DNA from: Stutzerimonas stutzeri
Lineage (GTDB): Bacteria > Pseudomonadota > Gammaproteobacteria > Pseudomonadales > Pseudomonadaceae
Assembly: GCF_024448895.1 (NCBI RefSeq)
Contig: NZ_JAMOIC010000004.1
Location: 124,001-188,000 of the forward strand
Reading direction: 5' to 3'
DNA: 64,000 nucleotides
Both the position numbers and the translations under genes were made by a program. This document shows, in pieces, positions 1 to 64,000 of this stretch; the stretch's first letter is position 1; every line of letters starts with the position of its first letter. The notes under the pieces were generated by a model. It was given only the letters and a program-made list of their open reading frames with translations. It searched no databases and had not been told where the DNA came from.

Positions 1-2
1 AG

Positions 3-134
3 GCTTGTGGGCGACTGCTGCGCACCGAAGAGGATCGGGGCACCATCACGTTGCTGGACCGTAGAGTGGTTACGCAGCGTTACGGCAAGGCGATACTCAA
101 CGCACTGCCGCCGTTCCGGCGTGAGATCGGCTGA
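3..134 (+). CDS. ATP-dependent DNA helicase, DinG/YoaA type (C-terminal end only)
   Basis: The window opens inside a gene whose last 43 codons are visible, in a frame starting at base 3 and ending at TGA 132-134. The residues CGRLLRTEEDRGTITLLDRR fit the last helicase motif (motif VI, GR-x-x-R and D-x-G) of the DinG/XPD-like superfamily 2 helicases. The tail (YGKAILNALPPFRREIG) also fits YoaA-type helicases. In Pseudomonas a YoaA-like helicase sits a little upstream of an esterase, an OmpA-like lipoprotein and pdxH, as here. The Walker A, iron-sulfur and DEAH regions lie outside the window, so only the family can be assigned. Confidence 0.75.
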   Translation, partial: ACGRLLRTEEDRGTITLLDRRVVTQRYGKAILNALPPFRREIG

Positions 135-271
135 AGGTAGCGCCTCAACCGTCCTGTCCATGTGAGGTCATTCAGGCGATCGATGCTCCGGCAGACGAGG
201 CCAAGGCTGTTTTCATGTTCAAGCATGGCTGAAACAATGCGGTGAACAATCCACAACCGAGGGGCGCGAGC

Positions 272-1420
272 GTGCAGATCCAGGGATATTTCGATCTTCG
301 TTTCGAGGCGGTCAGAGAAACGTTCGCTGATCTGTTCGAGCAAACCCAGCAGCGTGGTGCTGCGGTTTGCGTGAAAGTCGGTGGTGAAACGGTCGTCGAT
401 CTCTGGGCCGGCGTGGCTGACAATGCCGGTGAGCAAGCCTGGCAAAGCGATACTCTGGTCAACCTCTTTTCCTGCACGAAGACGTTCACCGCTGTGGCTG
501 CCTTGCAGCTGGTGGGGGAAGGCAAGTTGCAACTGGACGAGCCGGTAGCGCGGCTCTGGCCTGAATTCGCCGCTAACGGTAAGCAGGCGATCACGCTTCG
601 GCAACTGCTCAGCCATCAGGCGGGGCTGCCGGCTATCCGTCAGCCGCTCCCTCCCGAAGCCCTCTATGACTGGGATGCAATGGTCTCAGCGCTCGCAGCA
701 GAAAGTCCCTGGTGGACACCAGGTGACGGTCATGGCTACGCCGCGATCACATACGGTTGGCTGCTTGGAGAGCTGATTCGCCGAACTGATGGGCGGGAAC
801 CCGGCGAGGCAATCGTTGCGCGTACGGCCCGTCCTCTTGAACTTGACTTCCACATTGGGCTGGCCGAGTCCGAATTTGAGCGGGTCGGTTACCTGACCAG
901 ACAGAAGAACAACTTTGGCGATGCGGCGGCGCAGCGTGTGTTCAGAGCGCTGATGGAGGATCCGCAGTCACTCACGGCTCGCGCTTTCACTAATCCGCCT
1001 TCGATCATGAATAGCGCCAACAAACCCGAGTGGCGTCGTATGTCGCAACCTGCGGCTAACGGGCACGGCAATGCGCGGTCACTGGCCGGGTTCTATGACG
1101 GATTGCTGCGCGGTGAGCTGCTCGATTATGAGTTACTCACGGAAATGACGCGTGAGCACTGCCGCGGCGAGGACCGTACGTTGCTTACGCGAACTCGCTT
1201 CGCTTTGGGCTGCTGGCTGGATCAACCGGATGTTGCAAACGCTACGTTCGCGATGGGGCCCGCAGCTTTTGGTCATCCAGGTGCCGGCGGATGTATCGGC
1301 TTTGCCGATCCGCAACACGATGTTGCGTTTGGTTATGTAACCAATACGCTGGGACCTTATGTGCTGATGGACCCCCGTGCGCAGGCATTGGCTCAGAGCG
1401 TAAAGGCCTGTTTGGGTTGA
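272..1420 (+). CDS. Serine hydrolase of the beta-lactamase class C / family VIII esterase group
   Basis: A protein of about 382 residues with the fold signature of penicillin-binding-protein-like esterases. The SxxK motif is SCTK (Ser67/Lys70), followed by the GYAAITY segment whose first tyrosine (about 156) takes the place of the YxN tyrosine. Near the end GHPGAGG takes the place of the KTG box. No signal peptide is seen, so it is probably cytoplasmic. These enzymes hydrolyse esters or amides; the substrate cannot be read from sequence. The frame is open from a GTG at 242, but GTG 272 is preferred: AGGGGC lies just upstream and the family usually begins with MQIQG-like residues. It is followed by the OmpA-like gene, as at PA1047-PA1048 of P. 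aeruginosa. Confidence 0.85.
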   Translation: MQIQGYFDLRFEAVRETFADLFEQTQQRGAAVCVKVGGETVVDLWAGVADNAGEQAWQSDTLVNLFSCTKTFTAVAALQLVGEGKLQLDEPVARLWPEFAANGKQAITLRQLLSHQAGLPAIRQPLPPEALYDWDAMVSALAAESPWWTPGDGHGYAAITYGWLLGELIRRTDGREPGEAIVARTARPLELDFHIGLAESEFERVGYLTRQKNNFGDAAAQRVFRALMEDPQSLTARAFTNPPSIMNSANKPEWRRMSQPAANGHGNARSLAGFYDGLLRGELLDYELLTEMTREHCRGEDRTLLTRTRFALGCWLDQPDVANATFAMGPAAFGHPGAGGCIGFADPQHDVAFGYVTNTLGPYVLMDPRAQALAQSVKACLG

Positions 1421-1559
1421 ACCGCTCGTCTGTTCGTGGTGGGTGGGCTTTTCATAACAATGACCTGCGTCCACAATTTGAGACAAATCCTTGCTTAAGC
1501 TGAGCATTGATCTCGCTCGGCTTGTAACCCAAACATCCAACTCTCCCGGAATCTGGCTC

Positions 1560-2189
1560 ATGAATCTGCTGAAAAGCACCTCTCTCGTCATCTGCATGGT
1601 CCTTGTCGGCTGTAGCTCAAAAAGCGAAAAGCCGAGCGAAGTGGCGGTTGTGCCGGAACCTGCGATCGATCATGCCTGGCTGGATGAGTACGAGCCGAGA
1701 TTACGCGATGCTTTGAAGGACAGCCGTTTCGAGCTTGAGCGTCGCGATGGCGTATTGGTCGTTACTGCTCCGGTCGATGCATCTTTCAATCCAGACCGCC
1801 CCGGCATGCTGCTGCCGGTAACGCTTGGTCCTATCAGTCGTGTGGCCAAGCTGGTCGAGAATGACGAGAAAACCGCCGTGGTCGTGTTGGGCCACGCCGA
1901 TAGCACCGGGTCGGTTGAAATCAACCGGGATGTCAGCCGCAAGCGTGCGGGTGCTGTTGCGGCAATTTTCCGGCTGAGCGGATTGAAACATGATCGCCTG
2001 CGCATCCGCGGCCTCGGCTCGGATATGCCGCGCGCGTCAAACGAGCTCGAAGAGGGCCGTGCCCTGAATCGTCGCGTCGAAATGGTTCTGACTCCTCAAC
2101 CTACGTTGCTGGCTCTGATTGGTCAGTACAGCGAAGCGCCTGCTGCACCAACTCAGGTGGCTGCTGCAGAGGTGAGCAAGGCCAAGTGA
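1560..2189 (+). CDS. Outer-membrane lipoprotein with OmpA-like peptidoglycan-binding domain
   Basis: A lipoprotein of 209 residues. The lipobox LVGC ends at Cys18 after a short hydrophobic signal; Ser-Ser follow the cysteine, which argues against an Asp+2 inner-membrane retention signal. The C-terminal half is an OmpA-like domain: GHADSTG (111-117), then N-R-D-x-S-x-x-R-A (122-130) and NRRVEMVL (170-177), the residues that normally contact diaminopimelate in peptidoglycan. It probably anchors the outer membrane to the wall. The frame extends upstream to 1491, but only the ATG at 1560 puts the signal sequence at the N-terminus. It corresponds in position to PA1048 of P. aeruginosa, upstream of pdxH. 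Confidence 0.88.
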   Translation: MNLLKSTSLVICMVLVGCSSKSEKPSEVAVVPEPAIDHAWLDEYEPRLRDALKDSRFELERRDGVLVVTAPVDASFNPDRPGMLLPVTLGPISRVAKLVENDEKTAVVVLGHADSTGSVEINRDVSRKRAGAVAAIFRLSGLKHDRLRIRGLGSDMPRASNELEEGRALNRRVEMVLTPQPTLLALIGQYSEAPAAPTQVAAAEVSKAK

Positions 2190-2199
2190 ATAGGGCCAT

Positions 2200-2227
2200 G
2201 CCCAGTCCGTATGGTTGGGCTTGTTTT
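2200..2227 (+). terminator. Probable rho-independent terminator after the OmpA-like lipoprotein gene
   Basis: GCCCAGTCC (2200-2208) can pair with GGTTGGGC (2213-2220) around a GTAT loop, with an internal mismatch. TTGTTTT follows at once. It lies 10 bases after the stop of the lipoprotein gene and would separate it from pdxH. Confidence 0.5.
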
Positions 2228-2298
2228 GCGTTGAATCAAGTGGAGTTTGACCGCCAGCCGGTAAGCTGTGGCTCCGACTGTTTTCAGGAATCGCTGTG

Positions 2299-2946
2299 AT
2301 GACCCAGACCCTGGCTGATATGCGCCGCGACTACACGCGAGAAGGCCTGAGCGAGGCAAACGCGCCGGACCAACCTTTCACGCTCTTCCGGCAGTGGTTT
2401 GAAGACGCTGTACAGACCGAGCAGCTACCCGTTGAGCCTAACGCCATGACGCTCGCTACGGTAGATGCCGAAGGTCGGCCACACTGCCGGGTATTGTTGC
2501 TAAAGGCGCTTGATGACCGCGGCTTCACCTTTTTCAGTAATTACGACAGTGCCAAGGCTGAGCAATTGGAAGCCTGTCCTTTTGGAGCAATGACGTTCTT
2601 CTGGCCAACTTTAGAACGTCAGGTCCGTATCGAGGGGCGTATCGAGAAGGTCAGTCCCGCAGAGTCGGACGCCTATTACCAGGTTCGCCCGCTGGGCAGT
2701 CGCCTCGGCGCTTGGGCCTCGCCACAGAGCCGTGTAATACGCGATCGCGCTGAGTTGGAGCGGTTACTTGCCGAAACCGAGCAGCGTTTTTTTGATAAGC
2801 AACCTCACTGCCCGCCGCACTGGGGAGGCTATCGCTTATTGCCCGAACGAATGGAGTTCTGGCAAGGGCGCCCCAGCCGGTTGCATGACCGCCTCAACTA
2901 CCGCCGCGTGGCCAGCACCTGGCAGCGTGAGCGCCTTGCCCCTTGA
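2299..2946 (+). CDS. pdxH: Pyridoxamine/pyridoxine 5'-phosphate oxidase
   Basis: This FMN enzyme oxidises pyridoxine or pyridoxamine 5'-phosphate to pyridoxal 5'-phosphate in the last and salvage step of vitamin B6 synthesis. The protein has 215 residues, the usual length. Family signatures are [20 protein letters not shown] (residues 50-69, FMN-binding strand), the [13 protein letters not shown] segment, the region from [16 protein letters not shown] onward, and the C-terminal signature [17 protein letters not shown] at 2296 immediately precedes the ATG at 2299; the ATG is taken as the start, with CAGGAA upstream. It stands alone between a probable terminator and a convergent small gene. Confidence 0.97.
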
Positions 2947-2990
2947 GTCGCTGATCGATCAGAGGAGCGCCATTGCGGCACTCTTCTGCA

Positions 2991-3227
2991 TCAACCCCCT
3001 TCGTACCCCTCCAGCTCCTTTTCCAGCCAAGCCTGCAGATTGCGTCTTTTAACGCGCTCACGTTTCGCTGCGGCGAGACGTTGCAAGACCCATTCGCGCT
3101 TTCCAGAATCCTTTCCCGCCAGGGACAATGCCAGGTCTCTGTCGGCCCAACGTCTGAATCGAACGAACAGCCAGACGTGGAAAGCGAGTCCGGCAAGGGT
3201 CACAGCGGCGATGATGAAATAGTCCAT
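2991..3227 (-). CDS. Small single-pass membrane protein of unknown function
   Basis: 78 residues. The N-terminus carries one hydrophobic segment (about residues 4-22, FIIAAVTLAGLAFHVWLFV), followed by a strongly basic, probably helical tail rich in Arg and Lys. It is therefore predicted to sit in the inner membrane with a cytoplasmic amphipathic tail. A gene of this size and topology occupies the same place after pdxH in P. aeruginosa (PA1050), so it is probably a real conserved gene, but no function is known to me. It converges on pdxH with a 44-base gap. Confidence 0.7.
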   Translation of the reverse strand: MDYFIIAAVTLAGLAFHVWLFVRFRRWADRDLALSLAGKDSGKREWVLQRLAAAKRERVKRRNLQAWLEKELEGYEGG

Positions 3228-3410
3228 GAGTAGTCTCGTGATACAGCTGAGGCTGTCCGCTTGAATGCGGAGCGGGATCGCCTCGGGTAAAGTGGGGTCC
3301 TAACTATACGAATGCTGAGTCGGAACAGAGCCGTCGCCAAGTGTCTTTTCGTCACGGGGGCCTACTTAATGCGGTCGGGGATGAACATTTATTTCCCAGG
3401 AGAACACATC

Positions 3411-3872
3411 ATGCGCAAATCCATCTTCGTTGCTTCGTTTACTGCCATGGCGCTGGCCATAGGCGGCTGTACCTCGAACCTTACTGGCGACTCCTACTCT
3501 CGTGACGAAGCGCGTACGGTCCAGACCGTTCGTTATGGAAGCATCGAGTCGTTACGTCCCGTCAAGCTTGAGGGTACCAAGACGCCAATTGGCGGAGGGG
3601 CCGGTGCGGTAGTCGGTGGTATTGCCGGCAGTGGCGTGGGCGGTGGGCGCGGTAGCGCCGTCGCTGCTGTGATTGGTGCGGTCGCAGGCGGTATGCTCGG
3701 CGCAGCGGCAGAGGAGGGGATTACGCGTGCGCAGGGCGTTGAGATCACCGTGCGAGAAGACGACGGCAATATGCGCGCCTATGTGCAGGAGGTTGAACCG
3801 AACCAGGTGTTCCGTGTCGGTCAGCGCGTACGCATCATGACCGTCAATGGGACCAGCCGCATCGCTCCTTGA
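3411..3872 (+). CDS. Glycine-zipper outer-membrane lipoprotein, SlyB/17-kDa antigen type
   Basis: A 153-residue lipoprotein. The signal peptide MRKSIFVASFTAMALAIGGC ends in the lipobox IGGC (Cys20). Residues about 60-110 form a glycine zipper: repeated GxxxG with Gly/Ala/Val, as in the Rickettsia 17-kDa surface antigen and SlyB families. SlyB-type proteins form ring-like assemblies that stabilise outer-membrane proteins under envelope stress; that role here is inferred from the family. The ATG at 3411 is chosen because of the upstream AGGAGAA and the signal peptide; the frame continues open to 3312. It matches PA1053 in position, upstream of the Mrp operon. Confidence 0.88.
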   Translation: MRKSIFVASFTAMALAIGGCTSNLTGDSYSRDEARTVQTVRYGSIESLRPVKLEGTKTPIGGGAGAVVGGIAGSGVGGGRGSAVAAVIGAVAGGMLGAAAEEGITRAQGVEITVREDDGNMRAYVQEVEPNQVFRVGQRVRIMTVNGTSRIAP

Positions 3873-4171
3873 TTCATGCTGCCGACTACACATCAGCATC
3901 ATCCGTCTTCGGACGGATAGCTGCCGTCTCGGAGCCCGCCACGCTCGCGCATCGCCAGTGAAATGCGTGCCGCGAAGGCAGCAAGGCGCTACCTGAAACC
4001 GTCAGGTCCGGTAATCAGGCGGCGCCGTTTGTTTTTCGAAATACATGAATCCATGACGTCACTGTGATCGGCATGGATAATCGGCGCACACCGCTACGCC
4101 TCATCAGGCTGCATCTGGTCGACCAAGGGATCTAACTGCTGTGCACAACACGGCTTAAGGGGTTTTTGCTC
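3873..4171. other. Intergenic region upstream of the Mrp operon with a UUCG hairpin
   Basis: Nearly 300 bases without a gene. A perfect 7-bp hairpin capped by TTCG occupies 3901-3918 (ATCCGTC / GACGGAT). It has no T-run after it, so it may end or stabilise the SlyB-like transcript. The rest should contain the promoter of the antiporter operon, but no convincing -35/-10 pair stood out. Confidence 0.5.
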
Positions 4172-6964
4172 ATGGCGCTTGCGCTGATAATCGCTTTGCC
4201 ATTTCTAGGGATCTGCCTGCCCCTATTCTTCGAACGTTTTGGCAGGTCTGCATGTGCATTCGGTGCCGGCCTGGCTCCACTGCTCGCGTTGATAATTCTG
4301 ATGTCCAAGCGTGCCGCCGTATTTGGCGGCGAAACCGAAGTCATAACGTGGCAATGGCTTCCAGAGCTTGGGCTCAACCTCAGCCTCAGGCTCGATGGAC
4401 TTGGATTTCTCTTCGCGCTGCTGATTCTCGGGATCGGCCTGCTGGTCATCCTCTACGCGCGCTATTACCTGTCGAAAAGCGAACCGATGGGGCGCTTCTT
4501 CAGTTTTTTCCTTCTTTTCATGGGCGCCATGCTTGGCGTCGTGCTGTCCGAAAATCTGCTGCTGATGTTGATGTTCTGGGAGCTGACCAGCCTCTCATCG
4601 TTCCTGTTAATCGGATTCTGGAATCACCGCTCTGATGCGCGCCAAGGCGCACGGATGGCGCTTGCAGTCACGGGCGGTGGTGGACTGGCATTGCTGGCCG
4701 GCATCCTGTTGATCGGGCATATCGTTGGAAGCTATGAACTGACCACCGTACTTGCGTCCGGTGATCTGATCCGAGCCAACTCGCTGTATCCGCTGACGCT
4801 GATCCTGATCCTGCTGGGTGTGTTCACCAAATCGGCACAGTTTCCATTCCACTTCTGGTTGCCCCAGGCGATGGCTGCACCTACGCCGGTATCAGCATTC
4901 TTGCACTCGGCGACAATGGTCAAGGCCGGCGTGTTTCTGCTGGCGCGGTTGTACCCGGCTCTTTCGGACTCGGAGTGGTGGTTCTACATGGTCAGCCTGA
5001 CGGGGCTGGCCACTTTGCTGATCGGCGCGGTAATGGCGCTGTTCCAACATGATCTCAAAGGCCTGCTCGCCTATTCGACCATCAGTCATCTGGGCCTGAT
5101 CACGCTGTTGTTTGGCCTTGATTCGCGTCTCGGGCCGGTCGCGGCGATCTTTCACATCATCAATCATGCGACGTTCAAGGCGTCACTGTTCATGGCTGCC
5201 GGGATTATCGATCACGAGACCGGTACGCGTGACATGCGGCGAATAAACGGCATGCTCAAGTACATGCCTCATACTGCTGCCCTGGCGATGGTGGCGTCAC
5301 TGGCGATGGCAGGTGTGCCGCTGCTCAATGGCTTTCTCAGCAAGGAAATGTTCTTCGCCGAGACCCTCGACCAACATCTGCTCGGCAGCTTCTATTGGAC
5401 CATTCCTGCTCTGGCGACGCTGGCGAGTGCATTCTCGGTCGCATATTCGCTTCGCTTCGTGCATGACGTCTTTTTTAACGGCGAGCCAGTCGATCTGCCT
5501 AAATACCCGCCGCATGAACCCGCGCGGTATATGAAAATTCCGGTAGAGATTCTCGTCCTGCTTTGCCTTTTGGTCGGGACCTTGCCTGCCTATACCGTAG
5601 CCCCGCTACTGGCCGCCGCCGTAGCCGGCAGCCTCGGAGGAGACGTGCCCGAGTACAGCCTGGCCATCTGGCACGGCTTCAACCTGCCGCTGGCGATGAG
5701 TTTCGTGGCCCTTGGTGGCGGATTGTTGATCTACTCTCTGCGCAAATGGGCATTTCGCTGGTACGAAGGGTTGCCCCGCGTCGATTCGCTGCATGTGTTC
5801 GCCCTGGTTATCAGCAACATCGCCGCCATAGCGCGCTGGATCACGGTACGGATGGAAAACGGATCACTTCAGCGTTACCTGGCATTGATGCTGGTTAGCT
5901 CGTTGCTGGTCGTGGTGTATGCGTTGACTCCGTTGCAGTCACTTCGCGGCTCTGTCGCCCTGACCCCGCTCGATGGCATCACGGTTGCTGGATTGCTGAT
6001 CCTCGCTCTTTCTTCAGCAATGACGGTTGTTTTTCACCGCAGACGTCTCATGGCATTGATGGTGCTCAGCGTGGTTGGCCTTTTCGTGGCTCTCGTATTC
6101 GCACGCTATTCGGCACCCGACCTGGCGCTGACACAGATTTCAGTCGAGGTAGTGACCATCATTCTGCTGATACTGGCGCTGTTCTTCATGCCTGACCGAA
6201 CGCCGGTGGAATCCAGTAGCCTTCGCAGCTTTCGCGATCTGATCATTGCTTCCACCTTTGGCACCATGGTCGCGCTACTGGCCTATGCGGTGCTGACCCG
6301 CCCGTACGACAGCATTGCTTCGTTCTTCCTTGAGAACAGCGTATCCGGTGGTGGTGGTACCAATGTCGTCAACGTGATTCTGGTCGACTTCCGTGGTTTC
6401 GATACGCTCGGCGAGATTGCCGTACTGGCGATTGCTGCGGTTGGCATCTACGGACTACTCCATGGTCTGCGCTTGCCGCACCCCATACGCGACTATGGAG
6501 GAAGGCTATGGTCCACCGACCGTCATCCAATGGTGCTCGATACCCTGTCGCGTGTGCTGCTGCCCATGGCACTGCTGGTGTCCGTCTTCATCTTCCTGCG
6601 CGGCCACAATTTGCCTGGCGGGGGCTTCATTGCAGGGTTGATCACTGCGGTCGCTCTGATATTGCAATACATCTCACACGGCGTGGTCTGGGCTCAGCAG
6701 CGTCAGCCGTTCAGTTACCACGGCGTGGCCGGACTGGGCGTGCTGATCGCCAGTTTGACTGGACTTGGCAGCTGGATATTCGGGCGCCCATTCCTGACGT
6801 CCGCCTTCGACTATTTCCATCTTCCGCTGATTGGTAAGTTCGAGTTAGCGACCGCGATGTTGTTTGATCTCGGTGTTTATCTGGCGGTCGTAGGTGCGAC
6901 GTTGCTGATCCTGTCCAACCTCGGCCATGTCAGCCAGGACGAGTCGTGCAAGGAGGTGGTTTGA
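4172..6964 (+). CDS. mrpA: Mrp-type Na+/H+ antiporter subunit A (fused A/B form)
   Basis: 930 residues, about 20 membrane segments. The N-terminal two thirds resemble the proton-pumping NuoL/ND5 subunit of complex I; the segment [19 protein letters not shown] (from about residue 245) is the diagnostic lysine-containing helix. The C-terminal third carries the MbhD-like part and an MnhB-like domain ([17 protein letters not shown], near residue 810). This is therefore the long form that includes subunit B, which explains why no separate mrpB gene follows. The complex exports Na+ (and possibly K+) for protons and supports salt and alkali tolerance. ATG 4172 follows AAGGGG; a TTG at 4166 is a less likely start. 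The stop overlaps mrpC in a TGATG arrangement. Confidence 0.95.
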
Positions 6965-7293
6965 TGGAAATCGTATTTGCGGTCACGCTTGGCGTGATGA
7001 TGACGAGCGGCGTGTATCTGGTGTTGCGGGCCAGAATATTCCCGGTAGTGATGGGGCTGACACTGATCTCTTACGCGGTGAATCTTTTCATATTCGCCAT
7101 GGGGCGCCTCTCAACCGGCGTTCCGGCGATTATCGGCGCGAGCGCCGAGTACGGCGACCCGTTACCACAAGCGCTGGTCCTCACCGCTATCGTAATTGGC
7201 TTCGCCATGACTGCGTTTGTCGTGGTGCTCGCGCTTCGCGGCCTTGGCGAGCTGCGTACCGATCATGTTGACGGTCGGGAGCCGCGCGAATGA
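6964..7293 (+). CDS. mrpC: Mrp-type Na+/H+ antiporter subunit C
   Basis: 109 residues with three membrane segments, related to NuoK of complex I. It begins on the ATG that overlaps the mrpA stop (TGATG) with GGAGGTGG just upstream in mrpA, so it is translationally coupled. It ends inside the start of mrpD. Family members are needed for assembly and activity of the hetero-oligomeric antiporter; a conserved Gly/Thr-rich loop lies in the middle (MGRLSTGVPAI). Confidence 0.93.
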   Translation: MEIVFAVTLGVMMTSGVYLVLRARIFPVVMGLTLISYAVNLFIFAMGRLSTGVPAIIGASAEYGDPLPQALVLTAIVIGFAMTAFVVVLALRGLGELRTDHVDGREPRE

Positions 7294-8792
7294 ATCACGC
7301 GTTGATCATGCCGATCCTGCTGCCGTTGTCGGTCGGCTGTCTTCTGTTACTGGGTCATCGCCAGGCGTCTTCGCTCAAGCGTCTAGTCTCGGTGACGGCC
7401 ACTTGGTTGCTGGTGCCGCTGGCCTTATGGCTGTTATGGCAGGCAGACACCGGTGACCTGACCGTCTACCGGCTGGGTGGCTGGGAGCCGCCGTTCGGCA
7501 TCATGCTGCTGCTCGATCGCTTGAGTGCGCTGATGCTCTTGGTGACCGCAGTGCTTGCCGCCTTCTCTGTGCTCTATGCGGTGCGCGGCGACGATGAGCG
7601 CGGACAAAATTTCCATGCCTTGTTCCAGTTCCAGCTGGTAGGTCTCAATGGCGCTTTTCTGACTGGCGACCTGTTCAACCTTTTCGTGTTCTTCGAGATT
7701 CTGCTGATCTCGTCCTACGCGCTGCTGCTTCATGGTCATGGTGCAAAGCGGGTCCAGGCTGGTATCCACTACGTGGTGCTCAATCTGTTGGGCTCTTCAT
7801 TGTTCCTGATCGGCGTGAGCATGCTCTATGGCTTGACTGGCACCCTGAACATGGCCGATATGGCTGGCCGTGTCAGCATGGCCGACCCCGCCGACGCACC
7901 GCTCCTGGCCGCTGCTGGCTATCTGCTGCTGGTAGTGTTCGCGCTGAAGGCTGCCATCCTGCCGCTTTACTTCTGGCTGCCTAGAGCCTATGCGTCGGCA
8001 ACGGCGCCGGTTGCCGCTCTGTTCGCGATCATGACCAAGCTTGGTCTCTACGCCATTGTCCGGGTGTTTACCCTGGTATTCGGTAGCGAGGCGGGCGAGT
8101 TAAACAATATGGTCCTCGATTGGTTATGGCCACTATCAATGTTGACGCTGGTCGGAGGAGTGCTCGGAGCGCTCGCTGCGCGTAATCTGCAGATTCTGCT
8201 GTCGTATCTGGTGGTGGTTTCGGTGGGGACGCTGCTCGCCGGCATTGCGATGGGCACGCAAGCGGGGCTTAGCGCTGCGCTCTACTATCTGGTGCACAGC
8301 ACATTGGTTTCCGGCGGGCTGTTTCTGCTCGCCGACCTAATTGCGAGGCAACGCGGTGATACCGCAGCTGAGCTGATTTCCGCCCCGGCACTAAAGCAGC
8401 CATTGATGCTGGGAGCGCTATTCTTTGCTGGCGCGATCTCGATCGCGGGGCTTCCACCCTTTTCAGGATTTCTAGGCAAAGTAATGCTCTTGAGTGCCGT
8501 TCCTCCCGGATTCGACGCTTCAATACTGTGGCCAGTAGTGCTGGTTGGAGGCTTGGGGATGGTGATCGCTCTCAGCCGGGCCGGCAGCATGGTGTTCTGG
8601 CGGCCCAGTGAGGCGGTCAGTGTAGGGAGGCCGGCGGACAGTGTGCGGGTTGCAGCTACCTTCGGTTTGCTGCTGGGCAGCGTTGTCATGGTCGTATTGG
8701 CGGCGCCGATTCAGGCTTACGTGCAGGCGGCGGCGGTGCAGCTCTTCGACCTAGGACCCTATATGCAGATCATTGGGGGAGGTGACGCATGA
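7290..8792 (+). CDS. mrpD: Mrp-type Na+/H+ antiporter subunit D
   Basis: 500 residues, about 14 membrane segments, homologous to the antiporter-like complex I subunits NuoM/NuoN. Visible markers are the acidic residue in LFVFFEILLISSYALL (about 130-145) and the lysine helices around ATAPVAALFAIMTKLGLYAI (residues 235-254). It overlaps mrpC by four bases and mrpE by four bases, typical of a tightly coupled operon. It probably forms the second ion channel of the complex beside MrpA. Confidence 0.95.
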   Translation: MNHALIMPILLPLSVGCLLLLGHRQASSLKRLVSVTATWLLVPLALWLLWQADTGDLTVYRLGGWEPPFGIMLLLDRLSALMLLVTAVLAAFSVLYAVRGDDERGQNFHALFQFQLVGLNGAFLTGDLFNLFVFFEILLISSYALLLHGHGAKRVQAGIHYVVLNLLGSSLFLIGVSMLYGLTGTLNMADMAGRVSMADPADAPLLAAAGYLLLVVFALKAAILPLYFWLPRAYASATAPVAALFAIMTKLGLYAIVRVFTLVFGSEAGELNNMVLDWLWPLSMLTLVGGVLGALAARNLQILLSYLVVVSVGTLLAGIAMGTQAGLSAALYYLVHSTLVSGGLFLLADLIARQRGDTAAELISAPALKQPLMLGALFFAGAISIAGLPPFSGFLGKVMLLSAVPPGFDASILWPVVLVGGLGMVIALSRAGSMVFWRPSEAVSVGRPADSVRVAATFGLLLGSVVMVVLAAPIQAYVQAAAVQLFDLGPYMQIIGGGDA

Positions 8793-9289
8793 AATCACGC
8801 GTGCTGCCCAATCCCGCCCTGACAGTATTGCTTGCGCTGCTATGGATGATGCTCAACAACACCTTAAGCATCGGGCACCTGGTTCTAGGTCTCTTCCTGG
8901 GTTGGGGTATTCCGTTGCTGGTCGGGGGTTTTCTGGTCGATATCCCGAAAGTCCGTAGTCCGTTGAGGCTATGTGGGTTCCTGCTGAAAGTCTTCTATGA
9001 CATAGCGGTTGCCAACGTGAGCGTGGCCAAGTTGGTGCTAGGACCACGTGATCGCTTGCAGCCGGCGTTCATCGAGGTGCCGATGGCGATCGAGCATCCG
9101 TTCGTTCTAGCTGTGTTGACCAGCATCATTTCGTTGACCCCGGGAACGGTATCGGCCTCGTTGCGGCCCGATCACAAAGTGTTGCTCATTCATGCACTGG
9201 ACGCGCCCGACATGGAGGCACTGGCTGCCGAGGTGAAGAGCCGTTATGAAACCCCGCTGCTGGAGATTTTCGAATGCTCACGTACGTAA
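8789..9289 (+). CDS. mrpE: Mrp-type Na+/H+ antiporter subunit E
   Basis: 166 residues. Two or three N-terminal hydrophobic segments are followed by a soluble domain containing EHPFVLAVLTSIISLTPGTV, the conserved core of the MnhE/MrpE family. MrpE is an accessory subunit thought to help membrane insertion and stability of the complex. The ATG lies in the ATGA overlap with mrpD, and the 3' end overlaps mrpF by 16 bases. Confidence 0.92.
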   Translation: MKSRVLPNPALTVLLALLWMMLNNTLSIGHLVLGLFLGWGIPLLVGGFLVDIPKVRSPLRLCGFLLKVFYDIAVANVSVAKLVLGPRDRLQPAFIEVPMAIEHPFVLAVLTSIISLTPGTVSASLRPDHKVLLIHALDAPDMEALAAEVKSRYETPLLEIFECSRT

Positions 9290-9543
9290 TACCGATGTGC
9301 ATGGCGGTTCTTGGAATCGCGGCGGTACTCAACATCGTGCGGCTAGTCCAGGGGCCGGACATGCCTGACCGGGTTTTGGCGCTCGACACGCTCTACATCA
9401 ACGCGCTGGCCCTGATCGTCCTGTTCGGCATCTGGCTGGCATCCGATCTGTTCTTCGAAGCTGCTCTGCTCATCGCAGTGATGGGCTTTGTCAGCACCGT
9501 GGCTGTAGGTAAGCACCTTCTTCACGGCGAGATCATCGACTGA
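9274..9543 (+). CDS. mrpF: Mrp-type Na+/H+ antiporter subunit F
   Basis: 89 residues with three membrane helices. The family core VQGPDMPDRVLALDTLYIN (about 25-43) carries the conserved acidic residue of the MrpF family, which structural work on the complex places in the sodium pathway. It starts inside the end of mrpE, nine bases precede mrpG, and no terminator interrupts the series. Confidence 0.93.
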   Translation: MLTYVIPMCMAVLGIAAVLNIVRLVQGPDMPDRVLALDTLYINALALIVLFGIWLASDLFFEAALLIAVMGFVSTVAVGKHLLHGEIID

Positions 9544-9552
9544 GGAGTTAGC

Positions 9553-9882
9553 ATGCCATTCTGGGTAGAGCTTTTGGTAAGCGCGTTCCTGATCATCGGC
9601 AGTGCGTTCGCGCTGGTGGGGGCAATCGGGTTATATCGGCTCCCCGACTTTTTCACGCGGCTACATGGCCCGACTAAAGCGACCACGCTTGGTGTGGGGG
9701 GAATCGTGATTGCTTCGATGATCTTCTTCAGCAATCGGGGTGATGGCCTCAGTCTTCATGAAGTGCTGATCACACTGTTCTTGTTCCTGACAGCGCCCGT
9801 CAGCGCCCATGTGCTGGCAAAGGCCGCGATGCAACAGAAGCTGCCTTGCACTGCCCGGACGCGAGGCAAGCCATGGGATTGA
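9553..9882 (+). CDS. mrpG: Mrp-type Na+/H+ antiporter subunit G
   Basis: 109 residues, three membrane helices, with the MnhG signature GAIGLYRLPDFFTRLHGPTK (about residues 25-44). It is the last gene of the six-gene operon (A/B fused, C, D, E, F, G). The stop codon lies in a short hairpin (TGAGCC/GGCTCA, 9880-9894), and only 23 bases separate it from the convergent end of glnD. This point is also where the gene order jumps from the PA1054-PA1059-like block to the PA3658-like block. Confidence 0.93.
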   Translation: MPFWVELLVSAFLIIGSAFALVGAIGLYRLPDFFTRLHGPTKATTLGVGGIVIASMIFFSNRGDGLSLHEVLITLFLFLTAPVSAHVLAKAAMQQKLPCTARTRGKPWD

Positions 9883-9905
9883 GCCGCAGGCTCAGCCTCG
9901 TCGAC

Positions 9906-12608
9906 TCAGATGACGATGCTGCTGGGCGAGGGTTGGTGTTCATTGGCTTGTGACAGCTGTTTGATCATGGCTTGCTGCAGGCGCATGCACAGCTGAGGGT
10001 CCGACAGTGGTTCGTTATCCGCGTTGGTTACGAAGAAGACGTCCTCCACCCGTTCTCCTAAGGTGGCGATTTTGGCGTTCTGCACCGACAGGTCGAAATC
10101 TAGAAAAAGCTGGCCGATACGCGCCAGCAGCCCCGGCCGATCTGGTGCGATGACCTCAATGATCGTCTGCGGGCGCTGCATGTCGTTATGAATGGTGACC
10201 TGCGGTGGGAAAGCGAAATGCTTGAGTTGGCGCGGTACGCGTTTCTGGATGATGTTCAGGTAGTCGTCCGGATTGCGGAGCGCGTTGATCAGGCCCTGGC
10301 GGATCTCCTCCGTACGAACCGGATCGTTCCCGATCGGTGACCCGTCCGCATCCAACACGATGTAAGTATCGAGAGTGAATTGACTGCTCGAGGTGATAAT
10401 TCGGGCGTCGTGAATGTTCAGGTTCAGCTGATCCATGGCCGCCACTGTCACCGCAAAGAAGTCATGCTGGTCTGGTGCGTAGATGAATATCTGCGTGCCG
10501 CCCTCGAACTCGCGTTGCGTGGTTTCCTTGATCAGAACCAGCGGCCCACCATCACTGGGATGCTCGATGATGGCTTCGGTGTGCCAAGCGACGTCGGTGG
10601 AGCTGTGACGCATGAAGTAGTCATCCCCAAGCTGCGCCCAGAGCTGTTCGGCGTCGTCGGGGTCCGTACCGTTGCGTACAAGATTGTCCAAGGCGGCGCG
10701 CTGTGTCTGGCGTATCTGCTCCTCGCGTCCCAGTGGGTTTTCCAGCCCTCGCTTCAATGCTCGTTTGGTTTCGGTGTACAGCTGGCGTAGCAGACTCGCT
10801 CGCCATGAATTCCAGAGCGTCGGATTGGTTGCATTGATATCGGCAACGGTCAGCACGTAGAGATAATCAAGATGAGTTTCATCGCCCACCAGCTGGGCGA
10901 AATCGTTGATCACTTGCGGGTCCGACAAGTCTTTTCGTTGTGCGGTCGTGGACATCACCAAGTGGTTTTCCACCAGCCACACCACCAGTCGGGTATCCCA
11001 TGCGGGAAGCTTGTGGCGTGTGCAGAACTCCTGTGCATCCACCGCCCCCAGTTCCGAATGGTCGCCGCCACGGCCTTTGGCGATGTCGTGATACAGCCCC
11101 GCGATGTAGATGAGCTCCGGCTTGGGCAGCCGTTCCACCAGTTTGCTGGCCAGTGGGTACTTCTCGGCCACTCCAGGTTTGCTCAGCTTCCGCAGGTACT
11201 TGATGACGTTGAGCGTATGGGCGTCGACCGTATAGATGTGGAAAAGGTCGTGCTGCATCTGCCCGACGATATGGCCGAACTCGGGAAGGTATCGGCCAAG
11301 GATGCCGTAACGATTCATGCGGCGCAGGTTGCGATGGATGCCTTCCTTGCACTTGAACAGCTCGATAAACAGGCTGGTGTTGCGGATGTCGCTTCGGAAA
11401 TCATCGTCGATCAGATGGCGGTGGTCGCGCAAAAGCCTGATGGTCTCCGCTCGCACGCCCTGGATCTCGGGGTGTTGCGCCAGCAGAACGAAGATTTCCA
11501 GAATCGCGAAAGGCCGGCGTTTGAACACCGAGTCATCGGTCACTTCGAGATAGCCGTCGCGTACCAGGAAGCGGCTGTTCAGTGGCGCCGCAGGCCCGCT
11601 ATCGCCCTCCCACAGAATGACTTCGGCGAAATGCTGACCTACCAGGTCGCTGAGCTCCGAGATGCTCATGACCACCCGGTAATATTTTTGCATGAAGCGC
11701 TCGATAGCCAATTTGGCGTCACTGTCTTCATAGCCGAGCAGCGCTGCAAGACTGCGCTGATGGTCGAACAGCAGGCGATCCTCTGCACGACCAGCCAGCA
11801 TGTGCAGGCCATATCGAACACGCCAGATGAACTCCTGGCCGGCGACCAATAAGGAATATTCGCCCTCGGTAAGGAATCCCTGGTCGACGATGGCGCTCAG
11901 GTTGAGGCTGCAGAACTGTCGCCGGGCGATCCACAGGATCGTCTGTATGTCGCGCAGGCCTCCTGGCGAGCCTTTGACGTTCGGCTCCAGGTTGTACTCG
12001 GTGTTGTTGTATTTGGCGTGGCGGGCTGCTTGCTCGTTACGCTTGGCAAGAAAGAACTCCTTGCTTGGCCACATTTCCGAGGGGCTTGTAACCTTCAGCA
12101 TGTTCTGGCGCAGGCGCTCGGGGCCCGCGATCGTGCGGCTTTCCATCATGTTGGTGATGACTGTCAGGTCCGCGCGAGCCTCTTCCGCGCACTCCTGAAC
12201 AGAGCGTACGCTCTGACCGACCTCCAGTCCGATATCCCACAGTAATGTCAGAAAGCCTTCGATGGCGTCGCGGAAGATTTCCTGGTCGTTGTTATCCAGC
12301 AGGATAAGCAGATCAATATCGGAGTAAGGATGCAGCTCACCCCGTCCATAGCCCCCGACTGCTACCAGCGCGATCTCGGCGTCGCTGTTCCAGTCGAAAC
12401 GCCCCCAGGCGGCGCGAAGGATCTGATCGACAAACCAGGCGCGGCCCTCGATGAGTTTGCGGATGTCCTCGCCTTCCAGGAAGCGCGCGTCGAGCACTTC
12501 CCGAGCATTCCGGATGACCTTCTTAAAAGCGGCGATGGGGCTGGCCTTGAGTGCCAGCTCAGCCTGAAACTGGCTACGATCGAACAGTTCGGAATCAAGC
12601 TGAGGCAT
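9906..12608 (-). CDS. glnD: Bifunctional PII uridylyltransferase / uridylyl-removing enzyme
   Basis: 900 residues, the normal length. GlnD senses glutamine and adds or removes UMP on the PII proteins GlnB/GlnK, so setting nitrogen control. The nucleotidyltransferase domain has [15 protein letters not shown] (residues 85-99, with the metal-binding D-x-D). The HD hydrolase domain has [14 protein letters not shown] in the middle of the protein. The C-terminal 200 residues hold two ACT repeats (for example [20 protein letters not shown], then [20 protein letters not shown]) that bind glutamine. It lies 27 bases downstream of map on the same strand and is probably cotranscribed with it. Confidence 0.97.
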
Positions 12609-12635
12609 GCCGGCCCTCCATCAGGACATCAAAAA

Positions 12636-13418
12636 TTAGGGCGAAGTACGGGGGATGGTGTCATCGCTGCGAAGTGTGAAGATTTCATAGCCGTCAGCGG
12701 TCACTACGAGGGTGTGTTCCCACTGGGCGGACAGCTTGCGATCCTTGGTGATGGCTGTCCAGCCGTCACCGAGCAGGCGGGTTTCCGACCGGCCCTGGTT
12801 GATCATGGGCTCGATCGTGAAGGTCATGCCTTCTTTTAGCTCCAGCCCGGTTCCAGCTCGGCCGTAATGGAGGATCTGCGGCTCTTCATGAAAGACCTTG
12901 CCGATGCCGTGGCCGCAGTATTCGCGGACGACCGAGAAGCCGTTCTTCTCGGCATGCTTCTGAATCACCTCGCCGATGTCCCCAAGGCGTGCGCCTGGGC
13001 GGACCATCTCGATACCCTTATAAAGGCACTCCTGCGTGACCTTGCAGAGGCGTTCAGCCCACTCCGGCGCTTTACCGACAAGGAACATCCTGCTGGTGTC
13101 GCCGTGGTAGCCGTCCTTGATGACGGTGATGTCTATATTGAGAATGTCGCCATCCTTTAGCGGTTTGTCATTGGGGATGCCGTGACAGACCACGTGATTG
13201 ATCGACGTACAGATGGATTTCGGGTAGCCCTTGTAGTTGAGAGGGGCGGGTATAGCCTGCTGAACGTTGACGATGTGGTCATGGCAAATGCGGTCCAGCT
13301 CTTCGGTGGTCACGCCCGGCTTTATATGTTCGCCGATCATCTCCAGCACTTCGGCAGCCAGGCGGCCGGCAACGCGCATTTTTTCGATGTCTTCAGGCGT
13401 CTTGATGGAAACTGTCAT
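12636..13418 (-). CDS. map: Methionine aminopeptidase, type I
   Basis: 260 residues. It removes the N-terminal methionine from new proteins. The metal ligands are all visible: the two aspartates within DILNIDITVIKDGYHGDTSR, the histidine of the GHGIGKVFHEEP segment, and the glutamates of FTIEPMI and QWEHTL. AGAGGG lies seven bases before the ATG. The gene is divergent from rpsB, as in many proteobacteria, and is followed by glnD. Confidence 0.97.
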   Translation of the reverse strand: MTVSIKTPEDIEKMRVAGRLAAEVLEMIGEHIKPGVTTEELDRICHDHIVNVQQAIPAPLNYKGYPKSICTSINHVVCHGIPNDKPLKDGDILNIDITVIKDGYHGDTSRMFLVGKAPEWAERLCKVTQECLYKGIEMVRPGARLGDIGEVIQKHAEKNGFSVVREYCGHGIGKVFHEEPQILHYGRAGTGLELKEGMTFTIEPMINQGRSETRLLGDGWTAITKDRKLSAQWEHTLVVTADGYEIFTLRSDDTIPRTSP

Positions 13419-13707
13419 GCAACCCTCTTGGCGCCATGAAGCGCAGGCGGAAATAATAAAGGCGCAAATGATAAACCAAAGAACTGGTTGGCTGCAGGCG
13501 GGCCTGGTGGTCTATGGCGCTGGTCATCGGCCCTCAAGGCTGTCCGCGCTAGCCTCTGCCACTTCTTTGTGCTATAAAACGCGCCGCTCAGCGGGACTAC
13601 CTGCCGAGCTTGACCCCACACACGTGTCGACACGGTATCCTGGGTGCTCGCAAGAGTTGGATATCGGGACGCGTGGAGGCCTAACCCGACTTATCTGAGG
13701 AAGTCTC
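13419..13707 (+). promoter_or_regulatory. Divergent map/rpsB intergenic region, candidate rpsB promoter and leader
   Basis: The 289-base gap must hold promoters for both genes. TATAAA at 13573-13578 could be the -10 of rpsB, but no good -35 precedes it at the usual spacing. If used, it would leave a leader of about 120 bases before rpsB. In gammaproteobacteria an rpsB leader is bound by S2 for autoregulation. Several short complementary segments occur in this stretch, but no structure was established. Confidence 0.35.
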
Positions 13708-14448
13708 ATGTCTCAAGTCACCATGCGCGATATGCTGAAGGCCGGTGTGCACTTCGGCCACCAGACCCGTTACTGGAACCCGAAGATGGATAAATACATC
13801 TTTGGCGCGCGTAACAAGATTCACATCATCAACCTTGAAAAAACCCTGCCGATGTTCAACGACGCGCTGCGTTTCGTTGAGAAGCTGGCTGCGGGCAAGA
13901 ACAAGATTCTGTTCGTCGGTACCAAGCGTTCCGCTGGCAAGATCGTTCGTGAAGAGGCCGCTCGTTGCGGTTCACCGTACGTCGATCATCGCTGGTTGGG
14001 CGGCATGCTGACCAACTACAAGACCATTCGTGCCTCGATCAAGCGTCTGCGTGAGCTCGAAACCCAAGCTCAGGACGGCACCTTCGAGAAGCTGACCAAG
14101 AAAGAAGCCCTGATGCGCACCCGTGATCTGGAAAAACTGGATCGCAGCCTGGGTGGTATCAAGGATATGGGCGGTCTGCCGGACGCGATGTTCGTTGTAG
14201 ACGTCGATCACGAGCGCATTGCTATATCTGAAGCCAACAAGCTGGGCATTCCAGTTATCGGCATCGTTGATACCAACAGCAGCCCGGAAGGCGTCGACTA
14301 CATCATCCCCGGTAATGATGATGCCATCCGCGCTGTGCAACTCTATCTGGGCTCCATGGCAGACGCTGTAATGCGTGGTCGTCAGAACAACGCTGGCGGT
14401 GCTGACGAGTTCGTTGAAGAAGCAGCTGCTGAGACCGTTCAAGGCTGA
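13708..14448 (+). CDS. rpsB: 30S ribosomal protein S2
   Basis: 246 residues. S2 signatures are at the start ([20 protein letters not shown]) and near residue 160 ([20 protein letters not shown]). Codon use is strongly biased, as expected for a ribosomal protein. GAGGAAG precedes the ATG. A strong terminator follows before tsf, so part of transcription probably stops here, the usual arrangement in E. coli and Pseudomonas. Confidence 0.98.
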
Positions 14449-14483
14449 GCGCACCTGCCGCCTAGCTGATACCCGTTGAACAG

Positions 14484-14506
14484 AAAGGGGGCTATGCCCC
14501 CTTTTT
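14484..14506 (+). terminator. Rho-independent terminator between rpsB and tsf
   Basis: AAAGGGGG and CCCCCTTT form a perfect stem around a short CTATG loop, ending in a T-run (TTTTT at 14502-14506). It lies 36 bases after the rpsB stop and probably acts as a partial terminator reducing tsf relative to rpsB. Confidence 0.85.
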
Positions 14507-14574
14507 GCCACTTCCGAATTGATCGTCCGATTGATGGGCGATGATCGAAAATCGAATCGAGAGGATTTGCGAAC

Positions 14575-15444
14575 ATGGCAGAAATTACTGCAGCCCTGGT
14601 TAAAGAACTGCGCGAGCGGACTGGCCAAGGCATGATGGATTGCAAAAAAGCGCTCACCGCTGCCGGTGGCGATATCGAGAAGGCCATTGACGATATGCGC
14701 GCTGCGGGTGCCATCAAGGCAGCCAAGAAGGCCGGCAACATCGCCGCTGAAGGCTCTATCGCCGTTAAAGTTGCTGATGACAGCAAGCGTGCCGTGATTA
14801 TCGAAGTCAACTCGCAGACCGACTTCCTGGCCCTGCAGGACGACTTCAAGAATTTCGTCAATAACAGCGTTGAGAAAGCCTTCTCCGAGAAGATGACCGA
14901 TGCGGCGCCGCTGATTGCTGCGCAGGAAAGTGATCGCGAGGCGCTGGTCGCCAAGTGTGGCGAGAACGTCAATATCCGTCGCCTTACTACCGTTGAGGCT
15001 GATCTGGTTGGCTCTTACCTGCACGGTCACCGCATCGGTGTTCTGGTTGCCCTGAAGGGTGGCAGTGTCGAGCTGGCAAAGGAAATCGCCATGCACGTTG
15101 CGGCCAGCAACCCGCAGTTCCTGAATCCATCGCAGGTTTCGGAAGAAGCCGTCGCGAAGGAAAAGGAAATCTTCCTGGCACTAAACGAAGACAAGATCAA
15201 AGGCAAGCCGGCAGAAATCGTCGAGAAGATGGTTGCCGGTCGTATCAGCAAGTTCCTTGCTGAGGCGAGCTTGGTCGAGCAAGCCTTCGTCAAGGATCCC
15301 GATGTCAAGGTTGGCGAACTGGCTAAGAAAGCTGGTGCCGAGATCGTGTCCTTCGTTCGTTACGAAGTAGGCGAAGGCATCGAGCGCGCAGAAGTCGACT
15401 TCGCTGCCGAAGTTGCCGCGCAGGTCGCTGCTACCAAGCAATAA
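14575..15444 (+). CDS. tsf: Elongation factor Ts
   Basis: 289 residues, the standard length. EF-Ts exchanges GDP for GTP on EF-Tu. The N-terminal helical domain has the signature RERTGQGMMDCKKAL, and the core starts with the NSQTDFLAL segment (EVNSQTDF signature). The C-terminal domain includes GRISKFLAEASLVEQAFVKD. GAGAGGA precedes the ATG. It is the second gene of the rpsB-tsf pair, with pyrH following after a gap of 195 bases. Confidence 0.98.
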   Translation: MAEITAALVKELRERTGQGMMDCKKALTAAGGDIEKAIDDMRAAGAIKAAKKAGNIAAEGSIAVKVADDSKRAVIIEVNSQTDFLALQDDFKNFVNNSVEKAFSEKMTDAAPLIAAQESDREALVAKCGENVNIRRLTTVEADLVGSYLHGHRIGVLVALKGGSVELAKEIAMHVAASNPQFLNPSQVSEEAVAKEKEIFLALNEDKIKGKPAEIVEKMVAGRISKFLAEASLVEQAFVKDPDVKVGELAKKAGAEIVSFVRYEVGEGIERAEVDFAAEVAAQVAATKQ

Positions 15445-15463
15445 GACGCTTCTGCTGTCCTCG

Positions 15464-15496
15464 AAGAGGCTGCCCGCTCACGCGTGCGGCCTCTTT
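15464..15496 (+). terminator. Probable terminator after tsf
   Basis: AAGAGGC (15464-15470) pairs with GCCTCTT (15489-15495) around an 18-base loop that can itself fold (GCCCGC/GCGTGC region). A short T-run CTCTTTGT follows. It is 20 bases after the tsf stop. Confidence 0.55.
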
Positions 15497-15639
15497 GTCG
15501 GACTGGGGGGCGGAAATGTTTTTTGCCACGCTATAGTCATCGCCTGGCACCAACTCGTCACTGCGCTGTCATAGCGCAGATATTTTTCTGGCAGCAAGGC
15601 CAGTCCAGTCATACAAACGCCGCAGGAGAGACAACGCCA

Positions 15640-16383
15640 ATGGCTCAGCAGATGAGTGCACGCAATCCTCGCTATAAACGCATTCTGCTCAAATTAAGTG
15701 GCGAAGCCCTCATGGGGTCGGAAGACTTCGGCATCGATCCAAAGGTCCTCGATCGCATGGCCCTGGAAGTTGGTCAGCTGGTTGGCATTGGGGTAGAGGT
15801 AGGCCTGGTCATCGGCGGCGGTAATCTGTTTCGAGGCGCAGCGCTGTCGGCAGCCGGCATGGATCGGGTTACTGGCGACCACATGGGAATGCTGGCGACG
15901 GTCATGAACTCGCTGGCCATGCGTGACGCTCTGGAGCGCTCGAACATCCCCGCGCTGGTTATGTCGGCAATCTCCATGGTTGGCGTGACCGACCATTACG
16001 ACCGCCGCAAGGCGATGCGACACCTCAAGACCGGGGAGGTGGTGATCTTCTCGGCCGGTACCGGCAACCCATTCTTTACCACCGATTCCGCAGCTTGTCT
16101 GCGCGCCATCGAGATTCACGCCGACGTCGTGCTCAAGGCGACAAAGGTCGATGGCGTATATACGGCTGATCCGTTCAAGGACCCCAATGCCGAAAAATTC
16201 GAGCAGCTGACTTATGATGATGTGCTTGATCGCAAGCTCGGCGTCATGGATCTGACTGCCATCTGCCTGTGCCGCGACCACAACATGCCGCTGCGGGTGT
16301 TCAACATGAACAAGCCCGGCGCTTTGCTCAATATCGTGCTTGGCGGCGCTGAAGGAACTCTGATCGAGGAGCATAAACAATGA
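15640..16383 (+). CDS. pyrH: Uridylate kinase
   Basis: 247 residues; phosphorylates UMP to UDP, the entry to all pyrimidine nucleotides. It is an amino-acid-kinase-fold enzyme: [14 protein letters not shown] (about 13-26), [10 protein letters not shown], and the C-terminal [20 protein letters not shown]. The frame is open from 15484, but the ATG at 15640, behind CAGGAGAG, gives the family length. It overlaps frr by four bases (ATGA), so the two are translationally coupled, as in most proteobacteria. Confidence 0.97.
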
Positions 16384-16937
16384 TCAACGATATCAAGCAA
16401 GACGCGCAGGAGCGCATGAAGAAGACCGTGGAATCGCTTGGGCATGCATTTGCCAAGATTCGAACCGGACGTGCCCATCCAAGCATCCTCGATAGCGTGA
16501 TGGTCTCCTATTACGGAAGCGATACCCCGCTACGTCAGGTCGCCAACGTGACTACCGAGGACTCAAGGACCTTGGCGCTGACTGTTTTCGACCGGAGCAT
16601 GATACAGGCGGTCGAGAAGGCAATCATGACGTCGGACCTGGGTTTGAACCCTGCGACTGCTGGCACCACCATTCGCGTGCCTATGCCCGCCCTGACCGAG
16701 GAGACTCGAAAGGGGTATACCAAGCAGGCTCGTGCAGAAGCCGAGAATGCTCGTGTCGCAGTGCGTAACATTCGTCGTGACGCCATCGCGCAGTTCAAGG
16801 ATCTGGTGAAGGAAAAGGAAATCAGCGAAGACGAGGAACGCCGCGCCCAGGACGACGTTCAAAAGCTGACCGACAAGTACGTTGCTGAAATCGACAAAGC
16901 GCTTGAAGTCAAGGAAAACGACCTGATGGCCGTTTGA
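16380..16937 (+). CDS. frr: Ribosome recycling factor
   Basis: 185 residues. Together with EF-G it splits the post-termination ribosome. Family signatures include [15 protein letters not shown] (about 22-36), [17 protein letters not shown] and the helical tail [13 protein letters not shown]. The start codon overlaps the pyrH stop. A 158-base spacer with a small CGGAC/GTCCG hairpin just after the stop separates it from uppS. Confidence 0.98.
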
Positions 16938-17095
16938 TGTTGCTGTGCCGGACTTCGTCCGTACTGCTCACGTCGGAGCGCGCCGCATCCGTGAGGGTTC
17001 AGGCGCGAGGGGCTAACCAGCCGTATCCCCGGAAATTGCCGCTGGCGATTTCTCCTATTGTTCGCAGCGTGATTGAGCGCAGGTAGAGTCGTTTC

Positions 17096-17857
17096 ATGGA
17101 AAAGGTCAGGCAGATTGCCGGGCGGAATGTACCCCGTCACGTCGCAGTCATCATGGATGGTAACAACCGCTGGGCGAAGCGACGACTCCTGCCTGGCGTA
17201 GCAGGGCACAAGGCGGGCGTCGATGCGGTGCGAGCCGTCATTGAAGTCTGCGCCGAGGCTGGCGTCGAGGTGCTGACACTGTTCGCGTTCTCCAGCGAGA
17301 ACTGGCAGCGTCCTGCTGAAGAAGTCGGTGCCCTGATGGAGTTGTTCCTGACCGCTCTGCGTCGGGAAGCGCGCAAGCTCAATGAGAATGACATCAGCCT
17401 GCGCATCATCGGTGATCGTTCTCGTTTTCACCCTGAACTGCAGATCGCGATGCTCGAAGCAGAGGAAATGACTGCGGGTTCTGGTCGCTTCGTGCTTCAG
17501 GTGGCCGCCAACTATGGCGGTCAGTGGGATATCGTGCAGGCCGCCCAGCGCATGGCTCGAGAGGCGCAAGAAGGTCGTCTCAACCCCGACGAAATTACGC
17601 CGGCCATGTTCCAGGGGTATCTCGCCACTGGAGATATGCCGTTGCCGGATTTGTGTATCCGTACCGGCGGCGAGCGTCGTATCAGCAACTTTCTTCTATG
17701 GCAGCTGGCCTATGCCGAGCTGTATTTTTCGGACCTGTTCTGGCCCGACTTCAAACACGATGCCATGCGAGCTGCGCTTGCCGATTTCGCCAAGCGGCAG
17801 CGGCGTTTTGGCAAGACTGGTGAACAGGTCGAGACGGAGGTCCGTGCCGAATGCTGA
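17096..17857 (+). CDS. uppS: Undecaprenyl diphosphate synthase (cis-prenyltransferase)
   Basis: 253 residues. It condenses isopentenyl diphosphate units on farnesyl diphosphate to give the C55 carrier for peptidoglycan and O-antigen. VIMDGNNRWAKRR (18-30) holds the catalytic aspartate; FAFSSENWQRP and the C-terminal RTGGERRISNFLLWQLAYAE complete the signature. It overlaps cdsA by seven bases. The operon then continues with cdsA and dxr, so lipid-carrier, phospholipid and isoprenoid synthesis are expressed together. Confidence 0.97.
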   Translation: MEKVRQIAGRNVPRHVAVIMDGNNRWAKRRLLPGVAGHKAGVDAVRAVIEVCAEAGVEVLTLFAFSSENWQRPAEEVGALMELFLTALRREARKLNENDISLRIIGDRSRFHPELQIAMLEAEEMTAGSGRFVLQVAANYGGQWDIVQAAQRMAREAQEGRLNPDEITPAMFQGYLATGDMPLPDLCIRTGGERRISNFLLWQLAYAELYFSDLFWPDFKHDAMRAALADFAKRQRRFGKTGEQVETEVRAEC

Positions 17858-18666
17858 AACAACGAATCATCACCGCCGCCATCCTTTTGCCAATCGCGCT
17901 GGTTGGGTTCTTTCTGCTGGAAGGTCTAGCGTTTGCCCTGTTCATAGGCGTGGTGGTGGTTCTAGGCGCCTGGGAGTGGGCGCGTCTGGCGGGGATGGCT
18001 GCGCAGCCTGCACGAGTTGGTTACGCGTTGGTCGTGGCGGCGTTGCTGGTCCTGCTCTATCAGCTTCCCGCACTAGCTCCATGGCTACTTTCGCTGAGCG
18101 TAATCTGGTGGCTGATAGCAACTGCCCTGGTGCTCACTTATCCAGCGAGTCAGCGTCATTGGGGTGGCCGCTTCGGCAGCTTGTTGATTGGGTTGCTTAT
18201 TCTGCTGCCCTCCTGGCAGGCGCTGGTTTTGCTCAAGCAATGGCCTCAGGGCAATTGGCTGATCGTGGCAGTAATGGTGCTGGTCTGGGCTGCCGACATT
18301 GGTGCGTATTTTTCTGGCAAAGCGTTGGGGCGGCGCAAGCTGGCTCCGCAGGTCAGTCCGGGCAAGAGCTGGGAGGGGCTGGTTGGAGGCCTCATCACCA
18401 GCCTGCTGATTACGCTTGCTGTGGGGCTGTATCACGGCTGGCTACCTAGGCAGCTCACCCTTGCCCTCCTTGGCGCTGTACTGGTTGTGGTCATCTCGGT
18501 GGTGGGAGACCTGACCGAGAGCATGTTCAAGCGCAGTTCTGGCATCAAGGACAGTAGCCAGCTATTACCAGGTCACGGTGGTGTAATGGATCGTATCGAC
18601 AGTCTTACCGCCGCTGTGCCGGTATTCACCGTCCTGCTATGGCTTGCAGGCTGGGGCACCTGGTGA
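17851..18666 (+). CDS. cdsA: Phosphatidate cytidylyltransferase (CDP-diglyceride synthase)
   Basis: 271 residues, about eight membrane helices. It makes CDP-diacylglycerol from phosphatidate and CTP, the branch point for all phospholipids. The CTP-transferase signature [20 protein letters not shown] lies near the C-terminus (from about residue 230), with the metal-binding acidic residues in [10 protein letters not shown] just before it. The gene starts within uppS and its TGA overlaps the GTG start of dxr. Confidence 0.97.
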
Positions 18667-19853
18667 GCAATCCTCTACAGGTCACCATCCTGGGCGCCAC
18701 TGGCTCGATCGGGTTGAGCACGCTGGACGTCATTGCGCGGCATCCCGAGCGTTATCAGGCATTTGCGCTCACGGCGTTCAGCCGTATTGCCGAGCTGCGT
18801 ACTCTATGTCGGCTGCACCGACCACGCTATGCAGTAGTGGACGATGGCGCTAGCGCCCGAGAATTGCAGACCCAGCTGGATAGTGACGGAGTCAAGACTC
18901 GCGTACTGGCTGGTGAGGGTGGGCTAAGCGAGGTGGCTGCTCATCCAGAGGTCGACGTGGTGATGGCGGCGATAGTCGGTGCAGCCGGTTTGCGTCCCAC
19001 TCTAGCCGCCGTTGAATCCAGTAAACGGGTGCTGTTGGCGAACAAGGAGGCGCTGGTCATGTCCGGCGCGCTGTTCATGCAGGCCTTGCGAGAGAGCGAG
19101 GCTGTCCTTCTTCCAATTGATAGTGAGCACAACGCGATCTACCAATGCTTGCCTGGCAATTACTCAGACGGGCTTCGTAATGTCGGTGTCAGACGTATCC
19201 TGCTGACGGCATCAGGCGGGCCGTTCCGTACGTTACCTGTTGAGCAGCTTGAATCCGTTACGGTCGACCAGGCCTGTGCGCACCCGAACTGGTCTATGGG
19301 GCGAAAGATATCCGTCGACTCCGCCAGCATGATGAACAAGGGCCTCGAACTTATCGAGGCGTGCTGGTTGTTTGATGCGCGACCGGATCAGATCGAAGTG
19401 GTGATTCATCCGCAAAGCGTCATACATTCGATGGTTGATTACATCGACGGCTCCGTTCTGGCTCAATTGGGCAATCCCGATATGCGCACCCCGATAGCAC
19501 ATGCGCTTGCATGGCCCGAACGTATCGACTCAGGCGTGTCTGCGCTTGATCTTCTACAGACGGGTCGCCTGGATTTCGAGGCGCCTGATCAGCAGCGGTT
19601 TCCGTGTTTGCGCATTGCGCGACAAGCCGCTAAAGAAGGCGGGACTGCGCCTGCCATGCTAAACGCGGCGAATGAGATCGCGGTGGATGCCTTCCTGAAT
19701 GGTCGCATTCGCTTCACTGAAATCGCGAGTATCATCGAAGACGTCCTTGATCGAGAGGCGACGGTTCCGGCTCGCTGCCTGGCCGATGTGTTTGCCGCCG
19801 ATGAGCGAGCTCGCGCTTTGGCCGCGAGCTGGCTACAGAATCGGAATCGCTAA
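18663..19853 (+). CDS. dxr: 1-deoxy-D-xylulose 5-phosphate reductoisomerase
   Basis: 396 residues counting from the GTG at 18663, the length usual in Pseudomonas; that codon overlaps the cdsA stop. It is the second step of the MEP isoprenoid pathway. Seen are the NADPH loop [14 protein letters not shown] near the N-terminus, [11 protein letters not shown], the metal-binding [14 protein letters not shown], and the region from [15 protein letters not shown] to [16 protein letters not shown]. ispD and ispF of the same pathway also lie in this window. rseP follows after 93 bases. Confidence 0.97.
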
Positions 19854-19946
19854 CGGCTTGAAACGCTTCGGCGGCAGCGCCGCAATGAGGCAACGAGCCG
19901 ACCCGGTTTACGGGTACCTAAACGGCCTTTCGGGGCAGGGGAAACT

Positions 19947-21300
19947 ATGAGCGCGCTGTACATGATCATCGGTACCCTGGTGGCGCTGGGGGTATTGGTT
20001 ACCTTTCACGAGTATGGGCATTTCTGGGTTGCGCGTCGTTGCGGGGTCAAAGTATTGCGGTTCTCCGTAGGTTTCGGCCGTCCGCTGTTTCGCTGGTATG
20101 ACCGTCAAGGGACTGAATTCGTACTGGCGGCGATTCCGCTGGGCGGGTACGTGAAAATGCTCGACGAGCGCGAGGGTGATGTTCCCTCGGCGTTACTCGA
20201 TCAAACCTTCAATCGAAAAACCGTAAAACAACGCTTCGCTATCGTGTCGGCTGGACCACTGGCCAACTTCCTGCTTGCTTTGGTGTTCTTCTGGGCCCTT
20301 GCGATGCTCGGAACGGAGCAGATTCGCCCAGTAGTGGGTGCTGTCGAGGTTGACAGTCTTGCCGACCGCGCAGGCCTGACTGCCGGGCAGGAAATCATCG
20401 AGATTAACGGTAAGCCAACTAATGGCTGGTCTGAAGTAAATCTCCAGCTGATCCGGCGCTTGGGCGAAACTGGCTCGCTTGAGATGCTGGTCCAGGACGG
20501 TGAGGGTGGGCAGCCGCGGCGGCTGCAGCTTGAACTGAAAGATTGGCTTAAAGGCGCTGAAGAGCCCGACCCGATAGGTTCGCTGGGAATCCGGCCCTGG
20601 CGGCCTGTTATCGATCCGATCGTTGCCCAGTTGGATCCGGAAGGCCCTGCTCAGGCAGCGGGGGTGCGTCTAGGTGATCGACTCGTCAGTCTTGATGATC
20701 AACCGCTGAGTGAGTGGCAGCAGGTGATTGATCGTGTCAGACCTCTCGGCGGTCAGTCCGTTAGCTTGCAGATTGAGCGTGAAGGTCAGGTTATCGATCT
20801 GCCTGTAGAGCTGGCCGAACGTGGTGAGGGTAACGAGCGGCGGGGTTATTTGGGGGCAGGCGTTTCCGGGGGGCGAGTGGCCGGCGGAAATGCTTCGGAA
20901 CGTCAGCTTCGGGCCTTTTGAGGCGGTCGGTGAAGGGCTGCGTCGAACCTGGACGATGAGCATATTGACGCTCGATTCGTTGAAGAAAATGCTCTTTGGC
21001 GAGCTCTCGGTAAAAAACTTGAGCGGCCCGATAACCATTGCTAAAGTGGCGGGCGCTTCTGCACAGTCCGGCGTGGGCGATTTCCTCAACTTCCTCGCCT
21101 ACCTGAGCATTAGCCTTGGAGTACTCAATCTATTGCCTATCCCGGTCCTGGATGGTGGGCATCTGCTCTTCTATCTAGTCGAGTGGGTCCGTGGACGTCC
21201 GCTTTCGGACAGGGTTCAGGGCTGGGGAGTACAGATCGGTATCAGCCTGGTTGTTGGGGTGATGCTGCTTGCGTTGGTCAACGACCTTGGCCGCCTTTAA
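19947..21300 (+). pseudogene. rseP: Site-2 zinc metalloprotease RseP (MucP), split by a +1 frameshift
   Basis: The family product of about 450 residues is present but in two frames. The first part (19947 to about 20870) has the zinc motif HEYGH (residues 21-25), the membrane segments and both PDZ domains, then runs out of frame and stops at 20919-20921. The second part, in the next frame from about 20872 to 21300, has the remaining helices and the NLLPIPVLDGGHLLFY segment with the third zinc ligand. The frames meet at a run of six G (20868-20873); with five G the protein reads straight through as SGGEWPAEM. RseP cleaves the anti-sigma factor MucA/RseA within the membrane and clears signal peptides. 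As read, the N-terminal product lacks the LDG aspartate and should be inactive. A sequencing error in the homopolymer is possible. Start chosen at ATG behind AGGGGAA. Confidence 0.9.
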
Positions 21301-21369
21301 TCGCCATATACCTTGATGTAGCTGCGCTAAGCGCAGGTTCAATTATCAGGTTTGAAAAGAAAGGACTTC

Positions 21370-23733
21370 ATGAAACGTCTGCTGCTACCTGCGGTTATTT
21401 CCGCACTGATGATTGCCGAAGTTCACGCCGAGTCCTTCACCATCTCCGATATACGTGTCAATGGTCTTCAGCGGGTTTCAGCTGGCAGCGTCTTTGGCGC
21501 GCTGCCTTTGAACGTTGGTCAGACTACTGACGACAGCCGTCTAGTGGACGCTACCCGCTCACTGTTCCGTACCGGATTTTTCGAAGATATCCAGCTCGGT
21601 CGCGAAGGCGACGTGCTGGTGATCAATGTAGTGGAGCGACCTTCGATTTCGGGCATCGAAATCGACGGCAACAAGGCGATCAAGACCGAAGACCTGCTTT
21701 CCGGTCTGCAGCAGTCGGGTCTGGCTGAAGGCGAGATATTCCAAAGGGCCACGCTCGAAGGCGTGCGTAATGAACTGCAGCGTCAGTACGTGGCTCAGGG
21801 ACGTTATTCCGCCACTATCGAAACGAAGGTCGTTCCGCAGCCGCGCAATCGCGTTGCATTGAGGATCGAGATCAACGAAGGCTCGGTCGCGGCGATCAAG
21901 CATATCAACGTGGTCGGTAATTCCGTTTTCCCGGATGAAGACCTGACCGACCTGTTCGAACTCAAGACGAGCAACTGGCTGTCGTTCTTCCGGAACGATG
22001 ATAAATACGCGCGTGAAAAACTCTCCGGTGATCTGGAGCGGCTGCGTTCCTATTATCTGGATCGCGGCTACATCAACATGGATATCACCTCAACTCAGGT
22101 ATCCATCACGCCGGATAAGAAAGACGTTTACGTCACAGTCAATATTGCTGAAGGCGATCGCTACACGGTCAGCGACGTCAAACTTAGCGGCGATCTCAAA
22201 GTCCCGCAGGAGGACCTTCAGTCGCTGCTACTCGCCAAGGAAGGTCAGGTCTTCTCGCGCAAGGTGATGACTACAACTTCGGAACTGATCACTCGCCGGC
22301 TGGGTAACGAAGGTTACACTTTCGCCAACGTCAACGGTGTGCCTGAAACCAACGACGAAGATAACACTGTCGCGATCACCTTCGTGGTCGACCCGGGCAA
22401 GCGGGCTTACGTCAATCGAGTCAACTTCCGTGGCAATACCAAAACCGAAGACGAAGTATTGCGACGCGAGATGCGTCAAATGGAGGGAGGCTGGGCCTCC
22501 ACCTATTTGATCGATCAGTCCAAGACGCGTCTCGAGCGTCTGGGCTTCTTCAAGGAAGTAAACGTCGAAACGCCGCAGGTTCCTGGAACCGACGACCAGA
22601 TCGACGTGAACTACAGTGTCGAAGAGCAGCCGTCCGGTTCGATCATGGCCAGCGTCGGTTTTGCGCAGAATGCCGGCCTTATTCTCGGCGGCTCCATTAG
22701 CCAGAACAACTTCCTGGGCACGGGCAACCGTGTCAGCCTGGGTCTGACGCGCAGCGAATATCAGTCGCGTTATAACTTCGGCTTTGTGGATCCCTACTGG
22801 ACCGAAGACGGCGTCAGCCTGGGTTATAACGCTTTCTACCGAACTACCGATTACGACGAACTGGACTACGACGTGTCTAGCTATTCGGTCGACAGCCTCG
22901 GTGGCGGCGTGAATATTGGTTATCCGATCAGCGAGACATCTCGCCTGTCGTTCGGTCTGTCCGCGCAGCAGGACACCATTGATAGCGGCCGTTACACCGT
23001 CGACGAAATTTTCAACTTCATTGAACAAGAGGGCGATAGCTACCTCAACTTCAAGGCTTCCGTAGGCTGGTCCGAGTCCACTTTGAACCGTGGTGTACTG
23101 GCGACGCGGGGTCACTCACAGAGTCTCTCGCTGGAAACCACCATTCCGGGCAGCGATCTCTCGTTCTATAAGCTGGATTACAACGCCCAGTTGTTCCTGC
23201 CGGTAACCAAGACTTACACCATGCGTCTCCACACTCAGTTGGGTTATGGCGATGCATATGGGTCGACGTCAAGCTTGCCGTTCTATGAACACTATTATGC
23301 AGGGGGCTTCAACTCGGTTCGTGGCTTCGAAGACAGCAGTCTAGGCCCGCGGAGTACGCCAAGTCGCGGAGTAGCGGTAACCGGCAATGAGGGTACTCTT
23401 GCCGACCCGGATCAGGACCCGTTGCCCTACGGCGGTAACGTGCTGATCCAGGGTGGTTTGGAGCTTCTGTTCCCGATGCCGTTCGTCAAAGATCAACGTT
23501 CGCTGCGGACTTCGGTATTCTGGGACGTCGGTAACGTCTACGATACAAATTGTCCGACGGCCTCTGATAAGTGCAGCGATATCGACATCGGGGACATGGC
23601 CAGTTCGGTTGGCGTTGGCCTGACCTGGATCACTGCCATGGGCCCCTTGAGCTTCAGCCTGGCCATGCCGGTCATGAAACCGGACGACGCAGATACTCAA
23701 GTCTTCCAGTTCTCGCTTGGCCAAACCTTTTAA
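21370..23733 (+). CDS. bamA: Outer-membrane protein assembly factor BamA
   Basis: 787 residues. A signal peptide ending AEVHA is followed by five POTRA repeats (about 20-420) and a C-terminal beta-barrel that ends in phenylalanine (FSLGQTF). The conserved loop-6 motif VRGF (in NSVRGFEDSSLGPR) is present. BamA is the essential core of the machine that inserts beta-barrel proteins. ATG 21370 with AGAAAGGA upstream is preferred over the in-frame TTG at 21352. It follows rseP and precedes the chaperone skp, the usual gammaproteobacterial order. Confidence 0.97.
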   Translation: MKRLLLPAVISALMIAEVHAESFTISDIRVNGLQRVSAGSVFGALPLNVGQTTDDSRLVDATRSLFRTGFFEDIQLGREGDVLVINVVERPSISGIEIDGNKAIKTEDLLSGLQQSGLAEGEIFQRATLEGVRNELQRQYVAQGRYSATIETKVVPQPRNRVALRIEINEGSVAAIKHINVVGNSVFPDEDLTDLFELKTSNWLSFFRNDDKYAREKLSGDLERLRSYYLDRGYINMDITSTQVSITPDKKDVYVTVNIAEGDRYTVSDVKLSGDLKVPQEDLQSLLLAKEGQVFSRKVMTTTSELITRRLGNEGYTFANVNGVPETNDEDNTVAITFVVDPGKRAYVNRVNFRGNTKTEDEVLRREMRQMEGGWASTYLIDQSKTRLERLGFFKEVNVETPQVPGTDDQIDVNYSVEEQPSGSIMASVGFAQNAGLILGGSISQNNFLGTGNRVSLGLTRSEYQSRYNFGFVDPYWTEDGVSLGYNAFYRTTDYDELDYDVSSYSVDSLGGGVNIGYPISETSRLSFGLSAQQDTIDSGRYTVDEIFNFIEQEGDSYLNFKASVGWSESTLNRGVLATRGHSQSLSLETTIPGSDLSFYKLDYNAQLFLPVTKTYTMRLHTQLGYGDAYGSTSSLPFYEHYYAGGFNSVRGFEDSSLGPRSTPSRGVAVTGNEGTLADPDQDPLPYGGNVLIQGGLELLFPMPFVKDQRSLRTSVFWDVGNVYDTNCPTASDKCSDIDIGDMASSVGVGLTWITAMGPLSFSLAMPVMKPDDADTQVFQFSLGQTF

Positions 23734-23780
23734 TCATCTGGGGCAACGCTCCAGTGCCTATACGAAGAGTGGTAAATACT

Positions 23781-24284
23781 GTGCGTAAGTTGACCCAATT
23801 GCTTGTTGTTGCCGTTACCTTGGTGGCAACCCCCGCTTTCGCTGAAATGAAGATTGCGGTAATGAATTATCAAATGGCGCTGCTTGAATCAGATGCTGCC
23901 AAGCGTTACTCCGTCGATGCGGAGAAGAAGTTCGGCCCACAACTTGAGAAGCTAAAAGGTCTGGAGAGCGATGCCAAACGTATCCAGGATCGACTGGGTA
24001 AAGATGGCGACAAGATGCAACAGGCTGAGCGTGAGCGTCTGGAGTTGGAATTTAAGCAGAAGGCACGTGACTTTCAGTTCCTCTCCAAGGAGTTGAACGA
24101 GTCCAAGGCCGCAGCGGATCGCGACATGCTCAAGCAGCTAAAGCCGAAACTGGACAAGTCTGTAGAAGACGTCATCAAGAAAGGCAATTTCGATCTCGTC
24201 CTAGAGCGCGGTGCCGTGGTTGATGTCAAACCGCAATTTGACATCACCCGCCAGGTCATCGAGCGCATGAATCAGCAGCGTTGA
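23781..24284 (+). CDS. skp: Periplasmic chaperone Skp/OmpH
   Basis: 167 residues from the GTG at 23781. A signal peptide ends at TPAFA, followed by [15 protein letters not shown] and a long, charged coiled-coil region (about 50-130) that forms the tentacles of the trimer. Skp holds unfolded outer-membrane proteins on their way to BamA, whose gene lies 47 bases upstream. The frame stays open much further upstream inside bamA, but only this start puts the signal peptide at the N-terminus. The TGA overlaps the ATG of lpxD. Confidence 0.93.
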
Positions 24285-25342
24285 TGAGCAGTATTGTCTA
24301 TACACTCGGCGATCTGGCCAAGCAATTAGGCGCTGAGCTGCGCGGAGATGCCAGTCTGCGGGTAACCGGGCTGGCGACGCTGCAAGACGCAGGCCGCGAA
24401 CACCTCAGCTTTCTGGCCAATGCCCAGTACAGGAGATTTCTAGCCGATACACAGGCTGGTGCCGTGCTGTTAACAGCCAAGGATGCCGAGGATTATGCGG
24501 GCGTCGCGCTCATCGTTGCGAACCCGTATCTCGCTTATGCGCGTCTTTCGCACCTGTTCGAGCGGCGGCCCCTTGCTGCTATCGGCATCCACCCAAGCGC
24601 TATTGTTGATCCGTCTGCGGACGTAGATCCCAGTGCGCGCATTGGTGCCCAGGTGGTGATCGAGGCTGATGCGTGGATTGGCCCTGACGTCGAGATCGGT
24701 TCCCAATCGGTGGTAGGTGCGAGGTCGCGCATTGGAGCGGGTGGACGTCTGGCCGCTCGGGTCACGCTCTGTCATGACGTGATCATCGGCGAGCGGGTCG
24801 TCATTCAACCGGGCGCGGTCATTGGCGGGGAAGGTTTCGGTTTTGCTAACGAGCGTGGTAGTTGGGAGAAGATCGCTCAGCTGGGCGGCGTTCGGATTGG
24901 CGACAATGTCGAGATTGGCGCCAACACCACCATCGATCGCGGCGCTATATCGGACACCGTAATCGGTAACGGCGTTAAGCTTGATAACCAAATCATGATC
25001 GCGCACAACGTCCAGATTGGTGATAACACGGCAATGGCTGGCTGCTCGGGCATCTCCGGAAGTACCAAGATCGGCCGAAACTGCATGATTGCCGGAGGGG
25101 CCGGACTCGTCGGTCATATTGAAGTCTGCGATAACGTGTTCATCACCGGCATGACTATGGTTACTCGATCCATCACCGAACCTGGCAGCTATTCTTCCGG
25201 AACGGCCATGCAGCCTGCCGCCGAATGGCGCAAGAGTGCCGCTCGGATTCGCCACCTCGACGACATGGCTCGCCGTCTGCAACAAGTGGAAAAACGCCTG
25301 GCTTCCGTGACCCCGGGCGGGGATGCGTCTTCTGATGGCTGA
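24284..25342 (+). CDS. lpxD: UDP-3-O-(3-hydroxyacyl)glucosamine N-acyltransferase
   Basis: 352 residues; third step of lipid A synthesis. After an N-terminal uridine-binding domain (about 1-100) come many hexapeptide repeats of the left-handed beta-helix. The catalytic histidine lies in [18 protein letters not shown], near residue 240. A C-terminal helix ([15 protein letters not shown]) closes the trimer. The ATG overlaps the skp stop, so skp and lpxD are coupled. Confidence 0.97.
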
Positions 25343-25440
25343 ACCTGCAGTCTGATCGCCCCTCTCCGAGGCTTCGCCATCGGGTTGCTCGGTCGTCGTG
25401 CCGAGCTGGCTCCCATACTCCTTACGGGCTTTTTCTTCAT

Positions 25441-25881
25441 ATGATGGATATCAACGAAATTCGCGAATACCTTCCCCACCGATACCCGTTTCTGCTGGTT
25501 GATCGTGTGGTGGAGCTTGATACGGAAGCCAAGCGTGTTCGCGCTTACAAGAATGTCACCATCAACGAGCCGTTCTTTAACGGACATTTCCCTCAGCACC
25601 CGATTATGCCGGGCGTCTTGATCATTGAAGCCATGGCCCAGGCAGCCGGACTGCTGGGTTTCAAGATGATGGGTGCAAAGCCTGCTGATGGCACTCTTTA
25701 CTATTTCGTCGGCTCAGACAAACTGCGTTTTCGCCAGCCAGTCGTGCCTGGCGACCAGCTGACGCTGGAGGCGTCCTTCATCAGCGCCAAGCGCGGAATC
25801 TGGAAATTCGACTGTCGTGCCAGCGTTGACGGCAAGCCGGTTTGTTCGGCTGAAATCATTTGCGCGGAACAGAAGATATGA
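25441..25881 (+). CDS. fabZ: 3-hydroxyacyl-[acyl-carrier-protein] dehydratase FabZ
   Basis: 146 residues. It dehydrates 3-hydroxyacyl-ACP in fatty acid elongation and competes with lipid A synthesis for 3-hydroxyacyl chains, which explains its place between lpxD and lpxA. The hot-dog fold is marked by [11 protein letters not shown] at the N-terminus. The active site histidine lies in [13 protein letters not shown] and the glutamate in [12 protein letters not shown] tandem ATG ATG starts the gene. Its end overlaps lpxA by four bases. Confidence 0.97.
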
Positions 25882-26654
25882 GTTTGATCGACCCTCGAGC
25901 CATCGTCGATCCAGCGGCCCGACTGGCGGATGACGTGCAGGTTGGGCCTTGGTCGATAATCGGGCCGGAGGTCGAGATAGGCGAGGGAACGGTGATCGCA
26001 TCCCATGTGGTCATCAAGGGACCAACCCGTATAGGTCGACATAATCGGATCTTCCAGTTCTCCTCGGTTGGTGAAGATACGCCCGACATGAAGTACAAGG
26101 GCGAGCCTACGCGTCTTGTGATCGGTGATCACAATGTCATTCGCGAAGGGGTCACTATTCACCGCGGCACCGTACAGGATCGAAGTGAAACCACTATCGG
26201 CGACCATAACCTGATCATGGCTTATGCCCATATCGGGCACGACAGTGTGATCGCCAACCATTGCATTCTGGTCAACAACACTGCGTTGGCTGGACATGTG
26301 CACGTTGGGGATTGGGCAATTCTGTCCGGCTTCACCTTGGTTCATCAGTATTGCCATATCGGCGCATACAGTTTTTCAGGCATGGGCACAGCTATTGGCA
26401 AGGATGTCCCAGCCTTCGTGACTGTCTTCGGCAACCCAGCCGAGGCGCGCAGTATGAATTTCGAAGGTATGCGTCGCCGCGGCTTCAGTCCCGAAGCGAT
26501 TCTTGCGCTGCGAAATGCTTACAAGGTTGTCTATCGCAAAGGCATGACTGTCGAGGCCGCTCTCACTGCTCTGGATGCCGAAGCCAAGCTATTTCCTGAA
26601 GTGGCGATGTTCAGAGACTCCATACAAGCCTCAAGTCGCGGCATTACCCGCTGA
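25878..26654 (+). CDS. lpxA: UDP-N-acetylglucosamine O-acyltransferase
   Basis: 258 residues; first step of lipid A synthesis. It is a left-handed beta-helix protein with hexapeptide repeats through the first two thirds. The catalytic histidine is in [15 protein letters not shown], near residue 122, with [19 protein letters not shown] following. The ATG at 25878 overlaps the fabZ stop; the longer upstream extension inside fabZ is not favoured. The acyl chain length cannot be read from sequence. Confidence 0.97.
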
Positions 26655-26655
26655 C

Positions 26656-27789
26656 ATGTCCAGGCCGCTGAAAGTTGCGCTAGTGGCCGGCGAAGCATCC
26701 GGTGACATCCTCGGTGCGGGGCTGATGCAGGCACTCAGGGCGCGTCACCCTGATGTGCAGTTCATTGGTATCGGCGGCGCTCGCATGGAAGCCGAGGGGC
26801 TCAGGTCCTACTTCCCTCTTGAGAGGTTGGCGGTAATGGGCCTCGTTGAGGTGCTTGGTCGTCTGCCGGAGCTGTTGGCTCGGCGTAAACGCTTGCTGGC
26901 GACCTTGCTTGAGGCGCGTCCCGATCTTTTCATAGGTATTGATGCGCCGGACTTCAATCTTGATCTGGCACTAAAGCTGCGCCGCAACGGGATCAGGACT
27001 GTCCACTACGTGAGCCCATCGGTTTGGGCTTGGCGTCAGAAGCGGGTGTTGAAGATCCGTGACGCCTGCGACCTGATGCTCACACTGTTTCCGTTCGAAG
27101 CGAAGTTCTATGACGCGCATCAGGTGCCAGTGCGTTTCGTAGGCCATCCGTTGGCCGACACCATCCCCCTGGAAGCTGATCGCTCCGCTGCGCGGGCTGC
27201 ACTGAACTTGCCGCACGACGGGCTCGTTGTGGCGCTGATGCCCGGCAGCCGGGGAGGCGAGGTAGGTCGGCTCGGTGAGCTCTTTCTGGGCGCGGCTGAT
27301 CGGCTTCGTGCCATGCGACCCGGCATCCGTTTCGTTGTCCCCTGCGCCAGTCCCGAGCGCCGTTTGCAGCTCGAACAGATGCTGGTAGGGCGAGATCTGC
27401 CGCTGACGCTTCTCGACGGGCGTTCCCATGAGGCGCTGGCTGCTTGCAATGCCGTATTGATTGCATCCGGTACTGCTACGCTTGAGGCATTGCTATACAA
27501 GCGTCCCATGGTAGTTGCCTACAGCGTTGCGCCGCTGACCTTCCGAATTCTTAAGCGCCTGGTAAAGAGCCCATACGTGGCCTTACCCAATCTGCTCGCC
27601 CAGCGTTTGCTGGTGCCCGAGCTCTTGCAGGATGCAGCGACGCCTGAGGCGATGGCCCAGCTGCTATCGCCGTTGTTGGATAACGGCGATATCCAGACCG
27701 AGGGCTTTGACGCCATTCATCGTACGCTGCGCTGTGACGCGTCAAGTCAGGCTGCTCAGGCGGTGCTTCAATTGGTCGAGGCGAGCTGA
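26656..27789 (+). CDS. lpxB: Lipid-A-disaccharide synthase
   Basis: 377 residues. It joins UDP-2,3-diacylglucosamine and lipid X to give the lipid A disaccharide (GT19 family). The N-terminal [15 protein letters not shown] and the [15 protein letters not shown] segment (about 123-137) are diagnostic; [16 protein letters not shown] marks the nucleotide-sugar domain. The start ATG lies one base after the lpxA stop, and the stop overlaps the rnhB start (TGATG). Confidence 0.97.
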
Positions 27790-28445
27790 TGCAGATTGGA
27801 CTTGATTTCAACCTCGTCGAAGACCTGGTTGCGGGTGTCGACGAGGTTGGCCGCGGTCCGCTTTGTGGGCCCGTTGTCACCGCAGCCGTCATCCTCGACC
27901 CGCGACGCCCAATAGATGGGCTCAACGACTCGAAAAAGCTCACCGCGGCACGCCGCGAAGCACTGTTTGACGAGATCTGCGAGAAATCACTGGCGTGGTG
28001 TATTGCTCGCGCCGAGGTGGACGAAATCGACCAGTTGAACATTCTCCACGCGACCATGTTGGCCATGAAGCGTGCAGTAGAGGGGCTGAGCGTAACGCCG
28101 CGGCTGGCATTGATCGATGGCAATCGTTGTCCTCAATTGTCGGTGCCTAGCGCTCCGGTCATCCAGGGTGACGGTCAGGTGCCAGCAATCGCCGCGGCTT
28201 CGATTCTGGCTAAGGTCAGCCGCGATCGGGAGATGTGTGCGTTGGATCTCTGCTACCCCGGATATGGTCTCGCCACCCACAAAGGCTATCCGACCCCGCA
28301 TCATCTGGATGCGCTGCGACGGCTTGGGCCGACTATCATCCATCGGCGGTCGTTCGCGCCGGTGCGCAACCTTCTTGAGCAGTTCGCGCTGACCGAATCA
28401 TCGGAAAAGATCGACGCCAGCATCGGGGCCGGCCTGTTGGTGTAG
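27789..28445 (+). CDS. rnhB: Ribonuclease HII
   Basis: 218 residues. It cuts RNA in RNA-DNA hybrids and starts ribonucleotide excision repair. The catalytic acidic residues lie in [14 protein letters not shown] (Asp/Glu, about 18-19) and [10 protein letters not shown], with a further aspartate in KVSRDREM. It overlaps lpxB by one base and is followed, after 167 bases without clear signals, by dnaE. Confidence 0.96.
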
Positions 28446-28612
28446 CGGATTCGTCCTATCCCCACAGCACCTCTGAATCTCTTAGCTACAGCCGGTTAGC
28501 GACAGCCTCTCAGCATCGTTCCGCTGATCCATCGCGCTGATTGCAGCCTTAATCTCCGGCGGCTTTACGGTACAATTCCGCGCTTGTCGTCTCGCCAGTC
28601 CAAGGTTGATCC

Positions 28613-32134
<3,522 letters not shown>

Positions 32135-32322
32135 CGGGAGGCTGCGAGGTGCGTGCTAACGCTAGTGCGCAATCGAGCGACCGCCCGACCTGGCCTGATC
32201 TTGGATCGGGTCATGATTGCGGACATTTTTTGTTCGACCTGGATGCGTCCGTCCCGTAAGGTAGGGCGCAAAAAACGGAACAGCTTCCCGGCCGCCTGGC
32301 CGTCGACGCATGACGGATGCCT

Positions 32323-33273
32323 ATGAACCCGAATTTTCTCGATTTCGAACAGCCGATTGCCGACCTGCAAGCCAAGATCGAAGAGTTGCGCCTGGTTGGT
32401 AACGACAACTCGTTGAACATTGGCGATGAGATTTCTCGCCTGCAGGACAAGAGCGAATCGCTCACCGAGAGCATCTTCGGCAACCTCACCAGCTGGCAGA
32501 TTGCCCGCCTGGCTCGCCACCCACAACGCCCCTACACGCTGGATTACATCAGTCATCTCTTCACCGAGTTCGAAGAGCTGCACGGTGATCGGCATTTTTC
32601 CGACGACGCCGCGATTGTCGGCGGTACAGCCCGATTGAACGGCGAGCCGGTGATGATCATCGGTCACCAGAAAGGCCGAGAAGTCCGCGAAAAGGTCCGC
32701 CGTAACTTCGGCATGCCGCGCCCTGAGGGTTACCGCAAGGCGTGCCGGCTGATGGAGATGGCCGAGCGGTTCAAGATGCCGATCCTGACCTTCATCGACA
32801 CGCCAGGCGCCTACCCGGGGATTGATGCCGAAGAGCGCAACCAGAGCGAAGCAATTGCCTGGAACCTGCGCGTCATGGCGCGACTGAAGACGCCGATCAT
32901 CGCCACAGTGATTGGTGAGGGCGGATCTGGTGGTGCGTTGGCGATCGGTGTCTGCGATCAGCTGAACATGCTCCAGTATTCCACCTATGCAGTGATTTCC
33001 CCTGAAGGTTGTGCTTCGATTCTCTGGCGCACCGCCGACAAGGCACCGGAAGCAGCTGAAGCCATGGGCGTTACTGCCGAGCGCTTGAAAAATCTCGGCA
33101 TCGTCGACAAGGTCATCTCCGAACCGCTGGGCGGCGCCCATCGCAATCCGGCAGTCACTGCTGCGTCCTTGCGTGACGAACTCACTTCCCAGCTCGACAT
33201 GCTCAAGGGGCTGGACACCGAAGCGCTGCTGACACGCCGCTATGAGCGTTTGATGAGTTACGGCATCGCCTGA
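32323..33273 (+). CDS. accA: Acetyl-CoA carboxylase carboxyltransferase subunit alpha
   Basis: 316 residues. With AccD it transfers carboxyl from biotin to acetyl-CoA, the committed step of fatty acid synthesis. Signatures: [20 protein letters not shown] at the start, [40 protein letters not shown] and [16 protein letters not shown] second ATG at 32317 lies two codons upstream; the downstream one fits the family. No strong Shine-Dalgarno sequence is seen. A strong terminator follows. Confidence 0.97.
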
Positions 33274-33294
33274 TGGGTTATACATGGTTGACCG

Positions 33295-33320
33295 AAACGG
33301 CGGGCCTTCCCGCCGTTTTT
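33295..33320 (+). terminator. Rho-independent terminator after accA
   Basis: A perfect 10-bp stem AAACGGCGGG / CCCGCCGTTT around a CCTT loop, ending in five T. It lies 21 bases after the accA stop and separates it from tilS. Confidence 0.92.
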
Positions 33321-33404
33321 CGTACCTTTAGGTAATGTTTGGAGCCAGGCGCATAACTGGGCTTCTGCATTAGCTATGCCTAGCCATACTTGAGCTGCTA
33401 TCCC

Positions 33405-34724
33405 ATGTCCCTCGAGTCTCGCCTGCATGATGCGTTGCAGCCCTGGCACACCGCTTCGCGGTGGCGAGTGGCATATTCCGGTGGCCTTGATTCCACCGTG
33501 CTGCTGCATTTGCTGGTGAAGCTGGCGTCACTCGAACAGCTGCCTCCTTTGAAGGCCATCCATATTCACCACGGGCTGCAGCCTGTGGCCGACACCTGGC
33601 CTGCGCATTGTCGTGATATTTGCGAGGGGCTGGGGGTGGAGCTGGATATCGTGCATGTCGACGTTCCGCCGGGACCAAGTCTGGAAAACAATGCCCGGCA
33701 GGCACGCTATCAGGCATTCAATGAGGTTCTCGGTCCAGGCGAGTTGCTGATGATCGCTCAGCATCAGGATGACCAGGCCGAGACGGTGCTTTTCCGGTTG
33801 CTGCGAGGTGCCGGCGTCCGCGGGCTTGCTGGTATGCCCTCGGTGCGTGCGTTAGGCCAGGGCTGGTTGATCAGACCGTTGCTCGATGTCAATCGAAACG
33901 AGCTTGAAAACTATGCCAGCGAACATGGGCTGCGGTGGATCGACGATCCGAGTAATCAAAGTGTCGATCACGCGCGCAACTATCTTCGGCACCGCGTTAT
34001 GCCGATGCTCCAGCAACGGTGGCCGAAAGCCTCGAGTGCCATGGTCCGCGCCGCTTCGCATCTGGACGAGGCCCAGCAACTGCTGGCAGAACTGGCCGAG
34101 ATCGATCTAAGCGAAGCGAAACGTAGCCACCAACATGAGTGGCTGCCGGTGCCGAGCCTGTCGCTGGCCTCATTGAGAGGCCTTAGCACGCCACGCCAGC
34201 GAAACGCATTGCGGCATTGGTTCTCCGTGCTCACATCGCTTCCCGACACAGACCACTGGGCCGGTTGGGATGCTCTGCGCGATGCCGCTGAGGACGCTTC
34301 GCCGATCTGGCGGTTGGCGGCCGGTGAATTGCATCGGGGGGCAGGGCGCATCTGGTGGCTTTCCGGTTCATGGCTCGTGGCGCCGGCAGGCTCGGTGGTC
34401 TGGGTGGTTCCGGATCAGGATCTGCAACTGCCGTGCAATGGTCGCGTTCACCTCCATGGGTATGGCGGCGAGAAGGGGTTGCAGGTGCGTTACCGTCAGG
34501 GCGGTGAATCGCTGAAGCTGCCCGGACGAGGCCGTCGAGACCTCAAGAGACTACTCAACGAAGCCGCTTTACCAGGCTTCGTCCGTTCACGTCTGCCATT
34601 GCTGTACCTCGACGACGAACTTGTTGCGGTGGCAAATCTCCCCCAGTTCGATGTGCTGGGACTGTCTCTGGTATGGGCGCCACCGACCGACGCCAGGTTT
34701 GAGCTGGTAGGGTCTTTCAAGTAG
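33405..34724 (+). CDS. tilS: tRNA(Ile)-lysidine synthase
   Basis: 439 residues. It converts C34 of tRNA-Ile(CAU) to lysidine so that it reads AUA. The PP-loop AYSGGLDSTVLLHLL (about 22-36) binds ATP; IHIHHGLQP and AQHQDDQAETVLFRLLRGAG are further N-terminal signatures. The C-terminal substrate-binding domain includes GRGRRDLKRLLNEAALPGF. ATG 33405 (MSLESRLHD) is preferred over an in-frame start five codons upstream. It follows the accA terminator, so it has its own promoter. Confidence 0.96.
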   Translation: MSLESRLHDALQPWHTASRWRVAYSGGLDSTVLLHLLVKLASLEQLPPLKAIHIHHGLQPVADTWPAHCRDICEGLGVELDIVHVDVPPGPSLENNARQARYQAFNEVLGPGELLMIAQHQDDQAETVLFRLLRGAGVRGLAGMPSVRALGQGWLIRPLLDVNRNELENYASEHGLRWIDDPSNQSVDHARNYLRHRVMPMLQQRWPKASSAMVRAASHLDEAQQLLAELAEIDLSEAKRSHQHEWLPVPSLSLASLRGLSTPRQRNALRHWFSVLTSLPDTDHWAGWDALRDAAEDASPIWRLAAGELHRGAGRIWWLSGSWLVAPAGSVVWVVPDQDLQLPCNGRVHLHGYGGEKGLQVRYRQGGESLKLPGRGRRDLKRLLNEAALPGFVRSRLPLLYLDDELVAVANLPQFDVLGLSLVWAPPTDARFELVGSFK

Positions 34725-34843
34725 ACTACGCTCCCGTCCCAATACAGCTTCTGCGGCTTTCTTCGAAAACCGTGGTAGTTGCGCTATTGCCGCCATAGGC
34801 GCAGTGGCACCTTCGCTTTTCCCCGGCGGCGCTGACCGCTTAA

Positions 34844-38661
<3,818 letters not shown>

Positions 38662-38696
38662 GTTCGCTCTCGCTCGAAAAGCTGGGCCATGCTAGA

Positions 38697-38724
38697 AAAG
38701 GGGCGGCGTTAGTCGCCCTTTTTT
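38697..38724 (+). terminator. Rho-independent terminator after eno
   Basis: AAAAGGGGCG (from 38697) and CGCCCTTTT (ending 38722) form a stem with a one-base bulge around GCGTTAGT, followed by a T-run to 38724. It lies 35 bases after the eno stop. Confidence 0.85.
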
Positions 38725-38861
38725 GTGGATAACCGTCAGCGCTGTTAAGGTGCCGCAGAGAGTGGGCGATGCGCTCGCCAGCAAGGGAAAGCCAGGCCAT
38801 GTCGCTGACCGCCGCCTATACCACGTCACCTGAAACCAACCGAATCCGTTCCATGCCTTCC

Positions 38862-39140
38862 ATGCGCAGTCCCTACTGGTTGTTCGTCGTTTTGATTCTG
38901 CTGTTAGGCGGTTTGCAGTATCGCCTTTGGGTGGGCGAGGGCAGCCTTGCTCAGGTCAGCGGGCTGAACAAGCAGATCGCCGAGCAGCAGGGCGAGAACC
39001 GTCGTTTGCTCGAACGCAACCGCATCCTCGAAGCGGAAGTGATGGAGCTCAAGCAGGGCATGGAGACTGTCGAGGAGCGCGCGCGCCATGAGCTGGGAAT
39101 GGTCAAAGAGGGTGAAACCCTCTTCCAGCTTACAGAATGA
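38862..39140 (+). CDS. ftsB: Cell division protein FtsB
   Basis: 92 residues from this start. A short cytoplasmic tail, one membrane helix (about residues 5-21, WLFVVLILLLGGLQYRL), then a coiled coil (LNKQIAEQQGENRRLLERNR) and a C-terminal segment ERARHELGMVKEGETLFQL that binds FtsQ. It forms the FtsQLB complex of the divisome. The start is uncertain: ATG 38862 gives the family N-terminus MRSPYWLFV, but ATG 38853 and ATG 38799 are in frame, and the last has the better Shine-Dalgarno (AAGGGA). The end overlaps ispD by four bases. Confidence 0.93.
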   Translation: MRSPYWLFVVLILLLGGLQYRLWVGEGSLAQVSGLNKQIAEQQGENRRLLERNRILEAEVMELKQGMETVEERARHELGMVKEGETLFQLTE

Positions 39141-39841
39141 CTGCGCTTCAGCTTCCGCCGTTCTGGGTAGTGATTCCCGCGGCGGGCATTGGCAGCCGCA
39201 TGCGCGCCGATCGGCCCAAGCAATACCTCAGGCTTGGTGACCAGACTATTCTCGAACACACGCTCGATTGTTTTCTCGATCACCCACAGCTACGCGCGCT
39301 GGTCGTGTGCCTGGCTGAGGATGATCCATACTGGCCCAATCTGAATTGTGCCAATGATGCGCGTGTTCACCGCGCCGCCGGCGGCAGCGAGCGGGCAGAT
39401 TCTGTCCTTGCTGGACTGCTGGAGTTGTCCAGATTGGGCGCACACGACCTGGACTGGGTGCTGGTGCACGATGCCGCGCGGCCCAATCTCGTGATCGACG
39501 ACCTGAATAATTTATTGAGCTCACTGGCGGACGACCCGGTTGGCGGTCTTCTCGCTGTACCTGCGCGTGACACTCTCAAGCGTGCGGGAGCTGATGGGAG
39601 GGTGCAGGAAACGGTCGATCGCAGCGTCATCTGGCAAGCATTCACGCCTCAGATGTTTCGGCTCGGCTCCCTCCGGGCTGCGCTTGCGGATGCGCTTGTC
39701 AGCGGTGCTGCCGTTACCGATGAGGCGTCGGCGTTGGAGTGGGCTGGGCATCACCCGCGGCTTGTCGAGGGGCGGGCCGACAATCTGAAGATTACTCGTC
39801 CCGAAGATCTTCAATGGCTGGAGCAGCGCTGGAAGTCCTGA
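39137..39841 (+). CDS. ispD: 2-C-methyl-D-erythritol 4-phosphate cytidylyltransferase
   Basis: 234 residues; third step of the MEP isoprenoid pathway. The N-terminal nucleotide-binding signature AAGIGSRMRADRPKQYL (about 15-31) and VLVHDAARPNL are present, with the lysine and arginine residues that bind CTP. Coupled to ftsB through ATGA. In many gammaproteobacteria ispF follows directly, but here ispF lies 6.5 kb further on, as in P. aeruginosa. Confidence 0.96.
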   Translation: MTALQLPPFWVVIPAAGIGSRMRADRPKQYLRLGDQTILEHTLDCFLDHPQLRALVVCLAEDDPYWPNLNCANDARVHRAAGGSERADSVLAGLLELSRLGAHDLDWVLVHDAARPNLVIDDLNNLLSSLADDPVGGLLAVPARDTLKRAGADGRVQETVDRSVIWQAFTPQMFRLGSLRAALADALVSGAAVTDEASALEWAGHHPRLVEGRADNLKITRPEDLQWLEQRWKS

Positions 39842-39848
39842 ACTTACG

Positions 39849-39878
39849 CGATGCAGGGCAGATATCCACCCTGCATCG
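39849..39878. terminator. Hairpin between convergent ispD and the baeRF-like gene
   Basis: CGATGCAGGG (39849-39858) and CCCTGCATCG (39869-39878) form a perfect 10-bp stem with a 10-base loop. It is in the 57-base gap between convergent genes and can act on both strands. There is no T-run on either side, so strict rho-independent action is doubtful. Confidence 0.55.
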
Positions 39879-39898
39879 AATATCACACTGATTGCGGT

Positions 39899-41065
39899 CT
39901 AGTAGCGATAGATCGCCGCCGCACCGCTGTTGGTCGGCATGCGCTCGGTTGGGACCGAGATCACCTCACCACCTTGTTCCATTGTCCAGATGGTCAGCTC
40001 GTCCAGTAGATCGGGCGTAGTTGCCGAGTCGTCTTCTACCGGTATCGCCTTTCCTTGTTGCTTGTCCGCTACACCGGGGATCTGGCGTTCCGCCTCCACC
40101 AGCAGTGTTGCGACCCGCCCTTCAAGCGTCGCCTGGCCGATCCGCTCGAGCTGATCTGTGGCCAGCCCCTGGCCATGGGACTCACCGTACTGGTCGATGA
40201 AGCTTTCCAGTCGCTTGATGTAACGCGGCTGCATCACCAACCAGCTCTTCTGCCGAAGTTCGTCGTGGCTCAGCATGGATGCATCGTTCTCGATGCCTTC
40301 AGGTAAGAGGAAGTCGTTGTGGCTCTGTTTGCGAAAGTGAAACTGGTGCTCGGGCAGTGCCGCCAGAATCAGAGGGAGCTTCGATTTGCGGCTGTGGTGC
40401 TCGAGAATGGCGCGGTCAACCTCTCGGAAAAACCGATCACGGTCCCTGTCGATTTCGTCCTGGCGGCCGGCGCCACCGCTCTCAACCTGCATCGGGTCGC
40501 CTCGCTCGTTGGCGCGGCCGAAGCCTTGTGGGAAACCTGTCTGTCCCTTTTCGGTCAGCTCGCGACCAAGGGCTTCCTCGAGAGTTTTAGGAACGCCTGC
40601 GTTCAGCTGGACTTCATCAATGCTGTCGCGATTGCCCTCGAAGAGTCTTACCGAATCAAGCGTGACCGCGAGTATCTGATAGCGGTCCGCGGATTGGGCA
40701 ATGCGTAGCAAAGGCTTCAGGTGCATCCGGTCATTGGCAACGGCTAATTCCGGCACGGTGCGTTGCAGTCGGAACACCTCGAAGTAGTCATTCGCACCGA
40801 ATACCGCGAGGCCGTCGCGGTTGGCGTTCCAGAAGTCAGGATCATCAATCAGGTCATGGAAAGGCTTGAGTAGGCTCTTGGCCTGGTCTGCACGACCTTG
40901 CTGCTTGAGGGAATCCTCCAGTTGACGGACAAGATGCTTGAAGCGGATCGGGTCTTGCTGGCGCTCTGGAAAACTGCGGTGAGTGGGCTGATAAAGCGAA
41001 AGGCAGGGAGCCTCGCGCTTTGCCAGCAATTGGGACATGGTTTCACGATCGAGCAATCTGTTCAT
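39899..41065 (-). CDS. Probable bacterial eRF1-like (baeRF) protein
   Basis: 388 residues, no signal peptide, no membrane segment. The N-terminus (LLAKREAPCLSLYQPTHRSF) and overall three-part layout fit the baeRF proteins, bacterial relatives of archaeo-eukaryotic release factor eRF1, which Burroughs and Aravind described computationally. I recognise this by sequence feel, not by a search. Where the GGQ loop would be, residues 196-216 read SGGAGRQDEIDRDRDRFFREV: a Gly-Gly-Ala followed by an Arg/Asp-rich helix, so the catalytic glutamine appears absent. The last 35 residues hold a helix and IWTMEQGGEVISVP, similar to the end of eRF1 domain 3. It lies 86 bases downstream of an HPF-type gene on the same strand, suggesting a ribosome-related role. 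Function in bacteria is unproven. Confidence 0.7.
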   Translation of the reverse strand: MNRLLDRETMSQLLAKREAPCLSLYQPTHRSFPERQQDPIRFKHLVRQLEDSLKQQGRADQAKSLLKPFHDLIDDPDFWNANRDGLAVFGANDYFEVFRLQRTVPELAVANDRMHLKPLLRIAQSADRYQILAVTLDSVRLFEGNRDSIDEVQLNAGVPKTLEEALGRELTEKGQTGFPQGFGRANERGDPMQVESGGAGRQDEIDRDRDRFFREVDRAILEHHSRKSKLPLILAALPEHQFHFRKQSHNDFLLPEGIENDASMLSHDELRQKSWLVMQPRYIKRLESFIDQYGESHGQGLATDQLERIGQATLEGRVATLLVEAERQIPGVADKQQGKAIPVEDDSATTPDLLDELTIWTMEQGGEVISVPTERMPTNSGAAAIYRY

Positions 41066-41151
41066 GAACGGCCTCTGTCGGTGGTTTGAAGTTGATCGGG
41101 TCCCTCGCGGACGGTCGCCGGCCTGCGACGGCAGGTCGGCGCTACTGGTTG

Positions 41152-41469
41152 TCAGTGGTGATTGAGTTTCTTGTCCAGCGCATGCGCCAGGGCGTGATTG
41201 AGTTTCTCTGCGGCGCCATCGATCGCCAGTGTCAGTGAGTCCGCCTTGTGGGTAGTGGAGATGGGCTCGTGACCCTTGATCCGGGCTTCCATCTGACAGC
41301 GCTTGTCCTGGGGGCCGCTCTTGCCGCTGTTCTCGTCGTTGAGATGAACTTCGACTCGGGTCAGCTGATCATCGAAACGTTCCAGTTCACTTTCGACTGT
41401 CGCCTTCACATGCTCCTCGAGAGTGCTGGTCACATCGACGCTGTGATTGCTGTTCACCAGAATCTGCAT
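41152..41469 (-). CDS. HPF/RaiA-family ribosome-associated protein
   Basis: 105 residues. The beta-alpha-beta-beta-beta-alpha fold of hibernation factors is visible: MQILVNSNHSVDVTSTLEEH, then VKATVESELERF, then RVEVHLNDENSG and RCQMEARIKGHEPI, and a final helix LNHALAHALDKKLNH. Proteins of this family sit in the ribosomal A/P site and inactivate or protect idle ribosomes. Pseudomonas also has an Hpf gene near rpoN, so this is probably a second paralogue. AGGAGG seven bases before the ATG predicts strong translation. It precedes the baeRF-like gene, probably as an operon. Confidence 0.85.
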   Translation of the reverse strand: MQILVNSNHSVDVTSTLEEHVKATVESELERFDDQLTRVEVHLNDENSGKSGPQDKRCQMEARIKGHEPISTTHKADSLTLAIDGAAEKLNHALAHALDKKLNHH

Positions 41470-41610
41470 GTTGTCCTCCTGATTGAATCGCCGGCTCGCT
41501 CAAGCAAAGCGCCGGAGGCGCCGGCTTCAGAATTTCGACGTGGTGGGTTAAGCCGGGTTCCGACTGTTTGCGCAGAGTCGGACGCGCGGCGCAGTCGCGA
41601 CTCAGTTGCA

Positions 41611-42501
41611 TTACTGACGGTATTCAGGTCGCGCGGCCAGGCCATCTTTAAGCGACTGGACCAGTAGGCGGACCTTTGGCAACGGGTAGCGACGCTGCGG
41701 GTAGACCGCCCACACAGCTGTGTTCGGCGGCTGGTTGTCTTCGAGCAATGAAACCAGCTCGCCCCGGCGCAGCGGCTCCTGAACGTAGTAATCGGGCAGC
41801 TGGCAGAGGCCGAAACCACGAAGCGCCGCGTCTAGTACCGCTTGGCCACTGTTGCAGCGCCAATTGCCGGCTGGTTTGAACGGTTGTTCCCGGCCATCGA
41901 CCTGAAGCATCCATGTGTCCCCGGTGCCGACGAGACAGTTGTGCCGCGCCAGTTCAGACAGGGTATGCGGTCGACCGTAGCGCTCCAGATAGCTCGGTGC
42001 CGCGCATAGATACATGGCGCGAGGGGCGATTCGGGTTGCTACCAGCCGTGACTCGCTGAGCCGACCCAGGCGAATCGCGAGGTCATAACCTTCCTGAACG
42101 AGGTCAAGCGTGCGGTTGGACAGTTCTATCTCAACCCGCAACTGTGGGTGCTGGGCCATGAAATCATTCACCAGAGGCACGATGAAACGTTCGCCGTAAG
42201 CCACGGCGGCCGTCATGCGAAGCAACCCGGTTGGCGCCGCATGCAGATCGCTGATCGCGTGAAACGCCTCGTCACGCTCTTCGACCAACCGCTGGCAGCG
42301 CGCCAGAAAAGTATGTCCAGCCTCCGTCAGCGATACACGGCGGGTGGTTCGATAGAGCAGTCGCGCCTGCAGCCGCTCCTCCAGGCGCGCCACCTGCCGG
42401 CTGACGTGGGAGGACGATACCCGCAGTTGTTCTGCTGCACGCATGAAGCTGCCGCGCTCGGCTACGGCTACGAATTCATCCAGCCCTTCCCAACGATTCA
42501 T
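41611..42501 (-). CDS. gfnR: LysR-family regulator of formaldehyde detoxification (GfnR-like)
   Basis: 296 residues. The N-terminal winged helix-turn-helix is clear (SFMRAAEQLRVSSSHVSRQV, about 18-37), followed by a linker helix and a two-lobed effector domain beginning about residue 90. It is divergent from adhC-fghA with a 144-base gap. In P. aeruginosa the regulator in this position (PA3630, GfnR) activates the glutathione-dependent formaldehyde operon; that function is inferred here from position and family. It probably represses its own gene, as most LysR proteins do. Confidence 0.85.
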   Translation of the reverse strand: MNRWEGLDEFVAVAERGSFMRAAEQLRVSSSHVSRQVARLEERLQARLLYRTTRRVSLTEAGHTFLARCQRLVEERDEAFHAISDLHAAPTGLLRMTAAVAYGERFIVPLVNDFMAQHPQLRVEIELSNRTLDLVQEGYDLAIRLGRLSESRLVATRIAPRAMYLCAAPSYLERYGRPHTLSELARHNCLVGTGDTWMLQVDGREQPFKPAGNWRCNSGQAVLDAALRGFGLCQLPDYYVQEPLRRGELVSLLEDNQPPNTAVWAVYPQRRYPLPKVRLLVQSLKDGLAARPEYRQ

Positions 42502-42528
42502 CGAAAGCTCTGCCTCGAATTCACTGCT

Positions 42529-43761
<1,233 letters not shown>

Positions 43762-43774
43762 TCATTGCACCGCG

Positions 43775-43808
43775 CCGCTGCGCGCTGTTCTCAGCGCGCT
43801 TGCAGCGG
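43775..43808 (+). repeat. Intercistronic hairpin between adhC and fghA
   Basis: GCGCGCTG (43780-43787) and CAGCGCGC (43792-43799) form a perfect 8-bp stem with a TTCT loop, extended outward by CCGCT / AGCGG. There is no T-run. In an operon such a structure may protect the 3' end of the adhC message or lower expression of fghA. Confidence 0.6.
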
Positions 43809-43830
43809 CCGCGGCATGCGCGGAGGGCCT

Positions 43831-44676
43831 ATGAGCCTTGAGATTATTTCCTGCCAGAAGAGCTTCGGTGGTTGGCACAAGCGTTACCGCCACCGCTCCA
43901 ATAGCCTGAATTGCGACATGGTGTTCGCCGTCTATCTGCCGCCGCAGGCCGAGCAGGGCGAAAAGCTGCCGGTGCTGTATTGGCTGTCGGGACTGACCTG
44001 CACCGATGAGAACTTCATGCAAAAGGCCGGTGCCCATCGGCTGGCCGCAGAACTAGGCTTGATCATCGTTGCGCCGGATACGAGCCCGCGTGGGGCAGAT
44101 GTTCCGGACGACCCTGACAAGGCCTACGATTTCGGGCTGGGCGCGGGCTTCTACCTCAACGCCACTCAGGAGCCATGGGCGCAGCACTACCGGATGTATG
44201 ACTACGTGGTGGATGAACTACCGGCGCTGATCGAGGCTAACTTTCCGGTCTCGGACAAGCGTGGGATCAGCGGTCACTCCATGGGTGGTCACGGTGCGTT
44301 GGTCTGCGCGCTGAAAAATCCCGGGCGCTACCAATCACTCTCGGCGTTCGCACCGATTGCCAATCCGGTCGATTGCCCATGGGGTGAAAAAGCGTTCACG
44401 GGCTATCTGGGCAGTGATCGCTCACGTTGGCGCGATTGGGACGCCTGTTCACTGATCGGCAAAGCGCAGGAGAAGCTCCCGATTCTGGTCGACCAGGGTG
44501 ATCGCGATGACTTCATGGCTGATCAGCTGAAACCTCATGCACTCGAAGCAGCAGCCAGGGCTGCGGAGTACCCACTGAAACTGCGCATTCAGCCGGGTTA
44601 CGACCACAGCTACTACTTCATCAGCAGCTTCATCGAAGACCACCTGCAGCACCATGCGCAGGCCCTCAAAAGCTGA
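43831..44676 (+). CDS. fghA: S-formylglutathione hydrolase
   Basis: 281 residues, esterase D family. It hydrolyses S-formylglutathione to formate and glutathione, completing formaldehyde removal after AdhC. The nucleophile serine is in [11 protein letters not shown] (about residue 150), with the aspartate in DQGDRDDF and histidine in GYDHSYYF. The frame is open upstream to 43765, but the ATG at 43831 behind GGAGGG gives the family start [14 protein letters not shown]. Confidence 0.96.
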
Positions 44677-44718
44677 GTGCGTGCGCAGCCTCTGCTGATT
44701 GGTCGGCTCGAATAAAAA

Positions 44719-44747
44719 AGGCCCGGCTGGTTTACCAGCCGGGCCTT
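44719..44747 (-). terminator. Terminator of the old-yellow-enzyme gene (minus strand)
   Basis: AAGGCCCGGCTGG and CCAGCCGGGCCTT form a perfect 13-bp stem with a 3-base loop. Read on the minus strand it is followed by a T-run (complement of the AAAAAA at 44714-44719), so it is a strong terminator for the minus-strand gene that ends at 44761. On the plus strand it may also help end the fghA transcript. Confidence 0.92.
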
Positions 44748-44760
44748 CCATCGCAAGGAG

Positions 44761-45810
44761 CTAGAGCGATGGATAATCGGTAAAGCCTTCGGCGCCCTTG
44801 GCATAGAACAACTCAGGGCGCGCTTCGTTGAGCGGCGCATCCTGACGCAGGCGCTGGGCAAGATCCGGGTTGGCGATGTACGGCACGCCAAAGGCCACGG
44901 CGTCAGCCTTGCCGTCGGCCAACCAGGCGTTGCCCTGTTCCTTGCTGAAGCTCTCATTGACGATGTAGACACCGCCGAACAGGTCTTTCAGCTGCGGGCC
45001 CAGGCTGTCTTCGCCGGCTTTTTCGCGGGAGCAGATAAAGCCGATGCCACGCTTGCCCAGCTCACGCGCCAGATAGCCGAAGGTATCGGCCAGGTTGGTA
45101 TCGCCCATGTCGTGAAGGTCTGCGCGGGGTGACAGGTGCACGCCCACACGGCCGGGTCCCCAGACGCTGATTGCGGCATCCGTGACTTCGAGCATAAGAC
45201 GGGCACGATTTTCCAGTGAGCCGCCGTATTCATCGGTGCGCTGGTTGGTGCTGGTCTGCAGGAACTGATCGAGCAGATATCCGTTGGCGCCATGGATCTC
45301 TACGCCGTCGAAGCCAGCTTCACGCGCATTCTCGGCACCTTTGCGGTACGCCTCGACGATGCCGGCAATTTCTGAGGTTTCCAGCGCGCGCGGCGTTTCA
45401 AAACCCTTCATTGGCCGCACAAGGCTCACGTGACCGGCAGGCTTTATAGCGCTGGGCGCGACTGGCAGTTGGCCGTCCAGGTAGATCGGGTCCGAGATCC
45501 GGCCAACGTGCCAGAGCTGCAGGACGATCTTGCCGCCTTTTGCATGCACGGTATCGGTAACTTTTTTCCAACCCTGAATCTGCTCGGCGGACCAGATGCC
45601 CGGTGTGTCCGGATATCCGACGCCCATCGGTGTGACCGAAGTGGCTTCGCTGATGATCAGACCGGCTCCGGCGCGCTGACCGTAGTATTCGGCGATCAGG
45701 TCGCCCGGAACGCGGCCAGGTTCGGCGCGGCAGCGGGTCAGCGGGGCCATGATGATGCGGTTGGCCAGTTCGAGGTCGCCGATCTTGATTGGGTCGAAAA
45801 GTGTAGGCAT
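44761..45810 (-). CDS. Old yellow enzyme family NADH/NADPH:flavin oxidoreductase (NemA/XenB-like)
   Basis: 349 residues, FMN-binding TIM barrel. Signatures: NRIIMAPLTRCRAEPGRVP, the substrate-binding H-G-A-N in GVEIHGANGYLLDQFLQ, and SLENRARLMLEV. Related enzymes reduce alpha,beta-unsaturated carbonyls, N-ethylmaleimide and nitro compounds. The start is placed at the ATG for MPTLFDPIKIGDLELANR (five codons inside the longest frame). It lies 38 bases downstream of an ArsR-family gene, which probably senses reactive electrophiles and controls it. This differs from the TetR-type NemR control in E. coli. Confidence 0.9.
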   Translation of the reverse strand: MPTLFDPIKIGDLELANRIIMAPLTRCRAEPGRVPGDLIAEYYGQRAGAGLIISEATSVTPMGVGYPDTPGIWSAEQIQGWKKVTDTVHAKGGKIVLQLWHVGRISDPIYLDGQLPVAPSAIKPAGHVSLVRPMKGFETPRALETSEIAGIVEAYRKGAENAREAGFDGVEIHGANGYLLDQFLQTSTNQRTDEYGGSLENRARLMLEVTDAAISVWGPGRVGVHLSPRADLHDMGDTNLADTFGYLARELGKRGIGFICSREKAGEDSLGPQLKDLFGGVYIVNESFSKEQGNAWLADGKADAVAFGVPYIANPDLAQRLRQDAPLNEARPELFYAKGAEGFTDYPSL

Positions 45811-45848
45811 AGCGTGCAGCTCCATGACAGGGAAAGCGTTGGTAAAGC

Positions 45849-46151
45849 TCAGAGTTCCTGGCCGAGACGGGCCAGAAAGGCCTCGATGGCCGGTTCATTG
45901 CGTTTGAAGAAGTGCCACTGGCCCACCTTGCGGTTGGTGACCAGCCCTGCTCGCTGCAGGGTTGCCAGATGAGCCGATACGGTGGATTGCGAAAGCCCGG
46001 CGCGCTGGTCGATCTGACCGGCACATACGCCGTTTTCAAGTGAATGATGCTGCTCGGCGAAATACTGTTGAGGCTCTTTCAGCCATTGCAGGATTTCCCT
46101 GCGCAACGGATGGGCGATGGCCTTGATGATGTCGTCGAGCTCGTCTTTCAT
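45849..46151 (-). CDS. ArsR-family transcriptional regulator
   Basis: 100 residues. A winged helix-turn-helix is visible: IAHPLRREILQWL at the start, then QIDQRAGLSQSTVSAHLATL (the recognition helix, about 46-65) and RAGLVTNRKVGQWHFFKRN (wing). It lacks the ELCVCD metal motif of arsenic sensors. One cysteine (in NGVCAGQ) precedes the helix and could serve as a redox sensor. It heads the two-gene unit with the old yellow enzyme and is divergent from ispF. Confidence 0.88.
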   Translation of the reverse strand: MKDELDDIIKAIAHPLRREILQWLKEPQQYFAEQHHSLENGVCAGQIDQRAGLSQSTVSAHLATLQRAGLVTNRKVGQWHFFKRNEPAIEAFLARLGQEL

Positions 46152-46191
46152 GGTCTCGTCCGGTTCCGTATATCGCGATGGGGCGAACTAT

Positions 46192-46211
46192 ATATCGGTA
46201 TAAAACGATAT
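46192..46211. promoter_or_regulatory. Inverted repeat upstream of the ArsR gene, candidate operator
   Basis: ATATCG (46192-46197) and CGATAT (46206-46211) are separated by 8 bases; a further TATATCG copy lies at about 46169. The site is 40 bases upstream of the arsR-like start in the divergent gap, where a dimeric ArsR autorepressor would bind. Confidence 0.5.
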
Positions 46212-46323
46212 GAGATCGATTCGGTTGATGGTGGTTATCGGCTGCGTTGATCCGAGAAGTGCGGGTTCAACCGCTGGCGTGGTCCTGTAGAATCGCGGGC
46301 TGTTCTTTTCGGGGTTCAAGACT

Positions 46324-46797
46324 ATGCGTATCGGTCACGGCTACGACGTTCACCGTTTCGGTGAGGGCGATTTCGTCACCCTCGGCGGCGTCCGGATTCC
46401 ACACAGGTTCGGACTGGTCGCGCATTCGGACGGTGATGTGCTGTTGCATGCCTTGAGCGATGCCCTGCTCGGTGCCGCGGCGCTTGGTGATATCGGCAAG
46501 CACTTCCCCGACACCGATCCGGCTTTCAAAGGAGCCGATAGCCGTGCGTTGCTCCGCCACGTGCTTAAACAGGTTCAGGGCAAGGGATGGAAGGTGGGTA
46601 ACGTCGATGCGACCATCGTCGCCCAGGCGCCAAAGATGGCGCCGCATATCGATGCGATGCGCCACCTGATCGCCGAAGACCTTCAGGTCGATCTCGACCA
46701 AGTCAATGTCAAAGCCACCACGACAGAAAAGCTCGGTTTTGTTGGGCGCGAAGAAGGGATCGCGGTTCACGCTGTCGCGTTGCTGGTCAGGGCATGA
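46324..46797 (+). CDS. ispF: 2-C-methyl-D-erythritol 2,4-cyclodiphosphate synthase
   Basis: 157 residues; fifth step of the MEP pathway. Zinc ligands Asp8 and His10 lie in [10 protein letters not shown] and a third histidine in [12 protein letters not shown]. The [18 protein letters not shown] segment is typical. It begins a tightly packed plus-strand series; its stop overlaps truD (ATGA). Confidence 0.97.
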
Positions 46798-47834
46798 CCC
46801 AAGACCAATTGCTTGGCCCCTGTGCACATGGCGGGGCCTGTGGCACTGCAGTACTCAAGGCCGTAGCCGAAGACTTTCAGGTCGACGAAGTGCTGGATAT
46901 CCCTCTATCGGGCGCAGGGGAGCACCTGTGGTTATGGGTTGAGAAGCGCAACCTCAACACTGAGGAAGCGGCACGCCGGATCGCCCGCGCGGCTGGCGTT
47001 CCAGTACGCAACATCAGCTACGCCGGGCTGAAGGATCGGCAGGCGCTGACCCGGCAGTGGTTCAGCCTGCATCTGCCGGGCAAAGCCGATCCGCAATTGA
47101 GCAAGGCCGAAGATGAAACCCTGAAGATCCTCAAGACCGGACGGCACCAGCGCAAGCTGCAGCGCGGTGCGCACTCGGCGAACGGTTTCATCCTGCGGCT
47201 GACCGAACTCCGGGCGGAGCGGCACGAACTCGATGCTCGGCTCGAGCGGATCAAGGCGCAGGGGGTGCCTAACTATTTTGGCCTGCAGCGTTTCGGCTTC
47301 GAAGGCAGCAATGTCCTGGGTGCCCGGGAGTATGCCGCTCGCGAGGAGCTTCCCGTACAGCGTAATCTGCGGTCGCGCCTGTTATCAGCCGGCCGCAGCT
47401 ACTTGTTTAACCGGGTGCTGGCCGCGCGAGTTGCAGATGGCAGCTGGAACACGGCTAAGGTAGGTGACCTGCTGGCATTTACCGATAGCCGAAGCTTCTT
47501 TCCTGCCGGCGAGGCCGAATGCAGCGATCCCCGGCTTACTATTCTGGACCTGCATCCCACCGGTCCGCTCTGGGGACTTGGCGACTCGCCTGCAACGGGC
47601 CGAGCAGGGGCGCTGGAGTGCAGCGTCGGCGCAGCGGAGCCGTCAATCGCCAAGTGGCTCGCAGAAGCTGGCATGAAGCATGAACGGCGCATTCTTCGCC
47701 TCCCCATTGGCGGCTTGTCGTGGCATTATCCCGAGCCTGACATTCTGCAACTTGAATTCGTCCTGCCGACCGGATGCTTCGCCACAGCTGTGGTGCGTGA
47801 ATTGGTCAGCCTGGCAGGGCAGACGGACATCTGA
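46794..47834 (+). CDS. truD: tRNA pseudouridine(13) synthase
   Basis: 346 residues. It makes pseudouridine at position 13 of tRNA-Glu. The catalytic aspartate is in [17 protein letters not shown] (about residue 80), and [14 protein letters not shown] is another TruD motif. The ATG overlaps the ispF stop and the TGA overlaps the surE ATG, so the three are translationally coupled. Confidence 0.96.
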
Positions 47835-48583
47835 TGCGTATTTTGATCGCCAACGACGACGGGGTGTATGCACCCGGGCTCGCCGCGCTTTATGACGCGC
47901 TGGCGGATTTTGCCGAGTGCATTGTGGTTGCCCCGATCCAGGACATGAGTGGCGCGAGCAGCGCGCTGACCCTGGATCGCCCGCTTCATCCCGTCACCAT
48001 GCCGAACGGCTTCATCGGCGTGAACGGAACACCCACCGATTGCGTTCACCTGGGCATCAACGGCCTGCTTGAAGACGCACCGGACATGGTGGTTTCTGGA
48101 ATCAATCTGGGTGCCAATCTTGGCGATGACGTGCTGTATTCCGGTACGGTCGCGGCAGCCATCGAAGGGCGCTTCACTGGCAAGCCTGCATTCGCGTTCT
48201 CACTGGTATCGCGCCAGACCGATAACCTGCCTACTGCGGCTTATGTCGCGCGCAAACTGGTCGAGCATCAGGCTTCACTCGATCTGCCGCCGCGAACGGT
48301 ATTGAACGTCAACGTGCCCAACCTGCCGCTGGATCACATCCGCGGGATCCAGTTGACGCGCCTCGGGCATCGCCAAAGAGCCAAGCCTCCGGTCAAGCAG
48401 GCCAATCCGCGAGGCAAGGACGGGTACTGGATCTCCGTTGCCGGGGATGTCGAGGACGGCGGTCCGGGCACCGATTTCCATGCTGTCATGCAGGGCTATG
48501 TTTCGATCACCCCATTGCAGCTTGACCGAACCTTTCATGAGGCCTTCGACGGTCTCGACAGTTGGCTGGAGGGCGTGTTGTGA
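47834..48583 (+). CDS. surE: 5'/3'-nucleotidase SurE
   Basis: 249 residues. A metal-dependent phosphatase acting on nucleoside monophosphates, associated with stationary-phase survival. The N-terminal [16 protein letters not shown] carries the metal-binding Asp-Asp; [15 protein letters not shown] and [11 protein letters not shown] are further signatures. It is coupled to truD and followed by pcm, and the whole series leads to rpoS. Confidence 0.97.
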
Positions 48584-48621
48584 ACCGCGGACCTGACGAT
48601 TTTCTGCGCCACGGCACCGGA

Positions 48622-49257
48622 ATGACTTCACAACGCACGCGTGATCGTCTGATCCAGCGTTTATATGAAGAGGGGCTTTCCGATCCGCGAGTGCTCGAAG
48701 TAATCCGACGCACCCCACGCCATCTTTTCGTCGATGAGGCCTTGTCCCATCGGGCCTACGAAGACACTGCATTGCCGATTGGCCATAACCAGACCATTTC
48801 TCAGCCGTTCATGGTGGCGCGCATGAGCGAACTGCTGCTCGCCGATGGGCCACTGGACAAGGTACTGGAGATCGGCACCGGCTCCGGCTACCAGACTGCC
48901 GTGCTGGCGCAACTGGTCGAGCGGGTCTTCTCTGTCGAGCGTATCCAGGCATTGCAGGACAGAGCAAAAGAGCGACTGGTCGAACTCAAGTTGCGCAATG
49001 TGGTCTTTCGCTGGGGTGATGGCTGGGAAGGGTGGCCTGCATTGGCTCCTTACAACGGCATCATCGTTACCGCGGCGGCCGCCGACGTGCCACAGGCCCT
49101 CCTTGATCAACTGGCGCCCGGCGGGCGGCTGGTGATCCCGGTGGGTGTTGGCGAAGTCCAGCAACTGATGCTGATCATTCGAGAGGAAGAGGGTTTTTCC
49201 CGCCACCTGTTGGATACCGTACGCTTCGTGCCGCTGCTCAATGGACCTGTAGTTTGA
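48622..49257 (+). CDS. pcm: Protein-L-isoaspartate O-methyltransferase
   Basis: 211 residues from ATG 48622, the usual length. It methylates isoaspartate in aged proteins to start their repair. S-adenosylmethionine-binding motif: [18 protein letters not shown]; the catalytic region is [21 protein letters not shown] at 48580 that overlaps the surE stop is also in frame and would add 14 residues; homologues begin at [11 protein letters not shown], so the later start is preferred. Confidence 0.95.
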
Positions 49258-49274
49258 TCTCAGCGGAAGGAAGC

Positions 49275-50210
49275 ATGAAGAACGCTTTGTTGTTGTACGC
49301 CAAAGGCATGGCCATGGGCGCTGCGGATGTCGTGCCTGGCGTGTCGGGCGGGACTGTTGCATTCATCACTGGCATTTACGACGAGCTGCTTCGCTCCATA
49401 GCCGCGGTTCCGAATGCCGTTGCGCCGCTACTCAAAGGGCGATTCACCGAAGCGTGGCGCACGGCCAACGCGAGTTTTCTCCTGGTTCTGTTCGCCGGCA
49501 TTCTCACCAGTGTTCTGAGCCTTGCGAAACTGATCACCTACCTTCTCGAAGAGCATCCGATACCGGTCTGGTCGTTCTTCTTCGGTCTGATTCTGGTGTC
49601 GGTCCATTTGGTCGGCAAGGAAATCCAGAGACGCACCCTGTCGCGGCTGGTCAGCCTGTGCCTGGGCATCGCCTTCGCCTATTGGATCACCGTGGCGGCG
49701 CCTGTGCAGTGGAGTGCGAGTAGCGTCAGCCTGTTCTTTGCCGGCGCCATTGCGATCTGCGCAATGATCCTTCCCGGTATCTCGGGCAGCTTCATTCTGG
49801 TTCTGCTAGGCCTTTATCCGATCATTCTGGGCGCGGTGAAGGCGCTTGATCTGGGTGTGATGATGACCTTTGCTGCTGGCTGCCTGGTAGGGTTGCTGAG
49901 CTTCGCCCGCATCCTGAGCTGGGTGCTACAGCGGTGGCGAGACCTCACCTTGGCATTTCTCACAGGCCTGATGCTGGGCTCCCTGAACAAGGTCTGGCCC
50001 TGGAAAGAAACACTGACCTGGCGTACCGACTCCCATGGCGAGCGCGTGCCGCTCCTGGAGCAGAATCTGTCTCCAGGTGCCTACGGCGACCTGACCGGGC
50101 AGGATCCGCAGCTGCTCCTGGCAATACTTCTTGCGGTTGCCGGAATCGTTCTTGTGCTTGGGCTTGAGTGGTTTGCAAGACGTCACCAGCCAGCCGCACA
50201 AAGCGTCTGA
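49275..50210 (+). CDS. DUF368 membrane protein, probable undecaprenyl-phosphate translocase (PopT-like)
   Basis: 311 residues with about eight hydrophobic segments. Two copies of the family motif are seen: GAADVVPGVSGG (15-26) and LPGISGS (about 162). This internal repeat is typical of DUF368. Members were recently shown to help return undecaprenyl phosphate across the membrane for reuse in envelope synthesis, alongside DedA-family UptA; function here is inferred. The ATG follows GGAAGGA 17 bases after pcm. In the P. aeruginosa gene order nlpD follows pcm directly, so this gene is an insertion in the series. Confidence 0.85.
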   Translation: MKNALLLYAKGMAMGAADVVPGVSGGTVAFITGIYDELLRSIAAVPNAVAPLLKGRFTEAWRTANASFLLVLFAGILTSVLSLAKLITYLLEEHPIPVWSFFFGLILVSVHLVGKEIQRRTLSRLVSLCLGIAFAYWITVAAPVQWSASSVSLFFAGAIAICAMILPGISGSFILVLLGLYPIILGAVKALDLGVMMTFAAGCLVGLLSFARILSWVLQRWRDLTLAFLTGLMLGSLNKVWPWKETLTWRTDSHGERVPLLEQNLSPGAYGDLTGQDPQLLLAILLAVAGIVLVLGLEWFARRHQPAAQSV

Positions 50211-50239
50211 ACCGATTTGTCGATCTTAGGGAGCGGGCA

Positions 50240-51082
50240 TTGAAGCTCACAGCCAGCATGCGGTGGATACGCAGTTCGTCATTCCGTTGCGCGCTTGCAG
50301 CCATATTGGCTGGTTCGTTGCTGGCCGGTTGCGCAAGCTCGCCGTCTGGTGGAGTGAGCGTCGTTGACCGTAACAACAGAGACCGCGTAACAAGCGGGCA
50401 GTACGTTGTCAGGCGTGGCGACACGCTCTGGTCGATTGCATTCCGCTTTGGTTGGGATTGGCGCGACCTTGCCCGAGTCAACAACATCCAGCCACCGCAT
50501 GTCATCTATCCCGGCCAGACGATTCGTTTCAGCGGGCAAGCGCCCCGCACCGCTGCCGCTCGTCCGGTCACACCGCCTCCGGCATCAACGCCCAGTACGC
50601 CGACCGTAGTGACCAACCCGGTGCCGACTCCACCGCCGCTTTCGCGACCTAGCGCACCGGCGGCCAAGCCCCCCGCGGCGAGTACGCCGATCAAGCCAGT
50701 TGCCCGCTCTGCAAGCGGTTGGGCGTGGCCCGCCGGAGGCGCTGTGATCGGTCGGTTTTCCTCAAACGGCAGTTTGAATAAAGGAATTGATATCGCAGGG
50801 GAATTAGGACAGCCTGTTTTAGCTGCTTCTGATGGGGCTGTTGTGTACGCCGGCAGTGGTTTACGGGGTTACGGCGAACTTGTGATCATCAAGCACAGCG
50901 ATACCTATGTAAGTGCCTACGGCCACAACCGCAGGCTGCTGGTTCAGGAGGGTCAACAAGTCAAAGCTGGGCAAACAATTGCCGAGATGGGATCGACTGG
51001 AACCGACCGGGTGAAGCTGCACTTTGAGATTCGCCGCCAAGGCAAACCTGTAGATCCGCTGCAATACCTGCCAAAGCGATGA
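50240..51082 (+). CDS. nlpD: Lipoprotein NlpD, LysM and LytM (M23-like) domains
   Basis: About 280 residues. A lipoprotein signal ends in LLAGC; then a LysM domain (YVVRRGDTLWSIAFRFGWDW), a Pro/Ala/Thr-rich linker and a C-terminal M23-like domain. The M23 fold is degenerate: the first zinc ligand His is replaced in NKGIDIAG, while LHFEIR keeps one. This is typical of NlpD, which activates the amidase AmiC during cell separation and does not cut peptidoglycan itself. Start uncertain: TTG 50240 has GGGAGCGG upstream, ATG 50258 has none. The rpoS promoter is expected inside this gene. Confidence 0.9.
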   Translation: MKLTASMRWIRSSSFRCALAAILAGSLLAGCASSPSGGVSVVDRNNRDRVTSGQYVVRRGDTLWSIAFRFGWDWRDLARVNNIQPPHVIYPGQTIRFSGQAPRTAAARPVTPPPASTPSTPTVVTNPVPTPPPLSRPSAPAAKPPAASTPIKPVARSASGWAWPAGGAVIGRFSSNGSLNKGIDIAGELGQPVLAASDGAVVYAGSGLRGYGELVIIKHSDTYVSAYGHNRRLLVQEGQQVKAGQTIAEMGSTGTDRVKLHFEIRRQGKPVDPLQYLPKR

Positions 51083-51179
51083 TTTGATGCTGCCTGTTCT
51101 GGCACTAGGAGGGGCTTGAGCGATACCAGGGAGGTGTGCCGCCCGAGCCTGTTGTCGAACTCAGAACAGGAAAACAATA

Positions 51180-52178
51180 ATGGCTCTCAAAAAAGAAGTG
51201 CCGGAGTTTGACGTAGACGATGCCGTTCTACTGATGGAACCTTCCGCGGACGTGGATTCGATCACCGAGATCCCACGCGCTGGTTCAGCTGGCACCAAGT
51301 CCAAGACCGCAACGGTCAAGCAACACAAGTTTGTCGACTACACCCGCGCGCTCGACGCCACTCAGCTTTACCTCAACGAAATTGGTTTTTCCCCTCTGTT
51401 GACTCCCGAACAGGAAGTGCACTTTGCGCGCCTCGCGCAGAAGGGCGATCCGGCCGGGCGCAAGCGCATGATCGAAAGCAACCTGCGGTTGGTAGTGAAA
51501 ATCGCGCGCCGCTATGTGAACCGAGGGCTGTCCCTGCTGGATCTGGTCGAAGAGGGCAACCTGGGCTTGATACGCGCGGTCGAGAAATTCGATCCAGAGC
51601 GTGGTTTCCGTTTCTCCACCTATGCCACCTGGTGGATCAGACAGACGATCGAACGGGCGATCATGAATCAGACCCGGACCATCCGACTGCCGATTCACGT
51701 GGTCAAGGAGCTGAACGTCTATCTCCGTGCTGCGCGCGAACTGACCCAGAAGCTTGACCATGAACCCAGCCCCGAAGAAATCGCCAATCTGCTTGAGAAG
51801 CCTGTTGCCGAGGTCAAGCGGATGTTGGGGCTAAACGAGCGCGTCACCTCGGTAGACGTGTCACTTGGCCCAGATACCGACAAAACGTTGCTCGACACGC
51901 TGACTGACGATCGCCCTAGCGATCCATGTGATTTATTACTCGATGACGATCTGTCAGAAAGCATCGATCAATGGCTGTCGGACCTTACCGAAAAGCAGCG
52001 TGAAGTCGTGATTCGGCGGTTTGGATTGCGCGGCCATGAGAGTTGTACGCTTGAGGAAGTCGGCCAGGAAATCGGGCTGACCCGCGAGCGGGTGCGTCAG
52101 ATCCAGGTCGAGGCGCTCAAGCGGTTACGTGAAATTCTCGAGCGTAACGGCCTGTCTAGCGAATCATTGTTCCGCTGA
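51180..52178 (+). CDS. rpoS: RNA polymerase sigma factor RpoS
   Basis: 332 residues. It controls the stationary-phase and general stress response. Region 1.2 begins [20 protein letters not shown]; region 2 has [20 protein letters not shown] and [20 protein letters not shown]; region 4.2 ends in the helix-turn-helix [20 protein letters not shown]. The 97-base gap after nlpD contains AACAGGAAAACA before the ATG as ribosome-binding site. A hairpin follows, then the RsmZ locus, as in other Pseudomonas. Confidence 0.98.
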
Positions 52179-52190
52179 AAGTGACGCATC

Positions 52191-52216
52191 CTCCTCACCA
52201 TTCCGGTGGGGAGGAG
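52191..52216 (+). terminator. Hairpin downstream of rpoS
   Basis: CTCCTC-ACC (52191-52199) pairs with GGT and GAGGAG (52205-52216), with a GGG bulge, around an ATTCC loop. There is no clear T-run, so termination strength is uncertain. It lies 13 bases after the rpoS stop. Confidence 0.45.
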
Positions 52217-52319
52217 CGGTTCGTCCCAGCCCGCTCCTGCAGATTCCATTTCTTGGTTTCACCGTCGCGGCTAAGGGTTAATCCCTGATCGCGCGGATTT
52301 CCCCTTTCTCTATTCGAGA

Positions 52320-52337
52320 TGTAAGCAATTGCTTACA
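52320..52337. promoter_or_regulatory. GacA upstream activating site of rsmZ
   Basis: TGTAAGCAATTGCTTACA is a perfect 18-base palindrome matching the known GacA site TGTAAG-N6-CTTACA. A further half site TGTAAGC follows at about 52342. It is centred about 180 bases before the predicted rsmZ start, the distance found in P. aeruginosa. The AT-rich stretch 52380-52440 between site and promoter resembles the linker bound there by MvaT-type or IHF proteins. Confidence 0.92.
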
Positions 52338-52474
52338 GTGCGTGTAAGCAAAGCGTGCAAAGGTGATCCGGCAGATGTCGTAAACGAAATTTATTGTTCC
52401 GTAAGTCATTGTTTAAAAAAGAAAGTGAAAATAAATCGGATAGTGGCAGCGTAGCCATCATGCATTTTTCCAAG

Positions 52475-52502
52475 TTGCTGTTGTCATCCAAAGCCTTAAT
52501 AT
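52475..52502 (+). promoter_or_regulatory. Predicted sigma-70-type promoter of rsmZ
   Basis: TTGCTG (52475-52480) and TAATAT (52497-52502) with a 16-base spacer. This predicts transcription starting near 52508-52510, immediately before the first hairpin of RsmZ. Confidence 0.65.
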
Positions 52503-52508
52503 CGCACC

Positions 52509-52645
52509 CGTGCTTAAGGACAAGCACAGCCGGCAAGGATGTCGGTAAGGAACGACCGTAGGATGCGGTTCATCAGGATGATGAGCAGGAAATAGAGGGA
52601 TGCATGGAAGGAGGCGGGCGGGGGTTAAACCCCGCCCCTTTTTTT
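52509..52645 (+). ncRNA. rsmZ: Small regulatory RNA RsmZ
   Basis: An RNA of about 137 bases that titrates the translational repressor RsmA/CsrA. Four hairpins present GGA in the loop: GTGCTT-AAGGAC-AAGCAC (from 52510), CCGGC-AAGGAT-GTCGG, ACCGT-AGGAT-GCGGT and TCATC-AGGAT-GATGA. Further unpaired GGA copies lie between them and in AGCAGGAAATAGAGGGA. The 3' end is a strong terminator, GGGCGGGG / CCCCGCCC around GTTAAA, with seven T (52639-52645). The gene lies downstream of rpoS on the same strand, its standard Pseudomonas position, and has a GacA site upstream. No protein-coding frame is likely here. Confidence 0.93.
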
Positions 52646-52730
52646 GCCTGCGATTTACCGCGTGTCAGTCTGCCGAACGACTTCGATGCTGGGTGTCCTA
52701 TGTTAGGTACTCAAAGTAGAGGAATTCACA

Positions 52731-52877
52731 ATGAGCAGTACAGACCCGAATCAACCTACGCAGTCGGAACAGGATCATGAGGATCCTGCGAAGCGCCATC
52801 CAGATGAAGCTGACGAGGATCAGCTGGATGAAGCACTGGAAGAAACGTTCCCGGCCAGTGATCCCATCTCCCCTTAA
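52731..52877 (+). CDS. Small acidic protein with ETFPASDP motif
   Basis: 48 residues, very acidic, no signal or membrane segment. AGAGGA lies eight bases before the ATG. The sequence begins MSSTDPNQPTQSEQD and ends with LDEALEETFPASDPISP. That C-terminal block, LDxAL-x-(E/D)-(T/S)-FPASDP, recurs at the end of many short proteobacterial proteins of unknown role, so the gene is likely real despite its size. It occupies the position after rsmZ where P. aeruginosa has fdxA. Function unknown. Confidence 0.75.
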   Translation: MSSTDPNQPTQSEQDHEDPAKRHPDEADEDQLDEALEETFPASDPISP

Positions 52878-52904
52878 ACGGGGCCGGTACTCCAGCTGCC
52901 AGTC

Positions 52905-53312
52905 TCAAGCGCTCAGTCGCTGAACCAGTGCAGCTATGATCTGTTCGCGCAGCAGTGGGGCAAGCACGTACTGCTGCTGTGCATGCAGATCCAGCCACGC
53001 CAACTCCTCGATTTCAGCCTGTGCCCTCACGGCACCTTTCAGGCTTCCCACAAAGACATCCGCTTCTACCCAGTGATTCGGTTCGTTGGCTGCTCTTGCC
53101 TGAAAGTGGCCAAGCGATTGGAGTTCTGAGGTGTCGATATCCAGATTCAGCTCCTCCTTCAGCTCTCTTCCAAGCGCATCGAGCGGCGCTTCCCCAGATT
53201 CGATCTTGCCGCCTGGAAGCATGAACACCTCAGTGCCGCGTTTACGGACGATCAGCAATTTGCCGGCGTCGTTCACCAGGCAAGCCGTGGCAATCTTCAA
53301 AATGTTGGGCAT
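52905..53312 (-). CDS. Nudix hydrolase
   Basis: 135 residues. The Nudix box reads GKIESGE-x7-RELKEELNLD, with all acidic metal ligands of the REUxEE core but Asn in place of the conserved Gly near the end. Nudix enzymes hydrolyse nucleoside diphosphates linked to another group; the substrate cannot be predicted. It resembles the small MutT/NUDIX proteins of Pseudomonas. It overlaps the end of the acetyltransferase gene upstream by 16 bases and is probably translated with it. Confidence 0.88.
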   Translation of the reverse strand: MPNILKIATACLVNDAGKLLIVRKRGTEVFMLPGGKIESGEAPLDALGRELKEELNLDIDTSELQSLGHFQARAANEPNHWVEADVFVGSLKGAVRAQAEIEELAWLDLHAQQQYVLAPLLREQIIAALVQRLSA

Positions 53313-53728
53313 GTGAGCTCGCTGTTGTAGTGCATCGCCGTCAGCGTTTTATGCCGGTTGTAACGTTCGAGCCGGGAGGTCAGCGAGTCCGGCAGCGTCG
53401 TAGCCCTGCAGAACCCCATCTGCTGATAGAAGGTCATCAGTGTCGGCTCGCAAAATAGCCATACGGGGCCCTCGCAAGCAACAAGCGCGCGCGATACCAG
53501 GCACTTGGCGAGGCCGCGACCACGGTGGCCGGGTGCGACCAGTAAGCCGGTCAGCCATTTGCCTCCGGCTACATCGGACAGGCACAACCCGGCCACGATC
53601 TCTGGCTGGCCTGCGACCCAGTAGCCGGCGTCAGCTGGCGCACGCATATGGCTGCGGTGGCTCCGATAAAACTTGCTCAGCAGTGGCCGATGTTCACTCG
53701 GCAACTGGCGTATCAGATCTGTCTGCAC
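53297..53728 (-). CDS. GNAT-family N-acetyltransferase
   Basis: 143 residues starting at GTG with AAGGA seven bases upstream. The acetyl-CoA-binding motif A is TGLLVAPGHRGRGLAKCLVS (Q/R-x-x-G-x-G/A as HRGRGLA), and the C-terminal TFYQQMGFCRA is motif B. Substrate unknown. It is the first gene of a two-gene unit with the Nudix hydrolase and is divergent from the symporter, 159 bases away. Confidence 0.85.
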   Translation of the reverse strand: MQTDLIRQLPSEHRPLLSKFYRSHRSHMRAPADAGYWVAGQPEIVAGLCLSDVAGGKWLTGLLVAPGHRGRGLAKCLVSRALVACEGPVWLFCEPTLMTFYQQMGFCRATTLPDSLTSRLERYNRHKTLTAMHYNSELTCPTF

Positions 53729-53887
53729 GGAAGTCCTTTCAAGCTGCGGCAGCCAATCGCGGCGATTTCCTGCAACCCGCGCCGGACGTGAGTATGCGGA
53801 CGCTTATTCCGTTCATCCGAACGCTGAAATTTTTGGACATAAATCAGGTTCTCAGAATGACCAGCCCTCCAACTAGGACATAACAAT

Positions 53888-55828
53888 ATGTTGGATCTAC
53901 TGATAGTCATGGCTTTCATCCTCTACGGCCTGAGTTCCGGTTTGCGCGCACGGGGTAAGGCATCCAAGAGTCTCGACGAGTATTTCCTCGCGGGCAGAAC
54001 GATCAAGGGCTGGAAGGCCGGCTTTTCCATGGGGGCGACGCAATTTGCGGCCGATACACCCCTGCTGGTCACGGGCTTGGTCGCGACGGCCGGTATTTTC
54101 GCGCTATGGCGTCTTTGGATCTACGGCCTGGCGTTCCTGCTGATGGCATTCGTCTTCGCAGTGGGATGGCGTCGAGCCGGTGTGTTGACCGATGCTGAGC
54201 TGACGCGTGTGCGCTACAGCGGCAGAGGCGTTACCGCGCTACGTTTGCTCAAGGCCATCTACTACGGCACCGTAATCAATTGCGTCGTGCTGGCCATGGT
54301 ATTGGTGGCGGCTATTCGTATCGCTGAGGTGTTCCTGCCGTGGCACCTGTGGCTTCCAGCAGGCATCTACGAGCCCATCGTCGGATTCATCTCCAGTACA
54401 GGCATCCAGCTTGGCGAAAGTATCACCGGGCTCGAGCCTGCGATGATGAGCGCCAACAACCTCATATCGATTCTGCTGATCCTAGCGTTTACGGCGATGT
54501 ATTCAATCACTGGCGGGTTGCGTGCGGTGGTGCAGACCGATGTCGTGCAGTTCAGCCTGGCGATGGTCGGGACGCTGCTGTATGCCTGGTTCGTGGTAGA
54601 CGCCGCCGGCGGCCTCGGCGGGCTCACGGACCGTATCGTTGAACTGTACGGCGCGGACCAAGCTAGCAAGATGCTGTCCTTCTCACCCCCGGCGGATGCT
54701 GGCGAGGCACTGATGCCTTTTCTGGTGATCGTTGGCCTGCAGTGGTTCTTTCAGATGAATTCCGATGGCACTGGCTATCTCGCGCAGCGAAGCATGGCCT
54801 GCCCGACAGACCGTGACGCGAGAATTGCCGGGCTGGTGTTTTCCTGGCTGCAGATCTTCCTTCGGAGCCTGTTCTGGATGGCTATTGCGGTCGGTTTACT
54901 GGTGCTCTATCCGTTTACGCCGGCAGAAATGGCCGGTGATGGCTTTACCGCAGGACGAGAAGCGCTGTTTGTTCAAGGGATCGAAGACTTGCTGCCGCCG
55001 GGTGTACGCGGCCTGATGCTCGTCGGCCTGCTGGCCGCGCTGGCATCAACCGTTGATACGCACCTCAATTGGGGCGCGTCCTACTGGAGTAACGACGTTT
55101 ACGGTGGCGTGTTTGCACCCCATGTGCTGAAGCGCAAACCCAGGGATCGTGAGCTGGTGCTGGTGGCGCGCCTGTCGAATGTGCTGATCCTGGCAATCGC
55201 CATGATCATCATGGCCAACCTTGGATCGATTCAGACGGCCTGGTTCATTTCGCTGCTCTTCGGTGCTGGAATGGGGTCTGTGCTGGTTCTGCGCTGGCTC
55301 TGGGAGCGGATAAATCTCTATTCGGAGCTGACCGCTATGGCCGTGTCGCTGATCACTGCGCCACTGCTTCTCTACTACCTCGGCACTGATCCTGAACGTG
55401 AGTGGGTCCGACTTGGAATAATGGCGCTGACCACCACCTCGGCCGCCATCCTGGTTACCTTCATCACGCCTGCAACCGATGATGCAACGCTGAAGCGGTT
55501 CTACCGTCGTGTTCGGCCGTTCGGTTTCTGGCGCAACGCAGCAATGCTCAACGGGGTGGCCGCCTCCGTCTCGATCAAGGCACTGGGTACTCGACTGTTT
55601 GCCGTTGCGGTAACCGCTGTTTCGCTCTTCTCATTGCTGGTCGGTGTAGGTCGCTTGATGTTTCCGCCACCGAACGGATCATCAATGATCAGCTGGATCT
55701 GCATCGCAGTGGGTTTGTTGTTGATCCCGGTCTGGTTGCGAATCGCCATGGGGCGCGATTTCGATACGGATCCTGAAGACGAGTTGATGCTGGACGAGAC
55801 AACTGTTGATCAGAGAAATACGGTCTGA
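53888..55828 (+). CDS. Sodium:solute symporter family (SSS) transporter
   Basis: 646 residues, about 13-14 membrane helices, longer than PutP. The N-terminal part DEYFLAGRTIKGWKAGFSMG is the SSS signature (a Y-F-L-A-G-R motif before the second helix), followed by ATQFAADTPLLVTGLVA; AALASTVDTHLNWGASYWSN (about residue 390) holds the conserved Ser/Thr of the sodium site. The C-terminal 100 residues add two helices and an acidic tail. The solute is not predictable. AGGA lies before the ATG. A large inverted repeat follows the gene. Confidence 0.88.
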   Translation: MLDLLIVMAFILYGLSSGLRARGKASKSLDEYFLAGRTIKGWKAGFSMGATQFAADTPLLVTGLVATAGIFALWRLWIYGLAFLLMAFVFAVGWRRAGVLTDAELTRVRYSGRGVTALRLLKAIYYGTVINCVVLAMVLVAAIRIAEVFLPWHLWLPAGIYEPIVGFISSTGIQLGESITGLEPAMMSANNLISILLILAFTAMYSITGGLRAVVQTDVVQFSLAMVGTLLYAWFVVDAAGGLGGLTDRIVELYGADQASKMLSFSPPADAGEALMPFLVIVGLQWFFQMNSDGTGYLAQRSMACPTDRDARIAGLVFSWLQIFLRSLFWMAIAVGLLVLYPFTPAEMAGDGFTAGREALFVQGIEDLLPPGVRGLMLVGLLAALASTVDTHLNWGASYWSNDVYGGVFAPHVLKRKPRDRELVLVARLSNVLILAIAMIIMANLGSIQTAWFISLLFGAGMGSVLVLRWLWERINLYSELTAMAVSLITAPLLLYYLGTDPEREWVRLGIMALTTTSAAILVTFITPATDDATLKRFYRRVRPFGFWRNAAMLNGVAASVSIKALGTRLFAVAVTAVSLFSLLVGVGRLMFPPPNGSSMISWICIAVGLLLIPVWLRIAMGRDFDTDPEDELMLDETTVDQRNTV

Positions 55829-55847
55829 ATGTTCGAAGAGAAATAAG

Positions 55848-55911
55848 CCGCTTCGCTAGTTTTAAAGTCGTCATTTGGTTTCTGGTTCAGGCTAATAAAC
55901 TAGCGAAGCGG
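55848..55911. repeat. 15-bp perfect inverted repeat after the symporter gene
   Basis: CCGCTTCGCTAGTTT (55848-55862) and AAACTAGCGAAGCGG (55897-55911) are exact complements with a 34-base spacer. It starts 20 bases after the stop. It may be the symporter terminator in extended form, a regulatory cruciform, or the ends of a small non-coding element. AT-rich sequence follows. Confidence 0.75.
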
Positions 55912-55964
55912 TAATAATTAAACGACCATACATCAATGGTTTATAAGATATTCCTAAAATAAAG

Positions 55965-55979
55965 TGAACAGTCTGTTCA
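55965..55979. promoter_or_regulatory. Palindrome upstream of the outer-membrane protein gene, candidate operator
   Basis: TGAACA-GTC-TGTTCA, 6-base arms and a 3-base centre, 72 bases before the start of the gene. Its form suits a dimeric regulator. The sequence around it is AT-rich and probably contains the promoter, but no factor can be named. Confidence 0.45.
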
Positions 55980-56051
55980 TGCTCATGTCACTTGCATACG
56001 CATCAGAAAGTTGCGTATCCGACATAGCTATGAAGAACAAGAGGTGTTGTC

Positions 56052-56567
56052 ATGAACAAACTTTTCAAAACTTCCCTCCTTGTCGCCGCCATGCTTCCTG
56101 CGATTGCAGTTGCCGCACCTGTGGCAGGTGATCGAGAAGTAACTCTGGGTGGCGCGGGCAGCAGCGATAAGAGCTTCGACGATACGGTGTTCTCCGTACA
56201 GGGTAGTTGGGGTACTTATCTGGACGAAGCCTCCATGTGGGGTGTCCGTCAGACAGTAAACGCACGTGATTCCGAGGGCGAAAGCGTGCAGTTCGATGGC
56301 TCCACCCGTGTGTTCTACGACTATCACTTCGGTAGCGGTAATACCCGTCCCTTCGTAGGTGTAAGCGTCGGCGGCATCTATGGCGAAGAGGTCGATGAGA
56401 CCTTCATGGGCGGCCCGGAAATCGGAATCAAGCATTGGGTGCAGGACAAGACCTTCATCACTGCTATGGCCGAGTATCAGTTCCTGTTCAAAAGCGGGAG
56501 CGATGCGCAAGACCGTTACGATGATGGCGCGTTCTTCTACAGCGTAGGTATCGGTTACAACTACTAA
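56052..56567 (+). CDS. Small outer-membrane beta-barrel-like protein, exported
   Basis: 171 residues. A signal peptide (MNKLFKTSLLVAAMLPAIAVAA, cleavage near AVA-A) is followed by alternating polar and hydrophobic strands rich in Gly and Tyr, ending in the aromatic C-terminus SVGIGYNY typical of outer-membrane barrels. The size suits an eight-stranded barrel of the OmpX/OmpW type. No function can be assigned. AAGAGG precedes the ATG. A strong hairpin follows. Confidence 0.75.
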   Translation: MNKLFKTSLLVAAMLPAIAVAAPVAGDREVTLGGAGSSDKSFDDTVFSVQGSWGTYLDEASMWGVRQTVNARDSEGESVQFDGSTRVFYDYHFGSGNTRPFVGVSVGGIYGEEVDETFMGGPEIGIKHWVQDKTFITAMAEYQFLFKSGSDAQDRYDDGAFFYSVGIGYNY

Positions 56568-56574
56568 GCGTAAT

Positions 56575-56603
56575 GAGTGCGATGCCCTAACGGCATCGCA
56601 CTC
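56575..56603 (+). terminator. Hairpin after the outer-membrane protein gene
   Basis: GAGTGCGATGCC (56575-56586) and GGCATCGCACTC (56592-56603) form a perfect 12-bp stem with a 5-base loop, seven bases after the stop. There is no T-run; it probably ends the transcript or protects its 3' end. Confidence 0.65.
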
Positions 56604-56640
56604 GCACTTGCGCTGCGCTTGTTAATTGCAGTTTTCAAAT

Positions 56641-57078
56641 TTAATTATAAAGCTCGTTGGTCATGTCAGCCTTTACCAGTTGCTTCAGATGATTCTGCAA
56701 TGCCAGCCCTGGCTCGTCATATTCTGAAGTGATCATGCAATCCCCCATTGACTGAGAATTCTTCCTGAACCGGATTTGGTTTATTTGGGAAGACGTAGAG
56801 GTCGGGCGCACGCAAAATGTTTCATGCTGATTCGAGAGCTTGTAGAGCAGTAGACGGATATTGATCTCAGAAAGGCTGTCGCCGATTAACAGGACGGCTT
56901 TGCTCAAGTTGTCCGTGTATAACTTGATATCGAGCGGCGTTTCGAATTGGAGTCTTTCGTAGTAACTCGTCTCATCCAGCACGATGAGACATCGTCATCG
57001 AAATCACTATGCAACTTGACGATCTGCCGAACTCCATCTCGCGCCTCACCGGATCGCCGGCATTGGCGATCACAACTC
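56641..57078 (-). pseudogene. Decayed SIR2-like gene, C-terminal remnant in several frames
   Basis: Pieces of one SIR2-family protein follow each other in three frames on the minus strand. They are NAGDPV, then ARDGVRQIVKLHSDFDDD, then VLDETSYYERLQFETPLDIK and KAVLLIGDSLSEINIRLLLY. These fit the late part of SIR2-like domains (IVKLHGDFDD, YYERLxFETPLDIKL, LFIGYSLSDINIRxLLYKL). Single missing bases near 57046 and near 56984 explain the frame changes. The last 113 codons (56641-56982) remain open from a GTG and could still make a fragment. The N-terminal NAD-binding part is missing, joined instead to the HAM1-like remnant. Base composition is clearly AT-richer than the flanks. SIR2-like domains of this type occur in antiphage systems; that role is inference. 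Confidence 0.75.
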
Positions 57079-57541
57079 GGCAAAGATGCAGAGGTAGCCG
57101 TCGGGAATGGACACCTCGTCCCACTCGAAGCCTTCGCTGGCGGCTGGCGTGCAGGCAATTCCTGCCGGTCACTTCGCCTATGAAGAAATGCCGCTTGCGC
57201 CCGTCGCAGTAGCCAATAAGCGTGCGCGACACTGCTGAAGTATCGTCCAGGCTGCCAATCAGATCGGAGAAGCGCACCGCATGCAGATTGCCGCAGAAGG
57301 TTTGCGTCAAACCGCCTGGAGATTCATTGAGGCTGATGTAAGGCAGGAGTGATCGACGAAGACCGGTTTGCCAATCAGTTTGAAAAGCCGCGAACAACGT
57401 GTCACTCACTAACTGATTGAGGTCTTCGATCTGTGTTTCGACGATACGCACCGGAAATTTGATGATCTCGATCCCGCTCTGCCAAAATTCTTCCGCGTTG
57501 CGGATTTTCTGTTCATTGGCCGACGCATAGCGGATTTTCAT
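57070..57541 (-). pseudogene. Decayed HAM1-like (RdgB-type) NTP pyrophosphatase
   Basis: The start MKIRYASANEQKIRNAEEFW has the S/T-x-N-x-x-K signature of inosine triphosphate pyrophosphatases. The single open frame (189 codons from 57541) is not the ancestral one throughout. Between about 57386 and 57340 the right protein, FKLIGKPVFVDHSCL, lies in another frame; one extra T in the coding-strand run TTTT and one missing T later shift out and back. The natural continuation ESPGGLTQTFCGNL then resumes. Near 57160 an extra A causes another shift; reading on in the corrected frame gives GRIACTPAASEGFEWDEVSI and PDGYLCIFAEL, then a stop at 57070. The last about 25 family residues are missing. Three indels in one short gene show decay. 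It follows the truncated haemoglobin gene by 23 bases. Confidence 0.78.
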
Positions 57542-57564
57542 GTGTTCGCCAGTGTGGTCGGATG

Positions 57565-57999
57565 TCAGTGGCCGTGCGGACAGGCAAGCCGGCCCGCTTG
57601 CACGATGCGTTGGGCGGGTACCCGCAGTTGCGCCAGCAGATAGTCCGCGAAATCAGCGGAATAACCCTGCCTTTCGATGGCGAGGGCCATGCATTCGAGC
57701 CAGGCGTCGTGCTCGGCTTCAGCCACCTGCCAGCGGGTATGAAACTGCGGAATGTTGATGCTGCCGTATCGCTCTGCGTAGCGGCGTGGACCGCCCAACC
57801 AGCCACAGAGAAACGCCGCCAACCGCTCGCGTGGCGCGCGCAGGTCTTCAGGATAGAGGCGACGCACGCAGTTGGCCCGTTCATGCTCATCCATGATCTG
57901 GTAGAAATCGTTTACCAGCCGGGCGATGCCGGATTCACCTCCTGCGGCGATAAAAGACGCGTCAGCGGTGCCGAAGGGGAGGGGGCCGGTTTCACTCAT
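57565..57999 (-). CDS. Group II truncated haemoglobin
   Basis: 144 residues. The helical segment RRLYPEDLRAPRERLAAFLC and GGPRRYAERYG match group II 2-on-2 globins. The proximal histidine aligns with FHTRWQV, and the distal-pocket tryptophan (G8) with HDAWLECM. The usual RMRH motif is changed to IPQFH, so heme-pocket behaviour may differ. These proteins bind oxygen or nitric oxide in the cytoplasm. The start MSETGPLPF at 57999 is chosen by family length; the frame continues open to 58185. It is divergent from the stress-protein gene 124 bases away. Confidence 0.88.
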   Translation of the reverse strand: MSETGPLPFGTADASFIAAGGESGIARLVNDFYQIMDEHERANCVRRLYPEDLRAPRERLAAFLCGWLGGPRRYAERYGSINIPQFHTRWQVAEAEHDAWLECMALAIERQGYSADFADYLLAQLRVPAQRIVQAGRLACPHGH

Positions 58000-58123
58000 G
58001 TAAACGCTCGAATAGAGATGTGTTGGTGGATTATTGATCCACGGCAATGGATGTGGTCCTGATGGTCTGGCGTGGCAGGGCGATGGTCTATTCTGTCGAG
58101 AATGGGTCAACAGGAGAATCGCC

Positions 58124-58555
58124 ATGCGCAACATCCTTCTAGCTTTCGACGGGTCCGAGAATGCCAGGCGGGCTCTGCAGTACATCGTCGACTTCGCCAG
58201 GGATGCACCGAAGCCGCCTGAAGTCCATGTGCTGAATGTGCAGCAGGAGCCGGTGCTTTACGGAGAGTTCGTCACCGCCGGAACGGTGGAGGAACTTAAT
58301 CAGAGCTTCCTCGATAAATCGAGACGCACCCTGGAAGATGCCGCTTCCGCGCTGCAGACCGCCGGGATCAATCATCAGACTCATGCGATTCTGGGTAATG
58401 TCGCAGAGCAGGTCAGTGACGCGGTGCAGCGCTATGGCTGCGATACGGTGGTGATGGGTACTCGAGGCCTGGGCAGTTTCAAAGGCATGTTGATGGGCTC
58501 GGTAGCGAATCGCGTCATCCATGAGGTCTCGGTGCCGGTCCTGCTGGTCAAGTAA
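58124..58555 (+). CDS. Universal stress protein (UspA family)
   Basis: 143 residues, one Usp domain. It starts MRNILLAFDGSENARRAL and ends with the ATP-binding signature GTRGLGSFKGMLMGSVANRV (G-2x-G-9x-G-S), so it is of the ATP-binding kind, followed by VSVPVLLVK. Usp proteins rise under starvation, low oxygen or damage. CAGGAG lies before the ATG; the frame is open upstream to 58034. It shares an intergenic region with the truncated haemoglobin, which suggests common control by oxygen or stress. Confidence 0.92.
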   Translation: MRNILLAFDGSENARRALQYIVDFARDAPKPPEVHVLNVQQEPVLYGEFVTAGTVEELNQSFLDKSRRTLEDAASALQTAGINHQTHAILGNVAEQVSDAVQRYGCDTVVMGTRGLGSFKGMLMGSVANRVIHEVSVPVLLVK

Positions 58556-58571
58556 CCGGGACCGAGACAGT

Positions 58572-58596
58572 CGGGCTGGATTCAGTCCGGCTTTTT
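58572..58596 (+). terminator. Probable terminator of the universal stress protein gene
   Basis: CGGGCT (58572-58577) pairs with AGTCCG (58584-58589, one G-T pair), followed by GCTTTTTC. It overlaps the last codons of the convergent HNH gene. Confidence 0.5.
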
Positions 58597-58926
58597 CTTG
58601 AGCAGATCAGCCAGGTTGGCGAAGGCCTTGAAGGTCTCCTTCGGGCCGAGATCGCTGCCTGGCTTGGCTTCGGCGTGGTACTGATTGTCTGTATAGCGGG
58701 AATGCTCGTTGTCGTGGCAATAGAGGCAGAGCAGCTCCCAATTCGAACCGTCTTCGGGGTTGTTGTCGTGGTTGTGGTCCTTGTGATGGACCGTCAACTC
58801 ACTCAAGCGCTTGCCCGAGAATTCACGCGCGCAACGCCCGCACACCCAGGGATACATTTTCAGTGCTTTTTCCCGATAGCCCTGTTCACGCTGGGCGTAG
58901 GGCGTACCTGGTTTGTTCGTACTCAT
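58582..58926 (-). CDS. yajD: HNH nuclease family protein, YajD-like
   Basis: 114 residues, nearly the length of E. coli YajD. Zinc-binding cysteines in WVCGRCAREF and LLCLYCHDNEH frame the HNH core LTVHHKDHNHDNNPEDGSNW. The H-H-K-D and N-W residues of the beta-beta-alpha-metal fold are present, so it may cut nucleic acid, but its cellular role is unknown. It lies 38 bases downstream of the YebC-family gene on the same strand and probably shares its transcript. Confidence 0.9.
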   Translation of the reverse strand: MSTNKPGTPYAQREQGYREKALKMYPWVCGRCAREFSGKRLSELTVHHKDHNHDNNPEDGSNWELLCLYCHDNEHSRYTDNQYHAEAKPGSDLGPKETFKAFANLADLLKKKPD

Positions 58927-58964
58927 CGCTTTGCCTCTACCTGAAGATTACTTGCCAGTTGCGA

Positions 58965-59669
58965 TCAGCCCGCCAGGCCAACGTAGACATTCTGCACATC
59001 GTCATGAGCGTCGATAGCGCTGAGGAAGGACTCGACTTCTTCGAGCTGGGCTTCTGACAGCGAGGAGACCGGGTTCTTCGGACGGTAACCCAGCTGCGCC
59101 GACTGTACAGTGAAGCCATGCTCGGGCAACGCCCGGCAAACTACGTCCATGTCGGTGGCATCGCTGATGAACAGCGTGGCGCCGTCCTCTGCCGGTTCGA
59201 AGTCCTGGGCACCGGCTTCGATAGCGGCCAATTCGGCGTCGGCCTCAGCGCTAGCGGGTGCAGCCTCGATCATGCCGCAGTGCTCGAAGTCCCAGGCTAC
59301 CGAGCCGGACGCGCCCAGCTGACCCTTGCGAAAGAGGACACGAATCTCGGCCACGGTGCGGTTGACGTTATCGGTCAGGCATTCAACGATCACCGGAACC
59401 TGATGCGGAGCGAAGCCTTCATAGGTGGTGCGCTCGTAGTTGACGCTTTCGCCGAGCAGGCCAGCGCCTTTCTTGATGGCGCGCTCGAGGGTCTCACGTG
59501 GCATCGAGGCTTTCTTGGCTTGTTCGACCACTAGACGCAAGCGCGGATTCATGTCCGGATCGGCGCCGCTGCGGGCTGCGATCATGATTTCCTTGGACAG
59601 CTTGCCGAAGGTGCGTCCCTTGGCGTTGGCTGCCGCTTCCTTATGTTTCGCTTTCCACTGTGCGCCCAT
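58965..59669 (-). CDS. YebC/PmpR/TACO1 family protein
   Basis: 234 residues. The N-terminal [20 protein letters not shown] and [20 protein letters not shown] match the family; [14 protein letters not shown] is the mid-domain signature. The family was long annotated as transcriptional regulators (PmpR), but recent work ties members to translation through difficult stretches such as polyproline. The sequence resembles the YeeN-type paralogue, so a second YebC is expected elsewhere. The frame is open to 59789; the ATG at 59669 gives the conserved start. Confidence 0.9.
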
Positions 59670-59881
59670 GGTTTCTCTCGTTTTTGCTGAAAGTAGGAAG
59701 ATCGTTCGATTGAGCGATTCTAGCCGTTGGCGTAGCAGCAGGCACGGGCTGCGATCGACTCTGATGAGCCGGCGGGACGTATGGTGCACCGAGGGCGACT
59801 GTATCGCCGATTTGGCCGCCTGCTGTATGACGACGCCCTTGTGGCTGACGGTTCTAATGCATTTTTATCCGAGGAACTGCC

Positions 59882-60778
59882 ATGTCGCCAAAGGACCTGA
59901 TGCTGGCCCTTGTCGTGATCGTCGTATGGGGCATGAACTTCGTGGTGATCAGGGTCGGCCTCGACAACATTCCGCCGATGCTGCTGGGTTCGCTGCGCTT
60001 CATGCTGGCTGCCTTTCCGGCGATCCTGTTCATCAAGCGACCAAAGATGCCGCTGCGTTGGTTGCTGGCCTATGGCGCGACGATTTCGCTTGGGCAGTTC
60101 GCCTTTCTCTTCTCGGCGATGAAGGTCGGGATGCCGGCAGGACTCGCGTCCCTGGTGCTCCAGTCGCAAGCGTTCTTCACCTTGTTCTTTGCTGTGCTGT
60201 TTCTTGGCGAACGACTGCGGATAACCAATCTGATCGGGCTGGTGATCGCGGCGAGTGGTTTGCTGCTGATTGGCATGCAAGGTGATCGAACCATGACGCT
60301 GGCGGGTTTCGTGCTGACGATCTGTGCGGCGTCTATGTGGGCGCTGGGTAACATCGTTACGCGCAAGGTGGGCAAGGTGAATCTGGTCGGCTTGGTTGTA
60401 TGGGGCAGCCTGATTCCGCCAATTCCGTTCTTCGCGCTGTCCTGGTTTCTGGAAGGCCCTGTCGCGATCGAGGCAGCGCTGCGCGGCTTCAACATGGATT
60501 CGGCGTTGGTACTGCTCTACCTGGCGTTTGGGGCGACCATTCTCGGATACGGACTCTGGAGCCGGCTTCTGTCGCGTTATCCAGCCAATACCGTGGCGCC
60601 GTTTTCATTGCTGGTTCCGGTCGTAGGGCTGACGTCTGCCGCGCTTTTGCTGGATGAACATCTGGGGGTTCTGCAGGCAGCCGGCGCGGTGCTGGTGATG
60701 CTGGGGCTAGCGGTCAACGTGGGCGGGGCTTGGGTGGTTGGCCGTCTACGCGTGGCATCCGGTAAACCGGCTGCCTGA
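59882..60778 (+). CDS. EamA/DMT-superfamily exporter, EamA (YdeD)-like
   Basis: 298 residues, ten membrane helices in two EamA repeats (about 4-135 and 145-285). The start MSPKDLMLALVVIVVWGMNF and the segment SAMKVGMPAGLASLVLQSQA resemble E. coli EamA, which exports O-acetylserine and cysteine. Substrate is inferred only from likeness. GAGGAA precedes the ATG. It is divergent from the YebC-family gene and ends at a strong hairpin. Confidence 0.88.
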   Translation: MSPKDLMLALVVIVVWGMNFVVIRVGLDNIPPMLLGSLRFMLAAFPAILFIKRPKMPLRWLLAYGATISLGQFAFLFSAMKVGMPAGLASLVLQSQAFFTLFFAVLFLGERLRITNLIGLVIAASGLLLIGMQGDRTMTLAGFVLTICAASMWALGNIVTRKVGKVNLVGLVVWGSLIPPIPFFALSWFLEGPVAIEAALRGFNMDSALVLLYLAFGATILGYGLWSRLLSRYPANTVAPFSLLVPVVGLTSAALLLDEHLGVLQAAGAVLVMLGLAVNVGGAWVVGRLRVASGKPAA

Positions 60779-60784
60779 ATGCAT

Positions 60785-60815
60785 AGCGCCCCGCGCGGAG
60801 ACCGGGCGGGGCGCT
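60785..60815. terminator. Hairpin between convergent eamA-like gene and the small lysine-rich gene
   Basis: AGCGCCCCGC (60785-60794) and GCGGGGCGCT (60806-60815) form a perfect 10-bp GC-rich stem with an 11-base loop. It can serve both convergent genes; no T-run on either side. Confidence 0.6.
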
Positions 60816-60830
60816 GCATGGCGTCAGTGC

Positions 60831-60962
60831 TCAGCGGGCAGCGTGGCTACCCAGCAGGGGTGTCGCACCGTTCGCTTTATCCTTCTTGGCTGCGCGTTTT
60901 TCTTGCGCAGTCTTCAGGGGTTTCTTTTTCGCATTCTTCTTTGTATCCATACCTTTGCTCAT
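60831..60962 (-). CDS. Small lysine-rich protein
   Basis: 43 residues with about one third Lys or Arg, beginning MSKGMDTKKNAKKKPLKTAQ. It is predicted to be disordered and very basic, so it may bind nucleic acid or ribosomes; this is inference. GAGG lies before the ATG. Similar tiny proteins with the pattern MDTKK-x-AKKKP-x-KT appear in other Pseudomonas genomes as far as I recall, which favours a real gene. The reading frame is open far upstream to 61124, but that part lacks a start with ribosome-binding site. Confidence 0.6.
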   Translation of the reverse strand: MSKGMDTKKNAKKKPLKTAQEKRAAKKDKANGATPLLGSHAAR

Positions 60963-61140
60963 GGCGTCGCCTCGCGGATTAGTGGCTTGATTGTGCATCC
61001 CTGCATGGGTCTGCTCTGTGGCCAGTACACCTCGATGTGAGCGAGAAGAAGGGAAACAGGATGAATCGAGCCTACGCCTGATGCCCCGGATTGGATAGCG
61101 GCAAATTCTGCCGTGACTACCCAAACCGGCCAGCCGACGG

Positions 61141-63063
61141 TCAGACCTTGAAACGACCGATCAGCGTCTGCAGTTCGCCGCCCAGCTGGGCCAGGCGTGC
61201 CGTGGCGGATGCCGTCTCTTGCGCCGCTTCGGCTGATTGGTCCGCCACGTCGCGCACGCTCAATACGCTGCGATTGATCTCCTCTGCGACCGAGCTTTGT
61301 TGCTCAGCAGCGGTCGCGATCTGCTGGTTCATCGCCTGGATGACCGAGACGGTTTCGGTGATGGCCTGCAGCTCCGCTCCTACATCTCGAGCAAGGGTTA
61401 CGGTATCTCGTGCCAAGCTGCTACTGCTGTCCATCATGCCGGAGGCGTTGCGTGCGCCCTTTTGCAGATTGGCAATCAGTGCTTCGATCTGCGCAGTCGA
61501 CTCCTGTGTGCGCTGGGCGAGGCCGCGCACCTCGTCGGCTACCACGGCAAACCCACGTCCGGCCTCGCCGGCGCGCGCCGCTTCGATGGCGGCGTTCAGT
61601 GCAAGCAGATTGGTCTGTTCGGCGATCCCGTTGATAACGGTCAGCACGGTACTGATGCCGTCAGTTTCCTGATTGAGCTGAGTCATGGCTTCGGCCGACA
61701 GCGTGACCTCGCTCGAGAGCTTGTCGATCTGGGCCAAAGCGCGTTGTACAACGGTGTTGCCTTTAGCAGCCTGCTGATCGGCGCGTTGGGCGGCCCCCGA
61801 AGCCTCTTCGGCATTGCGGGCGACTTCCTGCACCGTTGCGGTCATCTCGTGCATTGCCGTGGCGACCTGATCGGTTTCCTGCCGCTGACTGCTTACGCCG
61901 GCGCTGGTTTGTGCGGTAACTGCCGAGAGCTCTTCGGAAGCGGTTGCCAGTTGGGTGGTGATACCCCCGACATGGCCGATCAACGACTGCAGGTTACCGC
62001 GGGTCTTGTCGAGCGCTTGCAGCAGTTTGCCGAACTCGTCCTTGCGCGGCTCCGGAGACTGTCCAGTCATGTCACCCGAGCCGATTTTCTCGGCGATGAG
62101 CACGGCCTGGTTCAGCGGCTGGGTGATCTGCCGGACGATCAATCCACCGATCAGTACGCCGAGCACAATGGCAAACAGTGTGATTCCAACTACCTGGAGT
62201 TTCTTCGAGGTGGCGTCTTCGGCGCGTTTCTTCGTCTGGCTGGAGATGATCCCCTGCGCCTGCTCATAGAGCTTGGCGAAGATGGCCTCCATGTCCTGAC
62301 GCGTCTGCTGCTGATCTGCAACCAGGGGCGGCAACTTCTTGACCAGCTCGACATACTCCGTCGCGCTGGCCTTGAGGGCCGTCAGGCTCGCAGCTTGAGG
62401 GCCGATCAACTCTTGCTCGAGCGGTGCGATGGCAGCGGTGAGCGTCTCAAATTGCTTATTCAGCGCCTGCAGGGCTGGCTCCGATTCTTCCATGAGGTAA
62501 CCCCTGACCGTGAAGCGCAACAGGCGATTCTGCTTGGACAGCTCGGTGGTGAGCAGGGCGATATTGGCTACGTCGCTGGTCGGGTGCAGGACCGGATTGC
62601 CGTAGACACCGTTCCAACGGCGCTCCAGGTCGGCGATCAACTTGTCCGTGGTGTTGCCTGCGTCGACCCAGTTGGCGCGGGTCTGCTTCTTGAGGGCATG
62701 CAGTGCTACGAGTTTTTCGAACGCACTCTGGTAATTGCGCGCCTCGCTGGCGATGGTTTCCAGATAGGCCCGATCTTGCGGCTCGGAGAAGGTTGATCTG
62801 CGTTGCTCGACCAGTTGAGCGATCTTGGCGACCGATTCGCTTACGCGAGTGACGTACTGAGCATCGCCGCGCTCCTCGAATCGCACCTGTGCGTAGCGGA
62901 TCTGATTGGCTTCGTTGAGCAGATTCTCTGCAGTCTGTGCCTTGTCGCTGCGCGAGATCAGCGCATCCATGCTCAATACGCCGATAACAGCGACGCAGAT
63001 TGTGAGCAGCAATACCGCGGCGAAGCCTAGAGCCAGCTTGTAGCTGACCTTGAGATTTTTCAT
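61141..63063 (-). CDS. Methyl-accepting chemotaxis protein with long helical sensor domain
   Basis: 640 residues. First membrane helix about 9-30, periplasmic helical domain 31-289, second membrane helix 290-311, HAMP 312-365, then the cytoplasmic signalling domain. The conserved tip is [20 protein letters not shown] and [18 protein letters not shown]. The roughly 260-residue sensor part is too long for a simple four-helix bundle and suits the helical bimodular (HBM) type that binds organic acids or related ligands; ligand unknown. It ends in FKV without the NWETF-type tail that tethers CheR. It is transcribed alone. Confidence 0.92.
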
Positions 63064-63198
63064 TGTTGTACCTCAAGCGGGGCAGGGTGCCGATGACGAT
63101 GTGTCGTAACACGAGATCGGCTGAGCCTGCTGTTACTTGAGGGTTGTCTGATGACTTTTCAGGCATCTGCCAGGCGGTCATGACAATGGCGCTGACGG

Positions 63199-63519
63199 TC
63201 AGCAGCGAATCCGTTGTGCCTGAATTTCCGGGAGTTCTGCACGCCGCATATAAGCCAGCAACGGCTCGCTGATTCCCAGGCGGTCATTCACGTTCTGGTC
63301 GATCAGTAGCTGGATGAGCTCGCGCTTGAGCGTCATCACTTGCCCATCCAGTGGGTGCCAGATGAACTCGCTAGTGGGCGTGATGCTGGCGTCGGCCACA
63401 TCCATGCCGAACGAGTCTTCGCTGAAACGCACGATATGGCGACCGCTTTTGCTATTGAAGCCTACAAAACCCTGCAGGCGGTCGGCGGCCTGACAAATGT
63501 CAGCGGATGTGATGCTCAT
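63199..63519 (-). CDS. Hypothetical protein, 106 residues
   Basis: Not recognised. A soluble protein starting MSITSADICQAADRLQGFVG, with alternating strands in the middle (SGRHIVRFSEDSFGMDV and EFIWHPLDGQVM) and a helical C-terminus. GAGG lies eight bases before the ATG, which favours this start; the frame is open to 63639. It lies between the chemoreceptor and the MOSC gene on the same strand, 135 bases from the former. Confidence 0.6.
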   Translation of the reverse strand: MSITSADICQAADRLQGFVGFNSKSGRHIVRFSEDSFGMDVADASITPTSEFIWHPLDGQVMTLKRELIQLLIDQNVNDRLGISEPLLAYMRRAELPEIQAQRIRC

Positions 63520-63657
63520 GTAAACCTCGAATATGGGGAGTGGTTTACACGCAGGGCTATAAGTGCTGCTGGCATCCTTCTGCGAGGACGCTTCGAGTGC
63601 GGCATTGTCGCGACAAGCGCACCACCTGAACAGCGGCACGACGCCGCCTGGCGAATT

Positions 63658-64000
63658 TCAGAACAGCGCGCCTTGATCCTGAAGTCGGCGCTTTGCATCA
63701 AGACGCTGGCGAAAACGCACGCGGTACTCGTTCGCCAGCGGCTGTAACGCCTGAAGCCAGTCGAGATTGTCCTCGCCGAGCGCATCATCGATGAAGCTGC
63801 GCCAGACACGAAGCACGGTCGCGGTGGGGTGTGGCCGCTCGAGCAGCTGCAGCTCGGCGCCAGGCCGGATGACCCCGGGCTCCAGTGTTCGATACAGCCA
63901 GCCGGTTCGGCCGCTGCGCGCGAGCTGTCGCGCCAGGCCGCGGGCATTATGGCGGCGATCAAGGTTGCTGCACGGCGAGCGCGGCTGGCTGACTTCGATG
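63658..64000 (-). CDS. MOSC-domain protein, YiiM-like (N-terminus outside window)
   Basis: The last 114 codons of a gene that enters from the right edge. IEVSQPRSPCSNLDRRHNAR matches the MOSC core (S-Q-P-R-x-P-C, with the cysteine that could receive sulfur or bind molybdenum cofactor), followed by SGRTGWLYRTLEPGVIRPGA and LLERPHPTATV. The C-terminal helices belong to the three-alpha domain of YiiM-type proteins. YiiM in E. coli is a molybdenum enzyme that reduces 6-N-hydroxylaminopurine; that activity is inferred. Confidence 0.85.
   Translation of the reverse strand, partial: IEVSQPRSPCSNLDRRHNARGLARQLARSGRTGWLYRTLEPGVIRPGAELQLLERPHPTATVLRVWRSFIDDALGEDNLDWLQALQPLANEYRVRFRQRLDAKRRLQDQGALF

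Follow-up and report, generated by a model that had tools for sequence, protein, structure and literature searches.

A probable komB–komC pseudogene pair in Stutzerimonas stutzeri and its intact relatives without KomA

In a 64,000-nucleotide stretch of Stutzerimonas stutzeri DNA (the window), the minus strand between positions 57541 and 56671 carries a HAM1-family gene joined to the end of a SIR2-family gene through a deletion of about 460 bp. Our best reading of this locus is that it is a pseudogenised komBC pair, the remnant of a KomA-less module related to the Kongming anti-phage system. We think the account as a whole, in which the intact relatives of this pair would encode an NADase triggered by deoxyinosine triphosphate (dITP), is likely to be right. 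What is new here is that KomB and KomC appear to be kept under purifying selection without KomA in two bacterial groups.

A fused and frameshifted gene pair between two conserved genes

A preliminary description of the window reported a decayed HAM1-like plus SIR2-like locus at this place, and tblastn searches with the proteins of an intact orthologue, using the window remnant as a one-sequence database, confirmed it. The locus and its flanks are laid out as follows.

57073..57541, minus strand: komB remnant (HAM1 family), residues ~1–158, frameshifted, ATG at 57541; located by tblastn
57047..57073, no strand: deletion junction; ~24 last komB codons and ~132 first komC codons gone (~460 bp)
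56671..57047, minus strand: komC remnant (SIR2-family NADase), residues ~133–262, frameshifted; located by tblastn
57565..57963, minus strand: bacterial globin gene, conserved flank; start provisional (Pfam Bac_globin 1.3e-21)
56052..56567, plus strand: gene for a 171-aa protein, conserved flank; no Pfam match

KomB residues 1–129 and 54–158 matched in two frames between 57541 and 57073 (E = 1.8e-58 and 3e-13), and KomC residues 133–153 and 154–262 matched, again in two frames, between 57047 and 56671 (E = 1.9e-8 and 3e-39). Relative to the intact orthologue the komB remnant is 72% identical across residues 1–129, and the komC remnant is 81% identical across residues 133–153 and 68% across 154–262. 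The TTNYD motif of KomC has gone with the deletion and HGDF has become HSDF. Both the frames and the alignment indicate that the reading frame shifts and rejoins once more within the final third of the SIR2 remnant; the five single-base indels counted earlier are thus an underestimate. The 171-aa flank protein is probably exported and, to guess from its letters, perhaps of outer-membrane type.

In relatives (e.g. G055 and G042) the two matching blocks are separated by ~455–480 more bases than in the window, and the flanking genes, which lie 1003 bp apart in the window, are spaced by 1503–2078 bp in 34 relatives with an intact pair. From these spacings we conclude that a deletion of ~460 bp plus many small changes produced the fusion, in agreement with the earlier claim that a deletion had removed the 3' part of HAM1 and the 5' part of SIR2. 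When the broken frames were searched against Pfam unmended they gave only SIR2_2 at E = 0.035 and no HAM1 match, whereas the intact orthologues from the same genus matched both families (Ham1p_like 3.5e-34, SIR2_2 4.2e-23) and make the assignment clear. The patch was also said to be richer in AT than its flanks; the difference is real but mild (GC 0.512 in the remnant, 0.582 in the window), and three intact pairs have a GC content of 0.54–0.56 within loci of 0.57–0.60.

Because the source is a 78-contig draft, some of the frame changes could be assembly errors. The large deletion and an excess of amino-acid changes argue against that account: over a stretch free of frameshifts, 42 of 50 residues of the sister KomC are preserved in the window, as expected once constraint is lost, compared with 48–50 in six intact members of the genus.

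The pair corresponds to KomB and KomC of Kongming

The KomC protein of the sister species matched the PDB entry for KomC (8zsf) over residues 1–261 of 263 (E = 3.6e-109), and its KomB matched that for KomB (8zsg) over residues 1–179 of 182 (E = 1.3e-58). A prophage copy is 61% identical in KomC and 51% in KomB, and its KomA is 100% identical to the KomA of an E. coli operon (L163). Besides full-length homology of both proteins, the pair shares with Kongming an identical gene order, close or overlapping genes and the same catalytic motifs. Judged by this homology, the pair is KomB–KomC of the published system, and the suggestion that it might be an unrecognised one can be set aside.

The source paper for Kongming (KomABC) is Zeng et al. 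(Science 2025, doi 10.1126/science.ads6055). As described in two further papers (PMC12948488, PMC12774641), dITP is produced by KomA together with one phage and one host kinase, and dITP bound by KomB activates KomC, which then destroys NAD+. Kongming is described as depending on KomA for starting dITP synthesis. The intact Stutzerimonas orthologues encode a SIR2 NADase of ~264 aa with the Asn and His motifs, broken in the window copy, and directly 5' of it a HAM1-family protein, which by analogy may bind dITP. An adenosine deaminase 5' of komB was found in neither the Stutzerimonas nor the Erwiniaceae loci, and the Stutzerimonas pair also differs from Kongming in occupying a fixed chromosomal site rather than a prophage or island.

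The KomC motifs TTNYD and KxHGDF were kept in all 92 proteins checked. KomB belongs to the same family as the RdgB/ITPA pyrophosphatases (its Pfam match is that given above) but scores under the NCBIfam cut-offs, and at position 65 it carries His where the archaeal ITPase PH1917 has the Asp of EDSGL, the residue that is catalytic in RdgB/ITPA enzymes. Across 92 loci this position was His in 87 and Tyr in one; three were unreadable and one lacked KomB. With His in 87 of the 88 readable proteins, and with a review stating that KomB activates KomC on binding dITP, the earlier idea that the HAM1 protein clears unusual NTPs is probably wrong. The Tyr is found in a Stutzerimonas KomB (L201, genome G052) whose locus lacks the usual flanks. 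A second, more distant HAM1–SIR2 pair has solved structures (PDB 9v0g and related entries), and in its HAM1 protein the ITPase Asp is likewise replaced by His.

KomC shares its NADase domain with Thoeris ThsA, DSR2 and other SIR2 NADases (PADLOC ThsA, E = 9.6e-28), but the 263-aa KomC has no extra sensor domain and its regulation resides in a separate HAM1 partner. On a Nitratireductor plasmid (L041:6937-8394) the gene directly 5' of a related SIR2 gene encodes a NUDIX hydrolase of the YffH/AdpP family and not a HAM1 protein.

KomB and KomC are retained without KomA

From a contig scan that yielded 383 related loci we took the best 80, ranked by similarity to a Pantoea protein; chosen in this way, their proportions do not equal natural frequencies. 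A HAM1 match lies directly 5' of the SIR2 gene in 79 of these best 80 of 383, in several families, and thus the prediction of adjacent intact relatives forming a two-gene nucleotide-surveillance unit was sound. The one locus without a HAM1 match is L112, and two more match no more than the final 44 residues of KomB: L121, on a complete chromosome, and L123, owing to a contig end. Under strict criteria, 76 of the best 80 loci have a full and open KomB and 78 such a KomC; the KomC misses (L092, L112) are late match starts, and the KomB of L127 has an in-frame stop. In nine junctions inspected the komB and komC frames were close or overlapping. The KomC proteins of L121 (Halomonas sp. Y3) and L123 (Halopseudomonas bauzanensis), members of two families, are identical, suggesting recent transfer.

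A KomA match was present in 18 of the best 80 of 383 loci. In 17 of them a full KomA abuts or overlaps the komB start, and the remaining one (L130) has a mere fragment. Excluding L123, whose contig ends just 5' and leaves no room for KomA, 79 of the best 80 are informative and 61 of these have no KomA match: 41 resemble the Erwiniaceae (Pantoea, Mixta, Erwinia and loci as similar), 17 are of Stutzerimonas type, and the other three are L121, L129 and L134. A search of 56 Stutzerimonas genomes for a close KomA found none; in 55 the matches were partial and at the ~30% typical of ordinary deaminases, and one gave nothing. Ten Pantoea and Mixta genomes likewise gave best matches of just 32–36%. 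The E. coli and prophage copies inspected do have KomA.

In the KomC tree the Stutzerimonas sequences and their g6 neighbours form one clade (18 rows, 100/99) and the Erwiniaceae sequences another, apart from it (13 rows, 100/100), and at least four changes of the label 'no KomA' are required. The earliest branch is the E. coli KomABC row, which makes repeated loss of KomA likely, although the length of this branch leaves its placement less sure. In Chitinimonas taiwanensis (L130, near 9291-9435; G070 C19:126935-127437) pieces of KomA with stops lie beside open KomB and KomC genes, and here KomA loss is apparently under way.

Low ratios of nonsynonymous to synonymous change indicate that the pair has been retained without KomA. 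Median pairwise dN/dS was 0.166 for KomB and 0.063 for KomC among 16 Stutzerimonas rows without KomA, 0.08 and 0.036 among Erwiniaceae rows without KomA, and 0.095 and 0.057 among 15 KomABC rows. Pairs outside a dS of 0.05–1.5 were dropped, leaving for KomB and KomC respectively 105 and 57 of 120 Stutzerimonas pairs, 40 and 61 of 78 Erwiniaceae pairs, and 29 and 29 of 105 KomABC pairs. The Stutzerimonas KomB value exceeds those of the other two groups. Of 76 KomB positions invariant in the KomABC type, the Stutzerimonas clade retains 41 and the Erwiniaceae 64, while for KomC the Stutzerimonas clade keeps 95 of 103. The loss of invariant KomB positions together with the high dN/dS suggests that the ligand of the Stutzerimonas KomB might differ from that of the KomABC type.

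In the literature covered (open-access full text and few subscription papers) we found no experiment or paper on KomBC without KomA, though one may have been published elsewhere.

A fixed chromosomal site in Stutzerimonas

Among the 56 genus genomes, 40 have a KomC without internal stop (one split by contig ends), and in all 40 KomB is full and open; the remaining 16 comprise the window, with its decayed KomC, and 15 genomes with no match. In 34 of these 40 genomes the pair lies between the two genes that flank the remnant in the window. Matches to the globin gene occur in 49 and to the 171-aa flank protein in 41 of the 56 genomes. These shared flanks show that, within the genus, the site is not at a break in gene order as described earlier, and they rule out an acquired island at such a break.

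A family sample of 248 genomes had KomC (E <= 1e-30) in 45, comprising 39 Stutzerimonas and 6 of ~193 others; KomA lay beside KomC in two of these six, was absent in three (genus g6), and one was cut by a contig end. The KomC of G191 lies 238 bases from a contig end, so this genome is uninformative for KomA and KomB. KomC was found in 5 of 394 Enterobacterales genomes (E <= 1e-40). In E. coli, 80 of 5426 genomes matched the Rahnella pair in a DNA search, and the same kind of search with the Pantoea pair as query found nothing; the two E. coli regions inspected have an adenosine deaminase upstream and adjoin phage genes or an integrase. Among 11 loci on viral contigs, the five close relatives all have KomA and KomB and the other six are distant SIR2 proteins.

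The fixed position and vertical inheritance of the Stutzerimonas pair are unlike those of a typical mobile defence gene. Stutzerimonas are denitrifiers, with the nitrosative stress chemistry that this entails, and the pair might serve not in phage defence but to raise an alarm when nitrosative stress deaminates purine nucleotides. The fixed site and the purifying selection without KomA would fit such a stress device, as would a same-strand globin gene 55–559 bp upstream in 27 of 33 Stutzerimonas-type rows (some genomes being represented twice). However, the globin gene stays where the pair is lost (G027, G032, G044), and it was not found next to the pair in L034, L142, L195–L197 and L201. On balance we regard a stress device as unlikely.

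Decay and loss of the pair within the genus

In a 19-genome comparison the nearest kin of the window is G055 (S. zhaodongensis; 99/99), in which the pair is intact. Comparison of the same site across relatives, as had been recommended, showed that, besides the 34 genomes with an intact pair, two (G027 and G032) keep a stub of komB and one (G044) looks clean. The stubs consist of the first ~225 bp of komB between the conserved flanks (L210 and L211, ~1000-1310), with E values of 2e-25 (G027) and 1.5e-18 (G032) against 0.63 for the best of 60 shuffled sequences. These sites, of 416 and 410 bp, were considered as empty, a description rejected on alignment in favour of a komB stub in both. The site in G044 is 385 bp long and has a single match to the pair, of 46 bp (E = 0.012), which by its coordinates falls inside the flanking gene; we call the site clean with reservation over this weak match.

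G027 and G032 are mutual sisters and are placed elsewhere in the 19-genome tree than the window. A single decay common to the window, G027 and G032 was rejected (p-AU 0.00018). The stubs represent decay of the kind seen in the window, but further advanced, and the best reading of these sites together is that the pair has been lost repeatedly within Stutzerimonas.

It could be argued that a complete KomABC once stood at this site and that KomA was lost with the rest, its absence being merely part of the decay of the window. A full KomA does adjoin komB in 17 of the best 80 of 383 loci, with a fragment in one more, and the first position of the E. coli KomABC row on the KomC tree, albeit on a long branch, implies that KomA was probably lost somewhere in the lineage. 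A recent loss is nevertheless quite improbable: no Stutzerimonas locus examined has a KomA match and none of the 56 genomes has a close KomA, and so the loss of KomA is older than the decay of the window. A chance adjacency and fusion of two unrelated neighbouring genes is hardly credible given a HAM1 gene directly before SIR2 in 79 of the best 80 of 383 loci from several families, close or overlapping frames in nine junctions, and the presence of both proteins in common PDB entries.

A RADAR-associated pair in Rahnella

One of the loci without KomA has a different neighbour. In Rahnella inusitata (L134:242-7254) rdrA, rdrB, komB and komC follow one another in this order on the same strand; a gap of 148 bp separates rdrB from komB, and the Rahnella RdrB scores 1060 bits against the PADLOC RdrB profile. 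According to a study of RADAR (PMC9994260), RdrB accumulates ITP and dITP during infection. RADAR thus resembles Kongming in having a dITP maker, and since RdrB yields dITP, the Rahnella KomBC would read the RADAR product. This single case is possibly a RADAR–Kongming hybrid with KomBC as a dITP-triggered effector.

Further RdrB-like matches were found in seven plasmid records and two E. coli genomes; a KomB or KomC match was sought at the RADAR-like loci of both E. coli genomes and four of the seven plasmids, and none was found. Neither rdrA nor rdrB had a match among the Stutzerimonas loci examined. We found no paper on KomBC with RADAR in open-access full text, and such a description may exist elsewhere.

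Proposed mechanism and significance

By the mechanism that we propose, KomB, with its HAM1 fold and His in place of the ITPase Asp, would be a dITP receptor and not a pyrophosphatase. Binding of dITP to KomB would switch on the SIR2-type NADase KomC, which would empty the cell of NAD+ and so stop growth and any resident phage. We infer that the Stutzerimonas pair functions like the KomABC pair and that its dITP would come from a source other than KomA, be it phage or host enzymes or chemical deamination. A defence role for the Stutzerimonas pair is suggested by homology only. The pair in the window was presumably destroyed because a device that depletes NAD+ but comes with no signal maker is either costly or dispensable. 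The window is nonetheless a useful natural loss, with an intact pair in a sister species and further stages of decay in other species at the same site.

The retention of a receptor and an NADase without KomA implies either that another source feeds the receptor or that the module has a second job. More tentatively, and as an idea that we hold to be possible rather than probable, KomB–KomC may be a free-standing alarm for deaminated purines that can be plugged into KomA or RdrB or can exist without a dITP maker of its own. The module of Stutzerimonas and Erwiniaceae would then be an inherited checkpoint, borne on the chromosome or a megaplasmid, at which dITP, whether produced by phage or host metabolism or by chemical damage, leads to destruction of NAD+. 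If this is true, the sensing of base-modified nucleotides would be a modular function common to Kongming and, in one genome, RADAR.
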